64,000 bases of DNA. Source: Fodinicola acaciae. GTDB lineage: Bacteria > Actinomycetota > Actinomycetes > Mycobacteriales > HKI-0501. The notes below the pieces were generated by a model. The model was given only the letters and a program-made list of their open reading frames with translations. It had not been told where the DNA came from and did no database searches. This document shows positions 1 through 64,000 of the stretch, piece after piece. The stretch covers positions 2,421,235 through 2,485,234 of the forward strand of contig NZ_WOTN01000001.1 in assembly GCF_010993745.1 (NCBI RefSeq), read 5' to 3'. Numbering within the stretch: the first letter of the stretch is position 1; each line of letters starts with the position of its first letter. Both the position numbers and the translations under genes were made by a program.

Positions 1-1094
1 GCGCCGAGCGTGACGAGCTGGGTGTAGAGGACCGGCGCGACCGTGTTGGCCACCGCGAAACCGAGCTGGAAGGCCGACAGATACTGCCCGCGCGACCGCA
101 CCGGCGCGGTGGCCGTCGCGATCGCGTTTCCGGTCGATGCCGACAAAAGCTCGGCGGACGTGTAACCGAGGGTGGCGATGATGAGGACCGGCGCCACGAC
201 GACCGCGGGCACATAGAGCGCGCCGGCCGTGCCGAGGCCCCAGAAAGCCCAGAGAAGTCCGCACACCGCCATCACCCTCGTACGACGGAAACCGCGGATG
301 AGACGTACGGCGATCGTCTGACAGGTCGCCAGCAGCACGGTGTTGACGGTGAACACCGCACCGGCGATCCACGCTGGCGCGTGCAAGCTGTCGTTGACAA
401 ACAATGGAATGCCGACCGACAGCAGCGCCACGCAGGTCGCGTAGACGGTCTGGATCGCTGTCAACGCGAGGAAAGGCCGGTCGCGGTACGGCGTACCAGC
501 CTCCTCCTCCGCCGGCTCTGCGGAGCGGCGCGGATTGCGTACGCGCCAGGCAAGCAAAGCGGCCGACAACAGGAACGTGAGGCCGTTGAGGACGACGATG
601 AGCCGCTGAGCGCCGTCAGTGTCCAATGCCAGCAATGCCGCGGCCAGCAGAGCACCGCAGGCCACGCCGATGTTTCTCGTGGCCGCGGCGATGCCAAACC
701 AGCGGTCGCGCTCGTGCGGCTCGGTGAGGTCCGCGACCAAGGTGAACGCCGACGACCAGTAGATCCGCAGGCCTACGGCCACTGTGAGCGCCGCGACGAA
801 CAGGCCGGCGGCGTTGGTCACCATCAGATAGCCGAGAAATCCAAGGCCCTGCAGGACAAGCCCGACCAGCACCGGCTGACGTGAGCCGTATCGGTCGGCG
901 ACCTGCCCGATGACGAACGGAAGTGGCAGCGCGACGAGGCTGGCGGCACCGAGACACCATCCCACCGTCGCCAGGTCGATGCCGCTGACCTTGGTGAAGA
1001 ACAGCAGAGATACCGGCAAAAACGTGCCGGTGCCGACCATGTCGATGGTGATCGTCGCGGAGAGCCAACGCAACTGGCCACGCCGGTCGCTCAT
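1..1094 (-). CDS. MFS transporter, 3' end cut by window edge
   Basis: Major facilitator superfamily membrane protein, probably a drug or metabolite exporter; the substrate is not evident. About 364 residues are visible, starting MSDRRGQLRWLSATITIDMV, with ten or more hydrophobic helices and an MFS A-like loop between helices 2 and 3 (GQVADRYGSRQPVL, about residues 66-79). The C-terminal helices lie beyond position 1. The ATG overlaps the stop of the upstream phosphotransferase (ATGA at 1091-1094), so the two are translationally coupled. An antibiotic-kinase-like protein beside an exporter is a common resistance arrangement, but resistance is inferred here, not shown. Confidence 0.85.
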   Translation of the reverse strand, partial: MSDRRGQLRWLSATITIDMVGTGTFLPVSLLFFTKVSGIDLATVGWCLGAASLVALPLPFVIGQVADRYGSRQPVLVGLVLQGLGFLGYLMVTNAAGLFVAALTVAVGLRIYWSSAFTLVADLTEPHERDRWFGIAAATRNIGVACGALLAAALLALDTDGAQRLIVVLNGLTFLLSAALLAWRVRNPRRSAEPAEEEAGTPYRDRPFLALTAIQTVYATCVALLSVGIPLFVNDSLHAPAWIAGAVFTVNTVLLATCQTIAVRLIRGFRRTRVMAVCGLLWAFWGLGTAGALYVPAVVVAPVLIIATLGYTSAELLSASTGNAIATATAPVRSRGQYLSAFQLGFAVANTVAPVLYTQLVTLG

Positions 1095-2008
1095 CTGTCC
1101 GCCATCCATTCCGCGATCCGCTTCTGGTAGTCGGCGACCAGGTTCGGTTGCCAGCGACGGAAATATCCGCACATCCGGACGTTGTAGAGGCCGACGTGCG
1201 CGTCGATTCGTTGCCACGCCTGGTCATCCAGCGGATGTACGTCCGCGTAAGCGCGCAGGAACGGCTCGCGTGTCTGCGGATGCCAGTCGAACAGCAGGTC
1301 GGTGATCTTGCCGAACTCCTCGTACTGGTCGGAAAACCGCGCGTGCTCGAAGTCGATGATCGCGGCCACCTCCGCGCCGTCCTCGGCGAGCAGGATGTTG
1401 TCGAGGTAGAGATCCAGGTGCACCAGCGTCGGTTCGACGACACCGATCCGCTCGACGGCCGAGCGCACCACGGTCTCCACACTTTTCCAGCCGCCGACCA
1501 CATCCAGCGACACGTCCGTGGTTTCCGCCAGCGCCTGACGCAGAATTTTCTCGGCATAGTCGGCAATGCTCGGATACGGCCGGTCGCCGAGTACGTCGGT
1601 GAGCGCGTCACCTTTCGTCTGGTGCAACCGCGCGACCAGCTCGCCGATCTGCGCGGAGACTCGGTGACGCTCGGCCGGCGTCAGATGCGGCCACGCCTCG
1701 GTCGCCATCCGTCCTGGCACGTACTCCTGCACGAGCACCGGACCACCGACGATCTCGTCGAACGGTACGAACGAGCGAAACCGCGGCACCGGCAGGCCGG
1801 CCTCGACCGCGCGGTTGGCGGCCGCGACGAGATGGCGGAAGTGGCCGGGATCGGTGATCCGCCGCGGCACCTTCAGCAGCAGCCGGCCGTCGTCGGTGTC
1901 GACCAGCCAGTGGTCACCGGAGTGACCGGCGGCCACCGGTCGTACGCACCGCACCTCAATGCCGGGACAGGCCCGCTCGACGGCCTGCCGTGCCAGGCCG
2001 TCCGGCAT
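1091..2008 (-). CDS. Aminoglycoside phosphotransferase (APH)-family kinase
   Basis: Small-molecule kinase of the APH/choline kinase fold, 305 residues. The Brenner motif HLDLYLDN (about residues 196-203) supplies the catalytic Asp and an Mg-binding Asn. IIDFEHA (about 215-221) is the DFG-equivalent Mg site. The N-lobe Lys is probably in LLLKVPRR. The frame is open upstream to 2707 but that stretch lies opposite the divergent regulator, so I start at ATG 2008; GTG 2011 is equally possible. It is coupled to the MFS gene downstream. The phosphate acceptor could be an antibiotic, a sugar or another alcohol; family membership is sure and the substrate is not. Confidence 0.85.
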   Translation of the reverse strand: MPDGLARQAVERACPGIEVRCVRPVAAGHSGDHWLVDTDDGRLLLKVPRRITDPGHFRHLVAAANRAVEAGLPVPRFRSFVPFDEIVGGPVLVQEYVPGRMATEAWPHLTPAERHRVSAQIGELVARLHQTKGDALTDVLGDRPYPSIADYAEKILRQALAETTDVSLDVVGGWKSVETVVRSAVERIGVVEPTLVHLDLYLDNILLAEDGAEVAAIIDFEHARFSDQYEEFGKITDLLFDWHPQTREPFLRAYADVHPLDDQAWQRIDAHVGLYNVRMCGYFRRWQPNLVADYQKRIAEWMADR

Positions 2009-2086
2009 CACTCGATCGTTCACCTCGCCGATCCTGTCGAGCCAGTCCAGCCGGCGCCAAAGATTTCGCTCAGCCAGAATGTTGAG

Positions 2087-3124
2087 GTGATCCGATACGA
2101 GTTCACCGTCGCCGCGCTGGCCGCCACGCGGTTCGGCTGGTCGCCGTTGCTGGAGGTGCGCAACGCTCTGCGTGTGCTGCATCCACTGCGGCGCAGCGAC
2201 CATCCGGTCTATGCCGGCTGGCGGCCGCGTACGCTCGCCGCGCTCGCCGACTCGACGGTCGACCTGGCGTTGCTGCACACCTTCGTCGCGCCGTCCGGCT
2301 ATGTGCCGGGGTTCCTCGCGCCGGCTCCGCCGCCTGGCACGCCGCCGGAGCTGTCCGCCGAGCTCAGCCGGGTCTGCGCGACCGACGCGGCGACCGTCGT
2401 GCGGCATATCCACGAGGCGATCCGCGTGATGCCGCACGGCACCGGCAAACGTCGCGCCGACCGTCTCCGCGGTCTCGCCGAAAATCCCGAAGAGGCTCGC
2501 GACCGCGCGGTGGTGGCACTGGAATCCTTCTGGCAGGTGGCGCTGCAACCGATCTGGCCGGGGATCCAGGCCGTGCTCGACCGGGACATCGCCGTACGGT
2601 CGGCGCAGCTGGCACAGTATGGACCGGCGGCAGCCTTCGACGCACTGCATCCCGGCGTACGGTGGCAGGCCGGCACGCTGATCACCGACCGGCCGGCGTC
2701 GCTGCACGTACGCGTCGACGACCGCGGCATGGTGTTGCTGCCGTCGGTCTTCGCGGCCGACCTGATCGGTGGCGCGGCCGATCCGGAGCTCCAGGCGACG
2801 CTGACCTACCGCGCGCGAGGCACGGCGGAGCTGTGGTCACTGGCGGCCAGCGCAGGCCCGCGGCACGACACCGAGCCGCCGGCGGGTCTGGTACGCACGC
2901 TCGGCCTGTCGCGTACGCGCATCCTGGTGCAACTCGACAGTCCGCTCACGACGACGCAGCTGGCGGAGTTTCTGCGACTGGCCGCCGGCAATGTCTCCAC
3001 ACATCTGACCGCGCTGCGCGGCGCCGGCCTGGTCGCCAGCCACCGGCGCGGCCATCGCGTGCTCTACGCGCGGACCGTGCTGGCCGACCAGCTGCTCACT
3101 GCGGCGCGTCCCGGATCACCGTGA
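2087..3124 (+). CDS. DUF5937-type ArsR-like winged-helix regulator
   Basis: Predicted DNA-binding regulator, 345 residues. The N-terminal two thirds (from VIRYEFTVAALAATRFGW) match the DUF5937-type domain found before ArsR-like helix-turn-helix domains in actinobacteria. The C-terminal part (about 275-335, TTTQLAEFLRLAAGNVSTHL then LRGAGLVASHRRGHRVLY) is the winged helix. I use GTG 2087 because upstream codons overlap the divergent kinase. A paralogue lies at 45941-46921. Its end overlaps the HxlR gene on the other strand by 29 bp. The ligand is unknown. Confidence 0.8.
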   Translation: MIRYEFTVAALAATRFGWSPLLEVRNALRVLHPLRRSDHPVYAGWRPRTLAALADSTVDLALLHTFVAPSGYVPGFLAPAPPPGTPPELSAELSRVCATDAATVVRHIHEAIRVMPHGTGKRRADRLRGLAENPEEARDRAVVALESFWQVALQPIWPGIQAVLDRDIAVRSAQLAQYGPAAAFDALHPGVRWQAGTLITDRPASLHVRVDDRGMVLLPSVFAADLIGGAADPELQATLTYRARGTAELWSLAASAGPRHDTEPPAGLVRTLGLSRTRILVQLDSPLTTTQLAEFLRLAAGNVSTHLTALRGAGLVASHRRGHRVLYARTVLADQLLTAARPGSP

Positions 3125-3605
3125 AGAGCCGGGCGAACATGTACGTGCCGGGTCCGACGCGGCCGCCGGGGCCCGGCGAGGGGAAGGTGTTGTCGACCGT
3201 GAGCCGCTCCCCACAATGCGCGCAGCATGTCACCGGCGTTGTGTCGTGGTCGCAGTCGATGTGGTGGAGGATCGCCGGCGGACCATCCTTGCCGTACCAG
3301 CGGTCGCCCCAGTCCATCAGCGCGAGCAGCACCGGATAGAGCTCCTTGCCCTTCTGGGTCGGCACATAGTGCTCGCGCGGCGGATGCTCCTGGTAGCGCT
3401 CGCGGACCAGCACCTGCTCCTCGACCAGCCGGGACAGCCGCGCCGCCAGCACCTTGCGAGAGATCGCCAGGTCGTAGGCGATGTCGTCGAAGCGCGTCAG
3501 GCCGGCCAGCACGTCACGCATGATCAACGCTGTCCAGGCGTCGCCGAACAGGTCGGTCGCGCGCGCGATCGAACAGGCCACGCCGGCCAGCGGGATCCTC
3601 GTCAC
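3096..3605 (-). CDS. HxlR-family transcriptional regulator
   Basis: A 169-residue winged-helix regulator of the HxlR type (MarR-like fold). The N-terminal CSIARATDLFGDAWTALIMR and the later EHYVPTQKGKELYPVLLALM are hallmark HxlR segments; this one has an added C-terminal stretch with a CCAHCG pair. It starts at GTG 3605 and faces the methyltransferase gene across 79 bp that hold two near-identical palindromes. It probably represses both itself and the methyltransferase. HxlR proteins often sense reactive electrophiles or redox state through cysteines; the CCAHC cluster fits that but proves nothing. Confidence 0.9.
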   Translation of the reverse strand: MTRIPLAGVACSIARATDLFGDAWTALIMRDVLAGLTRFDDIAYDLAISRKVLAARLSRLVEEQVLVRERYQEHPPREHYVPTQKGKELYPVLLALMDWGDRWYGKDGPPAILHHIDCDHDTTPVTCCAHCGERLTVDNTFPSPGPGGRVGPGTYMFARLFTVIRDAPQ

Positions 3606-3620
3606 ACCACCACACTAGTC

Positions 3621-3639
3621 GAGTTCCCTCAGGGAACTC
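3621..3639. promoter_or_regulatory. Palindromic operator O1 for the HxlR regulator
   Basis: GAGTTCCCTCAGGGAACTC is a perfect 9-1-9 inverted repeat centred at 3630, 15 bp from the HxlR start codon. A second copy is centred 27 bp away. It sits between divergent genes, as expected for an autoregulating HxlR dimer site. Confidence 0.75.
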
Positions 3640-3648
3640 GGCTTGATA

Positions 3649-3665
3649 AGTTCCCTCAGGGAACT
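3649..3665. promoter_or_regulatory. Palindromic operator O2 for the HxlR regulator
   Basis: AGTTCCCTCAGGGAACT, an 8-1-8 perfect inverted repeat centred at 3657, identical to the core of O1. It ends five bases before the AGGAGG ribosome site (3671-3676) of the methyltransferase, so occupancy would block that gene's promoter or leader. Confidence 0.75.
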
Positions 3666-3684
3666 CATCGAGGAGGCGCGCGCG

Positions 3685-4443
3685 ATGGCACCACTGATCC
3701 AGCTGGACTCGGCGGCCGCGGAAGCGATCGACGGACGGCACGTCCGCGCGGTCACCTTCCAGGCCGTCCGGATGGCGTACGTGTCCGACACGCTCACGGC
3801 GACCGGGTTGCCGGCGGCCGGCAGCCGCGCGCTGGTCGTCGGCAGCGGCCGCGGCCTGGTCGCCGCCGGCCTACGTGAGCTTGGCTTCGACGTCGTGGCG
3901 ATCGATCCGTCGGAAGCGGCGACCGCGCTGGCGCGGCAGGCGTACGGACGCACCGGCATCGACTTCCGGACGGCTCCGGCGGAAGATCTCGGCCTCGCGG
4001 ACGCGCGCTTCGACCTCGCCTACTACGAGGACACCTTCGAGGTCACCTCGCAACTGGACCGCGTGCTCGCGGAGGCGGCGCGCGCGATCCGGCCTGGCGG
4101 TGTGCTCGTCTACGACACGGTCACGCGGAGTCTCCTGTCGAGACTGGTCTATCTCGGCGCCTTCCAGGCCATCCCGATGACCCGGATCGTGCCACCTGGC
4201 CGCTACGCCGCGGCGCGGCTGCGTACGCCGGCGGAGATGACCGCGGCACTCGCTCGCCACGGACTACGCAACGCCGGCATCCGGGAGTTTCGGCCGAAGG
4301 ATCCGCGGCGGCTGCTGACCGCCGTGCTGGCGCGTCGGCGCGGCGAGGTCGGCGACGCGGAGATCCCGTCGATCGTCAACCTCGAGCTCGCGTCAGGCGA
4401 TCGCGTACACGTCACGTATCTCGGCCACGCGATCGCGGAGTGA
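3685..4443 (+). CDS. Class I SAM-dependent methyltransferase (UbiG-like)
   Basis: A 252-residue methyltransferase. Motif I is ALVVGSGRGLVAAGL (about 50-64), followed by VVAIDPSE (motif II acid) and RPGGVLVYDTV (post-motif III), the arrangement of UbiG/Coq3-like O-methyltransferases. I choose ATG 3685 because AGGAGG lies at 3671-3676; a TTG at 3643 would place the operator inside the gene. It is divergent from HxlR and carries both operators in its promoter, so it is very likely HxlR-controlled. The small-molecule acceptor is unknown. Confidence 0.85.
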   Translation: MAPLIQLDSAAAEAIDGRHVRAVTFQAVRMAYVSDTLTATGLPAAGSRALVVGSGRGLVAAGLRELGFDVVAIDPSEAATALARQAYGRTGIDFRTAPAEDLGLADARFDLAYYEDTFEVTSQLDRVLAEAARAIRPGGVLVYDTVTRSLLSRLVYLGAFQAIPMTRIVPPGRYAAARLRTPAEMTAALARHGLRNAGIREFRPKDPRRLLTAVLARRRGEVGDAEIPSIVNLELASGDRVHVTYLGHAIAE

Positions 4444-4488
4444 CCTAGCTCATACAGTGCCGCCGGTGGTCGGTCGTGTCCATGGGGC

Positions 4489-5292
4489 ATGAGAGCGACC
4501 AGTGCGCGACCGGCGCTGCTGTCCCCCGTCGAGCCGCGGGTCTGGCCCGGCCGCCGCGCGCGCGAACCACGGGTCGTCGACCTGACCGTGGTCATCCCGG
4601 TCTACAACGAGCACGAGCGGCTCGGCGCGACGCTGGCCGCCGTACGACAGCATCTCGACGCGTCCGGCGAGAGCTGGGAGCTGCTGGTCTGCGACGACGG
4701 ATCGACCGACGAGACGGCCGCTTTGGTGCGTCCGGTGGCCGCGGCCGATCCGCGCGTACGGCTGCTGCGGAGCATCGTCAACCGCGGCAAAGGCCACGCC
4801 GTGAGACGTGGCGTCGCGGCCTCGCACGGCCGGCGGGTCGCGTACTGCGACGCCGACCTGGCCACGCCGATCGGCGAGCTGGCGCGGCTGCGTGACCGGC
4901 TCGACCGCGGGTTCGCGGCGGCGATCGGCTCGCGCTCCGGTCGCGACAACCGCGTCGAAGTGAGCCAGCATCCGGTGCGGGTCGCGCTCGGCCGGGCGGG
5001 CAACCGGCTGATCCGCCTGCTCGCCGTGCCGGAGATAGCCGACACGCAGTGCGGCTTCAAGATGTTCGACGGCGACAAGGCGCGACGCGCGTTCGCACTC
5101 GCGCGGATCGACGGCTGGGGTTTCGACGTCGAGATCCTGCACCTGTTCCGGCGGTCCGGCTGGCCGGTCGCCGAGGTGCCGGTGCGCTGGTCTCACCAAC
5201 CGGGGTCCAAGGTGCGGCCGCTGGACTATCCGCGAGTGCTCGCGGACGTCGTACGCGTGCGGCTGATCCACGGCACGAGGAGGCTGCCGTGA
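4489..5292 (+). CDS. Family 2 glycosyltransferase (dolichyl/polyprenyl-phosphate hexose synthase-like)
   Basis: A 267-residue GT-A enzyme. VVIPVYNEHERL (about 33-44), the nucleotide-sugar site CDDGSTDET (about 66-74), the metal-binding YCDADLATP (about 118-126) and TQCGFKMF match dolichyl-phosphate beta-glucosyltransferase-like GT2 enzymes, which make polyprenyl-phosphate sugars. It has no C-terminal membrane helices. The stop overlaps the GTG of the next gene (GTGA, 5289-5292). The partner is a GT-C-like membrane protein, consistent with a donor-making enzyme feeding an extracytoplasmic transferase. Confidence 0.85.
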   Translation: MRATSARPALLSPVEPRVWPGRRAREPRVVDLTVVIPVYNEHERLGATLAAVRQHLDASGESWELLVCDDGSTDETAALVRPVAAADPRVRLLRSIVNRGKGHAVRRGVAASHGRRVAYCDADLATPIGELARLRDRLDRGFAAAIGSRSGRDNRVEVSQHPVRVALGRAGNRLIRLLAVPEIADTQCGFKMFDGDKARRAFALARIDGWGFDVEILHLFRRSGWPVAEVPVRWSHQPGSKVRPLDYPRVLADVVRVRLIHGTRRLP

Positions 5293-7049
5293 CGATCGCC
5301 GCGGACCGCGTGACCGAGCCGCCGCAGCCGACGGCGATCCCGCGCACTCCCAGATGGCCGGTCGACGTGGCGGTGGTGGGCGCGTATGTGCTGCTGTCCT
5401 GCTATCTCTACGCCGGGCTACTCGCCGGTGTCGGTCCGCGCTATCTGGTCGACAGCAACCAGGACCAGACCCAGTGGGAATGGTTCTTCTCGGCGACCGC
5501 GTACGCGCTCGCACATGGCGAGAACCCGCTGATCAGCGCGCTGCAGAACCATCCACTCGGCGTGAACATGATGGCCAACACGGCCATGTTGGGCCTGTCG
5601 GTGCCGCTCACGCCGGTCACGCTCGCGTTCGGGCCCGCCGTCACCTGGACCGTGGTGTTGGTCGGCGGCGTCGCCGCGACGGCCGCCTGCTGGTACGCGC
5701 TGATGGCGGGCCAGCTGCGCATCCCGCGCGGGGCCGCCGCGATCGGAGCGGCGTTCGCCGGCTTCGCGCCGCCGATCGTGTCGCACGCGAACGCTCATCC
5801 CAACCTCGCGGTGCTGTTCGTCCTGCCGCTGATCGTCGGTCGTTTCCTCCGGCTCCGCGAGCGACCGGTCGTACGGACCGGCGTCACGCTCGGCCTGCTG
5901 GCCGCATACCAGGTCTTCCTCGGTGAGGAGGCACTGCTGCTGTGCGCCACCGGCCTGGGCCTGTTCACCGTGGCGTACGCCGTGATGCGGCCACGCGAGG
6001 CGCTGGCGGCCGCTCGGCCGGTGCTCTCCGGGATCGGCGTCGCCGTCGCGGTCTTCGTACCGCTGGTGGCGCTGCCGCTCGGCTGGCAGTTCTTCGGGCC
6101 GCAGAGCTATCGCTCGCTGCTGCACGGAAACGCCGGCAACGACCTGGCCGCGCTGCTCGCGTTTCCGGCGCGGTCGCTGGCCGGCGACCCGACGGCATTG
6201 CAACTGTCCTTCGGCCCCACCGAACAGAACTCGTTCTTCGGCTGGCCGCTGGCGATCCTGCTGGTGGTGGCCGCGGTCGCCACCTGGCGGATGGTGGCGG
6301 CGCGAGCGCTGGCGATCACGATCCTCGCGGCGACCGTGCTGTCGCTCGGGTCGTGGCTGGTGGCCGCCGGCCACACGACGCGGATACCCGGGCCGTGGCT
6401 GCTGTTCTCGCATCTGCCGCTCTACGAGTCGGTGCTGGAGTCACGGCTCACGATGATCTGCGTACCAGCGATCGGCATCCTGCTCGCGCTGGCGATCAGC
6501 CGGCTGCGCACCGAGCGGCGGCGGCACATACGGCTCGCGTGGAGCGCCGGACTCGCGGCGGCCCTGCTGCCGATCTTCCCGACGCCGCTCGCCGCCGCCG
6601 ACCGGCCACCGACGCCCGCGTTCTTCAGCCAGGGGATCTGGCGCGACTACGTGCCGGCGCGGAGTCGGCTGCCGGTCATCGTGCCGGTCCCGGTGCCCGA
6701 GCCGGCCGACGCGACCGCCCTGCACTGGCAGGTCGAGGCCGGCATGGGGTTCGCGCTGCCGGACGGCTATTTCGTCGGACCGTGGGGACCGCGGCGGCAA
6801 GGTGCGTACGGCGCGGAGCCGCGCGCCACCGCCGACCTGCTGCGCAGGGTCAGGGACACCGGTCAGCCGCAGGCGATCGGTGCCGACGAGCGGGACGCGG
6901 CGCGTACGGACTTCGCGTACTGGCAGGCCGACATCGTGGTGCTGCCGCCTGGACCGCGGGAGGAGCCGCTGCGCCGGACGCTGGACGACCTGCTCGGTCC
7001 CGGGCGCCAGGCCGGTGGCGTCCGGGTCTGGCCGGCGCGGGTCCGATGA
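5289..7049 (+). CDS. Polytopic GT-C-like membrane protein
   Basis: A 586-residue protein with a short cytosolic N-terminus, about ten membrane helices from residue 22 on, and a soluble C-terminal region (about 440-586). The first loop (VDSNQDQTQWEWFFSATAYA) carries the Asp/Glu-rich pattern of GT-C glycosyltransferases and related YfhO-like proteins. GTG 5289 is preceded by AGGAGG at 5278-5283 and overlaps the GT2 stop. A clear paralogue, with the same loops (NHPLGVNMMANTAMLGLSVP here, NVPDGVNLMANTSVLGVSVP there), is encoded at 28772-30577. Probable role: moving a sugar from a polyprenyl carrier outside the membrane. This is inferred from fold and neighbour. Confidence 0.75.
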   Translation: MTIAADRVTEPPQPTAIPRTPRWPVDVAVVGAYVLLSCYLYAGLLAGVGPRYLVDSNQDQTQWEWFFSATAYALAHGENPLISALQNHPLGVNMMANTAMLGLSVPLTPVTLAFGPAVTWTVVLVGGVAATAACWYALMAGQLRIPRGAAAIGAAFAGFAPPIVSHANAHPNLAVLFVLPLIVGRFLRLRERPVVRTGVTLGLLAAYQVFLGEEALLLCATGLGLFTVAYAVMRPREALAAARPVLSGIGVAVAVFVPLVALPLGWQFFGPQSYRSLLHGNAGNDLAALLAFPARSLAGDPTALQLSFGPTEQNSFFGWPLAILLVVAAVATWRMVAARALAITILAATVLSLGSWLVAAGHTTRIPGPWLLFSHLPLYESVLESRLTMICVPAIGILLALAISRLRTERRRHIRLAWSAGLAAALLPIFPTPLAAADRPPTPAFFSQGIWRDYVPARSRLPVIVPVPVPEPADATALHWQVEAGMGFALPDGYFVGPWGPRRQGAYGAEPRATADLLRRVRDTGQPQAIGADERDAARTDFAYWQADIVVLPPGPREEPLRRTLDDLLGPGRQAGGVRVWPARVR

Positions 7050-7150
7050 CCAGCGCGGACGGCGTGTTCTCTGGTCCGGTGTTCGCGGGGATATCGGCGG
7101 AGCCGGCCGATCGGCGAGGATGGGACCGGCCGGCGAGCGGAAGGAGCGGG

Positions 7151-7669
7151 GTGCGAGCCGACGACGAGCAGGCCTACGTCGACTACGTGACCTCCGCTTT
7201 GCCTGCGCTGCGCCGGCTCGCGCTGCTGCTCTGCCGCGATCCGCACCGCGCCGAAGACGTCGTACAGACCGCGATCACGCGGCTCTATGTGCACTGGCAT
7301 CGGGCGAAGGCGGCCGGCAACCTCGACGGCTATGCGCGTACGACGTTGGTGCGGTCCTTCCTGAACGAGCAGCGGATGACCTGGGCCCGCGTGCGGCTGG
7401 TCGGCGCGCCGGTCGAGACCCCCAACCTGCCGGCCGCGCAGCCGCCGGACGTGGAAACCCGTACGGTCGTACACACCGCACTGTCGCGGGTCGCGCCGAA
7501 GCAGCGAGCGGTGCTGGTGCTGCGGTTCCTGTACGACCTGCCGGTCGCCGAGGTGGCCAGGGTCCTCGGCTGTTCGGAGGGCAACGTGACCAGCCAGACC
7601 GCGCAGGGCCTCAAGCGGCTGCGCAAGCTGCTCGGCGACACCGCGGTCTCCGCGCTCGGAGGGAGGTAG
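7151..7669 (+). CDS. SigE-family (SigE70) RNA polymerase sigma factor
   Basis: A 172-residue two-domain sigma factor of the actinobacterial SigE-like ECF group. Region 2 contains LPALRRLALLLCRDPHRAED then VVQTAITRLYVHW; region 4 contains RFLYDLPVAEVARVLGCSEG then NVTSQTAQGLKRL. GTG 7151 has GGAAGGAG just upstream (7139-7146) and gives the family's usual length; the frame also opens at ATG 7046, overlapping the previous stop. Only two bases separate it from the membrane-anchored gene that follows, which may modulate it. Confidence 0.88.
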   Translation: MRADDEQAYVDYVTSALPALRRLALLLCRDPHRAEDVVQTAITRLYVHWHRAKAAGNLDGYARTTLVRSFLNEQRMTWARVRLVGAPVETPNLPAAQPPDVETRTVVHTALSRVAPKQRAVLVLRFLYDLPVAEVARVLGCSEGNVTSQTAQGLKRLRKLLGDTAVSALGGR

Positions 7670-7671
7670 CC

Positions 7672-8742
7672 ATGCCGGAGCTGGGACACGACGAGGTCGA
7701 CGGAAAGCGGCTGCTCGCCTCGCTGCGCGGCGTGGAGCCCGACGATCACACCTCGGTGGACGTGTCGCGCGCCGTACGCTCCGGCCGCCGGCAGGTGCGG
7801 ATGCGCCACTCGGTGCTGCCGGCCGCCGGCGGACTCGCCGTCATCCTGCTGGTGGCGACGCTCGCGCTCGTCGTCCAGCAGACCCGCGGCGCGCAGCAAC
7901 CGGTCGCAGGCCGTGGCGCGTTTCCGGTCGCCGAGCAGGCCTTCCGGATCGGCTCGGCCGGCGGTCTCACGCCGCTGACATACCAGACGGGCCGCTTCCG
8001 GCAGCGCGTCGAATTGGGGCCGGCGGACGGCAGCGGCCTCAGCGGGATCACCGCCGCGGTCACGATGTATGCGCGCGGCGCGGTCGCCTCCCCCACCGGC
8101 AGCCCCACCGACCCGGTCGACGGCCGGCCGGCGTACTGGATCACCGCGGACGGCGCCAACCCGGTCGAGCTGGCCTGGCAGTACGCGCCGGACGCCTGGG
8201 GCTTCGTGACGGTGACCGGCCGCGGCGCGAGCCGCGACCGCGCGTACAAGGTGGCGCTGAGCGTCACCACCGGCGCCCACGACCCGGTGACGGCGCCGGT
8301 CGTCGTACCACCGAGCACCATCGGCGATGGCTATCGGATCGTCGGCTATCGCAGCACGATCGGTCCGAAGGTGCGGCCACACCGCTATGTCGAGGTGCTC
8401 TACGGCATCGACGATGAGGGCGGTTGGATCGCGGCCGGGTTGACCAGTCCGGGGCAACGCGGCGCAGGCAGCTCGACGGTCGGCGGCCGACCGGCCGTCG
8501 AGACGGCCACGTCGGTCACGTTCACCGATGGCAGCGGCATCTTCGCCGAGGCGAGCGACCCGGCGTACCTGTCGTCGTACGGCGGTCTGCCGGCACTCCG
8601 TCGCGTCGCCGCCGCGGCCACCACCGCCCCCGGGTTTCGTTGGCCGGAGGTGCCATCGCCATCGCCGACCGACAGCCACCCCGCCGGGCAGGCACCGACC
8701 GCCGGCTCCACCGAGCCGACGCCGACCCCGACCCCGAGCTAG
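7672..8742 (+). CDS. Membrane-anchored extracytoplasmic protein next to SigE-type sigma
   Basis: A 356-residue protein of unknown family. Residues 1-44 are cytosolic and basic (RSGRRQVRMRH), residues about 45-66 are one membrane helix (VLPAAGGLAVILLVATLALV), the rest is extracytoplasmic, and the tail is Pro/Ser/Thr-rich (from about 325). Genes in this position after SigE-type sigmas often encode anti-sigma or sensor partners; the short N-terminal cytosolic segment could do that, but I see no zinc-finger anti-sigma motif. It follows a GGGAGG site directly. Confidence 0.6.
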   Translation: MPELGHDEVDGKRLLASLRGVEPDDHTSVDVSRAVRSGRRQVRMRHSVLPAAGGLAVILLVATLALVVQQTRGAQQPVAGRGAFPVAEQAFRIGSAGGLTPLTYQTGRFRQRVELGPADGSGLSGITAAVTMYARGAVASPTGSPTDPVDGRPAYWITADGANPVELAWQYAPDAWGFVTVTGRGASRDRAYKVALSVTTGAHDPVTAPVVVPPSTIGDGYRIVGYRSTIGPKVRPHRYVEVLYGIDDEGGWIAAGLTSPGQRGAGSSTVGGRPAVETATSVTFTDGSGIFAEASDPAYLSSYGGLPALRRVAAAATTAPGFRWPEVPSPSPTDSHPAGQAPTAGSTEPTPTPTPS

Positions 8743-8825
8743 CCGCCCGGCCGGCCGGCGACCCGACCAACCCGCCGACCTAGCCGACCGGCCAGAAACT
8801 GTCGGCCCGCGCTGGCAGGCTGATA

Positions 8826-8867
8826 TTCGGGGGGCCGAAAATCGGCCGGAAAATGGTCCCCCCCGAA
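8826..8867. terminator. Stem-loop between convergent genes
   Basis: TTCGGGGGG (8826-8834) pairs with CCCCCCGAA (8859-8867); the loop contains a further CGAAAATCGGCCGGAAAA palindrome-like core. It lies in the 201-bp gap between the gene ending at 8742 (+) and the one ending at 8944 (-), so it probably ends transcription from both sides. No U-tract is present. Confidence 0.55.
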
Positions 8868-8943
8868 ATCGACACTGCCACGCGCCACCGACAGTTTCAG
8901 CGACTGCCGCGGATCCTCAGGCGACCAAAAGTCGGCCGGCGGC

Positions 8944-10296
8944 TCAGGCGAGCGGCTGGCTTGGTCGCATCGGCGTACGAGTCCTGCGCGGGACACCGGC
9001 GTGCCAGCGGCGGCGCGACCAGCCGGCCGGTGGTGGGTTGGTGGCGAGCCACTCCTCCAACAGGTTGCACGCGACGCGTACGCCGTTCTCACTCCGGATC
9101 CGCCGGCCGAGGTCGGCCGCGGCGCGTTTGATCGAGTCGGTCGACAACGCTTCCGTCACGGCCGCGGCGAGCGACTCCTCGGCCACGCCGCCGATCGGGA
9201 TCGGCGCCGGCGCGGCACCGAGCCGATGCGCCCTTTCGGCCCAGAACAAGGCGTCGACGAAAAACGGACAGACGATGTTCGGTACGCCGGCGCGCAACGC
9301 GGCCGCCGTGGTGCCGGCGCCGGCGTGGTGCACGATCCCGGCCATTCGCGGAAAGAGCCACGCGTGCGGCACGTCCTCGACCGGAAAGAACTGGTCGGTC
9401 GCCGGCAGCCCGGACGGGTTGCCGAGCAGCACGCCACGTGCGCCGGCGCGGCCCAGCGCGGCGCGTACGGTGCGATCCAGCTCGACCGGATCCGCCGGCA
9501 CCATGCTGCCGAAACCGACGTAGACCGGCGCCGGACCGGCGGCCAGAAAACCGGCAAGGTCGGCCGGCGGCTGCCAGTCTTCGTTGTCATCCTCCAAAAA
9601 CCAGTATCCGGTGATGCGTACGCGCTCCGGCCAGTCACGTGGCCGCGGCGCGACGGCGGCGCTGTAGCCGCACAGCCGCGGCACCCGGTCGGCCGCGATC
9701 GCGCGCTCCGGGCCACCCCACCACGGCAGCGGGGCCAGGCCGAGCACGTCGGTGCGCCACCGGTTGGTGCCGGGCCGGCGGATCCGCCAGGTCAACTGCC
9801 GCGCGACCAGGTGGCTGGCCCGGTTTCCCCACCATCCCAGCGATCTGCGGCCGGGGACCAGCCAGCTCGGATGGCCGCCGCTGGGTTGCCGCGGCAGGTA
9901 TTCCACCATCGCGCACGGAACACCGTTTGCCTCGGCGATGTGATAGCCGGCCACCCCGGTGTGCGAGAACAGCACCACGTCGGCGTCCCGGCAGGCCTGC
10001 GCCGCGGCCGCCTGGAACGGCTCGACCATCGGCACCACCACCTGGCGAAAACCGCGGATCGCGGCCAGCGAACTGTGTCCACGGCCCGTCCACCGCTTCG
10101 CCTCCGCGCTGCCCAGATGCGCGGACATGTCGATGTCGAGCGGAAAACACTCGACACCCGCTTGCTCCACCAGGCCCCGATAGCTCTTGCTGGCGACCAG
10201 CCGCACGCGGTGTCCGCGCGCGACCAGTTCCCGGCCCAGCGCCACGTACGGCTCGGTGTCGCCGCGGCTTCCACTGGTGACTATGACAATCATCAT
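8944..10296 (-). CDS. GT1-family (UDP-glucosyl/macrolide-type) glycosyltransferase
   Basis: A 450-residue GT-B enzyme. The N-terminal domain starts MMIVIVTSGSRGDTEPYVAL, the classic opening of natural-product and sterol GT1 enzymes. The C-terminal donor domain has VYVGFGSMVPADP, then the PSPG-like HHAGAGTTAAALRAGVPNIV (about 345-364) and PFFVDALFWAERAH. Family members glycosylate lipids, sterols, macrolides or aromatic polyketides. The P450 and TcmI-type cyclase nearby make a tailoring role plausible. ATG 10293 is an equally good start. Confidence 0.88.
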   Translation of the reverse strand: MMIVIVTSGSRGDTEPYVALGRELVARGHRVRLVASKSYRGLVEQAGVECFPLDIDMSAHLGSAEAKRWTGRGHSSLAAIRGFRQVVVPMVEPFQAAAAQACRDADVVLFSHTGVAGYHIAEANGVPCAMVEYLPRQPSGGHPSWLVPGRRSLGWWGNRASHLVARQLTWRIRRPGTNRWRTDVLGLAPLPWWGGPERAIAADRVPRLCGYSAAVAPRPRDWPERVRITGYWFLEDDNEDWQPPADLAGFLAAGPAPVYVGFGSMVPADPVELDRTVRAALGRAGARGVLLGNPSGLPATDQFFPVEDVPHAWLFPRMAGIVHHAGAGTTAAALRAGVPNIVCPFFVDALFWAERAHRLGAAPAPIPIGGVAEESLAAAVTEALSTDSIKRAAADLGRRIRSENGVRVACNLLEEWLATNPPPAGWSRRRWHAGVPRRTRTPMRPSQPLA

Positions 10297-10398
10297 GAGT
10301 CACATTAGGCAACCGTTTTCTTGGATATCGCTGGATTTCCAGTCGCGGCGATGCGCAGATCGCCCAAACCTCACCTAAAATCGCACGCCACCGCAAAC

Positions 10399-11598
10399 CT
10401 ACCAAGCGAGCGGCAATGCCACCGGCCGGGGAAACGCGAGGCCGGCCTGCCAGGAGATCTCCGCCGTCGGCGCGGCGAGTCGCAGGCCCGGCAGCCGCGT
10501 GGTCAGCTCGGCCAGCACCACCTGCAGCTCCAGCCGTCCGAGCTGTGCACCGAGGCAGTAGTGGATGCCGTGTCCGAAGGCGATCTGTGGGTTGTCCGTA
10601 CGCGCCAGGTCGATCCGCTGCGGATCGGCGAACACGTCCTCGTCGCGGTTGGCCGAGTTGAACAACGGGATGACCGCCTCGCCGGCGCGGATCGTCACGC
10701 CGTCCAGCTCCACGTCCTCGGTGGCGATCCGCATGGTGCCGGCACCACCGCCGATCTGGCTGAAACGCAGCAGCTCCTCGACCGCCGACGGGATCAGCGC
10801 CGGATCGGCGACCAGCCGGCGATAGAGCTCGGGTTGGTGCAGCAGGTGGTAGGCGAAATGCGTGATCGCGGCCGTCGTCGTGTGATAGCCGGCCGCCAGC
10901 AATGTCATGCAGAAAGCCAACAACTCCTCGCGATCGAGCCGGTCGTCCTCGGCGTGTGCGCGGCCGAGCACACTGAGCAGGTCGTCGCTGGAGCCGCGCA
11001 GTTTCTCCGCGATCAGGCCGGCAAGATACGCGCGGAGGCTACCGACCGCTGCCTTCAGCTCCTCGGTCGGGCCACCGGCGATGGTCAGCATCGCGTCGGT
11101 CCAGCCACGGAAGCGCTCCTGGTCGCCGGCCGGCACGCCGAGCATCTCGCAGATCACCGTCACCGGCAGCGGCAACGCGAGTGAGGACACCAGATCGGCC
11201 GGTGGCCCAGCGCCGACCATCCGGTCGACCAGCGCGGTCGTCAGCTCGGCGATGTGCGGCCGCATGCCGGCGATCCGGCGGGAGGTGAACGCGCGCGAGA
11301 CGATCTTGCGCAGCCGGGTGTGCTCCGGCGGGTCGGTGATCACCAGCGACTTCGAGCCGCGCTGGATCGGCATCAGCCGCGGCGCGTCCGGCCGGGTGAT
11401 CGCCTCCTTGCTGAACCGCGGGTCCGTGCAGACCTGCTTCACCTGCGCGTACCGGCTGACCACCCAGGCGGTGTGGCCGGTCGGCAGCGCGACCCGGCCG
11501 ACCGGCTCGGCGGCACGCAGCGCCGCGTGCTCGGCCGGCGGGTCGAACTTGTTGGTCGCCGGAAAGGGAAATCGCATCACGGGCTTCGCGGTCGTCAT
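10399..11598 (-). CDS. Cytochrome P450 with altered I-helix
   Basis: A 399-residue bacterial class I P450. The heme loop FGHGIHYCLGAQLGR (Cys about 348) and the ExxR of EELLRFSQ are intact. The I-helix reads LLAAGYHTTTAA (about 234-245): the acid that normally precedes the Thr (AGxET or AGxDT) is His. Loss of that acid can change proton delivery. It starts at ATG 11598 and is divergent from the polyketide-cyclase gene across 142 bp. No ferredoxin is adjacent. Likely a tailoring oxygenase; substrate unknown. Confidence 0.9.
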   Translation of the reverse strand: MTTAKPVMRFPFPATNKFDPPAEHAALRAAEPVGRVALPTGHTAWVVSRYAQVKQVCTDPRFSKEAITRPDAPRLMPIQRGSKSLVITDPPEHTRLRKIVSRAFTSRRIAGMRPHIAELTTALVDRMVGAGPPADLVSSLALPLPVTVICEMLGVPAGDQERFRGWTDAMLTIAGGPTEELKAAVGSLRAYLAGLIAEKLRGSSDDLLSVLGRAHAEDDRLDREELLAFCMTLLAAGYHTTTAAITHFAYHLLHQPELYRRLVADPALIPSAVEELLRFSQIGGGAGTMRIATEDVELDGVTIRAGEAVIPLFNSANRDEDVFADPQRIDLARTDNPQIAFGHGIHYCLGAQLGRLELQVVLAELTTRLPGLRLAAPTAEISWQAGLAFPRPVALPLAW

Positions 11599-11740
11599 GC
11601 GACGACACTGGCACCGCCGGCTCGACGGTGTGTCGAGGAGATCTCGAGCAGATTCGTGCGATTTATTCCCGACCCGGCCACGAGCGGACGCCGGCATGCT
11701 TTGCCGGACACGGAAAACCGGCCGACCACAGGAGTGAGAG

Positions 11741-12067
11741 ATGGAACGTGCACTGATCGTCGCGCGGATGCGGCCGGAGTCGGCCGCAGAGGTGGCGCGG
11801 CTGTTCGGCGAGTCCGACGCCACGGATCTTCCCCGGGTCGCCGGCACCATCAGCCGTACGCTGCTGCGCTTCCACGACCTGTACTTCCACCTGACCGAGG
11901 TGGCCGACTCGCGCTCGGCGACGATCGCGGAGATCCGCGAACATCCCGGTTATCTGAAGCTGAGCCGCGAGCTGTCCGCGCACATCAGCGCGTACGACCC
12001 GCGGACCTGGCGGTCGCCGGCCGACGCGATGGCACACGAGTTCTATCGCTGGGAGGCCGGCAGCTGA
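11741..12067 (+). CDS. TcmI-type polyketide cyclase
   Basis: A 108-residue protein of the polyketide synthesis cyclase family (TcmI-like, dimeric ferredoxin-like fold). RALIVARMRPESAAEVARLF, then HDLYFHLTEV, and the end YDPRTWRSPADAMAHEFYRW are typical. Such enzymes close late rings in type II (aromatic) polyketides. The ribosome site is GAGTGAGAG just before the ATG. No ketosynthase, acyl carrier protein or other core type II PKS gene is in the window, so it is either the edge of a cluster or an orphan. Confidence 0.88.
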   Translation: MERALIVARMRPESAAEVARLFGESDATDLPRVAGTISRTLLRFHDLYFHLTEVADSRSATIAEIREHPGYLKLSRELSAHISAYDPRTWRSPADAMAHEFYRWEAGS

Positions 12068-12087
12068 AAAGACCGGCTCACCGAGAA

Positions 12088-12147
12088 TCGAATGTGCAAA
12101 ATAGGACCACTTCCGGCGCCGAAAGTGGTCCTATCTTGCACATTCGA
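12088..12147. repeat. 60-bp palindromic hairpin repeat, copy R1
   Basis: Outer arms TCGAATGTGCAA (12088-12099) and TTGCACATTCGA (12136-12147), inner arms ATAGGACCACTT and AAGTGGTCCTAT, with a short GC-rich loop. It fills the gap between convergent genes ending at 12067 and 12165. A second copy of the same 60-bp length is at 30600-30659 with matching changes on both sides of the stem. Probably a bidirectional terminator and a member of a repeat family. Confidence 0.8.
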
Positions 12148-12164
12148 CTCGGCCGCAGGGACGG

Positions 12165-12923
12165 TCAGACCGCTTCTGAGGTCAGCATCCGGTGCTGCAG
12201 TTGGCGCATGCTGTGGTCGGGTTCCACGCCGAGCTCGTCGATCAGCGTCCGGCGCAGCTTCTGGTAGACCTCCAGCGCCTCCTGCCGCCGGCCGGCACGG
12301 GACAGCGCGGTCATCAGCTTCAGGTGGAACCACTCGTTGAGGCGGTGTGTCGCGGCCAGCTGCTTGAGGTCGCCGATCAGCTCGCGGTGCCGGCCCATCC
12401 GCAGCTCGCTCTCGATCCGCAGCTCGGTGACGTGCATCCGGGCCTCCTCCAGCCGTACGCGGTGGGTCTCCAGCCGCGGACCGGTCGCCACGTCCGCGAG
12501 GGCCGGCCCCCGCCACAGCGCCAACGCGGCGCGCAGCGTGTCCGACGCGTTCTGCAGCTCGCCGCGGTCCAGCGCCGACCGTCCCTGCGCGGCCAGTTTC
12601 TCGAACCGGGCGACGTCGACGTCCTCGGCCGGTGCGACCAGTCGGTAGCCGCCGTGCCGGGTCAGCAGCACGTGCTCGGCGGCCCATCCTCCGTCGCCGC
12701 AGCCGAGCGTCTTGCGCAGGTGATAGATGTACGTCTGCAGGGTCGTCTGCGCGCTCAGCGGCGGCCGGTCCGACCATAACTCGTCGATCAGCGCGCCGGT
12801 CGAGACGACCTCGTTGGCCGATGCCAGCAGCAGCGCCAGCACGGTCCGCTGCTTCGGCGCGCTGGGTCTGACGACGTTGCCGCCGATGCCGATCTCCAGG
12901 CTCCCCAGGACCTTGAATTCCAT
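12165..12923 (-). CDS. SARP-family (OmpR-type HTH + BTAD) activator
   Basis: A 252-residue Streptomyces antibiotic regulatory protein-type activator. The winged-helix domain is at about 10-95 (PSAPKQRTVLALLLASANEV then STGALIDELWSDRPP), followed by a bacterial transcriptional activation domain (BTAD) at about 100-245 with tetratricopeptide-like helices. Its length is that of small SARPs such as ActII-ORF4 or RedD, which switch on antibiotic clusters by binding direct repeats near -35. Its convergent neighbour is a polyketide cyclase. Upstream sequence has a 10-bp perfect inverted repeat at 12954-12981. Confidence 0.9.
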   Translation of the reverse strand: MEFKVLGSLEIGIGGNVVRPSAPKQRTVLALLLASANEVVSTGALIDELWSDRPPLSAQTTLQTYIYHLRKTLGCGDGGWAAEHVLLTRHGGYRLVAPAEDVDVARFEKLAAQGRSALDRGELQNASDTLRAALALWRGPALADVATGPRLETHRVRLEEARMHVTELRIESELRMGRHRELIGDLKQLAATHRLNEWFHLKLMTALSRAGRRQEALEVYQKLRRTLIDELGVEPDHSMRQLQHRMLTSEAV

Positions 12924-13298
12924 CCGAAAACAACCTCTCCGTTGACCACCGTGATGTTTCCTTTATGTTTCAAGGAAACATCTGGATAACATTTCGCTTC
13001 CGGCACGCACAGGCGAGGATCGCCGGCGCATTTCCACCCGCCGCAGTCATCGTGCAATTGACAGATCTGGTTGTCGTCTGGCGCCGATCTGTTTTTCCTC
13101 AGGTTCAACCGAGGTGGCCATGAGATCGTTTGCATCGCGATGGTTCAGCGAGCCTCAAAACCGGTCTGTACCAGCAAAACCGGCGCCCCGACCGCAATGT
13201 TTACGCATTACGTCAAATAAATGCCGCGGCCGCCAACGAAAATCTCGGACGCCGAGAGAAATCTCCTTTTGACATATGGCATATGTCACCGCGTACGG
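12924..13298. other. 375-bp leader region upstream of the SARP gene
   Basis: AT-richer than its surroundings and without convincing genes. It holds the SARP promoter and a 10-bp perfect inverted repeat, ATGTTTCCTT at 12954-12963 and AAGGAAACAT at 12972-12981 with an 8-base loop, ending 31 bp before the SARP start. A Cys-containing frame from 13135 leftward runs into the SARP gene, has no ribosome site and is not accepted. Near 13275, CATATGGCATATG is a second small palindrome. Confidence 0.5.
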
Positions 13299-15092
13299 TC
13301 AGTCCGGCAGGCCAAGCAGACAGAGCCGCACCAGGTCGTCCAACCAGAACCGCGGCTCGGCGTCCGGAGAATCGACCCGGCTCACCACGTGCGTCTCCAG
13401 CAGTTCGTCGAGCGCCGGCAGGTCCGGGTCGCCGGCCAGCTCGGCCAGGGTCACCGGACCGCCGCCGCGGCGGGCCAGCCGCATGACGAGTGCACGTTCG
13501 GCGCGGCCGAGCCGGCACAGGCCGCGTACGAGCGACGCGCGTACGTCCAGATCCCCCGCGGTCAGCTCGGCCAGCCGGCGGTCCTCGTCGGCCAGCCGGT
13601 CGGCCAACGCGGCGATCGGCCAGTACGGCCGTGCCGCGAGCCGCGCGGCCGCGATCTTCACCGCGAGCGGCAGATGCGAGCAGGCCGCGACCACCGCCTT
13701 TGCCGCCACCGGATCGGCGGCGACCCGCTCACGCCCGGCGACCTGGCCCAGGATCTCCACCGCCTGCCTGGTGGTCAGCGGCCCGACCGGCAGATGCCGC
13801 GCGTCCAGCAGGCCGGTCAGCCGGCGGCGGCTGGTGACCAACACGGCGCAGCCGAAGCCGGGCAGCAGCGGACGCACCTGGGCCTCGTCGGCCGCGTCGT
13901 CCAACACCAGCAACGACGACTGGCCAGCCAGCGCCGACCGGTAGGCGGCGGTCCGCTCGGCCGGGTCGTCCGGGACCTGCGTGACGCGCAGTCCGCGCAG
14001 CACGGCGGCCTGCACGTCGTACGGCTGGATCGCGTTGCCAGCACTGAGATCCACGTAGAGCTGGCCACCGGCGAATGCAGGTCGCAACGCGTGCGCCGCG
14101 CGTACGGCCAGCGTCGTCTTGCCGACACCGGCCGGTCCGCTGATCACGACGACGGCGGTGCCCGGCGGTCCTTCCTTGGCGAGCTCGGCGCAGATCTCGG
14201 TGAGCTGCTGGCGGCGGCCGGCGACATGCGGCACGTCCGGCGGCAGCTGGTTGGGCGCGCACGACCGTCGCGCCGGCGTCTGGGAGACCGCCAGCACCTC
14301 CGGCTCCGGCGGACGGTCCAGCGCCGGATCGCCGGCCAGGATCGCCTGATGCAGGCCCTGCAAGGCATTCCCGGGCTCGAGACCGAGCTCCTCGGCGAGG
14401 GTCGTACGGGCGCGGCGAAACACCTCGAGCGCGTCGCTGCGCCGCTGCGACCGATAGAGCGCGAGCATCCACTGCTCGTAGAACCGCTCGCGCAGCGGGT
14501 TGGCCGCGGTCAGCGAGGCCAGCTCGCCGAGCAGCTCGGTGTGCCGGCCGAGCTCCAGCTGCGTGTCGATCAGGTGCTCGTGGACGACCGAGCGGGTCTC
14601 CTCCCAGCGCGCGATGTCCTCGGCGAAACCGGCCGAGTTCAGGCCCTGCAGCGGCTGGCCGCGCCACAGCTCCAGCGCCGAGCGCAGCCGGTCGGCGGCC
14701 TGCTCCGGCTGGCCCTCGTCGAGCAACCGGCGGCCTTCGGTGGCGCGGTGCGCGAAAAGCTCGACGTCGTATTCATCCTCGGCCACCTGCAGCGCGTATC
14801 CGCCGGCCCTGGTGCCCAGCCGGTCGCCGCCGGTCGGTCCGGTCAGGCGGCCAAGCCGGCGGCGCAGCAGCCGGACCCGGTCGCGGACCTGTCCAGTCGC
14901 CGTACGCGGCGGCCCGTCCGGCCACACCGCGGCGACGATCCGCTCCACGCTGACCGCGCGGTTCGGCGCGGTCAGCAGCACGGCCAGCAGTAGCCGCTGC
15001 CGCGATCCGCCGAGCGGGATCGGTCCGCGGTCGTCCACGGCCTCCACCGGTCCGAGGACCCGGAAACACGCCGCCGCGCAGGCCACCTTCAC
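13299..15092 (-). CDS. AfsR-like regulator: SARP/BTAD plus NB-ARC ATPase
   Basis: A 597-residue regulator. The OmpR-type HTH is at about 10-100, BTAD at about 105-250, and an NB-ARC/STAND ATPase from about 285, with Walker A GPAGVGKTTLA (about 316-326), Walker B-like SSLLVLDDAADEAQ and the sensor VLVTSRRRLTGL. AfsR proteins of about 990 residues add C-terminal TPRs; this one ends soon after the winged-helix part of the NB-ARC module, so it lacks the TPR sensor. It is divergent from the membrane-tethered SARP across 294 bp. Probable pathway or global activator of secondary metabolism. Confidence 0.88.
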   Translation of the reverse strand: MKVACAAACFRVLGPVEAVDDRGPIPLGGSRQRLLLAVLLTAPNRAVSVERIVAAVWPDGPPRTATGQVRDRVRLLRRRLGRLTGPTGGDRLGTRAGGYALQVAEDEYDVELFAHRATEGRRLLDEGQPEQAADRLRSALELWRGQPLQGLNSAGFAEDIARWEETRSVVHEHLIDTQLELGRHTELLGELASLTAANPLRERFYEQWMLALYRSQRRSDALEVFRRARTTLAEELGLEPGNALQGLHQAILAGDPALDRPPEPEVLAVSQTPARRSCAPNQLPPDVPHVAGRRQQLTEICAELAKEGPPGTAVVVISGPAGVGKTTLAVRAAHALRPAFAGGQLYVDLSAGNAIQPYDVQAAVLRGLRVTQVPDDPAERTAAYRSALAGQSSLLVLDDAADEAQVRPLLPGFGCAVLVTSRRRLTGLLDARHLPVGPLTTRQAVEILGQVAGRERVAADPVAAKAVVAACSHLPLAVKIAAARLAARPYWPIAALADRLADEDRRLAELTAGDLDVRASLVRGLCRLGRAERALVMRLARRGGGPVTLAELAGDPDLPALDELLETHVVSRVDSPDAEPRFWLDDLVRLCLLGLPD

Positions 15093-15133
15093 TCCTGTCC
15101 GTCCACCATCGGAGTTGGTAGGACGACCATGCC

Positions 15134-15147
15134 TTGAACCGGTTCAA
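15134..15147. promoter_or_regulatory. Palindrome in the divergent SARP promoter region
   Basis: TTGAACCGGTTCAA is a perfect 14-bp palindrome 42 bp upstream of the AfsR-like start. A further TTGAACC occurs at 15188-15194 and a GGTTCG at 15151-15156. Repeated heptamers upstream of SARP genes are typical SARP binding arrangements; assignment to a particular regulator is inference. Confidence 0.45.
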
Positions 15148-15386
15148 TTCGGGTTCGACCTGCGGCGGCGAGCAGATCGAACAATTCTTGAACCTCTTGT
15201 AACTTCCATTCGACGGCACGGACCGGACGGCGCCGACAATTATCGTCAAAGCTATTTGTACCGGACAAACTTTCGGTCGATCCAGGGTCAATCGGTGTCG
15301 AATTCCCGGATCAGGCCGTTCCCGCCTATGTAGCATCGAATACTGCGTTTACGTTCGGCTGATGCCGCCAAGGAATCCGCACGGGG

Positions 15387-17414
15387 GTGCAGATGATCGG
15401 CACTGAACCGATGTCATTTCGCGTACTGGGACCGCTGGAGATCCGCGCGCCGGGTGACCGGCTGGTGGAGGTGACCGCCGACAAGCAGCGCCGGCTGCTC
15501 ACCACATTGTTGTTGCACGCCAACGAATGGGTCACCGTCGAGCAGCTGATCGCCGCCGTCTGGCCGGACCGGCCGCCGGCGTCGGCGCGCGGCAACATCA
15601 AGACGTACGTGCACGGGTTACGCCGGCTGCTCGCACCGGACGACCGCGGTGGCGGCCGGATCGACAGCAGCGCCGGCCGCTACCGGCTCAACGTCACCGG
15701 CGCTGAGCTGGACACTGAGCTTTTCGTCGAACTGATGGAAAAGTCGCGGGCCGCGGTGGAGCGCGGCGACACCGCGGTGGCGACCGACCAGCTGCGCAGG
15801 GCTCTGGACCTGTGGCACGGCCAGCCGTACGCGCCACTGGCCGGCCAGGACGCGGTGCTGGCCGCGCGCCGGCTGGAGGAGCTGCGCTGGGTCGCGCGCG
15901 ACCGGCTGGCCGACAGCCTGCTCGCCGGGGAGCGGGCCGCCGAGGCGGTGGTCCTGTTGCGGCCGCTGACCAGCGAGGACCCGCTGCGCGAGCCGACCTG
16001 GGAACGGCTGGTCGTCGCGTTGCACCTGGCCGGCCGGCGCTCCGAGGCGCTGGCGGCCTACGGCGAGGCGCGCCGCGCGCTGGTCAGCGAGCTCGGTGTC
16101 GAACCGGGTCCGCAGCTGCGGCAGCTGCACCAGCGGATCCTCGCCGGCGGCGCGGCCGAGCCGCCCGCGCAGCCGCGGACCCTGGTCCGCGACCCGAAGC
16201 CGAAAGCCCGACGGTCCTGGTGGCAGCGGGCGTCCGGCCGGATGCACCACCGGCTACGGACCGCGATCCTGCTGGTGGCCGCGGTCTGCGTGCTGACCAG
16301 TCTGGCGGTGCTGGCCGCCAACCACACGTTCGCCGATCCGCCGCTGCTGGCCGCCGAGCCGGTCAGCTCGCCGAGTCCACTGATCCTGATGGACAGCCGG
16401 CCGGCCGACCAACCGGCGCGCCGGCCGCTGCCCGGCTGGTCCTATCCGGGCCTGCACGCCGGGCCCGGCACCGAGAAGGCCAGCACCGGCCGCACCGGAC
16501 AGGTGCTGTTCGGCGTCGGCCCCAGCCTGGCCGCGGCCGCCGCCAGTCCGCTGACCCGGCAGGCGCGCGTGTCGATGCTGAGTGCCTCGTATCAGCGGCC
16601 GGCCGACCTGGCCGCCTTCACCGGCACGCACCGCGCCGACGTGGACCGCGCCTATCGCAGCGGCCGTGCGATCAACGTGGTCGTACGCGACAGCAGCGAA
16701 CGGCGGCCGCTTCGCACCGCGTACGGCCCGGCCTGCGGTGCCGTCGACCCTTTGTCGCCGAGCTATCCCGAACACATCCGCCGGCTGGCTCACGCGCTCG
16801 CCGGCAGGGCGACGGATCCGCCCCTGCTGATCACGCTCTTCGGCCGGCTCGAACACCTGACCTGCAACGCCGACGCCGTCGGTGGCCGGTTTCGCCAGGA
16901 CGCGGCGACCACGGCGTACTTCCGGGCGCTGAAGGACCGGTTCTGGACGCTGCGCAAGATCATCCTCACCGAGGCGCCAAACGCCCGCGTCGCGATCGGC
17001 TGGGAACACTGGCAGGCAAGCTTCGACCAGCCGTCGACCGGCGGCGGCCTGTCGATGTTTCCGTACTTCGCCGACGTGCTGCGCGGCTCGGACTTCATGA
17101 GCTTCGAGGCGATCGACGACCTGAGCAACGTGGTGTTCGTCAAGCAGATGGTCGACCAGCTCGGCCAGTACGGTCCCGTGGTGGTGACCAACTACGGCCC
17201 GCACCGGGGCTTGGTGCCTGGCGTCTTCGAGCGTGACGTGGAGAGCCTGTTCGACGCGCCCGGGATGCTCGACCAGCTCAGCAACGCCGGCCTCTACGGG
17301 TTCAGCTTCACCGACGACCAACAGATGCGGACCCATCCGGAGGCGCTGGTGCTGATCCGCCAGGTCGTCGACAACCGCGGCCTGGCACTCGCGCCGGGAC
17401 CCACGACCGCTTAG
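15387..17414 (+). CDS. Membrane-tethered SARP: OmpR-type HTH + BTAD + TM + exported GH-like domain
   Basis: A 675-residue protein with unusual architecture. Residues about 8-105 are a SARP winged helix (MSFRVLGPLEIR then TADKQRRLLTTLLLHANEWV), about 110-255 a BTAD, about 292-312 one membrane helix (AILLVAAVCVLTSLAVLAAN), and about 345-675 an exported domain. That domain has TIM-barrel-like strand patterns (LLITLFGRLEHLTCNAD, ARVAIGWEHWQASF) reminiscent of GH26-like proteins; I cannot assign a family. Predicted topology puts the DNA-binding part in the cytosol, like CadC or ToxR. GTG 15387 or ATG 15393 may start it; GGGGGTG precedes the latter. The substrate or signal is unknown. Confidence 0.85.
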   Translation: MQMIGTEPMSFRVLGPLEIRAPGDRLVEVTADKQRRLLTTLLLHANEWVTVEQLIAAVWPDRPPASARGNIKTYVHGLRRLLAPDDRGGGRIDSSAGRYRLNVTGAELDTELFVELMEKSRAAVERGDTAVATDQLRRALDLWHGQPYAPLAGQDAVLAARRLEELRWVARDRLADSLLAGERAAEAVVLLRPLTSEDPLREPTWERLVVALHLAGRRSEALAAYGEARRALVSELGVEPGPQLRQLHQRILAGGAAEPPAQPRTLVRDPKPKARRSWWQRASGRMHHRLRTAILLVAAVCVLTSLAVLAANHTFADPPLLAAEPVSSPSPLILMDSRPADQPARRPLPGWSYPGLHAGPGTEKASTGRTGQVLFGVGPSLAAAAASPLTRQARVSMLSASYQRPADLAAFTGTHRADVDRAYRSGRAINVVVRDSSERRPLRTAYGPACGAVDPLSPSYPEHIRRLAHALAGRATDPPLLITLFGRLEHLTCNADAVGGRFRQDAATTAYFRALKDRFWTLRKIILTEAPNARVAIGWEHWQASFDQPSTGGGLSMFPYFADVLRGSDFMSFEAIDDLSNVVFVKQMVDQLGQYGPVVVTNYGPHRGLVPGVFERDVESLFDAPGMLDQLSNAGLYGFSFTDDQQMRTHPEALVLIRQVVDNRGLALAPGPTTA

Positions 17415-17443
17415 AAAGCTACGGCCTTAGAGGCTGTGTGTTG

Positions 17444-17503
17444 TTGACCATGGGGTTTTCGCGCACGTCAAGCTCAAAAGTGCGTGACAATCCCATGATC
17501 CAA
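17444..17503. repeat. Palindromic repeat with 24-bp imperfect arms
   Basis: The left arm TTGACCATGGGGTTTTCGCG pairs imperfectly with the right arm, whose reverse complement begins TTGGATCATGGGATTGTCAC. It lies in the 183-bp gap between convergent genes ending at 17414 and 17598. A partial copy of one arm is at 36748-36770. Probably a MITE-like remnant acting as terminator. Confidence 0.65.
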
Positions 17504-17597
17504 CGCCCTGCTCGCGCTTTCCTCGACCGCGACGGGCATCCAACTGTCGAGCACCAGGTCAAGAACTCAAGCTGCCCCAACCCTTGGAATAGACCAT

Positions 17598-17999
17598 CTA
17601 GTCGTCGACGGCGCGGCCAGTCGGCAGCAGCAGCGCGCCGATCGCCGCGCCATAGCCGAGCAGCAGGTAGGTGGCGAAACTGGACTGGCGGTCCGCCGAC
17701 ATCAGCGGATAGTACGTGCCGTTGACCAGCAGGATCAGGCCGTCCAGCAGCAGTCCGGTGCCGGCCAGCCCGGCCATCAGCGCGAGCCGGTCGGCCGGCG
17801 CCGGACCGACCCGCTTCCGGAAGTCGACACCGATCAGCCACACCAGGCCGCCGGTCAACACGGTCAGGCCGACCAGGACCGGGACGGTGAGCGGGGTCCC
17901 GGCGGCCGGGATCACCCAGTTTCCGGCGATCACGAACAGCGCCGTCCCGATCACCCAGACGCCAAAACCGTACGAGAGTGGCAGGAGGAAGCGTTTCAT
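17598..17999 (-). CDS. Small four-helix membrane protein (DUF5367-like)
   Basis: A 133-residue integral membrane protein with four predicted helices (about 5-27, 38-58, 72-93, 103-124). It resembles small DUF5367-type proteins of unknown function. It is divergent from a TetR regulator, and its start codon lies inside a perfect 14-bp palindrome (17992-18005), so it is very likely the regulator's target. That arrangement is typical of small-molecule-responsive transport or membrane genes, but no activity can be read from the sequence. Confidence 0.7.
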   Translation of the reverse strand: MKRFLLPLSYGFGVWVIGTALFVIAGNWVIPAAGTPLTVPVLVGLTVLTGGLVWLIGVDFRKRVGPAPADRLALMAGLAGTGLLLDGLILLVNGTYYPLMSADRQSSFATYLLLGYGAAIGALLLPTGRAVDD

Positions 18000-18021
18000 G
18001 AAACGAACGCTACATGAAACG
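17992..18021. promoter_or_regulatory. Tandem TetR operator overlapping a start codon
   Basis: CGTTTCATGAAACG (17992-18005) is a perfect 14-bp palindrome that includes the start codon of the leftward membrane gene. CGCTACATGAAACG (18008-18021) is a second copy matching at 12 of 14 positions, with centres 16 bp apart. The TetR gene begins 20 bp further on. Probably binds two TetR dimers and represses both genes. Confidence 0.7.
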
Positions 18022-18040
18022 GTCGTGGTAGAAAAGAGCC

Positions 18041-18640
18041 ATGGGACGCCACCCCGATCCGGACCGCCGAGCCGCGCTACTCACCGCGGCGGCGCGCTAT
18101 CTCGAGCGGCACGGTCTCGCCGGACTGTCGTTACGACCGCTCGCGGCAGCGCTCGACACCACTGCGCGTACGTTGCTCTATCACTTTGGTTCCAAGGAAC
18201 GACTCATCGACGAGGCACTGTCCGAGTCACGTGAACGCAGTCCGCTGCGGGCGATCCTCGACAGTGAGCCGACCGGCTCATTTCAGGACGTCATCGTCGG
18301 AATAATGGCGCAGGTCTGGGAAAAGTCTACGACGGATCCGGCGCGGTCGTTTTTGCTGTTGTTCTACGAAACGTACGCGGCGGCGTTGCGCAATCCGGCC
18401 GACTACGGCGATTTCCTCGGACACGTCGTCGCCGAATGGCATGACCCATTCGCCGCCGCCATCGAAGCGAACGGCGTTCCCAAAGACGCGGCGAGATCGT
18501 TCGCGACGCGAGCGATCGGCACTCACCGTGGCCTGCTGCTCGACCGGCTCGGCTGCTCCGACCCCGAGCGCGTGGACGCCGCGCACCGCGACTTTCTTCG
18601 CCAGTGCGGCGAAGAGCTCACCGGGCTGCTGTCTCGCTGA
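18041..18640 (+). CDS. TetR-family transcriptional regulator
   Basis: A 199-residue TetR-type repressor. The N-terminal HTH is at about 10-55 (DPDRRAALLTAAARYLERHG, then LSLRPLAAALDTTARTLLYH and FGSKERLID), and the rest is an all-helical ligand and dimer domain. It lies next to a tandem palindromic operator shared with the divergent small membrane protein. Its 3' end overlaps the LysR gene on the other strand by 23 bp. Confidence 0.92.
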   Translation: MGRHPDPDRRAALLTAAARYLERHGLAGLSLRPLAAALDTTARTLLYHFGSKERLIDEALSESRERSPLRAILDSEPTGSFQDVIVGIMAQVWEKSTTDPARSFLLLFYETYAAALRNPADYGDFLGHVVAEWHDPFAAAIEANGVPKDAARSFATRAIGTHRGLLLDRLGCSDPERVDAAHRDFLRQCGEELTGLLSR

Positions 18641-19496
18641 GGATGTCCAATGTGGACCGGGTGGCCGGGTCCGGATGCCGGTTGCCGGCGCGGACGTACG
18701 CGCCGACCTGCCGTCCGCCGATGCTGGCCGGCGTGACCCGGACCGAGGTGTCCACTGTGGACGATGGCACCACGGCGGCGCCACGGCCGGCGGCGACGAG
18801 CGCCAGCACGGACGGGAACTCGACGCAGACGTCCTCGATGGCAAGTGGGATGCCGGCCTCGGCCGCCAGTCGGCGCAACGCGTGGTCGCAGGCCGTGTCC
18901 GGTGGTCCGGCGACCCACGGACGGCCGGCGAGGTCGGCGACCGAGGCGAGACCTGCCGGCCAGTCCGGCGGCACGATGAGCCGGTATGGGTCGACGAACA
19001 ACCGTCGCAGCCGCAGGCCCTCCAGCTGGGGCTGCGCCGCGGCGGTGTCGTATTCGGTGAGCACGATGTCGAGGTCACCGCGCCGCAGCGCGGCCAGCGC
19101 CGGCGGACCGTAGCGCTCGACGACCGACGGACGGATTGCCGGATGTGTCTGTGCGAGACGGCGCAAAGCCGGCGCAACCAGCACCGCCATGACGCTCTGA
19201 AAGGCCGCGATCCGCACCGGTCCGGCAACCCTGCCGGTCAGCTCGGCCAGCTCCGCCTCGGCCTGGCGCAACTGCGCCGCGATCCGCTCGGCATGCGCGA
19301 CCAGCAGCCGGCCGGCGGCGGTCAGCGTCACCTGCCGGCCGGAGCGATCCAGCAGCTCCGCGCCGACCTCACGCTCCAGGACCCGCAGCTGCTGCGACAC
19401 CGCCGGCGGACTCAGATGCAGCGAGGCCGCCGCGCCGGCGACGCTGCCGGAGGTCGCCAGCGCCCGCAGCACTCGCAGCCGCCGAGGATCGATCAC
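18618..19496 (-). CDS. LysR-family transcriptional regulator
   Basis: A 292-residue LysR-type regulator. The winged HTH is at about 1-62 (VLRALATSGSVAGAAASLHL then SPPAVSQQLRVLEREV), followed by a two-lobed periplasmic-binding-like effector domain. It is divergent from a small monooxygenase gene across 75 bp, the usual layout of a LysR regulator and its target. Two CGTACGG heptamers occur in that gap, near 19513 and 19546. Confidence 0.92.
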   Translation of the reverse strand: MIDPRRLRVLRALATSGSVAGAAASLHLSPPAVSQQLRVLEREVGAELLDRSGRQVTLTAAGRLLVAHAERIAAQLRQAEAELAELTGRVAGPVRIAAFQSVMAVLVAPALRRLAQTHPAIRPSVVERYGPPALAALRRGDLDIVLTEYDTAAAQPQLEGLRLRRLFVDPYRLIVPPDWPAGLASVADLAGRPWVAGPPDTACDHALRRLAAEAGIPLAIEDVCVEFPSVLALVAAGRGAAVVPSSTVDTSVRVTPASIGGRQVGAYVRAGNRHPDPATRSTLDILSETAAR

Positions 19497-19571
19497 GAGT
19501 AAGCTTTTCTTCCGTACGGATGAAGATAGTTCACCTTTACTTTATCGTACGGTGGTGCCGACAATGGCGAC

Positions 19572-19880
19572 ATGATCGTCAGGACCTGGTCGGCGCGCGC
19601 CGACACCGCCGGCGCGCGCGAATATGCCACCTATTTCAAAGAAACCCTGCAACCTCAGCTTCGCGAGCTGCCCGGCTTCCTCGGCGCGTACCTGCTCTCC
19701 CGCGACCTCGGCGGTGAGGTCGAGTTGACCGCGCACACGCTCTGGAAGTCGCTCGAGGCGATCCGCGCCTTCGCCGGCGACGACATCGGCGTCTCGATCG
19801 TCGAGCCGGAAGCGCAGGCGATGCTGGCCTCGTATGACCGCACCGCGACGCACCGCTCGGTGCTGTTCTCCAGCGCTTAG
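19572..19880 (+). CDS. Antibiotic-biosynthesis-monooxygenase (ABM) domain protein
   Basis: A 102-residue ferredoxin-like fold protein of the ABM family (MIVRTWSARADTAGAREYAT, LRELPGFLGAYLLSRDL, TLWKSLEAIRAFAGD). Members include cofactor-free quinone-forming monooxygenases and heme-degrading enzymes; some are merely stress-linked. It is probably controlled by the divergent LysR regulator. Its TAG stop (19878-19880) is the first three bases of a repeat element. Confidence 0.82.
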   Translation: MIVRTWSARADTAGAREYATYFKETLQPQLRELPGFLGAYLLSRDLGGEVELTAHTLWKSLEAIRAFAGDDIGVSIVEPEAQAMLASYDRTATHRSVLFSSA

Positions 19881-20055
19881 GGCCTGTCTCCATTCCGGGG
19901 GGGTGAGAGTCGAGATCCAACCGTCGTCCGCCGGTGCGGCGGAGCCGCCCGGCGTGGCAGCGCCACGTGGGCGGTTTCGCCGTGCCGCCAGGCGGCCCGA
20001 GACAGATGTGACAGCGGCTCGGCTATCGCCGCGTGGGACTTCGAAACAGGCCCTA
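19878..20055. repeat. MITE-like repeat E1 with 13-bp terminal inverted repeats
   Basis: A 178-bp element bounded by TAGGGCCTGTCTC (19878-19890) and GAAACAGGCCCTA (20043-20055), inverted with one mismatch. The interior is hairpin-rich. About 100 bp (CGAGATCCAA then a GGTGCGGCGG stretch and GGCGTGGCAGCG) recurs at 36237-36350. Both ends carry TAG/CTA, and these serve as the stop codons of the two convergent genes on either side. It has no coding capacity and no transposase nearby. Confidence 0.75.
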
Positions 20056-20991
20056 GTACGGTCGCAGGCCGGCTTCGCCCGGGAACGGCATCGGCGAGAT
20101 GCCGATCTCGTCCATTCGGTCGAGATAGACCTGGTAACGCCGTCGCGCCTCGCCGTGCTGGCCGGCGCCGCGCAACACCGCGACCAGGCCGAGGTGCGCC
20201 TGCTCGTCGTAGCCGTCGCGTTCCAGGATGCGCAGGTTGTACTGCGCGGCGTTGTCGTATGACCGAGCGATGGCGGCCGTGGACGCGAGCGTGCGGAGCA
20301 ACTCGACGTAAGTCGCCTTCGCCTCCTCGCGCAGGCTCACGGCCCAGTCGTTGTGCTGGTCCTGCTCCAGGAAGTCGCCGGTGTAGAGCGCGGCCGCGCG
20401 GCGGAACGCGCGCGTACGCACCATCTCGGTCGGATGCTGACCCATCAGCGCGTGCCGCGCGGCGGCGAGGAACTCCTCGACGTCGACGCGGATGTTGGTG
20501 AGCGCGACGGAGTGCTTGCCGGTGCTGACGAAGTGGCTGGCCGGATGCAACCGGGCCGGGTCGAGCACCGAGCGGATGGTGGACAGCGCCACCGAGAGCC
20601 GGTTGGCGCACCTGGCCGGGCTCTCCCCCGGCCACAGCGCGTCGATCAGCGCCTCGCGCGGGATCGACCGGCCTCGCCGCGCGACCAACAGTTTCAGCAG
20701 GTCACGCGCCTTCTTCGAGTGCCACTCCACGGCCGGTGCGGCGCGGCCACTGGGCAGGACGCGAAACCGGCCGAGCGTCTGGACCGCCGGCAGCTGCGCC
20801 CCGGGCGGTGGTACGGCGGCGAGCGGCGCACCCCCCTCAGACGCGCCGTTCACCGCCTCACCGAGCCACCACATCGGCAGCCGGCCGGGGGTCGACCGCG
20901 GCGCGCCGGAGGTGCACACGCGCGCGGCCGGCGCCGGTGCCGGCGGCGTGAAAAAGCTGATGTCTGCGGCCCCCGCCGCGTACGCTGTCAT
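20053..20991 (-). CDS. BTAD-family regulator with extended N-terminus
   Basis: A 312-residue regulator. An Ala/Pro-rich N-terminal extension (about 1-70) precedes an OmpR-like winged helix (about 75-165, HSKKARDLLKLLVARRGRSI then REALIDALWPGE) and a BTAD (about 170-305). ATG 20991 has GGGGAG five bases upstream; an in-frame ATG at 21042 overlaps the sigma-factor stop (ATGA) and would add 17 residues. Coupling to an ECF sigma gene suggests a joint circuit. The stop codon is supplied by repeat E1. Confidence 0.8.
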   Translation of the reverse strand: MTAYAAGAADISFFTPPAPAPAARVCTSGAPRSTPGRLPMWWLGEAVNGASEGGAPLAAVPPPGAQLPAVQTLGRFRVLPSGRAAPAVEWHSKKARDLLKLLVARRGRSIPREALIDALWPGESPARCANRLSVALSTIRSVLDPARLHPASHFVSTGKHSVALTNIRVDVEEFLAAARHALMGQHPTEMVRTRAFRRAAALYTGDFLEQDQHNDWAVSLREEAKATYVELLRTLASTAAIARSYDNAAQYNLRILERDGYDEQAHLGLVAVLRGAGQHGEARRRYQVYLDRMDEIGISPMPFPGEAGLRPY

Positions 20992-21038
20992 CGTTTCTCC
21001 CCGTAGTTGCGATGAAACTGGCTCCAAACCGGCCCGGC

Positions 21039-21653
21039 TCATGACGCCACCAGCTGGCGGCGGAGCGCGGCCAGCGACCGGGCTCTGGTCGGTCCGATGC
21101 TGCCGACCGGCATGTTCAGCGCCGCCGACGCCGCCGTGTAGCTCGGCGTACGCGACGCCATCAACAACGTCAGCAGCTGGCGGTCGCGGTGCGGCAGCCG
21201 GTGCAGCGCGGCACGCACCTGCGCGTTCTGGTCGAGCGCGGCGACCTCGTCCTCCGGCGTACGGTCGTCGTCCGGCGCGTCCAGCTGGTCGTAGGTGTCG
21301 ACCAGCCGCTCGCGGCTGCGGCCCCGTACGACCGTGACGCTCTCGCGCCGCGCGATCGTCGCCAGCCAGCCACCGATCGCCGCCGGCTCGCGCAGCATGT
21401 GCAGCCGCTCCAGCGCGCGCAGCCAGGTCGTCTGCACGACGTCGGCGCTGGTCGCCTCGTCGAGACCGTGCGAGCCGGCGATCCGGTGCAGCCGCGGTCC
21501 GAACCGCCGAACCAGCTCCTCCCAGCTCGCGGTGTTGCCAGCGGCCGCCTCGGCGGCCAGCTGGGCGTTGCTCGGCTCCAGCGGCTGACCCTGCTCGGCA
21601 CTTCTGGGCGTCGGGACGTTGGTCCGCAGGTCGATCGTCACTGCCGGCGGCAT
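21039..21653 (-). CDS. ECF RNA polymerase sigma factor
   Basis: A 204-residue ECF-type sigma. Region 2 is at about 35-105 (WEELVRRFGPRLHRIAGSHG, ATSADVVQTTWLRALERL, GGWLATIARRESV), region 4 at about 145-200 (ALHRLPHRDRQLLTLLMASR then YTAASAALNMPVGSIGPTRA). No anti-sigma gene is adjacent; a BTAD regulator follows in overlap. It is divergent from a LAL regulator across 286 bp. Confidence 0.88.
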   Translation of the reverse strand: MPPAVTIDLRTNVPTPRSAEQGQPLEPSNAQLAAEAAAGNTASWEELVRRFGPRLHRIAGSHGLDEATSADVVQTTWLRALERLHMLREPAAIGGWLATIARRESVTVVRGRSRERLVDTYDQLDAPDDDRTPEDEVAALDQNAQVRAALHRLPHRDRQLLTLLMASRTPSYTAASAALNMPVGSIGPTRARSLAALRRQLVAS

Positions 21654-21939
21654 GGCAGGCCCACCTTTCCGCTGCTGTTTCCGCAGGTCGCCAGTGCTCC
21701 TGCGAAGGCGTTAACGGGAAATGTGCCAGCCCCGGGCAGCGGTCGAATCCGGGAAAACCCCAGGGTCCCGGCCAGGGGTACGCGCCAGGGGTCACGAATC
21801 TAAGCAAATGCTATGAAACAGCCGCGCGTACTCACGTTTCGGAGCGGTTTTGGGCTCCTCTGCAACGTTGCGTCACGGGCCGGTCGGACTTACCGGTGCG
21901 CGCCTTCTGCTCACCAGCGCAGCCCTCTAGGCTTCTCCT

Positions 21940-24714
21940 GTGCTGGTGGGCCGGACCGCGGAATGTGCGAACCTTCGCGCGCTCCTGGCAGCTGCTCGGC
22001 AGGGGGACGCCGGCGTCCTGCTGGTACGCGGCGAGATCGGCATCGGCAAGACCCAGCTGGTCGACTTCGTGGCCGAGGAGGCCGCCAACGACGGCTTCAC
22101 GGTCCTGCGCGCGTCCGGACACGAGGCCGAGAGCGAGCTGTCCTTCGCCGGCCTGTCCTGGCTGCTCGACCCGCTCGCCCGGCTGGCGCCGGAGCTGCCA
22201 GGTCCGCAGGCCGACGCGATCGCCGGCGCGCTGCACTGGGGACCGGTGACCGGCGGCGACCGGCTCGCGGTCGCCGCGGCGACGCTCACCCTGCTCGCCG
22301 CCGCCGCGGAGGAACAACCGCTGCTGGTCGTCGTCGACGATGTGCACTGGCTCGACCTGCCCTCGATGGAGGCGCTGATCTTCGCCGCGCGGCGGCTGAA
22401 GGCCGAGCGGATCGCCGTGGTGCTCGCTGCGCGTACGCCCGACGACGTCGCCTCCGGTCTCAACCGGTGGATCGGCACCTTGCCGGAGGTCATGGTGCCG
22501 CCGCTGGACGAGTCGTCGGCCTGGGAACTGCTCGACGGACAGAGCACCGGCCTCAGCCGCCGGCTGCTGGCGCAGCGGATCCAGGAGTCGGCCGGCAATC
22601 CACTGGCTCTGCTGGAGTTCCCGCGGATCAGCGCCGAGGTCTCGCCGGTGCAGCCGCTGCCGATCAGCCGCCGGCTCGAGCTCGCCTACGGCAGCCAGAT
22701 CGCCGCGCAGCCGCAGTCGACGCAGCGCGCGTTGCTCGTACTGGCCGCCGTCGGGTCGCAGCCAGGTGTCGCCGAGGAGGTCCTGCTGCCGGCGCTCGAC
22801 GCCGAAGGCCTGTCGGCGGCCGACCTGGAGCCGGCCGAGACCAGCGGCCTGGCATACATCGACGACCAGGGGATCCGGTTTCGCCATCCGCTCGTACGCT
22901 CCGCGCTCTACCAGGCCGCCTCGCCGGCCGACCGCCGTGCCGCGCACCGGGCGCTGGCCGAGGCGTTCCGGCGCATCGGCGGTCCGCGGGCCGCCGAGCG
23001 GCGCGGCTGGCACCTGGCCGCCGCCACCATCGGCACCGACGAGGCGGCCGCGGCGGACATGGCGGCCGGCGCCGACGCGGCGCTGGAGCGCAACAGTTTC
23101 GCGACCGCGCTGGAGCTCTATCGCCGCGCGGCGCGGCTGACGCCGCCTGGCGAGCTGCGGGTACGGCGGCTGATGCAAGCCGGCTACGTGAGCATGCCGG
23201 CCGGCCAGATCGAGCTCGGCCAGGAGCTGGTCGACGGCATCCTGGCCGAGACCGACGACGCCAAGCTGCGCACCGAGGCGCGGTTTCTGTGGGGCCGGCT
23301 GGGCATGTGGGGTGGCCAGCCGCGCGAGGCCAGGGACGTGACGCTGGCGACCGCACGCCAGGTGGAGACCGACGAGCCGGTGTGGGCCGCGTTCATGTAC
23401 GCGCAGGTCGGCATGGCGACGGTGATGATGGGTGAGCAGCGGCTCGCCTTCGAGGCGGCGAGCAAGGCGGCGGCGCTGGTCGAGGGACTGCCGCCGGAGG
23501 CGACGCCGCTGGTGCACGTGATCCACGCGCTGACGCTGGCGATCGGCGGCGACGGCGAGCGGGCCCGGCAGATCCTCACCGACAGCGAGCGGTTCCTGCT
23601 GGCCGGCGACCCGACCAGCGCCGAGCATCCGCTGCTGATCGGCGCGCAGGCGTGGGAGTCGCTGGAGGGGTTGCCCGAAGCACGCCGGCTGCTGGAGTTT
23701 CAGATCCGCTCGTCGCGGGCCGCGAGCGCGGTCGGGATCCTGCCGTTTCCGCTGTCCCGGCTGGCGATGCTGGAGTTTCGCACCGGCAACTGGCAGGCCG
23801 CCTACTCGTACGCGCACGAGGCGCTGGAGCTGTCCGAGCAGACCGGCTTTCTCACCGAGCTGCCCAACAGCCTGGTCACACTGGCCACCATGGAGGCCGC
23901 GATGGGCCGCGCCGACGACTGCCGCGAGCACGCCGACCGCGCGCTGCGGCACACGCAGGGCCTGGAGGTGTGGGCCGTACGCGCGACCGGCGCGCTCGGC
24001 ATGCTCGACCTCGCCGAAGGCCGGCCGGCCGAGGCAGCCGGCCGGCTCGCCGAGGTCGCCCGGTTCAGCGCCGAGCAGGGGCTCGGCGACCCGGTGTTGC
24101 TCACCTGGGCTGGTGACCTGGTCGAGGCGTACGTCCGCGCCGGCCAGCCGGAGCGCGCGGAGCAGCCGTACGAGGTGCTGGTCACCGAGGCGGCCAACAG
24201 CCGCCGCCCGACCGAGATCGCCATCGCGATGCGCTGCCGCGGACTGCTCGCCGACTCCGCCGACGACATGGAGAAGGCCTTCGCCGAGGCCATCGAATGG
24301 CACGGCCGGTCCAGCCAGCCGTTCGAGACGGCGCGGACGATGCTCTGCTATGGCGAGGCCCTGCGCCGGCACCGGCGGCGAGCCGCGGCGCGCGAGGCGT
24401 TGGAGGCCGCCGCCGAGCAGTTCGAGCGGCTCGGCGCCAAACCGTGGAGCGACCGGGCGCTGACCGAGCTGCGCGCGACCGGCGCGACCGCGCGGCCCCG
24501 CCGCGAGTCGCCGTCCGGGCAGCTCACCCCTCAGGAGCTGCAGGTGGCGCTGGTGGTGGCCGAAGGAGCGAGCAACGCCGAGGCCGCGGCGCAGCTGTTC
24601 CTGTCGCCGAAGACCATCGAGTATCACCTGTCCAACGTCTATCGAAAGCTCGGCCTGCGGTCCCGCGGTCAGCTCGCCAAGGCGATCGGCGACCAGGCCT
24701 TCGCCGGCGCCTGA
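21940..24714 (+). CDS. LAL-type (large ATP-binding LuxR) transcriptional regulator
   Basis: A 924-residue LAL regulator. It has an N-terminal STAND ATPase with Walker A GEIGIGKTQL (about 31-40) and Walker B LLVVVDDVHWLD (about 127-138), a middle array of TPR-like helices (about 380-840), and a C-terminal LuxR HTH (about 861-918, LTPQELQVALVVAEGASNAE, then SPKTIEYHLSNVYRKLGLRS). LALs activate antibiotic clusters (PikD-like) or sugar regulons (MalT-like). It starts at GTG 21940. Its place beside several SARPs fits secondary metabolism. Confidence 0.92.
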   Translation: MLVGRTAECANLRALLAAARQGDAGVLLVRGEIGIGKTQLVDFVAEEAANDGFTVLRASGHEAESELSFAGLSWLLDPLARLAPELPGPQADAIAGALHWGPVTGGDRLAVAAATLTLLAAAAEEQPLLVVVDDVHWLDLPSMEALIFAARRLKAERIAVVLAARTPDDVASGLNRWIGTLPEVMVPPLDESSAWELLDGQSTGLSRRLLAQRIQESAGNPLALLEFPRISAEVSPVQPLPISRRLELAYGSQIAAQPQSTQRALLVLAAVGSQPGVAEEVLLPALDAEGLSAADLEPAETSGLAYIDDQGIRFRHPLVRSALYQAASPADRRAAHRALAEAFRRIGGPRAAERRGWHLAAATIGTDEAAAADMAAGADAALERNSFATALELYRRAARLTPPGELRVRRLMQAGYVSMPAGQIELGQELVDGILAETDDAKLRTEARFLWGRLGMWGGQPREARDVTLATARQVETDEPVWAAFMYAQVGMATVMMGEQRLAFEAASKAAALVEGLPPEATPLVHVIHALTLAIGGDGERARQILTDSERFLLAGDPTSAEHPLLIGAQAWESLEGLPEARRLLEFQIRSSRAASAVGILPFPLSRLAMLEFRTGNWQAAYSYAHEALELSEQTGFLTELPNSLVTLATMEAAMGRADDCREHADRALRHTQGLEVWAVRATGALGMLDLAEGRPAEAAGRLAEVARFSAEQGLGDPVLLTWAGDLVEAYVRAGQPERAEQPYEVLVTEAANSRRPTEIAIAMRCRGLLADSADDMEKAFAEAIEWHGRSSQPFETARTMLCYGEALRRHRRRAAAREALEAAAEQFERLGAKPWSDRALTELRATGATARPRRESPSGQLTPQELQVALVVAEGASNAEAAAQLFLSPKTIEYHLSNVYRKLGLRSRGQLAKAIGDQAFAGA

Positions 24715-25249
24715 CCTCACCGGCTCGACCACGACCGTACGCCGGCGGCGGCACGACCTGACCGCAGCCGCTCACCGGCGCGGTCCACCAGGATGACCCG
24801 CCGGCTCGGATCAGGCCCGGTGGCGGCCGCCCCGTGCCGGCCGCCACCGGCCATCGCCCCCGGCCGGCCAGCGTCGATGGCTCTCTTGATGGCCCCCAAC
24901 CGAACGCTGGCCGGTGCCCCCGCGGAGCCGCCCCCGTTGCCGGCCGGCGTCCCCGCGGGGACCTCCCCACGCCGGCCGGACGGCCCCGCGGGACCGTCTC
25001 CGCCGGCGGCGCTGTCCGCCGGCACGTTCACACGGTCGTACGACCGCGGCGAGGTCCCCGCGAAACCGCCCCCGAGTCCACCAGGCGACTCCACAGGGAC
25101 CCCGCCAGGCGCTCGCAAGGTCCCCCGTGGGGCGTCGTACACCCCGACCCTGTCGAGCTCATCCGGAGTCCTCCTGATGGGGAGGTCTCCGGGCGCATTA
25201 CCTGGCTGTCGCGCCGCTGCCACGAGCGGCTGGCCGCTCCAACCGCCGC
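24715..25249. repeat. GC-rich gap with degenerate CCCCGCGG repeats
   Basis: A 535-bp gap between convergent genes. From about 24915 to 25130 a CCCCGCGG-like core recurs (near 24918, 24951, 24984, 25056 and 25120), with about 33-bp spacing among the first three; GTCCCCGCGGGGAC near 24949 is a perfect palindrome. Open frames on both strands here have Gly/Pro/Ala-rich translations without domains and lack ribosome sites. The T-poor, G-tract-rich leftward strand could form quadruplexes. I see no gene. Confidence 0.4.
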
Positions 25250-26824
25250 TCATCTGGCGACTTTCCGCAGCCACCGCGGCAGCGGCACCGGCCCGCCGGT
25301 GCTGCGATAGCGCTTCCGGTAGACCTCCCACAGGTGTCCGAGGAAGAAGGCACCGAAGCGGCCCAGCGCGGCGGCCTGCTCGGCCGGCGATCCGGCGGTG
25401 GCACGGAAGCTGGCCAGTTGGCGCAGGAACCCGGCCATGGTCAGCTTCAGCACACCGGCCGCGACGACCCGTCCGTCGTCGGCGCGCACCTCGGTGACCA
25501 ACCGGGTCGTGTCCGGCCACATGTCCCAGCCGGTGTCGTGCCGGACCGTCTTCACCCCGTGGATCTCCAGGTCACGACCGTTCGCGTCGGTGACCCGCAG
25601 GTCATAGACCATCAGCTTGGTCGGCGGAGTGCCGGTCGGTACGTTCGGCTGCAACGAGGTGTCGACCAGGATGTTGAAGGTGCCTTCGCGGATCGCCAGC
25701 TCGCCGCCGAGCGCCGCGCACCGGACCGTGCCGGAGACCGACGCGACGTGCTCCGGGTCGCGTACGAACCGCGCCGTGTCCTTCACGACGACGTCCATCT
25801 CCAGCGCGAGCCGCGCCGGCCGCCCGGCCGGCGGTCGGTCCAGCCGTACGGTGCCACTCATGACCTCGTGGAAGCTCACCGCGTCCAGCGACGACGTGCT
25901 GCTGACCGCCGGCACCGGCCCCGGCGCCGGCCGCGCGGTCGGGATGCCTTTGCGCGCACACCACGCGCGCGCGTCGCGGATGCCAAGCTCGACCGCGTGC
26001 TCGAAGCTGGACTTGCGGAAGTTGAGCAGATAGTGCAGCGGCACCTCGGCGGAGAGCACGTGCACGGTGACCCGGCGGCCGAACTCACCCGGCCGGCCGG
26101 TGTCGATCGCGGCGTTGCTGCGCTCGATCCGGTCCAGCATCGCCTTCAGCCGCGAGTTGGCGACCGCGTCGATGATGGTGAAGTACGACCCGACGAAGCC
26201 CGGCGGCGTCGTGCCGCGCGTACTCACCGACCAGACGACCCACAGCTCGGTGGCGCCGCGCCGGATCGCTTCCTCCAGATTCGCGTCGCAGGCGAAGACC
26301 GCGTCGATGTAGGTGTCGCCGCCGCTGCGTACCGGCGGAAACCACATCGGCAGCGCGATCGCGGACAGCAGCAGGTCCTCGGTCATCTCGGCCGCCGGCC
26401 GGACCTCGTGCTCCTGCTTGGTGACGTTGAACAGGTTGAAGGTCGCCTCGCGGCCCGTCGCCCGGATGGCGTGCCAGTCCAGGCCGAAGCGTGGCAGCGC
26501 AAACCGGCGCAGGCCGCCGAAGCTCAGCAGCGACGGGCTCCACGGACCGTGCAGGAGGCCGCGTACGTTTGGCGTGCCGGCCAGCAGCGGCTGGTACGCG
26601 CGCCAGTTGTCGGCGATCTCGGTGCCGGTCATCCCCTGGCACCACATCGCCAGGTTCAGCGTGCCGCCGCTCGCGCCGTCGGCCAGGTCGAACTCGATGC
26701 CGGCCTCGTCCAGCCACACCTGCAGCACGCCGGCCTGGTAGGCGACCTTCAGGCCGCCACCTGCCATGATCAGCGCGCGGCGGACCGGCGGGCTGCTCTC
26801 GCCGCGGGGCTTGGGGACCGTCAT
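25250..26824 (-). CDS. Patatin-like phospholipase-family protein
   Basis: A 524-residue protein. The N-terminal patatin domain (about 15-340) has the oxyanion-hole segment MAGGGLKVAYQAG (about 20-32), nucleophile elbow GASGG (about 53-57) and dyad Asp candidate in TYIDAVFA. The C-terminal 180 residues form a beta-rich domain (HEVMSGTVRLD onward) as found attached to lipid-handling GMC proteins. ATG 26824 overlaps the stop of the GMC oxidoreductase gene (ATGA). Predicted lipid acyl hydrolase; lipid class unknown. Confidence 0.85.
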   Translation of the reverse strand: MTVPKPRGESSPPVRRALIMAGGGLKVAYQAGVLQVWLDEAGIEFDLADGASGGTLNLAMWCQGMTGTEIADNWRAYQPLLAGTPNVRGLLHGPWSPSLLSFGGLRRFALPRFGLDWHAIRATGREATFNLFNVTKQEHEVRPAAEMTEDLLLSAIALPMWFPPVRSGGDTYIDAVFACDANLEEAIRRGATELWVVWSVSTRGTTPPGFVGSYFTIIDAVANSRLKAMLDRIERSNAAIDTGRPGEFGRRVTVHVLSAEVPLHYLLNFRKSSFEHAVELGIRDARAWCARKGIPTARPAPGPVPAVSSTSSLDAVSFHEVMSGTVRLDRPPAGRPARLALEMDVVVKDTARFVRDPEHVASVSGTVRCAALGGELAIREGTFNILVDTSLQPNVPTGTPPTKLMVYDLRVTDANGRDLEIHGVKTVRHDTGWDMWPDTTRLVTEVRADDGRVVAAGVLKLTMAGFLRQLASFRATAGSPAEQAAALGRFGAFFLGHLWEVYRKRYRSTGGPVPLPRWLRKVAR

Positions 26825-28500
26825 GCCGCCGGCTCCAGCAGGTGGTCGGTGAACCGTTCCGAGAGCGCCGCGATGGTCAGCGACGGGTTGGCGCCGACCG
26901 GCCCCGGCATCACCGAGCCGTCCACCACGTAGAGGCCGGGGTGACCGAACACTTCGCCGTACGCGTCGACGACGCCGTGCTCCGGGTCGGTCGCCATCGG
27001 CACTCCGCCCAGCGGATGCGGCGAGATGATCCGGTGCATGTGCCGCGTCGGGTTGATCACGAACCGGCCGCCGAGCTGCTCGGCGATCGCGGCCATCGAC
27101 GCCTCCACGCGGGCGAAATAGTCGCGCGAGGTGTCGTCGCACCAGTCCAGCTCCAGCAGGCCCTGCTCCAGCCGCAGCCGGCCGTCGGGAACGTCGCGGC
27201 CCATGCCCAGCAGCGGCAGCGCTCCGGAGGAGAAGCGGCCGTCGCCGACCAGGCCGGCGATCTGCGTACCGATCTGGCTCTGCCGCGGACCGCCGGCGAG
27301 CTTGTGCATCAGCCGTTCCATCGCGAACTTCGCGATCCGCTTGCTCGGCCCGATCACGCCGCCGGTCTCGGCGATCCAGTCCACGAAACCGGGGAAGCCG
27401 CCGTCCTGGATGTAGTAGCCACGACCGTTACCGCCGTCGAGCGTGTCGGGCACGCGGATGGTGCTGGTGATGACCGGACCGGTCGAGGCGTTGAGCGTGT
27501 CGGGACTCTCCAGCACCAGGCCGAGCAGGTCGCCGTTGCCGCAGAACCGGGTACCGAGCGCGGAGCTGAGGTTGGGCAGCGAGTCGCGGTTGCGCAACAG
27601 CAGGTACGTCGAGCCGAAGGTGCCGGCTCCGAGGATCAGCGAACGGCAGCGCAGGACGTGCCGCGGCTGCCGGCCGGAGCCGCGCCGGATCCCCTCGTTC
27701 TCGGCATGATGGCGCACGTAGCGCACCTCGTAGCCGCCATCGACCGGGAAGAACTCCTTGACCTCGCTGCGGTCGTGGATCTCCGCGCCGGCGCGTACGG
27801 CCGCGCTCAGATAGGTGAAGTCGAGGCTGTTCTTCGCGCCGAAGTTGCAGCCGAAGTCGCACTCACCGCAGAGCCGGCAGGACTGCCGCTGCGCGCCGTG
27901 GAGATTGTCCGACGAGTCCGGCACCGCGTCGCCCGGCCGGCCACCCTCGGCGTGGAAGGTGACCGCCAGCGGCGGCCGGAACCAGTCCATCCCCAGCTGG
28001 CCGGCGGCCTTGCGCATCGCCTGTGTCTTCGGCGTACGGTCCGTGTGCGGATACGGGTTGCCGGTGGCGCCGAGCATCTTCTCGGCGCGGTCATACCACG
28101 GCTCCAGGTCCTCCCTGGTCACCGGCCACGACTCGAAACCGCCGGCCGGGCCGGTGTCGCGTACGAACCACCGCTCGTCCTTGCGGAGCATGACGTTGGC
28201 GTAGATCAGCGAGCCGCCGCCGACCCCGCTGGCCACGATCGACTCCAGCCGGCGGAAGGACCAGATGTCGAACAACCCCTGCATGCCTTCGCTGGGGTCC
28301 CAGAAGTTGCGGGCCATCTCGTCCGGCCGGCGCGGGAACGAGCCGGGCGGATAGGTCTTGCCTCGCTCCAGCACGCACACCGACCGGCCGGCCTCGGCCA
28401 GCCGGCAGGCCGCGACCGCGCCGCCGAACCCGGAGCCGACGACGACCGCGTCGACCCACCGCACCGCACCGTCCTGCCCGTGGCCGGATACACGCGCCAT
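26821..28500 (-). CDS. GMC-family oxidoreductase (cholesterol oxidase-like)
   Basis: A 559-residue FAD-dependent oxidoreductase. DAVVVGSGFGGAVAACRLAE is the ADP-binding motif (about 14-33), SGVGGGSLIYANVMLR (about 90-105) is characteristic of cholesterol-oxidase-like GMC proteins, HPLGGVPM carries the catalytic His, and YVVDGSVMPGPVGANPSLTI is the C-terminal GMC signature. An inserted CRLCGECDFGCNFG cluster resembles ferredoxin-type cysteines seen in some family members. It is translationally coupled to the patatin-like gene. It likely oxidises a hydroxysteroid or long-chain alcohol. No signal peptide; ATG 28500 is chosen, GTG 28542 is possible. Confidence 0.88.
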   Translation of the reverse strand: MARVSGHGQDGAVRWVDAVVVGSGFGGAVAACRLAEAGRSVCVLERGKTYPPGSFPRRPDEMARNFWDPSEGMQGLFDIWSFRRLESIVASGVGGGSLIYANVMLRKDERWFVRDTGPAGGFESWPVTREDLEPWYDRAEKMLGATGNPYPHTDRTPKTQAMRKAAGQLGMDWFRPPLAVTFHAEGGRPGDAVPDSSDNLHGAQRQSCRLCGECDFGCNFGAKNSLDFTYLSAAVRAGAEIHDRSEVKEFFPVDGGYEVRYVRHHAENEGIRRGSGRQPRHVLRCRSLILGAGTFGSTYLLLRNRDSLPNLSSALGTRFCGNGDLLGLVLESPDTLNASTGPVITSTIRVPDTLDGGNGRGYYIQDGGFPGFVDWIAETGGVIGPSKRIAKFAMERLMHKLAGGPRQSQIGTQIAGLVGDGRFSSGALPLLGMGRDVPDGRLRLEQGLLELDWCDDTSRDYFARVEASMAAIAEQLGGRFVINPTRHMHRIISPHPLGGVPMATDPEHGVVDAYGEVFGHPGLYVVDGSVMPGPVGANPSLTIAALSERFTDHLLEPAA

Positions 28501-28771
28501 TTCTCCACCCCTGTCGCCTGACCGGGCCGGCGCGTGCGCCACGCCTCCGTCCCGGTCCTTGTCACCTATGACGCGGCAGGGGCTCCCCCTGATACAGCCA
28601 AATCCCCCACCGATGTCCCCGGCGGTCGGGTCCAGGATGCCGCACGGCGGCCGGCCGGGCCCCGAATGTGCCGCTGACCGGTACCAACGGCCCCGATCCG
28701 GTCCGCACGGTCACCGTACGTCCGTGCCGCCACCTCGTGACGCGGGAGCTGTCGGATAGGCTCGGCCGCCT

Positions 28772-30577
28772 ATGGGGACGCAGGCCGAGACGACCGAGAC
28801 CGTACGCACCGAGACCACCGGGTCCGGTCCCGGCGCACCGGCCGGCGGACGCTGGTGGGACATCGGCGCCGTCGTCGCGTACGTGCTGGCCGGCTTCTAT
28901 GTCACCGCGCGGCTGTGGGTCCACCTGCCGGACCGCACGCTCGGCTCCAACCCCAGCGACCAGTCACTGTTCGAGTGGATGCTCGCGCACGGCGCGTACT
29001 TCGTGGCGCACGGCGGCAACCCGCTGTTCTCGGACCGGCTGAACGTGCCGGACGGCGTGAACCTGATGGCCAACACCTCGGTGCTCGGCGTCTCGGTCCC
29101 GCTCGCACCGGTGACCTGGCTGTTCGGCCCGCACGTGACCTTCGCGGTGCTGCTGGTGCTGGGCTTCGCCGGCGCGGCGACCGGCTGGTATTTCCTGCTG
29201 TCCCGGCGGCTGGTCCGGTCCCGCTCGGCGGCCTTCCTCGGCGCCGCGTTCTGCGCTTTCGCGCCAGGGATGATCTCGCAGAGCAACGCACACCTGCACA
29301 TGTCGGTGAGCTTCCTGGTGCCGCTGATCGTCTGGCGTACGCTCGCGCTCACCGACGCGGACTCCGTGCGCCGGTCCGTACGCTCCGGCGTCGTCCTCGG
29401 CCTGCTGATCGCCTGGGAAGCCTTCATCGGCGAGGAGACGCTGCTGTTGACCGCGCTCGGGGTGGGTTCCTTCACGGTACTCATCGCGATCCTGCGGCCC
29501 GACCTGCGGCGCCGGTGGAAGCCGTTCGTCACCGGCCTCGGCGTCGCCGGCGTGCTGGCGGTCGCGCTGCTCGCGTATCCGCTGTGGTTCCAGTTCTTCG
29601 GTCCGCAGGCCTATCACGGGTTGCGGCCGGACATCCAGGAGTACGGCGCGGACCTCGGCGCCTTCCCGGCCTTCGCGCGCGAGTCGCTGGCCGGCACGGC
29701 CGCCGGCGTACGCGGCCTCGCGTCCGGACCGACCGAGGAGAACGCCTTCTTCGGCTGGCCGCTGCTGATCCTCTTCGTCGCTCTGGTGGCCTGGCTGCGC
29801 CGCAACCGTACGGTCATCGCGCTCGCCGTGGTCGCGGTCGTCGCGGCACTGTGCGCACTCGGCCCGTGGGTCCTCTGGCACGGTCGGGCGATCCTGCCGG
29901 GACCGTGGATGCTGATGCGGCACGTGCCCCTGTTCGATTCGATCGTGCCGACCCGCTTCGCGCTCGTCGTCGTGCCGGCGATCGGGATCGTACTGGCCAT
30001 CGCCTGGGACCGCTGGCGATCGACCGCCGCTCTCGCGCCTCGCTCGGTGACGCAGTGGGCCATCCCGATCTTCATCGTCGCCGCGCTCGTCCCGGTCGCG
30101 CCGACACCACTGCCGACCGCCGCGCGGCACCCCGCGCCGGAGCTGATCGCCAGCGGCCAACTCGCCAAACTGGTGCCAGCCGACCGTTCGGCACTGATCC
30201 TGCCGCCATCGCGCTCCGGCATCCCCGACGCCCAACAGTGGGCCGCCGCCGCTGGACTGAGCTTCCGGATCACCCACGGCTATTTCCTCGGCCCGTCCGG
30301 CGACCCGGCCAAACGCTGGGGAATCTTCACGTCGCCGCCGCGGCCTACGTCGACGCTGATCAACTCCGTGTACTCCACCGGCGTGGTCCCGCCCATCACC
30401 CCGGCCATGCGTACGCAGGCGGTGACCGACCTACGATTTTGGCGGGCGGCCGTGATCGTACTGCCGAAAGCCAACCACGAGGACGCACTGAAGCAGGCGA
30501 CCACCGAGCTGGTCGGCTTCTCTCCAAAACGCGTCGGCGACACCTGGCTCTGGGACGTACGCACCCTCGCCTCCTGA
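28772..30577 (+). CDS. Polytopic GT-C-like membrane protein, paralogue of 5289-7049
   Basis: A 601-residue membrane protein with a charged N-terminus (1-30), about ten helices and a soluble C-terminal region (about 455-601). Shared with the protein at 5289-7049: NLMANTSVLGVSVPLAPVTW, SQSNAHLHMSVSFLVPLIVW, FGPTEENAFFGWPLL-like loop, and the ending pattern DLRFWRAAVIVLP. Unlike its paralogue it has no GT2 gene beside it. Function inferred only as a GT-C-like or YfhO-like transferase. Confidence 0.75.
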   Translation: MGTQAETTETVRTETTGSGPGAPAGGRWWDIGAVVAYVLAGFYVTARLWVHLPDRTLGSNPSDQSLFEWMLAHGAYFVAHGGNPLFSDRLNVPDGVNLMANTSVLGVSVPLAPVTWLFGPHVTFAVLLVLGFAGAATGWYFLLSRRLVRSRSAAFLGAAFCAFAPGMISQSNAHLHMSVSFLVPLIVWRTLALTDADSVRRSVRSGVVLGLLIAWEAFIGEETLLLTALGVGSFTVLIAILRPDLRRRWKPFVTGLGVAGVLAVALLAYPLWFQFFGPQAYHGLRPDIQEYGADLGAFPAFARESLAGTAAGVRGLASGPTEENAFFGWPLLILFVALVAWLRRNRTVIALAVVAVVAALCALGPWVLWHGRAILPGPWMLMRHVPLFDSIVPTRFALVVVPAIGIVLAIAWDRWRSTAALAPRSVTQWAIPIFIVAALVPVAPTPLPTAARHPAPELIASGQLAKLVPADRSALILPPSRSGIPDAQQWAAAAGLSFRITHGYFLGPSGDPAKRWGIFTSPPRPTSTLINSVYSTGVVPPITPAMRTQAVTDLRFWRAAVIVLPKANHEDALKQATTELVGFSPKRVGDTWLWDVRTLAS

Positions 30578-30599
30578 CCTCACCCTCTTTGTGGTTGCC

Positions 30600-30659
30600 T
30601 CGAATGTGCAAATGGGGGCCACTTTTGCCGCCGAAAGTGGTCCCCATCTGCACATTCGA
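30600..30659. repeat. 60-bp palindromic hairpin repeat, copy R2
   Basis: Arms TCGAATGTGCA and TGCACATTCGA enclose an inner stem with ATGGGGGCCACTT opposite AAGTGGTCCCCAT. It has the same length and outer sequence as R1 at 12088, with inner-stem bases changed on both sides so pairing is kept. It lies between convergent genes ending at 30577 and 30693, consistent with a bidirectional terminator. Confidence 0.8.
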
Positions 30660-30692
30660 TTCGGAGGGGGCCGCCGGCCACCGCCGCAGGAG

Positions 30693-31541
30693 TCAGCCCT
30701 TGACGGCGCCTTCGCCGACACCTCGAAAGAAAAACCGCTGTAACGCAACAAATAGCACCACAATCGGCAGCAACGCGATCATCGCTCCGGCGGCGATGGT
30801 CCGCGGGTCGGCGGAGAATGTGCTGTGCAGATACGCCAGGCCGACGGTCAGGGTCAGCTTGTCCGGACTCTGCAGCACCAGCAGCGGCCACAGGAAGTCG
30901 TCCCACGCTCCGATGAACGACAGGATCGCCACCACGCTGAGGATGCCTTTCACGCTCGGCAGTCCAATGTGGACCAGGCGCTGCCAGACGTTCGCGCCGT
31001 CGATGATCGCGGCCTCGTCGATGTCCGGCGGGATGGCCATGAAGGCGTTGCGCAGCAACAAAACGTTGAGCGCGCCGATCATGGACGGCAGCGCGACACC
31101 GAGCAGGGTGTCGGCCAGGCCGAGCTTCACGATCGTCTGGAACTGCGAGATGATCGTCACCTCGGCCGGCAGCACCAAAGTCGACAGGAACAGGCCGAAA
31201 ACCAGCTTCCGGCCGCGAAACCTCAGCCGCGCCAGGGCGAAACCGGCGATCGTCGCGCCGACCAGGTTGCCGCCGACGTAGAAAACCGCGACCACGATCG
31301 AGTTCGCGGCAAACTGCCAGACCGGGATCGTACGCGCCACCTCGGCGTAGTTCTGCAGCGTCGGCTGCGACGGCAGAAACCGCAGCGTGGCGGTGAAAAC
31401 GTCCTCGGTCTTGGCCTTCAGCGAGGTGGACAGCTCCCACAGCAGCGGTCCGATGGTGATCGCCAGCACGGCCAACAATGTCAGATAGCGCGCAACGATG
31501 CCGGCCGGCGTCGACTTTCCGAAGGTACGCGAGCGGCTCAT
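30693..31541 (-). CDS. Carbohydrate ABC transporter permease (MalG-type)
   Basis: A 282-residue inner-membrane permease with six helices. The EAA loop reads IDEAAIIDGANVWQRLVHIG (about 188-207), the docking site for an MsmK/MalK-type ATPase. Start codon ATG 31541 overlaps the stop of the partner permease. No ATPase gene is in the operon, as is common in actinobacteria where one MsiK serves many sugar importers. Confidence 0.92.
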   Translation of the reverse strand: MSRSRTFGKSTPAGIVARYLTLLAVLAITIGPLLWELSTSLKAKTEDVFTATLRFLPSQPTLQNYAEVARTIPVWQFAANSIVVAVFYVGGNLVGATIAGFALARLRFRGRKLVFGLFLSTLVLPAEVTIISQFQTIVKLGLADTLLGVALPSMIGALNVLLLRNAFMAIPPDIDEAAIIDGANVWQRLVHIGLPSVKGILSVVAILSFIGAWDDFLWPLLVLQSPDKLTLTVGLAYLHSTFSADPRTIAAGAMIALLPIVVLFVALQRFFFRGVGEGAVKG

Positions 31542-32455
31542 CGGTCGGCCGACCTGTTCAGCCTGGCCAGCGCGATCATCGGGCCGACCGTGATGACGAA
31601 GAGGAAAACGCTGAGCGCGGACGCGTATCCCAACTGGCCGTTGCTGCCCGATGCCGCGCCCTGGATCAGCATCACGATCGACACGTCCTGTCCGCCGACG
31701 CCGCCGGTCGAGCCGCCGAGGATGTAGAGCTCGGTGAAGATCCGCATCGCGTTGACGCAGATCAGTACGGCGACCAGCGTCATCGTCGCACGTACGCCTG
31801 GCACCGTGACCGTCCAGAACCGGCGGACCAGGCCGGCGCCGTCCACCGCCGCCGCCTCGTGCAGGTCACGGCGTACGTTTCCGAGCGCCGACAGGAAAAT
31901 GATCATGTAATAGCCGAGACCTTTCCACACCGTGAGCGCGATGGCACTGAACAACAACAGCCACCGGTCGGTGAGGAAAGGAACCGCGCCGTGGACCAGG
32001 CCGATCGACTGCGCCAGGCCGTTGATCACACCGCGGTCGTCCAGCAGCCACTGCCAGATCAGCGCGACGACGACCGCCGACGCGATCACCGGGAAATAGA
32101 AGACGGTGCGAAAGAAGCCGATGAACGGCAGCTGCTTCTCCACCAGCAATGCCAGCAACAGCGGCAAAAATGTCAGCAGCGGAATGCAGACCACCATGTA
32201 GAGCACGGTGTTGAAGACCGCGTCGTGCAACTGCGGGTCGGCCAGCATCTGCAGGTAATTCCGCAGGCCGACGAACTGGCCGCCGGTGAGCGTACGCACG
32301 TTGCTGAACGACAGCACGAACGTGTTGATCGCCGGCCACAGGCTGAAAATCGCGAGCCACAGCACCGCCGGGATCACCAGGACCCACGGCGTGAACCAGC
32401 GGTGCAGCGACACCGACCGCGACCGAGCGGACGGGTGGCGCCGCGGCAGCGCCAC
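31538..32455 (-). CDS. Carbohydrate ABC transporter permease (MalF-type)
   Basis: A 305-residue permease, six helices, with an EAA loop LHEAAAVDGAGLVRRFWTVT. I use GTG 32455, preceded by AAGGAAG; TTG 32479 or GTG 32473 are possible. Second gene of the operon after the binding protein, and overlapping the MalG-type gene by four bases. Confidence 0.9.
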   Translation of the reverse strand: MALPRRHPSARSRSVSLHRWFTPWVLVIPAVLWLAIFSLWPAINTFVLSFSNVRTLTGGQFVGLRNYLQMLADPQLHDAVFNTVLYMVVCIPLLTFLPLLLALLVEKQLPFIGFFRTVFYFPVIASAVVVALIWQWLLDDRGVINGLAQSIGLVHGAVPFLTDRWLLLFSAIALTVWKGLGYYMIIFLSALGNVRRDLHEAAAVDGAGLVRRFWTVTVPGVRATMTLVAVLICVNAMRIFTELYILGGSTGGVGGQDVSIVMLIQGAASGSNGQLGYASALSVFLFVITVGPMIALARLNRSADR

Positions 32456-32484
32456 CCGTTCTTCCTTCAGCACGGCCAAAGCGC

Positions 32485-33771
32485 TCAGCTACCCAGCAGC
32501 TGGTTGCACTTGGCCACCGCGTTGTCCAGCGCCTGCTTCGCGGTTTGCTTGCCGGTCATGGCCAAGGCGACCTGCTGGCTGAAGTAGGTGTCCATCGCAC
32601 TCGTCCACATCGGCGGAGTGACGTTGACCGCGGTCTTCAGCGACTCGTACGCGAGCACACCGGCGTCGCCGGCCGGCGTGCCGTCGCTCTTGCTGTATGC
32701 CGGGTCCGAGCCGGCCGCCGCCGTGCCCGGCAGGAATCCCGGTGCCAGCTTGATAAACGCCTCCTGGTTGGCGTTGTTCGTCACGTACAGCGCGAAAGCA
32801 AGTGCCAGTGGCGCGTTTTTGCTCTTCGCCGACACCGAAATGCCCTGGACGTACAGCGGCGGCGTGCCGATCGCCTTGCTGGGGACGATCTGCTTGGCCA
32901 GGTTGGGGTTGGTCTGCGCGGTGCTCTGGATGTAGTTACCCGTGCCGGTCGTCCAGCCGACCACCTGCTTCACGAACAGCGCCGAGTTTCCCTCGTAGGT
33001 CTTGGTCAGCACGTCACGCGGCAGATAACCGGCCTTGTACGCGGCGGCGTACTTGTCGACGACGGCGATCGCGGCCGGCGTGTCGAAGACGAACTTCTTG
33101 CCGTCGTCGCTGACGATTTTGGTGCCGGAGTTGACGATGTCGATCAATCCCGGCGCGCGGCTCATCAGGTAGTCCTTGCCGCCGGACCGGTCGTGCATGG
33201 TTTTGGCCTGCGCGATCAGCTCGTCGAGAGTGGTCGGCAGCCTGGCCGGATCGAGACCGTCTTTCTGCAGCAACGCCTTGTTCCAGTAGTTCACGTCGGT
33301 GCCGAGATACCACGGGAAAGCGTACGTGCCGGTGGCCGCCGGATACTTGTACGCGCTCAGGCCGCTCTGCACGTAGTCCTTCGCCAGCGTCGGCACGTTT
33401 TTGGACAGGTCGAGCAATCCGCCGGCCTGCTGCACCGCGTACGCGATGTCCGGCGGCAGGTTGACCACGTCCGGCAGGCTGCCGCTGGTGACCTGGCTGG
33501 AGACCTTGTCCGGATAGCCGTCGCCCGGCTGGTCAATCCAGTTGATCTTCGTGCCGGGGTGCTGGCGCTGGAAATCGGCGACCAGCTTGCTGAAATACGG
33601 CGTGAACTTGTCATTTTTCAGCGACCAGGTCTGAAAAGTGATCTCGCCCTTGAGCGGTCCGCCGGTGGCGACCGCCTGATCCCCGCCGGAGCCGCCGCCG
33701 ATGCCGCACGCGGCGAGGCCGCCGGACAGGAGGATGGCTGCCACCGCGGCGAGCCAGGGTTTGCCGCGCAT
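32485..33771 (-). CDS. Sugar ABC transporter substrate-binding lipoprotein
   Basis: A 428-residue family 1 solute-binding protein. It has a signal peptide with lipobox LAAC (Cys about 21), then the two-lobed binding protein (GEITFQTWSLKNDKFTPYFS, PDVVNLPPDIAYAVQQAGGL). ATG 33771 has GAGAGGAAG upstream. First gene of the importer operon; a LacI-type operator lies 37-52 bp before its start. Ligand probably a beta-linked oligosaccharide, judging from the GH5-like gene in the same regulon. Confidence 0.92.
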   Translation of the reverse strand: MRGKPWLAAVAAILLSGGLAACGIGGGSGGDQAVATGGPLKGEITFQTWSLKNDKFTPYFSKLVADFQRQHPGTKINWIDQPGDGYPDKVSSQVTSGSLPDVVNLPPDIAYAVQQAGGLLDLSKNVPTLAKDYVQSGLSAYKYPAATGTYAFPWYLGTDVNYWNKALLQKDGLDPARLPTTLDELIAQAKTMHDRSGGKDYLMSRAPGLIDIVNSGTKIVSDDGKKFVFDTPAAIAVVDKYAAAYKAGYLPRDVLTKTYEGNSALFVKQVVGWTTGTGNYIQSTAQTNPNLAKQIVPSKAIGTPPLYVQGISVSAKSKNAPLALAFALYVTNNANQEAFIKLAPGFLPGTAAAGSDPAYSKSDGTPAGDAGVLAYESLKTAVNVTPPMWTSAMDTYFSQQVALAMTGKQTAKQALDNAVAKCNQLLGS

Positions 33772-33807
33772 GATTCTTCCTCTCTCGGGACGACGTCCGG
33801 AGGCGGA

Positions 33808-33823
33808 GCTAAACTGATCTAGT
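33808..33823. promoter_or_regulatory. LacI-type operator upstream of the sugar importer
   Basis: GCTAAACTGATCTAGT aligns without gaps to ACTAAATCGCTTTAGT at 34973, sharing 11 of 16 bases including the CTAAA and TAGT half-sites. It lies between the importer operon and the divergent LacI gene. Confidence 0.6.
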
Positions 33824-33931
33824 TGCCGCACTATGGCGCCGCGCACACAGGCCTGTCAAGGCCGTCCGGGCGGTCACGGCGCGTACGATGACCGGGCTCG
33901 GATCTTCACTCGACTCAGCAAAGGGACCCAG

Positions 33932-34948
33932 ATGGCACGGCCGACGATCGGCGACATCGCGCGCCGGTCCGGCGTGTCCAAAGGTGCGGTGTCCTTCGCG
34001 CTCAACGGCCGGCCAGGGGTCAGCGAGGCGACCCGCAGCAGGATCCTGGCGATCGCCGAGCAGATGGGATGGCGGCCGCACAGTGCCGCACGCGCGCTGC
34101 GCGGGTCCAAGGCCAACATGGTCGGCCTGGTGTCCGCGCGGCCGGCCCGTACGCTCGGCGTCGAGCCGTTCTTCGCCCAGATGGTGTCCGGCCTGCAGGC
34201 CGGCCTGTCCACCCGGGGAGTCGGCCTGCAGCTGCTGGTGGTCGAGGACATCGAGGCCGAGGCGGCGGTCTATCGGCGCTGGCGCTCGGAAAACCGTGTC
34301 GACGGCGTGGTGGTGTTCGACCTGCGCGCCCGCGACCCGCGGATCGAGGAGCTGGAGCGCTCGACACTGCCGGCGCTGGTCTTCGGCGGCCCCGGAAAGC
34401 ACGGCTCGCTGCCAAACGTGTGGATCGACGACCGCGAGGCGATGCTGCAGATCGTCGAGTACGTGGCGGCGCTCGGCCACACGCGGATCGCGCACATCGC
34501 CGGCCTGCCGGAGCTGTGGCACACGCAGCGCCGGATCCGCGCGCTCAAAAGCGCGGCGAGCCGGCTCGAGCTGGCCGACGCCCGGTCCTGGCCGACCGAC
34601 TTCAGCGACGCCGAAGGAGCCGCCGCGACCCGCCGGCTGCTGTCCAACCGGCCACGGCCGACCGCGATCGTCTACGACAGCGACATCATGGCGGTCGCCG
34701 GACTCGGCGTCGCGCTGGAGATGGGCCTGCGCGTGCCAGAGGACCTTTCCGTGGTGTCGTTCGACGACTCGCTGCTCGCGCGGCTCATGCATCCGGCGCT
34801 GACCGCGCTGACGCGCGACACTTTCGCGGTCGGCGAGCTGCTCGCGACGACGTTGCTGACCGTCATCGAGGGGGAGGCGATCGCCAGCCTCAAGCTGGCC
34901 ACGCCGCAGCTGGTCGTACGCGAGAGCACGGCGCCGCCGGCCGGTTGA
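33932..34948 (+). CDS. LacI-family transcriptional regulator
   Basis: A 338-residue LacI/GalR repressor. HTH at residues about 5-25 (TIGDIARRSGVSKGAVSFAL), hinge helix near 50-60 (HSAARALRGSKANMVG), and a periplasmic-binding-like sugar domain. ATG 33932 follows AAAGGGA. It lies between the sugar importer and the GH5-like gene, both with matching operators, so it very likely controls uptake and hydrolysis of one oligosaccharide. Confidence 0.93.
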   Translation: MARPTIGDIARRSGVSKGAVSFALNGRPGVSEATRSRILAIAEQMGWRPHSAARALRGSKANMVGLVSARPARTLGVEPFFAQMVSGLQAGLSTRGVGLQLLVVEDIEAEAAVYRRWRSENRVDGVVVFDLRARDPRIEELERSTLPALVFGGPGKHGSLPNVWIDDREAMLQIVEYVAALGHTRIAHIAGLPELWHTQRRIRALKSAASRLELADARSWPTDFSDAEGAAATRRLLSNRPRPTAIVYDSDIMAVAGLGVALEMGLRVPEDLSVVSFDDSLLARLMHPALTALTRDTFAVGELLATTLLTVIEGEAIASLKLATPQLVVRESTAPPAG

Positions 34949-34972
34949 CCGGTGCCGGCACTTGCCGAGATT

Positions 34973-34988
34973 ACTAAATCGCTTTAGT
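34973..34988. promoter_or_regulatory. LacI-type operator upstream of the GH5-like gene
   Basis: ACTAAATCGCTTTAGT has half-sites ACTAAA and TTTAGT around a central CG, the standard LacI/GalR operator form. It ends 51 bp before the GH5-like start and 24 bp after the LacI stop. Confidence 0.7.
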
Positions 34989-35039
34989 GTTCTGGTCGGC
35001 CGCGCGCGGTGCCGGCCGTTGGCTGAAGGGTGCGCGCCG

Positions 35040-36239
35040 GTGTCGTCGGAACGGCTGCTGCGAATCGGCGAGACAGGACGCGCGCCGATGCTCGGCGCCA
35101 ACTACGTGCCGTCGGCCGGCTGGTTCTACAGCTGGCTGGATTTCGACGCCGACAACGCCCGCCGCGATTTCGCCGACCTGGCCTCGATCGGCCTCGACCA
35201 CATACGGATTTTCCCCATCTGGCCGTGGATCCAACCCAACAGAGGCCTGATCCGCAGGCGGGCCGTCGATGACGTACTCGCACTCATCGACTGCGCCGCC
35301 GAGTTTGACCTCGCCGTCGCCGTCGACCTTCTGCAGGGACATCTGTCGAGTTTCGACTTCGTGCCGTCCTGGCTGCTCACCTGGCACCAGGCGAGCCTGT
35401 TCACCGACGCGACGGCGCGCGCCGGCATCAAGGCGTACGCGCGTGCGGTCGCCGGCGAGGTCAGCGGCCGGCCGAACGTTTTCGCGATAACGCTGGGAAA
35501 CGAGGTCAACAACCTGTGGCCGGCGAATGCCACCACGCTGGAGGGCACGTACGACTTCACCGCCGAGCTCGTCGAGACCGTCCGCACCGCCGCGCCGGAT
35601 GTCGCCTGCCTGACGTCCTTCTACGACGACGTTTGGTATGACCCGGCGCATCCGTTTCCGCAGTCCGCCGCCGTCGACCTCGGCGACGTGACGACCGTGC
35701 ATTCCTGGACGTTCAACGGAGTCGGTGGCCTCGACGCGCCGCTCGGACCGGCGACCACGACGCACGCCGACTATCTGGTGGAGCTGGCCGCGGCGGCCGG
35801 CCAGCCGGACCGTGCCGTGTGGTTGCAGGAGGTCGGCGCGGCCGAGCCGGACATCCCACCGGACACCGCCGCAGCGTTCGCGCACGCGACGATCGACGCC
35901 GTACGCGCGAACCCGGCGCTGTGCGGCATCACCTGGTGGTGCTCGCACGACATCGACCCGAGGCTACTCGACTTTCCGCGGCGCGAGTATAGCCTCGGGT
36001 TGTTCACCGTCGACCACCAACGCAAGCCGGTCGCCGACGTGCTGGCGCTGGCCGCGAACGAGCCGCCGACGCTGCCGGTCGCGCGCGACAGCATCAGCTG
36101 CCCGGTCGATCCGCGCGATCCGGCCACCCGCGACCAGCTCGCCCCCGGCAGCGAGTTTCACCGCACCTGGACACACCGCCGCCAGTCCGGCCCGGTCGCG
36201 ATCCTGCCTCCGTCCCGATCCTCAGCAGTCGCCAGCTAG
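35040..36239 (+). CDS. GH5-like glycoside hydrolase (cellulase/mannanase fold)
   Basis: A 399-residue TIM-barrel protein without a signal peptide, so probably cytosolic and acting on imported oligosaccharides. MLGANYVPSAGWFYSW opens the barrel; ITLGNEVNNLW (about 158-168) holds the Asn-Glu acid/base pair of clan GH-A, and VWLQEVGAAE (about 260-269) the nucleophile Glu. Similar to GH5/beta-mannosidase-type proteins; specificity cannot be read. GTG 35040 has GAAGGG upstream. The stop TAG (36237-36239) is the first three bases of repeat E2. Confidence 0.8.
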   Translation: MSSERLLRIGETGRAPMLGANYVPSAGWFYSWLDFDADNARRDFADLASIGLDHIRIFPIWPWIQPNRGLIRRRAVDDVLALIDCAAEFDLAVAVDLLQGHLSSFDFVPSWLLTWHQASLFTDATARAGIKAYARAVAGEVSGRPNVFAITLGNEVNNLWPANATTLEGTYDFTAELVETVRTAAPDVACLTSFYDDVWYDPAHPFPQSAAVDLGDVTTVHSWTFNGVGGLDAPLGPATTTHADYLVELAAAAGQPDRAVWLQEVGAAEPDIPPDTAAAFAHATIDAVRANPALCGITWWCSHDIDPRLLDFPRREYSLGLFTVDHQRKPVADVLALAANEPPTLPVARDSISCPVDPRDPATRDQLAPGSEFHRTWTHRRQSGPVAILPPSRSSAVAS

Positions 36240-36350
36240 GGTCTGTTTCGAAGTCCCCCGTGGATGAGAGGCGAGATCCAAACGTCGTCTGGCGGTGCGG
36301 CGGGACCCGCCGGGCGTGGCAGCGTAACGTGGGGGGTTTCGTCGGGTTTC
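36237..36350. repeat. MITE-like repeat E2, truncated copy of E1
   Basis: It begins TAGGGTCTGTTTCGAAGTCC and continues with about 90 bp homologous to the interior of E1 (CGAGATCCAA, GGTGCGGCGGG, GGCGTGGCAGCG). Similarity stops near 36350, with no opposite end found. As at E1, its TAG is the stop codon of the upstream gene. Confidence 0.7.
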
Positions 36351-36431
36351 ATGGTTGTCGCGTTGTGGGGGTGGGTGGGTGGCGTCCCGGTGGGTGACGG
36401 GAAGGTCCAGTATGTGGGACGAGAAGACCTG
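36351..36431. other. G/T-rich non-coding stretch
   Basis: A strongly G/T-skewed + strand (GTTGTGGGGGTGGGTGGGTG) between repeat E2 and element X. No gene or clear signal. A similar skewed tract lies at 60540-60770, also beside a copy of the element. Confidence 0.4.
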
Positions 36432-36634
36432 TGTAACGCTAAACGTCTGTCTTGTGAGGTTCAGTGAAGATGTGAATGTCGAGTTACGTGCGCTGGACGC
36501 ACGTAACGGGGCCGTCACACCATCACGACCGCCGGATGCTGTGGCGGGTGTGGCTATTGACGCTAGTAATGCTGTTGTGACTGCCGCCCGAGAATAAATG
36601 TCCGGTTTGATGTCTTGTTAAACAAGTATTACGC
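36432..36634 (-). repeat. Structured intergenic element, copy X
   Basis: Read leftward, it holds in order: a 6-1-6 palindrome CTTGTTAAACAAG (36614-36626), AGTCACAACAG (36572-36582), a hairpin GTTACGTGCG/CGCACGTAAC with loop of five (36483-36507), and TTTAGCGTTACA (36432-36443). The same four boxes occur in the same order at 60809-60987. The outer hairpin stem differs between copies while remaining perfectly paired. No open frame is conserved. Confidence 0.65.
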
Positions 36635-36747
36635 ACGTTAGGCGCGCTCCAGCACGATCGTTTGGCGTCCATGCCGACGGGTGCTTCCCCAAGGTGACCG
36701 AGCAAGCCCAGAAAACTCAGCCCCGCGAAACCGCCGCCCGCACCCGA

Positions 36748-36770
36748 GTTGTTGATCATGGGGTTGTCAC
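36748..36770. repeat. Partial copy of the 17444 palindromic repeat
   Basis: GTTGATCATGGGGTTGTCAC within this span matches one arm of the repeat at 17444-17503, differing at few bases. The other arm is absent. It forms part of a composite of repeats between convergent genes. Confidence 0.55.
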
Positions 36771-36776
36771 TATTGA

Positions 36777-36811
36777 CCTAGTGTCCCGAGTCTGAAATTC
36801 GTGACACTAGG
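36777..36811. terminator. Hairpin containing the stop codon of the MetE-fold gene
   Basis: CCTAGTGTCCCG (36777-36788) pairs with CGTGACACTAGG (36800-36811), one mismatch in 12, loop of 11. The leftward gene's TAG stop (36807-36809) lies inside an arm. It may serve as a terminator or be another small palindromic insertion with CTAG ends. Confidence 0.6.
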
Positions 36812-37832
36812 CGTTGGCTTCGGCCTCGCAGAGGGCGCGAGCCTGGTCCATCGTCGCGAAGGCCGCCTCGTCGCTTCGCCGGCCGAGGCCACACGAAGCC
36901 GCTACGTCGACGGGATATCCGACGATGCCGTCGATCGTCTCGAGCAGGCGGCGCTGCTCGTCGACCGTACGGTCCTCGTGCAGGAAACCGGCGACGAACC
37001 GCGTCCCCTCGGCCAGCCGCAGTCCGGCCAGCGGCGCGTAGAAGGCCCGGTCGGTGACCGGCGGGTCCTCGCCCGCGGCCAGCGGCGCGTGAACGTAGCG
37101 CAGCTCCCGACCGGCCGGCCAGCCGTCGGCGATGGCGTTGGCGAGGCGGACGAGCGGCGCCGCCGACTTCAGGCCGCTGAGCGCCTTGTGCCCGAGGTCG
37201 CCGAGGCACAGGTGGATGCCGAAGCTCGTGCCGTCCGGCGCGGCGGCGACCGTACGGTGCAGGCCGGCCGCCAGGCGTGCGGCGACGATGCCGCCGAGCG
37301 GGCCGGCCTTGGCGACGAAGACGGTCTCGGCCGGCACCTCCACCTGATAGACCACACCGGACGGCGACTCGGCGTGGATCGCGGTGATGTCGCGCACGGT
37401 CGCCTCGCGGAACGGCTCGCGGTGGCCCAGCATCCGGGTCGGACCGAGGGTGAACATGGTCATGTCCAGGTCGCCGGGGATGCCGACCTGGAAGTCCAGT
37501 CCGGTGTCCAGCTGGTCGAAGACCGGCCGGTTGACCTGGTACCAGTGCAGATAGCCGAGGTCCAGCGACTCGCCGCGCAGCTGGTGGCCACGGCGTACGC
37601 GGTAGTTGAGCTGATGCTTGTAGTCCGACCAGTCGCCTTCGTGCGCGACCTCCAGGTCCGGATGGTCGCGGAAGCTGTTGATCAGGCCGACGATCCAGAT
37701 CCGCCGGTCGCCGGTCTCGCCGTCCGGCAGCTGCCGCAGGTGCGGTCCGAGCCGGTCGACCGCCGCACGCATCGCCTCCTCCGCCGACGCGCCGGGCAGC
37801 GTACCCAGGAGCAGCGCTTTTCGTTCGGCCAT
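36807..37832 (-). CDS. Uncharacterised protein of the MetE/UroD TIM-barrel superfamily
   Basis: A 341-residue protein, opening MAERKALLLGTLPGASAEEA, with LRQLPDGETGDRRIW (about 33-47), DLDMTMFTLG and a late ASCGLGRR (about 317-324). That last segment and the overall pattern match small proteins related to the C-terminal half of cobalamin-independent methionine synthase, where a Cys binds zinc. It lacks the full MetE length (about 750), so it is not a housekeeping methionine synthase. AGGAG precedes ATG 37832. Role unknown; possibly methyl transfer in specialised metabolism. Confidence 0.65.
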   Translation of the reverse strand: MAERKALLLGTLPGASAEEAMRAAVDRLGPHLRQLPDGETGDRRIWIVGLINSFRDHPDLEVAHEGDWSDYKHQLNYRVRRGHQLRGESLDLGYLHWYQVNRPVFDQLDTGLDFQVGIPGDLDMTMFTLGPTRMLGHREPFREATVRDITAIHAESPSGVVYQVEVPAETVFVAKAGPLGGIVAARLAAGLHRTVAAAPDGTSFGIHLCLGDLGHKALSGLKSAAPLVRLANAIADGWPAGRELRYVHAPLAAGEDPPVTDRAFYAPLAGLRLAEGTRFVAGFLHEDRTVDEQRRLLETIDGIVGYPVDVAASCGLGRRSDEAAFATMDQARALCEAEANA

Positions 37833-37988
37833 CTGTCTCACTCCTCCACCGGAAGCCACGGGCGCAGACCGTCCCACAGATCCCGCCTGATGTATAGGGG
37901 TTTGCGGCTTTTTCCGGGGATATTTCGCACAGATTCGCTTGGTCGACTGCACGCCGTCACCGTGCGTACGGCCCGTATGCTGGCCCCC

Positions 37989-39671
37989 GTGAGTGAGACG
38001 GTCGTTGCCGAGATCCAGCCGGGCATGGTGCTGGACCAGCGCTACCAGATCACCGGACTGATCGCGCGCGGTGGCATGGCGACGGTCTTCCACGCGGTGG
38101 ACAACCGGCTGGAGCGTACCGTCGCGGTCAAGGTCATGCATCCCGCGTACGCCGCCGACCCGTCGTTCGTCGACCGGTTCGTCCGCGAGGCGCTGAGCAT
38201 CGCGCGGTTGTCGCATCCCAACGTCGTCGCCGTCTACGACCAGGGCAGCTTCCACGGCCTGGCATATCTGGTGATGGAGTACGTGCCCGGCAGGACGCTG
38301 CGCCAGCTGCTGGTCGAGCGCAAGCGGCTCACGCCGGCCGAGGCGGTCGCCGTGCTGGAGCCGCTGCTGGCCGGCCTGGCCGCCGCGCACCGGATCGACA
38401 TGGTGCACCGCGATGTGAAGCCGGAAAACGTGCTGATCGCCCCGGACGGCACCGTGAAGGTCGCCGACTTCGGCCTGGCCAGGGTCGCCGAGGCGAGCGC
38501 GCAGACCACCAAGGGCGTGATGATGGCGACCGTCGCGTACGTGGCGCCGGAGATCGTCACCGCCGGCCACTCAGACCCGCGCGCGGACGTGTACGCGACC
38601 GGCATCGTGCTCTTCGAGATGCTGACCGGCGAGCCGCCGTTTCAGGGTGACTCGCCGGTGCAGGTGGCCTACCAGCACGTACACGGCGAGATCCCGGCGC
38701 CGTCGGAGCGGGTCGACGGCGTGCCGCCGGAGCTCGACACGCTGGTGTTGCGTGCGACGCGGCGCGAGCCCGGCGAGCGGCCGGCGGACGCCGCGGCGAT
38801 GCTGGCCGACCTGCGCGGACACGCCGACGAGGTCGACACGCTGCGCGTCGGGCTCGCCGAGCCGGCGGCGAACAGCGCGCCGACCGAGCCGACGCGCCAT
38901 GACACGCTGATCTACCGGCCCGACGACATGCCGGCCGGCCCGACCCGACCGGCGTACCTGCGCCAACGGCCGGTGCACGAGGACCCGCCACCGGACCTCG
39001 ACGAGCCGCCTCCACCACCACCGCGGCGCGTGCCGTCGCGGCTGCGCTGGTGGCTGCTCGGTGCGGCCGCCCTGCTGCTCGTGCTGGCCCTCGCGATCGG
39101 CATCGGTTGGTGGTCGACCGCGTCGCGCTACACGAGCGTGCCGCAGCTGACGGGTCTCTCGAAGGAACTCGCCGAGTCGCGGCTGCGAGACACGAACCTG
39201 CGTGTCCAGTACGGCACCGCCGCCTACGACGAGAAGGTGCCGGCCGGCAACGTACTCACGCAGCGGCCGGCGCAGGGCACGCGGCTGGAGCGCAACAGTG
39301 TCGTGACGCTGGTGCTGTCGAAGGGGCCGGAGCGCCACGCCGTGCCATCCGTCGTCGGCAAGGCGCAGGACACCGCGCTGCAGGCGATCCGCAACGCCAC
39401 GCTGGTGCCGGTGACCTCCATGGCGTGGAGCGACAAGGTCGCCGCCGGACGGGTGATCTCCACCGATCCGAAGGCCGGCACGAAGCTGCGCCGCGGCACC
39501 GACGTCAAGGTGGTCATCAGCAAGGGGCCCGATCCCGCGCAGCAGCTCAACAACGTCGTCTGCTCGCCGTTGATGCGCAAGCTGGAGAAGCTGCTCGGTG
39601 GCAAGAGCTGCAAGGACGACAAGAACAACGACGGCAACAGCGGCGATGGCGGGGACGACTCCGGCAACTGA
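37989..39671 (+). CDS. PASTA-domain Ser/Thr protein kinase (PknB-type)
   Basis: A 560-residue transmembrane kinase. The kinase domain (about 15-275) has the Gly-rich loop IARGGMATVFHA, VAVKVMH Lys, HRDVKPENVL (about 139-148), DFGLA (about 159-163) and VAPEIV. A Pro-rich juxtamembrane part contains six prolines in EPPPPPPRRVP, the membrane helix is at about 354-373, and two extracellular PASTA repeats follow (VPQLTGLSKELAE, VPSVVGKAQDTAL), then a charged Asp/Asn/Gly tail. PASTA kinases sense muropeptides or lipid II and control growth and division. GTG 37989; ATG 37977 is possible. The 3' end is 3 bp from a convergent response regulator. Confidence 0.92.
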   Translation: MSETVVAEIQPGMVLDQRYQITGLIARGGMATVFHAVDNRLERTVAVKVMHPAYAADPSFVDRFVREALSIARLSHPNVVAVYDQGSFHGLAYLVMEYVPGRTLRQLLVERKRLTPAEAVAVLEPLLAGLAAAHRIDMVHRDVKPENVLIAPDGTVKVADFGLARVAEASAQTTKGVMMATVAYVAPEIVTAGHSDPRADVYATGIVLFEMLTGEPPFQGDSPVQVAYQHVHGEIPAPSERVDGVPPELDTLVLRATRREPGERPADAAAMLADLRGHADEVDTLRVGLAEPAANSAPTEPTRHDTLIYRPDDMPAGPTRPAYLRQRPVHEDPPPDLDEPPPPPPRRVPSRLRWWLLGAAALLLVLALAIGIGWWSTASRYTSVPQLTGLSKELAESRLRDTNLRVQYGTAAYDEKVPAGNVLTQRPAQGTRLERNSVVTLVLSKGPERHAVPSVVGKAQDTALQAIRNATLVPVTSMAWSDKVAAGRVISTDPKAGTKLRRGTDVKVVISKGPDPAQQLNNVVCSPLMRKLEKLLGGKSCKDDKNNDGNSGDGGDDSGN

Positions 39672-39674
39672 CGC

Positions 39675-40334
39675 TCAGCGGAAGATCCCCTCGCGCAGCG
39701 CCACCGCGACCGCGCTTACCCGGTCGCTCACGTCCAGCTTCCGGTAGATCGCGCGTACGTGCGTCTTCACCGTCTCCTCGGCCAGTACCAACTCACGCGC
39801 GATGGCGCGGTTGGACATGCCGGCGACCAGAAACCCCAGCACCTCGCTCTCCCGCTGGGTCAGCCCGACGTGCGCACCTGGCCAGTACTCGCCGGACTGC
39901 AGCCGCGCCGCCGACGCGACCGCGCGGCCGGCCATGGTCGGATCGACCACGGTCTCACCGTCGGCAGCGCGCTCCAGCTGCCGCACCAGCTCGTCGCCGC
40001 CGATCGACTTCAGCAGATAGCCGGCGGCGCCGGCGCGGATGGCCTGGAACAGATACTGCTCGTCGTCGTACGCGCTGAGCAGCACCACGCGCCGGCTCGG
40101 CGTCGCCTGGATCAGCCGCCGGCACAGGTCGAGGCCGCTGGACTGCCCGCGCAGCCGCAAATCCGTCACGACGAGATCCGGGTCGAGCGCCGCGACCAGC
40201 CCCTCGGCCTGGTCAGCGGTCACCGCCTGCGCCAGCACGCGTACGCGGTCGCGAAACCGCGCGAGCACCGCTTTGAGGCCCTCGAGGACCATCTCGTGGT
40301 CGTCGACGAGCACCAGCCGCAGCGGCGTCGACAT
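39675..40334 (-). CDS. NarL/LuxR-type response regulator
   Basis: A 219-residue two-domain regulator. The receiver domain starts LRLVLVDDHEMVLEGL with phosphoacceptor Asp in DLVVTDLRL (about 56), Ser in LLSAYDD and Lys in YLLKSIGG. The LuxR HTH is at about 155-212 (LTQRESEVLGFLVAGMSNRA then LVLAEETVKTHVRAIYRKL). No histidine kinase is adjacent; the kinase at 43773 has its own partner. It might be phosphorylated by that or a distant kinase. Confidence 0.9.
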   Translation of the reverse strand: MSTPLRLVLVDDHEMVLEGLKAVLARFRDRVRVLAQAVTADQAEGLVAALDPDLVVTDLRLRGQSSGLDLCRRLIQATPSRRVVLLSAYDDEQYLFQAIRAGAAGYLLKSIGGDELVRQLERAADGETVVDPTMAGRAVASAARLQSGEYWPGAHVGLTQRESEVLGFLVAGMSNRAIARELVLAEETVKTHVRAIYRKLDVSDRVSAVAVALREGIFR

Positions 40335-40343
40335 GACCAGAGC

Positions 40344-40836
40344 TTAGGGCCTACGGCTGTCAACGGCTGAGCAGCTGGGTGCCGGTTCGGGCGACCAGGA
40401 TCGCGGCATCGGGGCGATGTCGTCGCTGATCTTCAGAATCGCGGCGAACATCAGCACCGCGAACGGCAGTCCGGTCAGGTAATAGGCGACAGCGACGGGC
40501 ACCGTCGCCACCGGCGACGGCGGCAGGAGTGGCGGCGGCCGGCGGCGCCGGATCAGGCCGTGGCAGCCGATCGCGACCAGCGCCAGGCCGAGAACGAGCC
40601 ACAGGTACGAGAGCCCGTCGACCCGCATCGGTAGCAGGCCATGAAGTCCCGCGGTGATGGCGATGCCGGCGGCGATGTTCGCGATCAGCTCTGTCCCCGG
40701 CGAAGGTGACGGCCACGGCAAAACCGTGAGCTCTGCCGAGCGCGTTGGTGACCAGCATCATCGCGATGGGGTCGATGCTGTCGGCGGCGGCCATCGCGAG
40801 CACCTGTACGACCGTCGACGCTGTCACCGGCCCCAT
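40344..40836 (-). pseudogene. Frameshifted GAP/Sap-like membrane protein gene
   Basis: The first frame from 40836 gives MGPVTASTVVQVLAMAAADS then IDPIAMMLVTNALGR, a GAP (Sap) family opening, and then turns to charged nonsense. The continuing membrane helices (TELIANIAAGIAITAGLHGL, LSYLWLVLGLALVAIG) are in another frame ending near 40344. One extra base in the C4 run at 40695-40698 would explain the switch. Near the end the first frame again looks plausible (AAILVARTGTQLL), hinting at a second indel. Family length is about 220 residues; only about 160 are left. It lies four bases after the P450 stop, apparently the last gene of that operon. Confidence 0.65.
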
Positions 40837-40840
40837 CAGC

Positions 40841-42103
40841 TCACGCCGCGACCGGCATCCGCCACGGGCCTCGCAACGTCAGGCTGCGCCGCAGCCCCAC
40901 CGGTCCGGACAACCGCAGGCGAGGCATCCGTTCGGCGAGGACGCGCAGCGCGATCTCACCTTCCATCCGGGCGAGTGGTGCCCCAAGGCAGTAGTGAATT
41001 CCGCTGGAGAACGTCAGGTGCTCGACGCCGCGCTCACGGGTGATGTCGAACCGGTCCGCGGCCGGGAAGACCTCCGGGTCGCGGTTGGCGGCGGCGATGA
41101 GCACCAGCACCATCGAGTCGGCCGGAAGGCGCCGGCCGGCCAAGTCGACCTCGGCGTGGCTGACGCGCTCGGTGAGCTGTACGGGTGGCTCGTAGCGCAG
41201 CGTCTCCTCGACCACTCCGACGGCCAGATCGGGGTCCTCGCGCAGAAGGGACCACTGTCGCGGATGTGCCAGCAGCAGGCGGGTGGCGTTGCCGATCAGG
41301 TTGACGGTGGTTTCGAAGCCGGCGATGAGCAACAGCTGGCAGGTCGCGACCAGCTCCCGAACGGTGAGCCGGCCGTCGGCCTCGGCGGCGATGAGCATGC
41401 TGACGACGTCCTCGCCGGGCTGGCGACGCCGGCGCTCGATCAGCTCGGCGAACATCGCCGTCAGCTCAGCACTGGCCGCGCGCAGTTCGTGCGCGAAGGC
41501 GACCGAGCGGATGCCGTCCAAGGACTGGCCGATGACCTTTCCCCACCGTGCCAACCGGTCGGCATCGGCATCGCGGATTCCCAGCAGGTCACAGATGATG
41601 GCGATCGGCAGTGGAGCGGCGAAATCCGCGACCAGGTCGAAGCCGCCGTCGGTCGAGGCTCTGCGCTGCGCCTCATCGAGCAGGCGATGCGCGAGTGCGT
41701 ACACCCTGGCTCGATAGCCCTGCATCAGCTTCGGCCGGAACGCCGGTGCGGCAAGCCGCCGCAGGCGGGTGTGGTCGGGTGGATCGAGCCCGAGGAACGC
41801 GTCCGCCAGCGGACGGTAGGTGTCGTCGATCGGGCCTTGCGACGTCGACACGCGCTGGACACCGAATCCCGGATCGCGGAGCACCTTGGCACACAGCGCG
41901 TGGGAGGTGACGGCCGAGTAGCCCGTGCGGCTGCGATACACCGGCCCCTTGGCGCGGATGCTCTCGTAGAGCGGATACGGATCGGCGATGTAGCGCTCAA
42001 TGTCGAGCCGGCAGACATCGTCACCGAGGCCGGCCAGGGCGTAGGTGGCCAGCCGCCGCGCGGTCAACCGTACGGCCAATCGGAGGTCATCGACCGAGGT
42101 CAT
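40841..42103 (-). CDS. Cytochrome P450 (canonical)
   Basis: A 420-residue class I P450. I-helix LLIAGFETTVNL (canonical acid-Thr pair, about 258-269), ExxR in EETLRYEPP, heme loop FSSGIHYCLGAPLAR. ATG 42103 overlaps the TetR gene's end by 17 bp, so both are probably one transcript under the TetR protein. No ferredoxin is adjacent; a NuoF-like flavoprotein gene lies upstream of the TetR gene on the same strand. Substrate unknown. Confidence 0.92.
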   Translation of the reverse strand: MTSVDDLRLAVRLTARRLATYALAGLGDDVCRLDIERYIADPYPLYESIRAKGPVYRSRTGYSAVTSHALCAKVLRDPGFGVQRVSTSQGPIDDTYRPLADAFLGLDPPDHTRLRRLAAPAFRPKLMQGYRARVYALAHRLLDEAQRRASTDGGFDLVADFAAPLPIAIICDLLGIRDADADRLARWGKVIGQSLDGIRSVAFAHELRAASAELTAMFAELIERRRRQPGEDVVSMLIAAEADGRLTVRELVATCQLLLIAGFETTVNLIGNATRLLLAHPRQWSLLREDPDLAVGVVEETLRYEPPVQLTERVSHAEVDLAGRRLPADSMVLVLIAAANRDPEVFPAADRFDITRERGVEHLTFSSGIHYCLGAPLARMEGEIALRVLAERMPRLRLSGPVGLRRSLTLRGPWRMPVAA

Positions 42104-42674
42104 CGGCGTCCTCCGTACGATCGCCGGCGACGCCGCGCAGCAGGCTGGACAGCACCAGGTCCGGCGCCAGGCGTGGCGCCAGGTAGCCCAGGTCGATGGC
42201 CTCCCACGCACCGTAGATCGCGTTGAAGGTCGTGGTGGTGATCCACCAGCTCGGCAGGTCCTGGCGCAGGACACCGGCCGCCTGACCGCGCTCGACCAGC
42301 CTGAGGACCGGCCGGTCGACGGCCAGATAGCGGGCCTGCAGCTCCTTCTCGGCGTCCAGAGTGCGCTCACGCAGCAGGAACTCCAGCCGGGGGCCGAGCG
42401 GAATGAGGATCGTCACCAGTCGCCGCAGCGCCGCGGCCGCCTCTCGCCCATCGACGTCGAGCCCGGCATCCACGAACGCCTTCTCCACCGTGTCCAGCGC
42501 ATCGTGAGCAAGCGCGACCAGCAGCGCCCGCCGCGTCGGATATCGCTTGTGCAGGCTGGTGCGGCTCATCCCGGCAGCCTGCGCCACGTCTGCCAGTGAC
42601 GCGGACGGGTCGGCCAGCAGCTGCTCGGTCGCGATCTCCAGCAACGAGGCAGGCGACGACCGTCGAACACTCAT
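42087..42674 (-). CDS. TetR-family transcriptional regulator
   Basis: A 195-residue TetR-type regulator with HTH at about 10-50 (SLLEIATEQLLADPSASLAD, AQAAGMSRTSLHKRYPTRRA). Directly followed by the P450 gene in overlap. Two GTTCAGT repeats lie in the 32 bp before its start, a probable autoregulatory site. Confidence 0.9.
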   Translation of the reverse strand: MSVRRSSPASLLEIATEQLLADPSASLADVAQAAGMSRTSLHKRYPTRRALLVALAHDALDTVEKAFVDAGLDVDGREAAAALRRLVTILIPLGPRLEFLLRERTLDAEKELQARYLAVDRPVLRLVERGQAAGVLRQDLPSWWITTTTFNAIYGAWEAIDLGYLAPRLAPDLVLSSLLRGVAGDRTEDADDLGR

Positions 42675-42675
42675 G

Positions 42676-42701
42676 GTTCAGTGTTTACATCGACGTTCAG
42701 T
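42676..42701. promoter_or_regulatory. Direct-repeat site upstream of the TetR gene
   Basis: GTTCAGT at 42676-42682 and again at 42695-42701, 19 bp apart, between the NuoF-like stop and the TetR start. Candidate operator or sigma-binding repeats; the direct orientation is unusual for a TetR dimer. Confidence 0.4.
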
Positions 42702-42706
42702 TCTGG

Positions 42707-43675
42707 TCAACACCGCCAACCCGCGCAGCGGCGACCGAGGTGGCGCGAGAACTCCTCGTCGAACACCTCGGCGGCCGCGCGTGCCACTGGATCGGCCGAC
42801 GACCGTACGGCGTACAGGTCGGCCATGCCGCCGACACCGGCCTCGATGCGCGCCAGCGCCGGCGACCGGCTGTGTGCCAGAGCCGCGGCGACCATGCAGG
42901 CCGAGTCGTCGTACGCGACGAACGCGCCGTCACCGAGCGCGGAGCCGGCCAGCCGCAGCTCGTCATAGTCCAGCGGCACGTCGAGGTCGACCAGCGGTCC
43001 GGCCGGCACGGCCGGATACAACGCCTTGACGCGACCGCCGTTCGCGGCACCGCCGGCCCGGTCGATCAGCGAGGAGGCCGGCCGGCCAAGCGGCAGCTCG
43101 TAGAGACCGGGCCGGCGTAGGTTGCCGCGTACGGCGAAGACCGCCACACCCGGCGACGACGGCGTACCCGCCGACCGGAACCAGTCGGCCCCTTTGCGCG
43201 CGATTCGCGGCAGGTGCGCGAAAGTCTCGGCGGTATGGACGACGCCGGTGGCACCGGCGACGACACGTGCGTCCAGACCGTGCAACTCGCCGGCCATCTC
43301 CGACAACACGTCACGCCATCGCTGTTCGCGACTGACAATGCGAACATTGGTCGCATGCACTGCGACCGCCGCGATCAGCATGCCTTCGATGACCTGGTAT
43401 GGGTTGCAGCGCAACAAAAAGCGGCCCTTGTCCGACCGGTCGTCACAGACGACCGCTGCGCCGGGTGGCGCGCAGGACCATTTCGTCGCGACCGGAAATC
43501 CGGAACCACCGCGACCGCGTAAACCCGACGCGGACACCTCGGCGGCCAGCCACCGCGACCCGAGCTCACGCGCGATCGCCAGGCCGATCAGTCCCCCACG
43601 CCGGTGGTAGTCGCGAAGGTCGGTCACCGGTCCGGTGAGCGGCAGGACGGCCCGTGGCCTGGTACGCGTGATCAT
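42707..43675 (-). CDS. NuoF-like flavoprotein lacking the 4Fe-4S motif
   Basis: A 322-residue protein related to the FMN/NADH subunit of complex I. GLRGRGGSGFPVATKWS (about 51-67) is the FMN-binding Gly-rich loop, CNPYQVIEGMLIAA (about 90-103) matches the second signature, and a SLBB-like part follows. Family members of about 430 residues then carry CGxCxPC for a 4Fe-4S cluster; this protein ends shortly after, and CMVAAALAHSRSPALARIEA replaces it. It may be a stand-alone NAD(P)H-flavin reductase, perhaps feeding the P450 downstream, or degenerate. Partner unknown. Confidence 0.75.
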   Translation of the reverse strand: MITRTRPRAVLPLTGPVTDLRDYHRRGGLIGLAIARELGSRWLAAEVSASGLRGRGGSGFPVATKWSCAPPGAAVVCDDRSDKGRFLLRCNPYQVIEGMLIAAVAVHATNVRIVSREQRWRDVLSEMAGELHGLDARVVAGATGVVHTAETFAHLPRIARKGADWFRSAGTPSSPGVAVFAVRGNLRRPGLYELPLGRPASSLIDRAGGAANGGRVKALYPAVPAGPLVDLDVPLDYDELRLAGSALGDGAFVAYDDSACMVAAALAHSRSPALARIEAGVGGMADLYAVRSSADPVARAAAEVFDEEFSRHLGRRCAGWRC

Positions 43676-43772
43676 CGCGGGCCTCCCTTCGCCGGGAGAT
43701 GGCGGCGACGGTGCCCTGCAATCACCTGAATCGGGTCCGTACCAATCGAAACCGGACCCTGAGCGAGTCAGA

Positions 43773-44999
43773 CTAACAGTCCGTCACGCCAAACCGATCC
43801 CCCGATCGGGGGATCGTCGAGGGGGAGGCGCATGGCACGGTGGCGACCACGGTCGTACCGACACCGACGCGGGACTCCACGTCGAGCTGGCCGCCGATCA
43901 GCTCGGCGCGCTCGGCCATGCTTCCCATGCCATAGCCGCCGGCCACCTCGGCGAAGCCGCGGCCGTCGTCGGCGACCCGCAGCTCGATCTCCGCCTCGCG
44001 GTGCCGCAACGTGAGCTCGGCGTGCCCGGCGCCGGCGTGCTTGACGACGTTTTGCAGCGCCTCCTGCGCGATCCGGTAGAGCGCGATCTGCACGTGCTCG
44101 GGCAGCTGGCATTGCTCGACCTCGACGCGTACGTCCACACCCGGCACCGACCGCGCGAGGCTGGTCAGGCCGTCGGCCAGGCCGAGGTCGTCGAGCACCG
44201 GCGGCCGCAGATGTTTGACCGCCGCGCGTGCCTCGGCCAGCGTGAGATCGGCGTGCTCGTGTGCGCGTACGAGCTGGGTCGCGGCGAAGTCGCGGTCCGC
44301 GTTGTCGCCGCCGAGCGACTCCATCGCCGCGTCGAGGTGGAAGCGCAGGCTGCACAGCCGCTGCGTGATGCCATCGTGGATGTCGCCGGCGAGCCGCCGC
44401 CGCTCGGCCTCCTGCGCCGCGATCACCTGCTCGGTGAAGCGCTCGTGCGCGCGTTCTCTGGCGGCCAGCCGGCGGTGCATCCGGGCCTGGTGGATGGCGC
44501 CGGCGATCAGGCTGCCGATCGAGGTCAGCAGCCGCGAGTCCCGTACGGTGAACTCGCGGCGCTCACGCGTGTGCACGTTGAGGACGCCGACCAGGCCGCC
44601 GGGCGAGCTGGCCATCGGCACCGACGCCATCGACGTGTAGTCCTCGCCGCGCAGCTGCGGAAAATACCGGTAGCGCGGATCGTTTTCCTTGCCTTCCATG
44701 ATAAAAACCGGCCGCTGGTGATAAGCGGCCCAACCGGCCACCCCCTCCCCCAGCGGCAGGCTCACCGTACCGACCTCGCGGTCGAACGGCGGCGTGGCGC
44801 CGGCCAGCGTGAGCGACCGGTCGGTGTCGTCCAGTACGTGCACGAAGCACACGTCGGTGGCGGTCGCGGCGACGATCAGCGCGGCCACCCGTGCGGCCAG
44901 CGCGTCGATCGCCGGCCCGGCCGAGATCGCCTCGATGATGCCGACCAGCAGCGCGTTCTCGCGCTCCGGGTCGGCCAATCCCAGACCGTGTGCGGTCAT
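43773..44999 (-). CDS. GAF-domain sensor histidine kinase (NarL-type partner)
   Basis: A 408-residue cytosolic kinase. N-terminal GAF domain (about 15-165, with LPLGEGVAGWAAYHQRPVFI), coiled region, HisKA_3 dimerisation domain with RRRLAGDIHDGITQRL (phospho-His about 206), and HATPase_c with LYRIAQEALQNVVKHA and VADDGRGF. No membrane segment, so the signal is probably intracellular (redox, gas or small molecule, as in DosS-like kinases, but no heme ligand is evident). It lies 24 bp after its response regulator gene. Confidence 0.92.
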   Translation of the reverse strand: MTAHGLGLADPERENALLVGIIEAISAGPAIDALAARVAALIVAATATDVCFVHVLDDTDRSLTLAGATPPFDREVGTVSLPLGEGVAGWAAYHQRPVFIMEGKENDPRYRYFPQLRGEDYTSMASVPMASSPGGLVGVLNVHTRERREFTVRDSRLLTSIGSLIAGAIHQARMHRRLAARERAHERFTEQVIAAQEAERRRLAGDIHDGITQRLCSLRFHLDAAMESLGGDNADRDFAATQLVRAHEHADLTLAEARAAVKHLRPPVLDDLGLADGLTSLARSVPGVDVRVEVEQCQLPEHVQIALYRIAQEALQNVVKHAGAGHAELTLRHREAEIELRVADDGRGFAEVAGGYGMGSMAERAELIGGQLDVESRVGVGTTVVATVPCASPSTIPRSGDRFGVTDC

Positions 45000-45023
45000 C
45001 CACTCAGTGTGCCACCAGGAAGG

Positions 45024-45662
45024 CTAGATCCAGCCAGCTTCGCGTGCGATGCGGATGGCGTCGAGGCGGTTGCGCGCCCCGAGTTTGCCGATCACCGCGG
45101 ACAGGTAGTTGCGGACCGTACCGCTGGACAGCCGCATCCGGATCCCCACCTCGACCATCGGCGCACCGCTGGCCACCTCCTTCAGCAGCAGCGCCTCGCG
45201 TACGGTCAGCGGACTTTCGCCGCGTTCCAGCGCCGCGCCGACCAGCTCCGGGTCGAGGACGAACTCGCCGCCGTACACACGGCGGACCGTGCTGGCCAGC
45301 TGGCTGGCCGGCGCCTCCTTGGTGAGCAGGCCGCGGATCGGCACGGCCAGCGCGTCGCGTACGCGCGCCGGACTGGAGCAGGCGGTCAGCATGATCGTCC
45401 GGCAGTCCGGCAGCCGCTCGGCCAGTGCGGTCGCGGCGGCGACCCCGTCCAGGCCCGGCAGCCGCATGTCAAGGACGGCCACGTCCGGCCGGCTGCGCAG
45501 CGCCGCCGGCAACACCTCGTCGCCTCGTTCGACATCGGCCACCACGGCGATGCCGTCCTCCTGTGCGAGCAGCGCGACCAGCGCACCGCGAACCATGTTC
45601 AGGTCCTCGGCCACCATCACCCTGATCGGCCGAGTCTTGGTCATCGTCAGTACATCCACCAT
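45024..45662 (-). CDS. NarL/DesR-type response regulator
   Basis: A 212-residue response regulator. Receiver domain IRVMVAEDLNMVRGALVAL with Asp in VAVLDMRLPG (about 65), Lys in GLLTKEAP; LuxR HTH at about 145-205 (LTVREALLLKEVASGA then SSGTVRNYLSAVIGKLGARN). Together with the GAF kinase downstream it forms a two-component pair. ATG 45662 or the in-frame ATG 45644 may start it. Confidence 0.92.
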   Translation of the reverse strand: MVDVLTMTKTRPIRVMVAEDLNMVRGALVALLAQEDGIAVVADVERGDEVLPAALRSRPDVAVLDMRLPGLDGVAAATALAERLPDCRTIMLTACSSPARVRDALAVPIRGLLTKEAPASQLASTVRRVYGGEFVLDPELVGAALERGESPLTVREALLLKEVASGAPMVEVGIRMRLSSGTVRNYLSAVIGKLGARNRLDAIRIAREAGWI

Positions 45663-45688
45663 GGAACCCCTGCATTCCGTGTATTACG

Positions 45689-45712
45689 GCCGGCCGCCGA
45701 TCGGCGGCCGGC
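45689..45712. promoter_or_regulatory. 24-bp perfect palindrome in divergent promoter region
   Basis: The span reads GCCGGCCGCCGA followed by its exact reverse complement, with no loop. It lies 27 bp from the response-regulator start, in the 278-bp gap to the DUF5937-type gene. The same gap contains TATCGGCATGCTGCCGATA (45799-45817, 8-3-8). One may be the response regulator's site. Confidence 0.45.
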
Positions 45713-45940
45713 GGCTGGCCACGCTTCGTCGCGGATCCGACCGCGGGTCGTCACGCCTTTCCGGCCCCAACACGGAAAACCGCCCACCGACCCGGGCATA
45801 TCGGCATGCTGCCGATACGGTCCGGCGCTGGCAAGCTTTTCGGCTGCCTTCGAAGGCCTCAGGTGCGCTTCAACCGTTCCTTACCCGGCGCCGAAATGTG
45901 GGATGATCGTTGGTGTGGGAACGTTCGCGGGAACGTCTCG

Positions 45941-46921
45941 ATGAGCCTGCGCATCGAGTTCTCCGCGGCGGATCTGGCCAAGATAACGATTTCGCGCACG
46001 CCAGATCCGTTCTGGGAAGTGTTGTTGGCTCTCCACCTGATAAACGCGCGTCCGGTGTCGGCCGCGTTCCAGCAGTGGACCGGTCCGGTCCCGATAACCA
46101 CCGCGACGAAACGACTGCTGGCACTCGCGCCTCCGCGCGGTTACTCGCCTGATTTCCTCACCCCGGCCGAAGGCGCCGGCGGCGTCGACGCCGGCATCGA
46201 CGCCATCATGTCCACGCCGCGCAGCCAGTTACGCCGGGAAATAGGAAAACTGCAGGCAGGCCGGTCGGCGACCGGATCATGGCTCGGCGATCTCGCCGAC
46301 GGCGACAAGGCGGCCCTGGGCGGCATCGCCAAGGCGATCCGGGACTTCCACCGGGCCGTACTCGAACCGCGCTGGCAGATGCTGCAGGCCACGGTCGCCA
46401 GCGATCGCGCCAGACGCGCCGAAACCCTGATGAACCGCGGCATCGCCGGCCTGTTCGACGCGCTGCATCCGAGCCTGCGCTGGCGGCCGCCGGTGCTGGA
46501 GCTGACCGGCCAGCACGTCGACGGCGAGCTGCGGCTGGCCGGCCGCGGACTGCGGCTGATCCCGTCGTTTTTCTGCTATGGCGCGCCAACCGTACTGGAG
46601 GACGACTCGCTGCCGCCGGTGCTGGTCTATCCGGTCAACGAGATCCCCGGGTGGCTCGAGCCGGTCGGCGAGCCGGATGACCGCACGGCCCTGGTCGCGT
46701 TGCTCGGACCGACCAGAGCGAAGGTCCTGGTCGCCGCCGCCGACGGCTGTACGACGACCGAGCTTGGCCGGCGCGCCGGGATCTCGCCCGCGTCGGCCAG
46801 CTATCACGCGACCGTGCTGCGCGAGGCCGGCCTGGTCACCACGCGACGCAACGGCATGTCGGTGCGGCACGACCTGACCGCACTCGGTCTGGCCGTCCTG
46901 GACCGCCGTCTCCCTAACTAA
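45941..46921 (+). CDS. DUF5937-type ArsR-like winged-helix regulator, paralogue of 2087-3124
   Basis: A 326-residue regulator starting MSLRIEFSAADLAKITISRT, with DALHPSLRWRPP matching DALHPGVRWQAG in the paralogue, and a C-terminal winged helix (about 255-320, TTTELGRRAGISPASASYHA then LREAGLVTTRRNGMSVRHDL). ATG 45941 is chosen; the frame opens at 45806 but without conserved sequence. Two GGGAACGT octamers (45917 and 45929) lie just upstream. It could control the monooxygenase gene that follows. Confidence 0.82.
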   Translation: MSLRIEFSAADLAKITISRTPDPFWEVLLALHLINARPVSAAFQQWTGPVPITTATKRLLALAPPRGYSPDFLTPAEGAGGVDAGIDAIMSTPRSQLRREIGKLQAGRSATGSWLGDLADGDKAALGGIAKAIRDFHRAVLEPRWQMLQATVASDRARRAETLMNRGIAGLFDALHPSLRWRPPVLELTGQHVDGELRLAGRGLRLIPSFFCYGAPTVLEDDSLPPVLVYPVNEIPGWLEPVGEPDDRTALVALLGPTRAKVLVAAADGCTTTELGRRAGISPASASYHATVLREAGLVTTRRNGMSVRHDLTALGLAVLDRRLPN

Positions 46922-46928
46922 CCCGTCG

Positions 46929-46949
46929 ACTGTCGCAAATTGCGACAGT
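46929..46949. promoter_or_regulatory. 21-bp palindrome upstream of the monooxygenase gene
   Basis: ACTGTCGCAA and TTGCGACAGT flank a single A, a perfect 10-1-10 inverted repeat, followed by another TTGCGAC. It sits 8 bp after the regulator's stop and 74 bp before the monooxygenase start. Operator is likelier than terminator because no U-tract follows. Confidence 0.5.
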
Positions 46950-47023
46950 TGCGACCGGTGGCTGCTCGGATACCGTGATCGGCGCAGGAGGCGCTCTCGT
47001 ACGCAGCACTGGAGGCAGCACAG

Positions 47024-47350
47024 ATGATCTTCATTACCGCGAAGTTCAGGGTCCGCCCGGAAGACGCGGACCGCTGGCCGGAGATCTCCGCCGAGTTCAC
47101 CGCGGCGACCCGCGGCGAGCCCGGCTGCCTGTGGTTCGACTGGTCTCGCAGCCTCGACGACCCCACCGAGTACGTGCTGGTGGAGGCGTTCAAGGACGGC
47201 GACGCCGGCGTCGCGCACGTGACCTCCGACCATTTCAAGAAGGCACAGCAGACGCTGCCGCCGCACCTGGTCGCCACTCCGAAGATCGTGAACACGACGC
47301 TGGAGCAGAACGACTGGTCCGAGCTCGGCGAAATGGCCGTCAAGGACTGA
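47024..47350 (+). CDS. Putative quinol monooxygenase (ABM family)
   Basis: A 108-residue ferredoxin-like fold protein (MIFITAKFRVRPEDADRWPE, ATRGEPGCLWFDWSRSLDDP, HVTSDHFKKAQQTLPPHL), matching YgiN-like quinol monooxygenases: the His in SDHFK is conserved. These oxidise quinols or protect against quinone stress. The 3' end overlaps the sigma-factor gene on the other strand by 11 bp. Confidence 0.85.
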   Translation: MIFITAKFRVRPEDADRWPEISAEFTAATRGEPGCLWFDWSRSLDDPTEYVLVEAFKDGDAGVAHVTSDHFKKAQQTLPPHLVATPKIVNTTLEQNDWSELGEMAVKD

Positions 47351-48527
47351 GGTCGGCGAGGCGGCGGCGCAGGTGCGCGGCCTGGGGTTCGTTGAGGTCC
47401 AGCCGCAACGCCTCCTCGTACGCCGCACGTGCCTCCACATCGCGACCAAGGCGGCACAACAGCTCGGCTCGCGTCGCGTGCCACCAGGGATAGGCCTGCA
47501 GATCACCGATGCTGTCCACAATGGACAGTCCGGCCGCCGGGCCGTCCCGCTCGCTGACCGCCGCCGCACGGTTGAGCCGTACGACCGGAGTGTCGTGCAC
47601 GGACAACAGCACGTCATACCAGGACACGATGGTGTCCCAGTTGGTCGGCGCGAGCGCGTGGCAGGCGGCGATCGCGGCCTGGACGACATAGCTGTTCGGC
47701 CGGTCGGGCGTACGCCGCAGCGCCGCGCCGACCAGCTCGACGCCTTCCTTGATCGCGCGAGCGTCCCACCGCGACCGGTCCTGGTCGGCGAGCAGAACGA
47801 CCTCGCCGGACGGTCCGACGCGCGCGTCGCGGCGAGCGTTCTGCAGCAACAAAAGCGCCAGCAGGCCGAGGACCGTCGGCTCGTCCGGCATCAGCTCGGC
47901 CAGTAACCGCGCGAGCCGGATCGCCTCGACCGTCAACTCCACGCGCACCAGGTCAGCGCCCCCGCCGGCCGAATAGCCTTCGTTGAAGATCAGGTAGACG
48001 GTCGCGGCGACACCGGCGAGCCGGTCGGGCAGCTCGTCGGCGTCCGGCACGCGGTACGGGATGGCCGCGCGCTGGATCTTCTGCTTGGCGCGGGTGAGCC
48101 GTTTGGCCATCGTCGCCTCCGGCACCAGCAGGCCACGCGCGACCTCGGCGGTCGCCAGGCCGCCGAGCGTACGCAGCGCCAGCGCCACCTGCGCGTCCAG
48201 CGACAACGCCGGATGGCAGCAGGTGAACACCAGCCGGAGGAGATCCGGACGCTCGTCCTCCGGCTCGCTCGTCCAGTCCATCGCCGCCGCCTCCTTGCCG
48301 GCGCGCCGCGCCTCACGCCGGATGACGTCGATGGCGCGCCGCTTCGCGGTCACCAGCAGCCAGCCGCGCGGGTTGTCCGGCACGCCGTCGCGCGGCCAGG
48401 TCTCCAGAGCGCGGACGACCGCGTCCTGGGTCGCGTCCTCGGCGAGGTCGACGTTGCCGGTGACGCGGATCAGCGTCGCCAGTACGCGCACGCCCTCGTC
48501 GCGGACCAGCCGCGCGACGGCCTCCAC
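47340..48527 (-). CDS. ECF42-type RNA polymerase sigma factor (DUF6596 C-terminal)
   Basis: A 395-residue sigma factor. Sigma region 2 (about 10-80, NVDLAEDATQDAVVRALETW) and region 4 (about 105-160) are followed by a long C-terminal extension (DUF6596, VYLIFNEGYSAGGGADLVRV and TPR-like helices), the hallmark of ECF42. These sigmas pair with DGPF/YCII proteins instead of anti-sigmas. GTG 48527 starts two bases after the DGPF gene's stop. Confidence 0.9.
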   Translation of the reverse strand: MEAVARLVRDEGVRVLATLIRVTGNVDLAEDATQDAVVRALETWPRDGVPDNPRGWLLVTAKRRAIDVIRREARRAGKEAAAMDWTSEPEDERPDLLRLVFTCCHPALSLDAQVALALRTLGGLATAEVARGLLVPEATMAKRLTRAKQKIQRAAIPYRVPDADELPDRLAGVAATVYLIFNEGYSAGGGADLVRVELTVEAIRLARLLAELMPDEPTVLGLLALLLLQNARRDARVGPSGEVVLLADQDRSRWDARAIKEGVELVGAALRRTPDRPNSYVVQAAIAACHALAPTNWDTIVSWYDVLLSVHDTPVVRLNRAAAVSERDGPAAGLSIVDSIGDLQAYPWWHATRAELLCRLGRDVEARAAYEEALRLDLNEPQAAHLRRRLADLSP

Positions 48528-48529
48528 GG

Positions 48530-48877
48530 TCAGACGCGAGGGATGACCGGACGCACCTCGACGGCGCCGTCCCAGGCCGCCGGCAGGCCGGCCGAGACCT
48601 TCACCGCCTCGTCCAGGTCAGCGCATTCCAGCAGGTAGAAGCCGGTGAGCGCTTCCTTGGTCTCGGCGTACGGCCCGTCGCTGGCGACCACGTCGCCGCC
48701 CTTGCCGCCGGCCACTCGTACGGTGGTGGCGGTGGCGGTCGGATAGAGCGCGTGGCCGCCACGGATGACCGCAGCCGCCGCGGCGCCGAACTCCTGGTAT
48801 TCCTTCAGCTCCTCGGCCTGTTCCGGCGCCGACCAGTCGACGTCCTTGGTGTAGGTGAGAGCCACGTACAACGGCAT
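48530..48877 (-). CDS. DGPF/YCII-domain protein paired with ECF42 sigma
   Basis: A 115-residue YCII-like protein, with the typical ASDGPYAETKEALTGFYLLE (about 70-89). GGAGGA in front of ATG 48877 fixes the start. Encoded immediately before the ECF42 sigma, the conserved pairing of this group; its biochemical role is unknown. Confidence 0.88.
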   Translation of the reverse strand: MPLYVALTYTKDVDWSAPEQAEELKEYQEFGAAAAAVIRGGHALYPTATATTVRVAGGKGGDVVASDGPYAETKEALTGFYLLECADLDEAVKVSAGLPAAWDGAVEVRPVIPRV

Positions 48878-49033
48878 CCGTTCCTCCATAGTCCGCGCCG
48901 GCGCCGATCGCCGGCATTCAGAGTAAGGACGAACGGCCGTCGCCGCCGATGGACACTTTCGCCGACATGAATCTCCTCGGCACCCCACGGGATGCACGCA
49001 TGGTGGCCATGCGACCATCCCCGGCCGGTGGGC

Positions 49034-49822
49034 TCACTGCTGGCGGCCATACGCGCGTACGGCCAGCGGACAGAACACCACGAACAGCGCGGCACACCAG
49101 ATCAACGTCGTGACGACCGCGCCACCGGCCGCCGTGCCGTTCAGCAAGCCGCGGCACGCGTCCATCGCGTAGGTGATCGGATTGACGCCGGTCCACGCGT
49201 GCAGCCATCCCGGCAGCGTGCCGACCGGCGCGGCCAGACTCGTGCCGAGCTGCAGCGGCAGAAAGCTGACGAAGCTGATCGCCAGCACGGCGTTGGCGTC
49301 TTTCACCAGTACGCCAACGAAGACCGTGACCCAACTCAGGCAGAAGCCGAACAGCACGGCCAGCCCACACGCCTCCAGCACCGCGAGGAAGCCGCCTTGC
49401 GCGCGGAAACCGAGCAGCGCGCCGAGGCCGAACAGGATCGCGACGCCGACCAGATAGCGGACCAGATCGGCGAGCACGGAGCCGAGCAGCGGCGCGAGCC
49501 GGCTGATCGGCAGGCTGCGAAACCGGTCCGTCACCCCGCTTTTCAGGTCGAGGTTGATCGCCGTACCGGTGGAGACCAGTCCGGCCAGGCCGGCGCTCAT
49601 GACCAGGATCCCGGGGAACAGATAGCGCAGGTACGCGCCGGTCGAGCCGGCCACCGAGCCGCCGAACAGATACAGGAACAGCACCAGGAACAGCGCCGGG
49701 GTCACGACGCCGTTCATGATCACGCCGGGGCTGCGGGTCGTCTTGGCCAGGCTGCGCCGCGCCAGGACGAGGCTGTGCCGCAGCCAGCCGAGCGGCCGGT
49801 GGTCGTAGGCGATGGTGGTCAT
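49034..49822 (-). CDS. ABC exporter permease (DrrB/ABC2-type)
   Basis: A 262-residue ABC-2 permease with six helices and the family segment GVTDRFRSLPISRLAPLLG (about 94-112). Start overlaps the ATPase stop by four bases. With the ATPase it forms a daunorubicin-type drug exporter or a polymer/lipid exporter. Confidence 0.92.
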   Translation of the reverse strand: MTTIAYDHRPLGWLRHSLVLARRSLAKTTRSPGVIMNGVVTPALFLVLFLYLFGGSVAGSTGAYLRYLFPGILVMSAGLAGLVSTGTAINLDLKSGVTDRFRSLPISRLAPLLGSVLADLVRYLVGVAILFGLGALLGFRAQGGFLAVLEACGLAVLFGFCLSWVTVFVGVLVKDANAVLAISFVSFLPLQLGTSLAAPVGTLPGWLHAWTGVNPITYAMDACRGLLNGTAAGGAVVTTLIWCAALFVVFCPLAVRAYGRQQ

Positions 49823-50748
49823 GCGGCCTCCTCCGAGGTCGGTGATCCGGTGAGTGCGCGGAAGACCTCGTCGAGGCTCGGCAGCCGCAGCGACAGCTCG
49901 CTGACACCGATCCGCCGCTCATGGAGTCGCGCGGCGATCGCGAAAAACGCCTCCTCGCCGGCTGGCACGACCAGCTGGCCGGCGGGCTCCGGATGCCGGC
50001 CGGTGACCTCGGTGAGGATCGTCGCGACCTCGTCCAGGTCCGCCGGATCGTCCGGCCGTACGGCCACCGTGTGGCCACCGACCTGCCGCTTCAGCTGCGC
50101 CGGCGTACCGGTGGCGATGACCCGGCCGTGGTCGATGACGGCGATCGCGTCGGCGAGCGCGTCGGCCTCCTCCAGATACTGCGTGGTGAGCAGGACGGTC
50201 ACGCCGTCGGCGGCCAGGCCTCGGATCGTCTGCCACAGCTCGTCGCGCTTGCCGGGGTCCAGACCCACCGACGGCTCGTCCAGGAAGACCACCTCCGGCC
50301 GGCCGACCATGCTGGCGGCCAGGTCGAGCCGCCGGCGCATGCCGCCGGAATAGCCGGCGACCGGCCGTTTCGCCGCGTCTTCCAGGCCAAAGCGACCCAG
50401 CAGCTCGTACGCCCGCAGCCTGGCCCGACCGCGCGGCAGGTCCAGCAACTGGCCGATCATCACCAGGTTGGCCAGGCCGGTCAGCTCCTCGTCGACGCTG
50501 GTGTGCTGGCCGGACAGCGCGATCCGCCGCCGCACCTGCGCCGGCTGGCGTACGACGTCGAAACCGGCGACGCGCGCCTGGCCGCCGTCCGGACGCACCA
50601 GTGTGGCCAGGATCCGGATCACTGTCGTCTTCCCCGCGCCGTTGGGTCCGAGCAGTCCGAGCACTCGGCCGCGGCCGGCGGCCAGGCTGACCCCGGCCAG
50701 TGCCTCGGTCCGGCCGAACCGTTTCGTCAGGTTCTCCGCCTCGAACAC
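49819..50748 (-). CDS. ABC exporter ATPase (DrrA-type)
   Basis: A 309-residue ATPase. Walker A GPNGAGKTT (about 32-40), signature YSGGMRRRLDLA (about 131-142), Walker B VVFLDEPSVGLD, H-loop-like region LLTTQYLEEAD, and a C-terminal DrrA-type domain. I choose GTG 50748 because AAGGGAG precedes it (50753-50759); an ATG at 50775 would fall inside the operator. Regulated by the divergent TetR protein. Confidence 0.92.
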   Translation of the reverse strand: MFEAENLTKRFGRTEALAGVSLAAGRGRVLGLLGPNGAGKTTVIRILATLVRPDGGQARVAGFDVVRQPAQVRRRIALSGQHTSVDEELTGLANLVMIGQLLDLPRGRARLRAYELLGRFGLEDAAKRPVAGYSGGMRRRLDLAASMVGRPEVVFLDEPSVGLDPGKRDELWQTIRGLAADGVTVLLTTQYLEEADALADAIAVIDHGRVIATGTPAQLKRQVGGHTVAVRPDDPADLDEVATILTEVTGRHPEPAGQLVVPAGEEAFFAIAARLHERRIGVSELSLRLPSLDEVFRALTGSPTSEEAA

Positions 50749-50759
50749 GACACTCCCTT

Positions 50760-50778
50760 CAGATGTTCTGATCATCTG
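50760..50778. promoter_or_regulatory. TetR operator between ABC exporter and TetR genes
   Basis: CAGATG and CATCTG flank 7 bases (TTCTGAT), an inverted repeat centred in the 54-bp gap between the divergent starts. Position and symmetry fit a TetR dimer site controlling both genes. Confidence 0.6.
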
Positions 50779-50802
50779 GATGGTGAGAGTATCCTATGGC
50801 TC

Positions 50803-51840
50803 GTGAGGCTGACACGGGCACAACAGCAGGAGCGCACTCGCGGCGCCGTACTGACCGCCGCGCGCGTGGAGTTCGCCAGGCACGGATACGCGGACGCCAA
50901 GATCGACCGGATCGCCGAGCAGGCCGAGCTGACCCGCGGCGCGGTTTACTCGAATTTCCCCAGCAAACGCGCGCTGTATCTGGAGGTGCTGACCGACCTG
51001 GTCGGCGGTCCCGGCGAGGTCGCGAGGTCGACGCCGCCGCCGACCGAGGCGATCGGCAACTTCGCGCGCGTCTGGCTCGAGCGCCTGCCGCTGGCCGGTG
51101 ACTCGCGCGCCGACGGCCACCTGCAGCTGCGGTCGCTGAACGGCGTGCTCGACGACGAGCGCGCGCGGACGGCCCTCGCCCAGGTCACCGAGCTGGAAGC
51201 GTTGATGTTGGCGCTGGCGCTCGAATCGCGGGTGCCGCGACGGTGCGTACGGCTGGCCGGGCTGGTGCTGACGATGCTCAACGGCTCGGCCCGGCTGGCC
51301 GACGCGGCTCCCGGCTTCGGCGATCCGTTCGACGTGACGCGCGCCTGCGAGCACCTGGCCGCGCTCGACCTCGCCGACAGCTGGCAGCCGGCGCATTTGC
51401 CGTACGTGGAAGCGGCACAGCCGTGCGACGAGGCCTTCGAACCGCCGGCAGCGGTCTTCGACGAGATCAGCGGCCGCGCGGTCGGGCTTGGCGCGGACGG
51501 CGTGATCGCGGTGTTGGGCAGCGAGCGGCTGTCGGCCACTGAAGAAGTCGTACGCGCCGCTGGCCCTGGCGACGAGGTGACCGTGGTGGCGGTGACCGGT
51601 GATCCGGCCGAGACCGGCCGGCTGGTCCGGCTCCGGGTCCGCGACCTCACCGGCTGCCTGCGACGCGTGTTCGCGCCGGACGCCTGGCCGCGTTTTCGCC
51701 TCATACTGGGCGAAGACGTCGGTGTCGGAGCTGACGCGACGGACGCGACGGAGACCGCCGTACGCCTCCACCGGGGCCGGATCGTGGCGCGCGCCCACGG
51801 CCGCGGCGCCGGTCACGCGGCAGCGAAGGTGTCGTCATGA
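50803..51840 (+). CDS. TetR-family regulator with long C-terminal extension
   Basis: A 345-residue protein. HTH at about 10-55 (GAVLTAARVEFARHGYADAK, AEQAELTRGAVYSNFPSKRA), ligand domain to about 190, then about 150 extra residues (CDEAFEPPAAVFDEI to the end) that I cannot assign; usual TetR length is 190-220. GTG 50803. Divergent from a DrrAB-type exporter, its likely target. The stop overlaps the next gene (ATGA). Confidence 0.85.
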   Translation: MRLTRAQQQERTRGAVLTAARVEFARHGYADAKIDRIAEQAELTRGAVYSNFPSKRALYLEVLTDLVGGPGEVARSTPPPTEAIGNFARVWLERLPLAGDSRADGHLQLRSLNGVLDDERARTALAQVTELEALMLALALESRVPRRCVRLAGLVLTMLNGSARLADAAPGFGDPFDVTRACEHLAALDLADSWQPAHLPYVEAAQPCDEAFEPPAAVFDEISGRAVGLGADGVIAVLGSERLSATEEVVRAAGPGDEVTVVAVTGDPAETGRLVRLRVRDLTGCLRRVFAPDAWPRFRLILGEDVGVGADATDATETAVRLHRGRIVARAHGRGAGHAAAKVSS

Positions 51841-52418
51841 CGATCCTGCACACACTGCGATGCGTCGGTTTTGTTGCACCAGAACGGCTCGTGGAGGTGA
51901 CCGGCCTGGCCGAGGCCGACATCGAGGCGGAGCTGATCGACCTCGCCGCCGCCGGCCTGGTCAGCCGCGAGTTCGGCAGCTGGGGTCTCACCGAGGCCGG
52001 CCGCGACACCGACGCACGAAATGTCGCGGCAGAGCTGGAAAAAGCCGGGACTCGAGCTGACCTCGCCGCCGCGTACGACAGATTCCTGCCGCTCAACAAG
52101 GAAATGCTCGACGTGTGTACGGCGTGGCAGCTCCTGCCGTCCGACGGCGCCATGAAACTCAACGACCACACCGATCCGGCATATGACGCTCTGGTCCTGG
52201 ACCGCCTCGCCGACTTCCACCACCGCGCGGATGTCGTCCTGGCCGAGTTTTCCGCCGCGCTGCGACGATTCGAGCGTTATCGCGTCCGGCTGGCGGCGGC
52301 CCTCGAGCAGCTGGATCGCGGTTTCACCCGCTATTTCACCGACGATTTCGCGTCCTATCACATCGTCTGGTTCCAACTGCACGAGGACGTGCTCGCCACC
52401 CTCGGGATTCCGCGCTGA
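51837..52418 (+). CDS. Winged-helix protein coupled to the long TetR regulator
   Basis: A 193-residue protein. Residues about 5-60 look like a winged helix (RLVEVTGLAEADIEAELIDL, GLVSREFGSWGLTEAGRDTD); the rest is helical (MLDVCTAWQLL, YFTDDFASYHIVWFQLHEDV). No known enzymatic motif. Overlaps the TetR gene by four bases, so the two are made together; may modulate it or act on its own sites. Similar small proteins exist next to transporters in actinobacteria, but I cannot name the family. Confidence 0.6.
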   Translation: MTILHTLRCVGFVAPERLVEVTGLAEADIEAELIDLAAAGLVSREFGSWGLTEAGRDTDARNVAAELEKAGTRADLAAAYDRFLPLNKEMLDVCTAWQLLPSDGAMKLNDHTDPAYDALVLDRLADFHHRADVVLAEFSAALRRFERYRVRLAAALEQLDRGFTRYFTDDFASYHIVWFQLHEDVLATLGIPR

Positions 52419-52421
52419 GGC

Positions 52422-52907
52422 TCACAGTCCGTTGGAGCGGGCGATCAGGTCGCGCGCAGTGCCTTCGGCCTGGTCATAGCGGTCCGGAAACTCTGAGCGC
52501 TGCACGCTCTGCGCCACCTGGCCGGCGGTCCAGCCGGGGTTGTTGGCGGCGTTGGGGATCGCGTAGTCCAGGAACTTGTTGGTGGCATAGACCGGATCCA
52601 TGACCTGGTCCGGCGTCCCCCAGCCCTGGCTCGGCCGCTGCTGGAAGACGCCGAGCGAGTCCTGGTCGCCGCACGGCAGGTTGTTGGCGTGCGACTCGAC
52701 CCACGCCGTCTCGAACTCGGCCAGCCGGACGCGGTCGTCGACGCCGCGCTGGTTGCCGATGTCGCGCAGCGTACGCAGAATGTTGTCGTCGGCGGTGGAC
52801 GGGATCGACGGGCAGTCCTTCGGCGCGACCGGCACGGCGTACGCGACGCCGGTCGTGCCGGCCAGCATCGCCGCGGCGAGCACACCCACCAGCAGAGCTT
52901 TTCTCAT
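52422..52907 (-). CDS. Secreted lysozyme-superfamily-like small protein
   Basis: A 161-residue secreted protein. Signal peptide MRKALLVGVLAAAMLAGTTG with cleavage near AYA-VP; mature part about 135 residues with two Cys (DCPSIP, NLPCGDQD) and DSLGVFQQRPSQGWGTP, a segment typical of small actinobacterial proteins with a lysozyme/transglycosylase-like fold. Candidate catalytic Glu in AEFETAWVES. AAAGGGG precedes ATG 52907; GTG 52913 would add two residues. Probably acts in the cell wall. Confidence 0.7.
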   Translation of the reverse strand: MRKALLVGVLAAAMLAGTTGVAYAVPVAPKDCPSIPSTADDNILRTLRDIGNQRGVDDRVRLAEFETAWVESHANNLPCGDQDSLGVFQQRPSQGWGTPDQVMDPVYATNKFLDYAIPNAANNPGWTAGQVAQSVQRSEFPDRYDQAEGTARDLIARSNGL

Positions 52908-52961
52908 TGCCACACCCCTTTCAACCGTTCAGCACTTCGTACATGGCTTGAATCATGGTTG

Positions 52962-52981
52962 AAAAGGGGGTCGGTCCCCTA
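52962..52981 (-). terminator. Intrinsic terminator after the DUF2165 gene
   Basis: On the leftward strand AGGGG-ACCGAC-CCCCT is followed by TTTT, a compact GC stem with U-tract, starting 2-3 bases after the DUF2165 stop. It separates the long leftward gene run from the secreted protein gene. Confidence 0.75.
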
Positions 52982-52982
52982 A

Positions 52983-53510
52983 TTAATCGGTTGCCGCACT
53001 AGGTAGCTCCTTCGACGGCAGGTGCGCGACGATCAGGCCGACGGCCGCGATGATGAAGTTCTGCAGCGCCGGCTGCAGGCCGTTCCAGCTCTTGGACTGC
53101 CACATCTGGAACCACTCGCCACCGATGACGATGAAGCCGCCGGCGAAGAGCAGGATCGACATTGTCCAGCCGAGGGTGGAAAACCGCCGCGCCAGGTCGC
53201 CGTGCGCCGGCTGCCGGAACGACCGGATCCACCACACGCAGGCGAGCGTCAGCACCACGGCGGCGGCCGCTTCCCAGGCGATGATCAGCGCGTACGCGAC
53301 GACCGCCAGCACCGGCGCGGTGATCCGCCGCCAGGTCACGTCCGGGTCGCCGAAGGTGGTGTCCATCGCCAGCACGTGCCTGACAAACTGCCAGTTGGTG
53401 CCGAAGTCGGTGAGGTTTCCGACCACGACGAGGGTGAAGTAGACCGCGGTGATGCCGGTCAGCACCGCCAGTGCCGTACGCAACGTGCCCAGTTTCCCCA
53501 GTGTCGTCAT
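52983..53510 (-). CDS. DUF2165-family membrane protein
   Basis: A 175-residue protein with four membrane helices. NLTDFGTNWQFVRHVLAMDT (about 35-54) and TWRRITAP are the DUF2165 signature, as is GGEWFQMWQS late in the protein. Function unknown. It lies 8 bp after the VOC gene and just before an intrinsic terminator. Confidence 0.85.
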   Translation of the reverse strand: MTTLGKLGTLRTALAVLTGITAVYFTLVVVGNLTDFGTNWQFVRHVLAMDTTFGDPDVTWRRITAPVLAVVAYALIIAWEAAAAVVLTLACVWWIRSFRQPAHGDLARRFSTLGWTMSILLFAGGFIVIGGEWFQMWQSKSWNGLQPALQNFIIAAVGLIVAHLPSKELPSAATD

Positions 53511-53518
53511 GCCGCCGA

Positions 53519-53863
53519 TTATCCGGCCGGCGCACCGCCGAAGCCGAGCCGGTTTCCGTCCGGATCCACGAAGATCGCCTTGCGTACGCCGTTGTCGTAC
53601 GTTTCCGTCTCGGCCGGCCGGTGACCCCGCTCGGCCATCGCCGCCAACCGCGCGTCGAAGTCGTCCACGAAGACGGTGTTGTTGGCATGGCCGGCATGCT
53701 CCGGCAACACCTCGACGTAGACGTATCGATGCTCGGCGAGCTCCCACACCGCTTCGACATCGTTGGGAATGAAGGCCGGTGGCGCGCCGAGCAGGCCCTC
53801 GTACCACGACACCGCGGCGCGGTAGTCGCTCACCGGAATCCCCGCAAACAAATCAACTGCCAT
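53519..53863 (-). CDS. VOC-superfamily (glyoxalase-like) protein
   Basis: A 114-residue single-module VOC protein (FAGIPVSDYRAAVSWYEGLL, IFVDPDGNRLGFG). Possible ligands include metal-bound small molecules or antibiotics of the bleomycin type; the expected metal residues are only partly present. Nine bp after the preceding gene. Confidence 0.85.
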   Translation of the reverse strand: MAVDLFAGIPVSDYRAAVSWYEGLLGAPPAFIPNDVEAVWELAEHRYVYVEVLPEHAGHANNTVFVDDFDARLAAMAERGHRPAETETYDNGVRKAIFVDPDGNRLGFGGAPAG

Positions 53864-53872
53864 CCAGACACC

Positions 53873-54718
53873 TTAGTCATGGATGAGCCCAAGGTCGGCG
53901 AACATCCGCCGGCTCCACGACAGCGCCGTGTCCAGGTCGTCCCACTGGTCGTCTTCCTCGCTGAGAAACGGAAAGACGTACGGGTCGGTGATCTCCGGCG
54001 GCAGGTCGTCCGGCTTGCAGTCGTACGGTGGCCGGCCATAGTTGGCCTTCTTCATCGCGCTCGCCACCTCGACCGGCCGCCCGTCCCACACGCCGAACCA
54101 GAGCCGCCGCAGCATCGCCGGATGCGCGACCGCGAAGATCAACCGTCCCACGTCGAACGGCTCTCCTGCCTCGATCACCCGCGCCGCCGCGGAAAAACGC
54201 TCCTCTTTCAGCCAACCGGTGTAGGCGACCCAGATCTCCACGCTGTGGCCGGCGTCGATGATCGCCGCGCACAACGTGGCCAGCGCCAGACCGCGGTTGG
54301 TGATCACGTCGTGCCCGATCCGGTGCGAGTACGTGGCCGGGATCAGGAAGGTGACCACCTTGCCGCGCCGGGAGGTCGCGCGCGGCACGGCGTCGACCAT
54401 GCACTCCGGGATGCCGGACAGGTACGCGCCGATGTCGACCTCGGAGCCGGTGACATCCCACGACGGTTCGAGGATCGTCGCGGCGTGCGACAGCCCGGAG
54501 TGCTCGCGCAGCTCGCCGATGCTCACGTCGGCCTCCTCCAACGCGAGCGGCCAGCCGTCGACCGCGAGGTCGATCGCCTCGGCCCAGGACGCGCCGTGCC
54601 AGTCCGACTCGCAGGTGCAGCGGCTGTCGCACTTGTCCGCCATCGCGGTCGGCGGCGCGGTGGCCGCGTCCAGAAACGCCTGCCAGGACAGCATCGGCGG
54701 CAGGACCAGCTCAAGCAT
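53873..54718 (-). CDS. Uncharacterised partner of the MoxR-type ATPase (DUF7192-like)
   Basis: A 281-residue protein. Visible features: a short Cys cluster CDSRCTCESDW (about 30-40), a central Asp/Gly-rich part with GHSVEIWVAYTGWLKE (about 158-173), and a C-terminal ending DTALSWSRRMFADLGLIHD. It resembles DUF7192-type proteins that travel with MoxR-like AAA+ ATPases, also in large phages, where they may act as a von-Willebrand-A-like or substrate partner; I see no clear MIDAS motif. It overlaps the ATPase gene by eight bases. Confidence 0.55.
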   Translation of the reverse strand: MLELVLPPMLSWQAFLDAATAPPTAMADKCDSRCTCESDWHGASWAEAIDLAVDGWPLALEEADVSIGELREHSGLSHAATILEPSWDVTGSEVDIGAYLSGIPECMVDAVPRATSRRGKVVTFLIPATYSHRIGHDVITNRGLALATLCAAIIDAGHSVEIWVAYTGWLKEERFSAAARVIEAGEPFDVGRLIFAVAHPAMLRRLWFGVWDGRPVEVASAMKKANYGRPPYDCKPDDLPPEITDPYVFPFLSEEDDQWDDLDTALSWSRRMFADLGLIHD

Positions 54719-56435
54719 CGAGCCCCAGAGCCTTGCGCTGGCTCTCCGACAGTCCCCTGCTGACCCGCCAGTCGATGACCTGCTGCACGGTGGCGCCGGC
54801 CTGCAGCAGCTTCGCGCCGTCGATGCTCGCGCGCGGCGACAGGATCACCGGCAGCTTCTTCTCCTCGGCCGTACGCCGCAGGTCGCGGATGCGCGCGACC
54901 AGGTCCTTCGCGGTCTCCTGGTACGACGGCGCGTGCCGCAGCGCGATCCGCTCCTCCAGGCCCTCGTCGATCGGCACGTCGATCACCACGAACCGGTCGA
55001 GCGTGGCCGCGTCGAGAGTCTGCCGGCCGACGTACTGCCGGCTGGCGCCGGTGCCGTAGGTGTTGCCGGTCGCCACCAGCCGGAAGTCCTCGTGCGCCTC
55101 GACCATCCGGTCGGCGAACGCGCAGGTGCCCAGCGCCAGCGCCTGGTTGAGCTCGGCGAGCAGGCCGGGATGGCCGTTGTCCAGCTCGTCCAGCAGCATC
55201 ACGCCGCCGTGCTCGAACGCCTGGCGAAACGGCGTGTCGTGGTACGCGCCGTGTGCGTCGAAATAGCCGAAAACCTTGCTCATCGGCGTGGTCGGTCCGA
55301 GCGACAGCGCCTGAAAAGGCACCTTCAGCGCCTCGGCCGCGTGCTTGGCGAGCATCGACTTGCCGGTGCCGGCCGGACCGACCAGCAGCACGTGGCAGCG
55401 CGCGTTGAGCGCGATCAGCAGCTCCGGCAGCACCTGGTGCGTGTCCGAGCCGAGCCGCACCTTGCGCTGGCGCGGCAGATGCACCTCGACGATGTTCGGC
55501 GTGAACTCGGCGAGCTTGCGGTCGACCGCCTCGTCCACGCTGGCGCCGATCGCCGCGGTCGCCTTGTCGCGCTCCGACTGGAGCGCTCTGCGGGCCTCCT
55601 TCGCGATGTCGGCGGCGGACGACTTGACCAGCCCCGGCCTGGCGTCGTCGACGAGCGCGGCGACCTTCCTCCTCACGTGGTCGGTCATCACGGTGTAGAG
55701 GCCGCCGACATCCGGCGTCGCCTGCTCGACGGCCTCTTTTGCCTGGTCCGGCAACAATTCCGCGGCCGTCTTGGCGACCAGCTCGGCGAGCGTGTCGCGG
55801 ATGTCCCCGGCGCGTACGGCCTCACGCGCCGCCTGCTCGGTCGCCTGCCGGATCCGCTTGGTGAGTGCCTCGGTGGCTTCGCGGACGAGCTCCGCGCGTA
55901 CGGTCGCGGCTTCCTTGGTCGCCGCGGCGGTGGCGCGCGTGACCACCTCTGCGGCGAGCCGGTCGCACTCGGCCTCCAGCGTCTTGGCGACCGTGGCGCT
56001 GACCTGGTCGGTCGCCTGGCGGATCACCGTCGTGGTCGCGTCCCGAGCCGCCTCGGTGACCTTGTCGTCAACCGAGGCGACCAGCTCGGCGCGTACGTCC
56101 GGCGCCGCCTCCCGCACGGCCCGGTCGGCCAGCTCCGGTAGCAGCCGGTCGGCGGTGTGCGACAGCACACCCGGCAGGTCGGCGTCGATCGACGCGCGTA
56201 TCGCGGCGATCGCGGCCGAATGCGTCGCGGCCGGGTCCGGAGTCGCGGCCTGGACGGCGGTGGCCGCCATCGCCGGCAGCAGCAGCTGCGCGTATCCGCG
56301 GATCATGTCCGGCAACCTGACCTGCATCTCGCCGGCCATCTCCAGCAGCACGTTGCTGTGCGTCAACGCGTGCCGGGTCACCTCCGACGCGATCTGCGCG
56401 ACCTCCGCGCGCTGGCTTTCCCGCATGGATGGCAT
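54711..56435 (-). CDS. MoxR/CbbQ-type AAA+ ATPase with long helical N-terminus
   Basis: A 574-residue ATPase. Residues about 1-320 are Ala-rich, predicted almost wholly helical and coiled-coil, with Arg/Glu heptad-like repeats (AREAVRAGDIRDTLAELVAK). The AAA+ module (about 325-550) has Walker A VGPAGTGKSML (about 351-361), Walker B GGVMLLDELDN (about 410-420), sensor VATGNTYGTG and Arg-finger candidates. Family members act as chaperones with a VWA-type partner. Here the partner is probably the overlapping downstream gene. It lies 51 bp after the AmaP gene on the same strand. Confidence 0.85.
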   Translation of the reverse strand: MPSMRESQRAEVAQIASEVTRHALTHSNVLLEMAGEMQVRLPDMIRGYAQLLLPAMAATAVQAATPDPAATHSAAIAAIRASIDADLPGVLSHTADRLLPELADRAVREAAPDVRAELVASVDDKVTEAARDATTTVIRQATDQVSATVAKTLEAECDRLAAEVVTRATAAATKEAATVRAELVREATEALTKRIRQATEQAAREAVRAGDIRDTLAELVAKTAAELLPDQAKEAVEQATPDVGGLYTVMTDHVRRKVAALVDDARPGLVKSSAADIAKEARRALQSERDKATAAIGASVDEAVDRKLAEFTPNIVEVHLPRQRKVRLGSDTHQVLPELLIALNARCHVLLVGPAGTGKSMLAKHAAEALKVPFQALSLGPTTPMSKVFGYFDAHGAYHDTPFRQAFEHGGVMLLDELDNGHPGLLAELNQALALGTCAFADRMVEAHEDFRLVATGNTYGTGASRQYVGRQTLDAATLDRFVVIDVPIDEGLEERIALRHAPSYQETAKDLVARIRDLRRTAEEKKLPVILSPRASIDGAKLLQAGATVQQVIDWRVSRGLSESQRKALGLDA

Positions 56436-56486
56436 CTAAACCGGTTCCGCTCGGGACGGGTCCCGGACGGCAGCTAGCTGACAAAA

Positions 56487-57050
56487 TCAGCGGACGCGGG
56501 TGGTTCGCCTGTCGGTGAAGCGAAACTCCACGGTCGCCGGCAGGTCGTCCACGTCGAGTGCCTGGCGCAGCCGCGGCAGACCCTCTCCGGTCAGCCGGTC
56601 GCGCAGGCCGGCCGGATCGCCGTCCTCCTCGACCTCCACGACGAGGGCGACCGCCGGCCGCTCGCGCGTGCCGGTCAGGTTGGCCCTCGCGGTGTGTACG
56701 CCGGGATAGCCGCTGACCTCCTCGACGAACGGCGCGATCGCGACACTGGTCCGCAGCTCGGTCTGACCGCGGGCCGGCTCGCGCTCCAGCCGCCAGACCC
56801 GCGCCGCCGGACGGATCGCGAGCTGCGCGAACAGCCAACGCAGCAAAAGCAGACCGACGACGATCGCCACCGCGGCGACGACGTACCAGACCCACACCGG
56901 CGGCAACGCGGTGCCTGGCACCAGCGGTGAGTCGGGATCGATCGTCGCGATGGCACGGAAACGTACGGCCAACACCAGAGCCCCGGCGCCGAGCGCGATC
57001 ACCCCGATCAACGCGAGAAGACCGCGGTTGAGGCCGGCTGGCCGGTTCAT
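56487..57050 (-). CDS. amaP: AmaP-like alkaline shock response membrane anchor
   Basis: A 187-residue protein: two N-terminal membrane helices (about 8-29 and 49-70, YVVAAVAIVVGLLLLRWLFA) and a cytosolic Asp23-like tail. Matches AmaP proteins that anchor Asp23 to the membrane in envelope stress systems. Overlaps the DUF6286 gene by four bases. Confidence 0.82.
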   Translation of the reverse strand: MNRPAGLNRGLLALIGVIALGAGALVLAVRFRAIATIDPDSPLVPGTALPPVWVWYVVAAVAIVVGLLLLRWLFAQLAIRPAARVWRLEREPARGQTELRTSVAIAPFVEEVSGYPGVHTARANLTGTRERPAVALVVEVEEDGDPAGLRDRLTGEGLPRLRQALDVDDLPATVEFRFTDRRTTRVR

Positions 57051-57565
57051 CGCGTCCTCCTGACCCGCACGCGTACGGTCGGCCGCATGGCCGGTCCGAT
57101 GCGGTCGAGCCGTTCGCCGACCGCGGCACGTACGGCGTCGGCCAGGCCGGCGGTTTCCGTACGCCGCGTGGAAACCTTGACCAGCAGCCGCTTTCCGCGC
57201 AGCCGTACGCTCGCGCCGGCGACACCGTCCACTGTGGACGCGGCGGTCCGCAACATGCCGCGATAGCTGTGCCGCGCGGCGCCGGACGGCACCGGCCCGT
57301 CCAGCGGGATCACGCGCAGCTTGCCCGGCAGGATGGCCAAAACCAGCAGCACCAGGCCGAGCACGGCGATCACGGCGGCGATGACGGCCGGCGCCAGGTC
57401 GCTCCACCGCGTGGCATGCAACGTGCCGGCCACAGCCGGAAAATCGACCACCGGCGTACGACCGAGGATCATCTGGATGGCGAAGACGGCGACCGCGGCA
57501 CACGCAGCCAGCAGCACGACCGCGGTGACGGTCGCCGGGAGCCGCCTCCTCGTCCGGCGTTTCAT
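57047..57565 (-). CDS. DUF6286 membrane protein of the Asp23 operon
   Basis: A 172-residue protein with two membrane helices (about 12-33 and 58-80) and a C-terminal Asp23-like part (SYRGMLRTAASTVDGVAG, RLDRIGPAMRPTVRVRVRR). DUF6286 members accompany Asp23/AmaP genes in actinobacteria. Overlaps neighbours at both ends by four bases. Confidence 0.82.
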   Translation of the reverse strand: MKRRTRRRLPATVTAVVLLAACAAVAVFAIQMILGRTPVVDFPAVAGTLHATRWSDLAPAVIAAVIAVLGLVLLVLAILPGKLRVIPLDGPVPSGAARHSYRGMLRTAASTVDGVAGASVRLRGKRLLVKVSTRRTETAGLADAVRAAVGERLDRIGPAMRPTVRVRVRRTR

Positions 57566-57861
57566 CGCACTCTCCTCCGTACGCTTTCCGCGGCACGCAA
57601 GGCGGTCACCGCGATGTCGACCCGCGACACGGTCAGGCCGGTGTACTGCTCGACGCGCCGCGTCAGGTGGTCGCGCGCAGCCTCGGTCGCCGCGGTCACC
57701 GGCTGCGGATAGCCGATCGCCAGCCGTACGTCCAAAATCGCGCTGCCAGCCGTCACATGTGCGCCGACTTTCGCGCCATGCCTGGACAACTCCGTCAGCG
57801 CGTGCGCCGCGATCCGCTCGACAGCACGCTCGGAGATGGTGACTATGCCATTGTCGGCCAT
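57562..57861 (-). CDS. Asp23/Gls24-family protein
   Basis: A 99-residue single Asp23/Gls24 domain (GIVTISERAVERIAAHALTE, LDVRLAIGYPQPV, TGLTVSRVDIAVTAL). Small cytosolic envelope-stress protein. ATG 57861 is four bases from the small membrane gene's stop region. Confidence 0.82.
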   Translation of the reverse strand: MADNGIVTISERAVERIAAHALTELSRHGAKVGAHVTAGSAILDVRLAIGYPQPVTAATEAARDHLTRRVEQYTGLTVSRVDIAVTALRAAESVRRRVR

Positions 57862-57865
57862 CGGC

Positions 57866-58036
57866 TCAGCTCCGGCCGACGAACCGGGAGATGTCCAGTC
57901 GGCCGTCCAGGACGCGGCCGACCAGCAGGCCGGCGGCGCCGAGCACCAGCGCGGCCAGAAAGGCACCGAAACCGCCGACCGCGGCGATCAGCGCGAGCGC
58001 CAGGCCGGTGATCAGGCCGAGTTGGGTCGAGTTCAT
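57866..58036 (-). CDS. Small two-helix membrane protein (DUF2273-like)
   Basis: A 56-residue protein, almost all membrane-spanning (LGLITGLALALIAAVGGFGA, LVLGAAGLLVGRVLDG). GAGGAG lies six bases before ATG 58036. Small DUF2273-like proteins are regular members of Asp23 operons; too short for firm assignment. Confidence 0.75.
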   Translation of the reverse strand: MNSTQLGLITGLALALIAAVGGFGAFLAALVLGAAGLLVGRVLDGRLDISRFVGRS

Positions 58037-58104
58037 CAGTGTTCTCCTCGAAAAAGGGCCGTCCGGGTGAGGCGACCCCCTCCGCCGCCTCACCCGGCCG
58101 GCGG

Positions 58105-58554
58105 TCACTGGACGCGGCCGGTCGCGGCGGCGTCGTCGTCGCTGTCCTCACCCGGGATGTGCACGTCGGAGACGGCGATGTTGACCTCGACGACCTCCAG
58201 GCCGGTCATCCGCTCGACGGCGGCGATGACGTTGCGGCGTACGGCATGCGCCAGGTCGGCGATCGCCACGCCGTACTCGACCAGGATCTGCAGGTCGACC
58301 GCGGCCTGTTTTTCGCCGACCTCCACCGAAACACCCTGACCGGCGCTCGCGGTGGCGCCCGGAATCCGCTCGCGGAGGGCCGAGAACGCACGCGCCACGC
58401 CGCCACCGAGGTCGTGTACGCCGGCGATCTCGCGAGCCGCGAGGCCGGCGATCTTCTGCACGACGGTGTCGGCGATGGTCGTGGAGCCCTGGCTGGTGAC
58501 CAGCGTGCCGGCGGCGCCGCTCTGCTTGCTGACGTCGGTTGTCGTGTTGGCCAT
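58105..58554 (-). CDS. Asp23/Gls24-family envelope stress protein
   Basis: A 149-residue protein: N-terminal linker (about 1-25), then Asp23 domain (GSTTIADTVVQKIAGLAARE, LQILVEYGVAIADLAHAVRR, RMTGLEVVEVNIAVSDVHIP) and an acidic tail. The classic Asp23 of the operon, probably bound to AmaP at the inner membrane face. Alternate starts upstream (58617) lack a ribosome site. Confidence 0.88.
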   Translation of the reverse strand: MANTTTDVSKQSGAAGTLVTSQGSTTIADTVVQKIAGLAAREIAGVHDLGGGVARAFSALRERIPGATASAGQGVSVEVGEKQAAVDLQILVEYGVAIADLAHAVRRNVIAAVERMTGLEVVEVNIAVSDVHIPGEDSDDDAAATGRVQ

Positions 58555-58648
58555 GGGAAAAACCCCTCTCCGTCCGATGCGAACGCCGTTTTTCGCGTCG
58601 CTCATACGGAAAGACACAGCGCGGCGGACATCGTCACTGTGACGCCGC

Positions 58649-58954
58649 TCACTCGCCGAAGGCGGACCGGTCCAGATCGATGACCACCAACCGAAGCCGC
58701 GCGCCGGCGTAGCCGCTGGCGGCCACCACCGGCTCCAGCGCGGCCGCCGCTTTTTCCAGCAATGGCGGCAAAGGCAGCGCGATGGCGACCAGTCGCACCT
58801 CGACCACCTCCGGCGTCGCGTCCACGGCGAGCGCGTCCAGGCCGGTGCGGAAAACGCCGCCGAGCGCGTTCATCCGCGGCCGCGCCGGCCGCAGTCCCGG
58901 CACGCCGACCAGCGCGGCGAGCAGCCGGTCGGTGAGCTCGACCCGCGCGGTCAT
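58649..58954 (-). CDS. Small Asp23-operon protein of unknown function
   Basis: A 101-residue protein (MTARVELTDRLLAALVGVPG, VVEVRLVAIALPLPPLLEKA). Alternating strand/helix pattern like a divergent Asp23 module but without clear signature. ATG 58954 overlaps the previous gene by four bases (ATGA). Confidence 0.65.
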   Translation of the reverse strand: MTARVELTDRLLAALVGVPGLRPARPRMNALGGVFRTGLDALAVDATPEVVEVRLVAIALPLPPLLEKAAAALEPVVAASGYAGARLRLVVIDLDRSAFGE

Positions 58955-59292
58955 GGCGCCATCACGATGTCCACAATGGACACCTCGACTCCGGCCAACG
59001 ACTCGCCGGTCCCGGCCTCGACCGCGGCCGCCACCGCGCGCTGCACGGCCTGGCCGACGTCGGCGGCGCGGCCGGTGACGCTGACGCTGACGCGTACGAC
59101 CGGACCGTCCGCCACCGTGACGCCGGTGCTGGCCGCACGGGCCATGCCGAGCACCTGCTGCCGCGCCGCGCGACCCCAGCCGCCGATCAGCTCGGCCACG
59201 CCCGGCTCCAGCCGCAGCACGCCGGGGGTCGCCAGCGTCGCCTGCGCGGCGACGGCGGCGATCACGTCCGGACCGATCACCAGCTCCGCCAT
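58951..59292 (-). CDS. Asp23/Gls24-like protein
   Basis: A 113-residue protein with Asp23-like pattern (VIGPDVIAAVAAQATLATPG, VVRVSVSVTGRAADVGQAVQ, SLAGVEVSIVDIVMAP). Start A overlaps the last base of the preceding stop (TGATG). Confidence 0.78.
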   Translation of the reverse strand: MAELVIGPDVIAAVAAQATLATPGVLRLEPGVAELIGGWGRAARQQVLGMARAASTGVTVADGPVVRVSVSVTGRAADVGQAVQRAVAAAVEAGTGESLAGVEVSIVDIVMAP

Positions 59293-59852
59293 CACGGCCC
59301 CTCGTACAGGTCGCCGACCACCAGGTCGAGCCGTCGCAACCGCAGTCCGACGCGGCTGTGGCAGGCGACGTACGCGCGGTCGCGTACGGTCTCCAGCACA
59401 CCGTGCGTGTAACTGAGATAGCTCACCGCCAGCGTCAGCTCGGCCTCCACCAGCGCGTTCCCGTCCTCGTCGAAGCCGGTCACCGACAGCCGGCAGCGGC
59501 GCGCGCGTACGCCCGGCACCTCGTCGGCCGCATATCGCAACACCGCGGCGACCGCCTGCTCGCTGACCCGCACTCCGCCTGGCTCCGCGGTCGGCAGTGG
59601 CACCATGTCGCGGCGCCGCAGGTCGGCGCATACGGCCGCCATGATCCGGTCGGTCAACCCCGCCGACGGCTCCTCGATGTCGGCCGCGAGCTGCTCGGTC
59701 GACTCCCGCAACGCCCGCAGGCCACCGGCCGCCGTCTGGCAGTGCGGGCAGCCGCGCGCATGGGTGTCCGGCGCGTCCAAGCCATCCCAGACCTCGTCGA
59801 GCGAGCGTCCACAGGGCAGCAGGTAGTCGGTGCCGGTCTGGTCTACCGCCAT
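59292..59852 (-). CDS. Asp23-domain protein with Cys/His N-terminal segment
   Basis: A 186-residue protein. The N-terminal part has CGRSLDEVWDGLDAPDTHAR followed by GCPHCQ (Cys 14, His 32, Cys 35, Cys 38), resembling zinc-binding anti-sigma segments (HxxxCxxC) in pattern. The C-terminal Asp23-like part is at about 90-186. ATG 59852 overlaps the sigma-factor stop by ten bases. A candidate anti-sigma for the ECF sigma encoded upstream; inferred from position and Cys/His spacing only. Confidence 0.65.
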   Translation of the reverse strand: MAVDQTGTDYLLPCGRSLDEVWDGLDAPDTHARGCPHCQTAAGGLRALRESTEQLAADIEEPSAGLTDRIMAAVCADLRRRDMVPLPTAEPGGVRVSEQAVAAVLRYAADEVPGVRARRCRLSVTGFDEDGNALVEAELTLAVSYLSYTHGVLETVRDRAYVACHSRVGLRLRRLDLVVGDLYEGP

Positions 59853-60388
59853 GGCCGCATCACCTCCGCCAGTTGGGCCCTGGCCCGGGCGATCCGCCCG
59901 CGCACGGCGGTGGTCGTGCTGTTCACAGCGGCGGCGATCTCCTCGTACGAACGGCCGTGCACCTCGCGCAGCAGCCAGCACGCCCGTTGCTCAGGCGTGA
60001 GCTGCTGCAACGCGCCGGTCAGCGCGGCCAGTTGCGCGCTCACCTCGGCTGCGCGGTCCGGCGGCGGATCCGGCGAGTGCGTCGCCTCCGGGTCCAGCTC
60101 CGCCTGCGGCCGGCGTGCGCGCAGCACGTTGAGGCAGCGGTTGGTGGTCGTACGGTAGAGCCAGCCGACGAACGCCGCGTCCTCCTGCAGCTGCGGCAGC
60201 CGCCGCCAAGCCGTCAGAAACACGTCCTGCACCACGTCCTCGGCGTCGCCACGGCTGGCCAGCATGCGCACGGCGAGCCGGTACATCGGCCCCTGATAGC
60301 GGCGCACCAACTGCTCGTACGCTGGCACGTCGCCGTCCCGGGCACGCGCCACCAGGGTGACGTCGTCCAGCTCGACGGCGGTCGCCAC
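59843..60388 (-). CDS. ECF RNA polymerase sigma factor heading the Asp23 operon
   Basis: A 181-residue ECF sigma: region 2 about 15-85 (YEQLVRRYQGPMYRLAVRML, DAEDVVQDVFLTAWRRL, GWLYRTTTNRCLNVLRARR), region 4 about 125-178 (LTPEQRACWLLREVHGRSYE, AVNSTTTAVRGRIARARA). GTG 60388 with GGGGAG upstream. First gene of a tightly packed leftward operon. Confidence 0.9.
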   Translation of the reverse strand: MATAVELDDVTLVARARDGDVPAYEQLVRRYQGPMYRLAVRMLASRGDAEDVVQDVFLTAWRRLPQLQEDAAFVGWLYRTTTNRCLNVLRARRPQAELDPEATHSPDPPPDRAAEVSAQLAALTGALQQLTPEQRACWLLREVHGRSYEEIAAAVNSTTTAVRGRIARARAQLAEVMRPWR

Positions 60389-60808
60389 AGCACTCCCCTC
60401 GGATCGACCCTCTGCCGGCTAGGACACCGCGGGGCGGTAATCGTCACGGCGATGCTGACCTTAACCGGCAGTGATCGTCGTCACCTCTCGAGAGCGTGCT
60501 TTCGGCCTGGTTCTAGCGGCTGCGGATGCCGGTACGTAGGTGTGGCTGTGAGGCGTGTGGTCGTCGGGGCTGGGTTTCTGGTTCTTGCGTTCGGTGGTGG
60601 TGGGTTTCTTGCGTTGGGAAACTGCTGCATGTTCGTTGCGTTGGGAGGGTTTTCGTTTTCGCGGCGGGCGACCTCAAGGGGAGGACCGGGTTTTGTTTGT
60701 GGTTGGGTTGGGTGCCGGGTGCGGTTCTCGAGGTGGTGTGGACATACATGTGGCTAGGAGGAGCTGTCTCGCAACTGCAAATCGAGCGCTCAATATCCCG
60801 TTTTATGT
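60389..60808. other. Non-coding region with promoter and G/T-skewed tract
   Basis: Upstream of the ECF sigma gene. From about 60540 to 60770 the + strand is strongly G/T-rich (GGTGGTGGTGGGTTTC, GGTTGGGTTGGGTGCC), unlike the flanking genes. Open frames here, such as a Thr/Pro/His-rich one on the - strand, show no domain or ribosome site. The sigma-operon promoter must lie near 60400-60480. No gene seen. Confidence 0.5.
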
Positions 60809-60987
60809 CTTGTCAGACAGGTGTTACGCAGTCAGGTCGCCTCACCTGCATTGTCAGCCACAGTAGTCACATCAGTAACGCTCCGGCCGTCGCTCGATGT
60901 TTGCAAGGACGCCATACGTGCGTCAGGCGCACGTATGGCGTCCTTGCGGCCAAGACACAACGGGCGAGGCAGATATTTAGCGTTACA
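60809..60987 (+). repeat. Structured intergenic element, copy Y
   Basis: In order: CTTGTCAGACAGG (60809-60821), AGTCACATCAG (60865-60875), a hairpin with perfect 20-bp arms (left GCAAGGACGCCATACGTGCG at 60903-60922, loop TCAGG, right to 60947), and TTTAGCGTTACA (60976-60987). Same boxes in the same order as copy X at 36432-36634. The hairpin shares only its inner ACGTGCG/CGCACGT with X; the outer stem is different but fully paired. No conserved frame. Confidence 0.65.
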
Positions 60988-61023
60988 GTCGTCAGCGATG
61001 GCGTGTGTGCCCGCGACTGGCGA

Positions 61024-64000
61024 CTACGCGGCGTACGCCTCGATCTCGTCCAGGAACATCGCGGTCGCGTTGCCGCCGTAGGTCTTGTTGAAGGTCAGCC
61101 GCACCCACCGCGCCTGTGTCGGCGCCATGCCGAAGTCATACCAGACGCGGCTGGCGTCGTTGGTCTGGCCGAGCGTGCCGACCGTTGTGAAGTTGACCTT
61201 GTCGGTGCTGGTCGCGACCGTCACCGAGCTGGGCCGATAGTCGGGATATTCCTCGTACGCGTGGAAACGCACCTTGTTGATCGACTGGACGGTGGCGAGG
61301 TCGACGAGCACGGTGACCGAGGTCGCGGACGTGTAACCGTATGACCGGTTGTCGCCCCAGTCGTCGGCCAGCACGCCGTCGGTCGACTCGGTGACCGCCG
61401 GATCCAGGTATTTCGGGTCGCCGGCCGGTTTCGGTGTTGCCTCGTACGTGCGACCTCCGGCGACATTGGCGTGCGGCAAGGAGAATCCGGCGATCTCCAG
61501 GTCGTCGAGGCTGACCGGCTGGCCGTTGCTGGTGCTGTCGACGACGAGCCGTAGGTATTGCGCTTTCGCGTTCAGGCCGACGAAATCGTCACCTCCGTCA
61601 CCGGCCGGGTTGGCCGCCGCGGTGGCCCATTTCGTGCCGTCGTAGGAAACCTGCACGCTGTAGCTCTTGGCGAAGACACTCCCCCACGACAGCCGCAGGC
61701 CGTCGACCTGCGCCTGCTGCGGAAGATTGACGGTCAATGTCTGCGTGCCGGCGGCCGTCGGCTGCCAGCTCGTACCGTGGTCGCCGTCGATGGCGTCGCC
61801 GGCCTCGTGACCGGTTGCCTGGCTGGATGCCGACGCGGTCGCGGCGCGCGCCAGATCGTTGGCGACGACCGGCTTTCCGCTGGCCGCGTCCAGCACGAGC
61901 GCGCGGATCCGCGCCATGTAACCGGGATCGGCCGAATACTTGTCGGCGCTCTGCGTCAGTGCGTACGCCAAGTCGTGTGCGAGCCCCGGATTCGTCCTGC
62001 CGAGAATGGCAAGCACCTCATAGTCCTCGGCGCCGTCGCGCTGCGACTCATACCGGATCGTCGACATGATCCGGTGGTTTTGCTTGTCCGGCCAGACGAT
62101 GTAGTGGTCACCCTTGACAGAATCAGTGTCCAGACCGGCGAGCCAGCCGGACATCGAATAGTGCAGATAACCGTTGGCGTTGCTGCCGTACGCATACCAC
62201 ATCGTCAGCCGCTGGTGCCATTCTGGCTGGTCGAGGAACCGGTTGAGATAGTTGGCCACCGGGATGTTGCAGTTGTAGAGGAAAAGATCGCGGTCCGGCA
62301 CGCCGTCGTGGTTGTTGTCCTCGCTGCGCAGCTGGTCGTAGACGTTCGGATGGTTGGTGGGGCTGTAGTTGAGCAGGTTTGGCACCATCACGCTCATGTT
62401 GGGCGCCAGGTTGGAAGCCCACGGCTCGTGGAAAATCGCGTCGCCGAGCCGGACGTCCGGCCACACCGCGCGGATTTTCTGCGCCATGCCGTTCCACGCG
62501 TCCTGGTCGCTCTGGCTCTGCGGCTCGTCGCCGAGATGCGTCCAGAACATGCCGGTCCAGCCTTTCTGGTCCAGATGCGCCTTCAGCGCCGGATAGAACT
62601 TCTGGACCCAGTTGGCCACCGTCGAGGAGCTCCACGTGACGTAATCGCGTACGGAGGCACCGCTGGCGTTCCGTGAAATCATCTCCATGTCGCGGATTCC
62701 GTCATGGCCGTGGTAGTTGTCGGTGTCGGCCATGCCGGTCATGCCTTCCAGCCGCTTCACCGAGCTGTGGTCCAGATAGAACTGGATCACCTGGTCGAAC
62801 CTGTCCCACTTGAAGGTGTACGTGCCGTCCGCATTGGCTGTCGTGCCACCGTCGAGCAGCAGGCCGATCATCGGAAACGCGAAGTCGTTGGTGCGGTGTT
62901 CCCTCATCTGCTGCGCGACATCGGTCTGCAGCTGCCACCATTCCGGTGTGTAGCGGTCCATTCCGTACGTCAGGTTGATGGTGTCGCCGTCCGGTTTCCA
63001 CGACAGCTCACCGACAAACGTGTGCCACATGGAAACGGTGAAGGCGCCATCCTTTGGATCGGGGATCGTGACAGCGCGTACGTTCACCGAGATCGGGACG
63101 GTCGAGTCGCCTTTGTTGGTGTGGATGGTCGCCGTGCCGGTGTACGTGCCGGCCGCGGTCGTCTTCGGCACGTACGTCTTGACCCAGATCGCCTGCGTGC
63201 TGTTCGCGTCGACCGCCGCGGCGGGATCATTCGAGAGATCGTCCGGAAAGTCGGCCGGCGCCTTGCGCAGGACCGGATAGATCGGCTGCGGTCCAGTCGC
63301 GCCGTTGAAGGCCGAGTTGGCGTTCAGATGCCGGTAGCCGACGAAGTTGTAGGTCAGGTTGGTTGCCGCGATCGAGTTTCCGCCGCTGGTCAGCGCGCTG
63401 AAGTCGACGCCGGTGATGGCGAACGCGTCCGGCCGGCGCAGGACGATCTGTCCGGCCTCGTACTCGTTGCGCGCCGCGTCCAGCGCCACCGACTGCCCGG
63501 ACGACGGATCTGGTTGCGTGTCACGGAAAACGTTGGTCGACGCCGGCTCGGTCCAGACGGTCGTCGGGCTGCCGCCACCGGTGAAACTGACGATGTCGGC
63601 CTTGTGGTCGCCGTTGACATCGCCGATCCGCGGCGTCTCGCCATTACGCGCGAAGCCGCTGGTCCATTTCCAACCGTCCTGCACGAAACGGCCACCGTCG
63701 GACAAGGACACGTAAACGCTGCCGTCCGCGCCGCCGGTGAACGTGACGAGGTCCGCCTTGCCGTCACCGTTGACATCGCCGACCGCCGGCGTTTCGTTGC
63801 CTACGGCGAAATGATCGTGCCACTTGACGCCGTTTCCGTTGAACTTCGAGCCGTCGGACAGCGCGACGTAAACGTCCGCGGTCGTACCACGGGTGAAGGT
63901 GGCGATGTCGTCCTTGCCGTCACCATTGAAATCACCAACCGCGGGGATTTCGTCGTTGTACGCGAAATCGTCGTGCCATTTTATCGCGTTGCCGTTGAAT
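61024..64000 (-). CDS. Large secreted VCBS/GH123-like (DUF4091)/discoidin protein, 5' end cut
   Basis: At least 991 residues; the start lies beyond 64000. N-to-C order in view: three VCBS/FG-GAP repeats with Ca-binding [18 protein letters not shown] and DVNGDHKAD; a beta-sandwich part ([20 protein letters not shown]); a TIM-barrel with [17 protein letters not shown]; a DUF4091 module ([18 protein letters not shown]); then two F5/8 type C (discoidin/CBM32-like) domains, the last ending in [10 protein letters not shown]. Related proteins are GH123-like hydrolases acting on N-acetylhexosamine glycans. Probably extracellular. Specificity is not determined. Confidence 0.88.

Follow-up and report, generated by a model that had tools for sequence, protein, structure and literature searches.

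SARPs are the standard activators of antibiotic clusters, and it has long been asked how signals from outside the cell are conveyed to them. The logic model of a transmembrane one-component regulator is CadC. In ToxR and CadC, an OmpR-type winged helix at the N-terminus is followed by a single membrane helix and by a C-terminal sensor outside the cell. The sensor of CadC has a disulfide (PMC3096576). The anti-sigma factor RsgI6 of Clostridium thermocellum carries an outside domain of glycoside-hydrolase fold. As described in the accessible text of PMC4711584, this GH10 domain has very low activity, binds the polysaccharides xylan and cellulose, and controls hydrolase genes.

Here, we analysed a gene at positions 15387..17414 (+) of a 64,000-nucleotide stretch of Fodinicola acaciae DNA (the window). 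Its 675-aa product resembles the SARPs ActII-ORF4, RedD, AfsR, and PimR in combining Trans_reg_C with BTAD, but has a predicted membrane helix and outside domain instead of NB-ARC, TPR, or LAL parts. The likeness to ToxR and CadC, which is one of description, lies in the order of winged helix, single membrane helix, and outside sensor, whereas the extra BTAD, the predicted GH-A-like barrel in the place of the sensor, the actinobacterial host, and the putative SARP-type operators set the protein apart. It is also comparable to RsgI6 in its outside glycoside-hydrolase-fold domain. However, RsgI6 holds a sigma factor, whereas here a DNA-binding activator lies on the same chain, and the sensor of RsgI6 is GH10, whereas the fold predicted here is GH26/GH1-like.

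A literature search, which covered titles and the beginnings of abstracts among the matches listed, subscription papers being mostly missing, revealed no SARP that combines a membrane helix with an outside domain. The available text of a SARP review gives no membrane form and does not contain the word 'membrane' (PMC10972967); the same word is absent from the accessible text of the AfsR structure paper (PMC10936776), as are the terms SARP and BTAD from the available main text of a survey of transmembrane regulators (PMC10269533). We consider it probable that the protein is a one-component transmembrane regulator, namely a glycan sensor similar to CadC and RsgI with a SARP output.

Domain order and predicted topology

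The positions 15387-17414 form a single uninterrupted frame of 675 codons, in which the third-position GC content is 0.82-1.00 in 14 of 14 blocks of 50 codons. The candidates for the start codon are GTG at 15387 and an in-frame ATG at 15393 or 15411, and the architecture is the same for each. The Pfam scan placed the OmpR-type winged helix, Trans_reg_C, at aa 32-93 (15480..15665; E 2.1e-8, above the curated cut-off) and BTAD at aa 108-252 (15708..16142; E 5.3e-33), which means that both domains by which a SARP is defined were found and that the borders foreseen for the HTH and BTAD, about 1-255, were about right. Nothing credible was found by Pfam C-terminal of BTAD.

The membrane helix is predicted from hydropathy. 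The 19-residue Kyte-Doolittle mean reaches 2.74 at aa 293-311 (16263..16319), while the next best value elsewhere in the protein is 1.16; this agrees with the one clear helix originally placed at 292-312. The 20 residues before the helix contain seven K/R and no D/E, and the 20 residues after it contain no K/R and two D/E, i.e., the basic residues are on the SARP side. The helix is followed by a poorly conserved linker (aa 312-369, 16320..16493), which aligns to the paralogue with gaps and was modelled partly at low confidence in the first structure prediction, and then by the predicted exported domain, referred to as the exodomain (aa 370-675, 16494..17411).

The same signals were seen in the fused homologues described below. 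K/R residues are more numerous before than after the single hydrophobic helix in all eight complete fused copies, with a narrow bias (4 versus 3) in the locus L064. Two conserved Cys residues are present C-terminal of the helix in 8/8 complete copies, L064 having a third one; in the window protein, these likely disulfide partners are Cys450 (16734..16736, +) and Cys493 (16863..16865, +). Meanwhile, homologues consisting of the exodomain alone start with signal- or anchor-like stretches, two of them with a lipobox-like LAGC, as judged by eye from 12 N-termini of one family (f32); two of these 12 frames have long, spurious-looking upstream extensions. Because of the charge bias, the conserved Cys residues, and the exported-looking lone homologues, the C-terminal domain is predicted to be outside, most likely with a disulfide. 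A ToxR/CadC-type layout, i.e., a DNA-binding domain, one helix, and an outside sensor on one chain, is predicted here from the Pfam matches, hydropathy, charge bias, Cys residues, and N-termini of the lone homologues.

We also considered the possibility of an annotation artefact, either two genes joined by error or a hydrophobic stretch that is buried in the protein, with a C-terminal part that stays in the cytosol. The topology does rest on prediction, and one fused copy, that of the congener G001, is broken by two frameshifts. In spite of this, an artefact is highly improbable in view of the charge bias, the paired Cys residues, the single clade formed by the fused SARP halves, and the same arrangement at eight other loci. 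A frameshift or misassembly near 16200-16330 had been named in advance as the finding that would speak against the fusion; no break in the frame or in the GC pattern was seen there, and the joining of two genes by such an event was rejected because the arrangement recurs at the eight further loci.

Homologues and history of the fused copies

The search for other proteins of this type, which the original prediction had called for, yielded eight further loci. The nine fused loci belong to eight genomes and comprise the window copy, a paralogue on contig C2 of the same genome (8.86 Mb), the copy of the congener G001, and six copies of Micromonosporaceae (f15). The C2 paralogue, a protein of 623 aa with the same order of parts, is 40% identical to the window protein overall and about 35% identical in the exodomain. 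The G001 gene (L013 8710-10644, -) is split over frames by its two frameshifts in a draft genome that is 74% complete, and it may represent a pseudogene or a sequencing error. The SARP parts of the Micromonosporaceae loci L062, L063, and L064 are 91%, 85%, and 64% identical to that of L020, respectively.

The exodomain was searched for in genome sets of increasing breadth. Among 61 genomes (its own and 60 relatives), the two matches were from its own genome and G001. The 397 genomes of the order gave four matches, adding G342 and G362 (family f15) to these two, and the 300 Micromonosporaceae genomes gave eight, six of which were fused and two of which were exodomains alone. The 394 genomes of the class yielded 18 matches, i.e., its own and 17 from the single family f32. 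No SARP part was seen by eye at the N-termini of 12 f32 proteins, and tblastn with the SARP half gave no match in ten f32 loci. When a collection of contigs was searched with the full window protein, no relative was found; a three-row exodomain alignment retrieved only Winogradskya humida (NBRC 14915), which is one of the six Micromonosporaceae copies (G903). The exodomain apparently represents an unnamed family of exported domains that also occurs alone in other actinobacteria. In three f32 loci, a conserved gene of about 640-664 aa is divergent to the lone exodomain gene (L048 4497-6488, L049 9039-11033, and L051 8724-10643).

Two trees were examined for the history of the fusion. The SARP-domain tree contained 26 domains, namely eight fused ones (G362 was left out) and 18 others, all from the own genome of the window; the fused copies were on one side of a branch with a support of 99/98, found in 100% of 200 bootstrap trees. 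The exodomain tree contained 25 rows, nine fused and 16 lone, with the tail piece of G001 left out; L032, L035, L037, L039, and one unlocated match of G555 were left out of an exodomain alignment. Here, the nine fused copies were also on one side of a branch (support 100/99), and the window row formed the longest branch of the tree, which carries a long-branch warning for this row. One fusion followed by divergence would be the simplest history, with a tree that does not fix the side of the root.

The own genome gave 40 SARP matches, including the query itself. The loci of 20 of them were fetched, and the 16 SARPs with a complete frame were examined for helices. Two of these, L068:130-1698 (G000 C2:198229-199797) and L069:136-1569 (G000 C1:2108335-2109768), have several hydrophobic segments after BTAD, carry no recognised outside domain, and group with each other outside the fused clade when placed in the SARP tree. 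The initial statement that SARPs are normally soluble remains a fair one, but this genome has at least these two further SARPs with several hydrophobic segments.

Predicted fold of the exodomain and its presumed catalytic columns

A TIM-barrel-like pattern had been suspected in the exported part of the window protein, and the structure prediction and fold search agree with it. The model based on four alignment rows had a pLDDT of 72.0, whereas 21 rows gave a pLDDT of 87.1 and a pTM of 0.89. The best matches in Foldseek were the GH26 lichenase 2bv9 (E 2.0e-7, TM 0.63/0.67) and then 2v3g (E 1.6e-6). VIA-align gave, among the 50 matches listed, mostly GH1 and GH26 entries, with Z of 17.3-18.6 over 245-278 residues and an rmsd of 3.1-4.2. 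The TIM barrel of clan GH-A is a firm prediction from these models. GH26 is the nearest guess within the clan and follows the order of the Foldseek matches; the term 'GH26-like' is a soft one, because VIA ranks the GH1 and GH26 entries alike among the matches listed.

The exodomain resembles the GH26 lichenase CtLic26 in its predicted fold, but differs from it in sequence and in the presumed catalytic glutamates, which are missing in the fused copies. The identity in the structural matches was 11-12%. The 21 exodomain rows, which include the two pieces of G001, had no match to the GH26 family PF02156 at E <= 1, and membership in GH26 is not claimed. In the same 21 rows, Pfam found two chance families, in one member each (E 0.23 and 0.29), and the exodomain profile, when run against PDB sequences, produced matches at chance level (best E 0.19).

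In clan GH-A, the acid/base Glu follows strand 4 and the nucleophile Glu is at the end of strand 7. The corresponding columns were placed using the strand ends of the model and the general geometry of the clan. The strand-4 column assigned in this way shows F-T-E in all 16 lone proteins, R in the window copy, and G in the other eight fused copies; two residues past it, E or D is found in four and Q in five of the nine fused copies. The assigned strand-7 column is occupied by H in 16/16 lone proteins and, among the fused copies, by N in the window, Q in C2, R in G001, and, in Micromonosporaceae, H (four copies) or Y (two copies). An acidic residue is present there in no copy, fused or lone, and the nine fused copies have one in neither column. 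An active glycosidase is not favoured, since the acidic residues are absent from the presumed catalytic columns of the fused copies. Provided that the columns were assigned correctly, the barrels of the fused copies would not count as ordinary retaining glycosidases, and the absence of these residues indicates that the fused exodomain is probably a receptor.

The same columns bear on another reading, in which the barrel outside the cell serves as a tethered enzyme, or as a module for the surface or for oligomerisation, and regulation occurs by shedding or cutting of the tether, independently of glycan binding. Intramembrane cleavage is used by RsgI in Clostridium thermocellum, as stated in the accessible text of PMC12203970, and the Glu at the presumed strand-4 column of every lone homologue would suit an enzyme. 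Since it is exactly this Glu that all fused copies lack, and no copy is acidic at strand 7, we regard a tethered module as unlikely and retain the receptor as the preferred reading. Judged from its sequence, the window protein is a SARP by both defining domains and ToxR/CadC-like in its predicted working, with a putative receptor domain that matched no named family in this analysis. The original prediction of a SARP, a membrane helix, and an exported glycosidase-like domain in one protein was borne out by the homologues, the topology signals, and the confident TIM-barrel model.

Neighbouring genes, phased repeats, and the proposed circuit

A GH16-type gene adjoins the fused gene in eight of the nine loci. 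The window copy is the exception, and no such GH16 gene was found in the 64-kb window. The ExDxxE motif is intact in 8/8 of the adjoining GH16-type genes. Four of the eight were scanned by Pfam, with GH16 matches above the curated cut-off in L020 and L013 and just below it in L009 and L022; three of the four proteins also had a CBM4_9-like match under its own cut-off. The GH16 proteins appear to be exported, as judged by eye. The nearest solved relatives of the L020 protein are the laminarinase 3iln (E 2.4e-7) and the beta-1,3(4)-glucanase 7wwc (E 9e-7). In the six Micromonosporaceae loci, the GH16 and SARP genes are divergently oriented, and GH16 is faced by a convergent LuxR-type gene (PF00196 in L020), while in the C2 and G001 loci the GH16 gene converges with the SARP gene. 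Within the DNA examined, no such GH16 gene was found near the exodomain gene in the ten f32 and two f15 loci with a lone domain.

Alternatively, the regulator may sense a polysaccharide of its own envelope or developmental matrix (spore, sporangium, or capsule) rather than a nutrient glucan, and time matrix hydrolases and development. According to the available text of PMC12691653, spores of Micromonosporaceae, e.g., Actinoplanes, are released by secreted glycoside hydrolases under transcriptional control, and no PF02156 mannanase or lichenase was found in the own genome of the window, which would also suit this explanation. However, the nearest solved relatives of the GH16 enzyme act on outside beta-glucans, and the terms GH16 and SARP are absent from the accessible main text of the same paper. 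On balance, we find the sensing of the own matrix rather doubtful and continue with an outside glycan as the preferred signal, which is inferred from the fold and the neighbourhood only.

The intergenic region between the SARP and GH16 genes contains TSAMC repeats phased at 11, 11, and 12 bp in the direction of GH16 in 6/6 Micromonosporaceae loci, three repeats in L063 and L064 and four in L020, L021, L022, and L062. In five loci, the distance from the array to the GH16 match that follows it is 116-136 bp; in L064, the start of GH16 is not fixed. CACAGT or CACTGT follows the last repeat by 10 or 11 nt (8 or 9 nt past the heptamer) in L020, L021, L062, and L063, and was not found there in L022 and L064. 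A second phased array is located before the LuxR-type gene in 5/6 of these loci, L062 being without it at the strict motif. The motif (GKTSA) was defined after viewing L020-L022, which makes the loci L062-L064, added later, a partial test; the first array was present in three and the second in two of these three, L062 and L063 being close to L020 and orthologous arrays not being independent events. In dinucleotide shuffles of L020, L021, and L022 (100 each), arrays of three repeats occurred at a rate of 0.00-0.01 per locus, and arrays of four were absent; L009 and L013 were likewise shuffled 100 times each and the window 40 times. A third array of three phased repeats is present in L021 at 12380-12407 (+), between the LuxR-type gene and a GH65-type gene. 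The GH65-type gene is upstream of the LuxR-type gene in both L020 (12251-14554, -; Pfam) and L021 (12431-14647, -; similar sequence).

The strict motif gave no three-repeat array in L009, L013, or the window. By eye, a TCACC-NGACC-TGAAC triplet was seen before the C2 and G001 SARP genes, with spacings of 11/11 and 12/11. In the window, the divergent intergenic region 15093..15386 separates the fused gene from an AfsR-like gene (13299..15092, -; SARP and NB-ARC by Pfam and NCBIfam). Four pairs of the motif G[GT]TC[AG] are found there at 11-bp spacing, with first bases at 15142/15153 and 15275/15286 on the + strand and at 15193/15182 and 15139/15128 on the - strand; one further pair is spaced at 21 and one at 22 bp, and the remaining spacings from 6 to 30 gave no pair. 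Four 11-bp pairs were reached in 0/2000 shuffles and 0/217 tiles of 294 bp, for a motif that was picked after inspection. At the strict motif, the region has 0 pairs, and no convincing -10 element was seen by eye at the window pairs.

As stated in PMC10936776, the sites of SARPs consist of direct repeats spaced by 11 or 22 bp, 8 bp separate the 3' repeat from the -10 element, and the -10 element of afsS is CACTGT. The tandem direct repeats at 11-bp phase and the CACTGT/CACAGT element of four loci resemble this description, and the phased arrays match the published layout of SARP operators as putative binding sites. The arrays could instead belong to another regulator (AfsR-like, a soluble SARP, or a response regulator of the PhoP type), with the membrane SARP as a mere neighbour. 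AfsR and PhoP have overlapping direct-repeat sites according to the accessible text of PMC10972967, the window intergenic region is shared with the AfsR-like gene, and SARPs are numerous in the own genome. As the array stands directly before the membrane SARP gene in all six Micromonosporaceae loci, another binder is improbable as a general explanation. For the window copy, the AfsR-like gene is perhaps the target, and the AfsR-like protein would be an equally good binder of the pairs.

Other genes of the window were also recorded. Its parts 12165-15092 and 20056-24714 are rich in regulators (a small SARP, the AfsR-like SARP, another BTAD protein, and a LAL-type LuxR regulator), near which a P450 gene and a macrolide-type glycosyltransferase gene are located. 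Sugar-related genes lie 15-44 kb from the fused gene, with a solute-binding protein gene beside a LacI-type regulator at 32488-34945 and a GH123 gene with F5/8-type domains at 61027-63711.

The CadC/ToxR one-component logic of the original prediction is supported by the homologues, the topology signals, the TIM-barrel model, the GH16 neighbours, and the phased arrays. In the proposed mechanism, the SARP half would be cytoplasmic, and a single helix would connect it across the membrane with a probably disulfide-bonded clan GH-A-like barrel that acts outside as the receptor. The barrel would bind a poly- or oligosaccharide outside the cell, for which a beta-glucan is the most likely candidate, and the binding would change the dimer state of the SARP half or cause its (proteolytic) release. 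The SARP protomers would then align on the TSAMC repeats, which are arranged in tandem at 11-bp phase a short distance upstream of the -10 element, and would recruit RNA polymerase. In Micromonosporaceae, the regulator would likely act on the neighbouring GH16 gene and on the LuxR-type gene, and the C2 and G001 copies have a GH16 neighbour too. The window copy appears to be a diverged member without this neighbour, and its probable site of action is the divergent intergenic region next to its own gene.

More tentatively, the fused proteins may form a dedicated glycan-sensing branch of the SARPs, in which a retired glycosidase barrel was fused once via a membrane helix. Its older output would be a beta-glucanase regulon, and the window copy would have been redirected to a regulator-rich cluster, where an outside glycan would turn on the AfsR-like gene and, possibly, secondary metabolism as well. 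A SARP that brings its own exported sensor and is accompanied by a conserved neighbouring enzyme and a predicted operator would make up a complete testable circuit, as it supplies candidates for the class of ligand, the receptor, the DNA site, and the target gene. Such a circuit may offer a handle for waking silent clusters with glycans.
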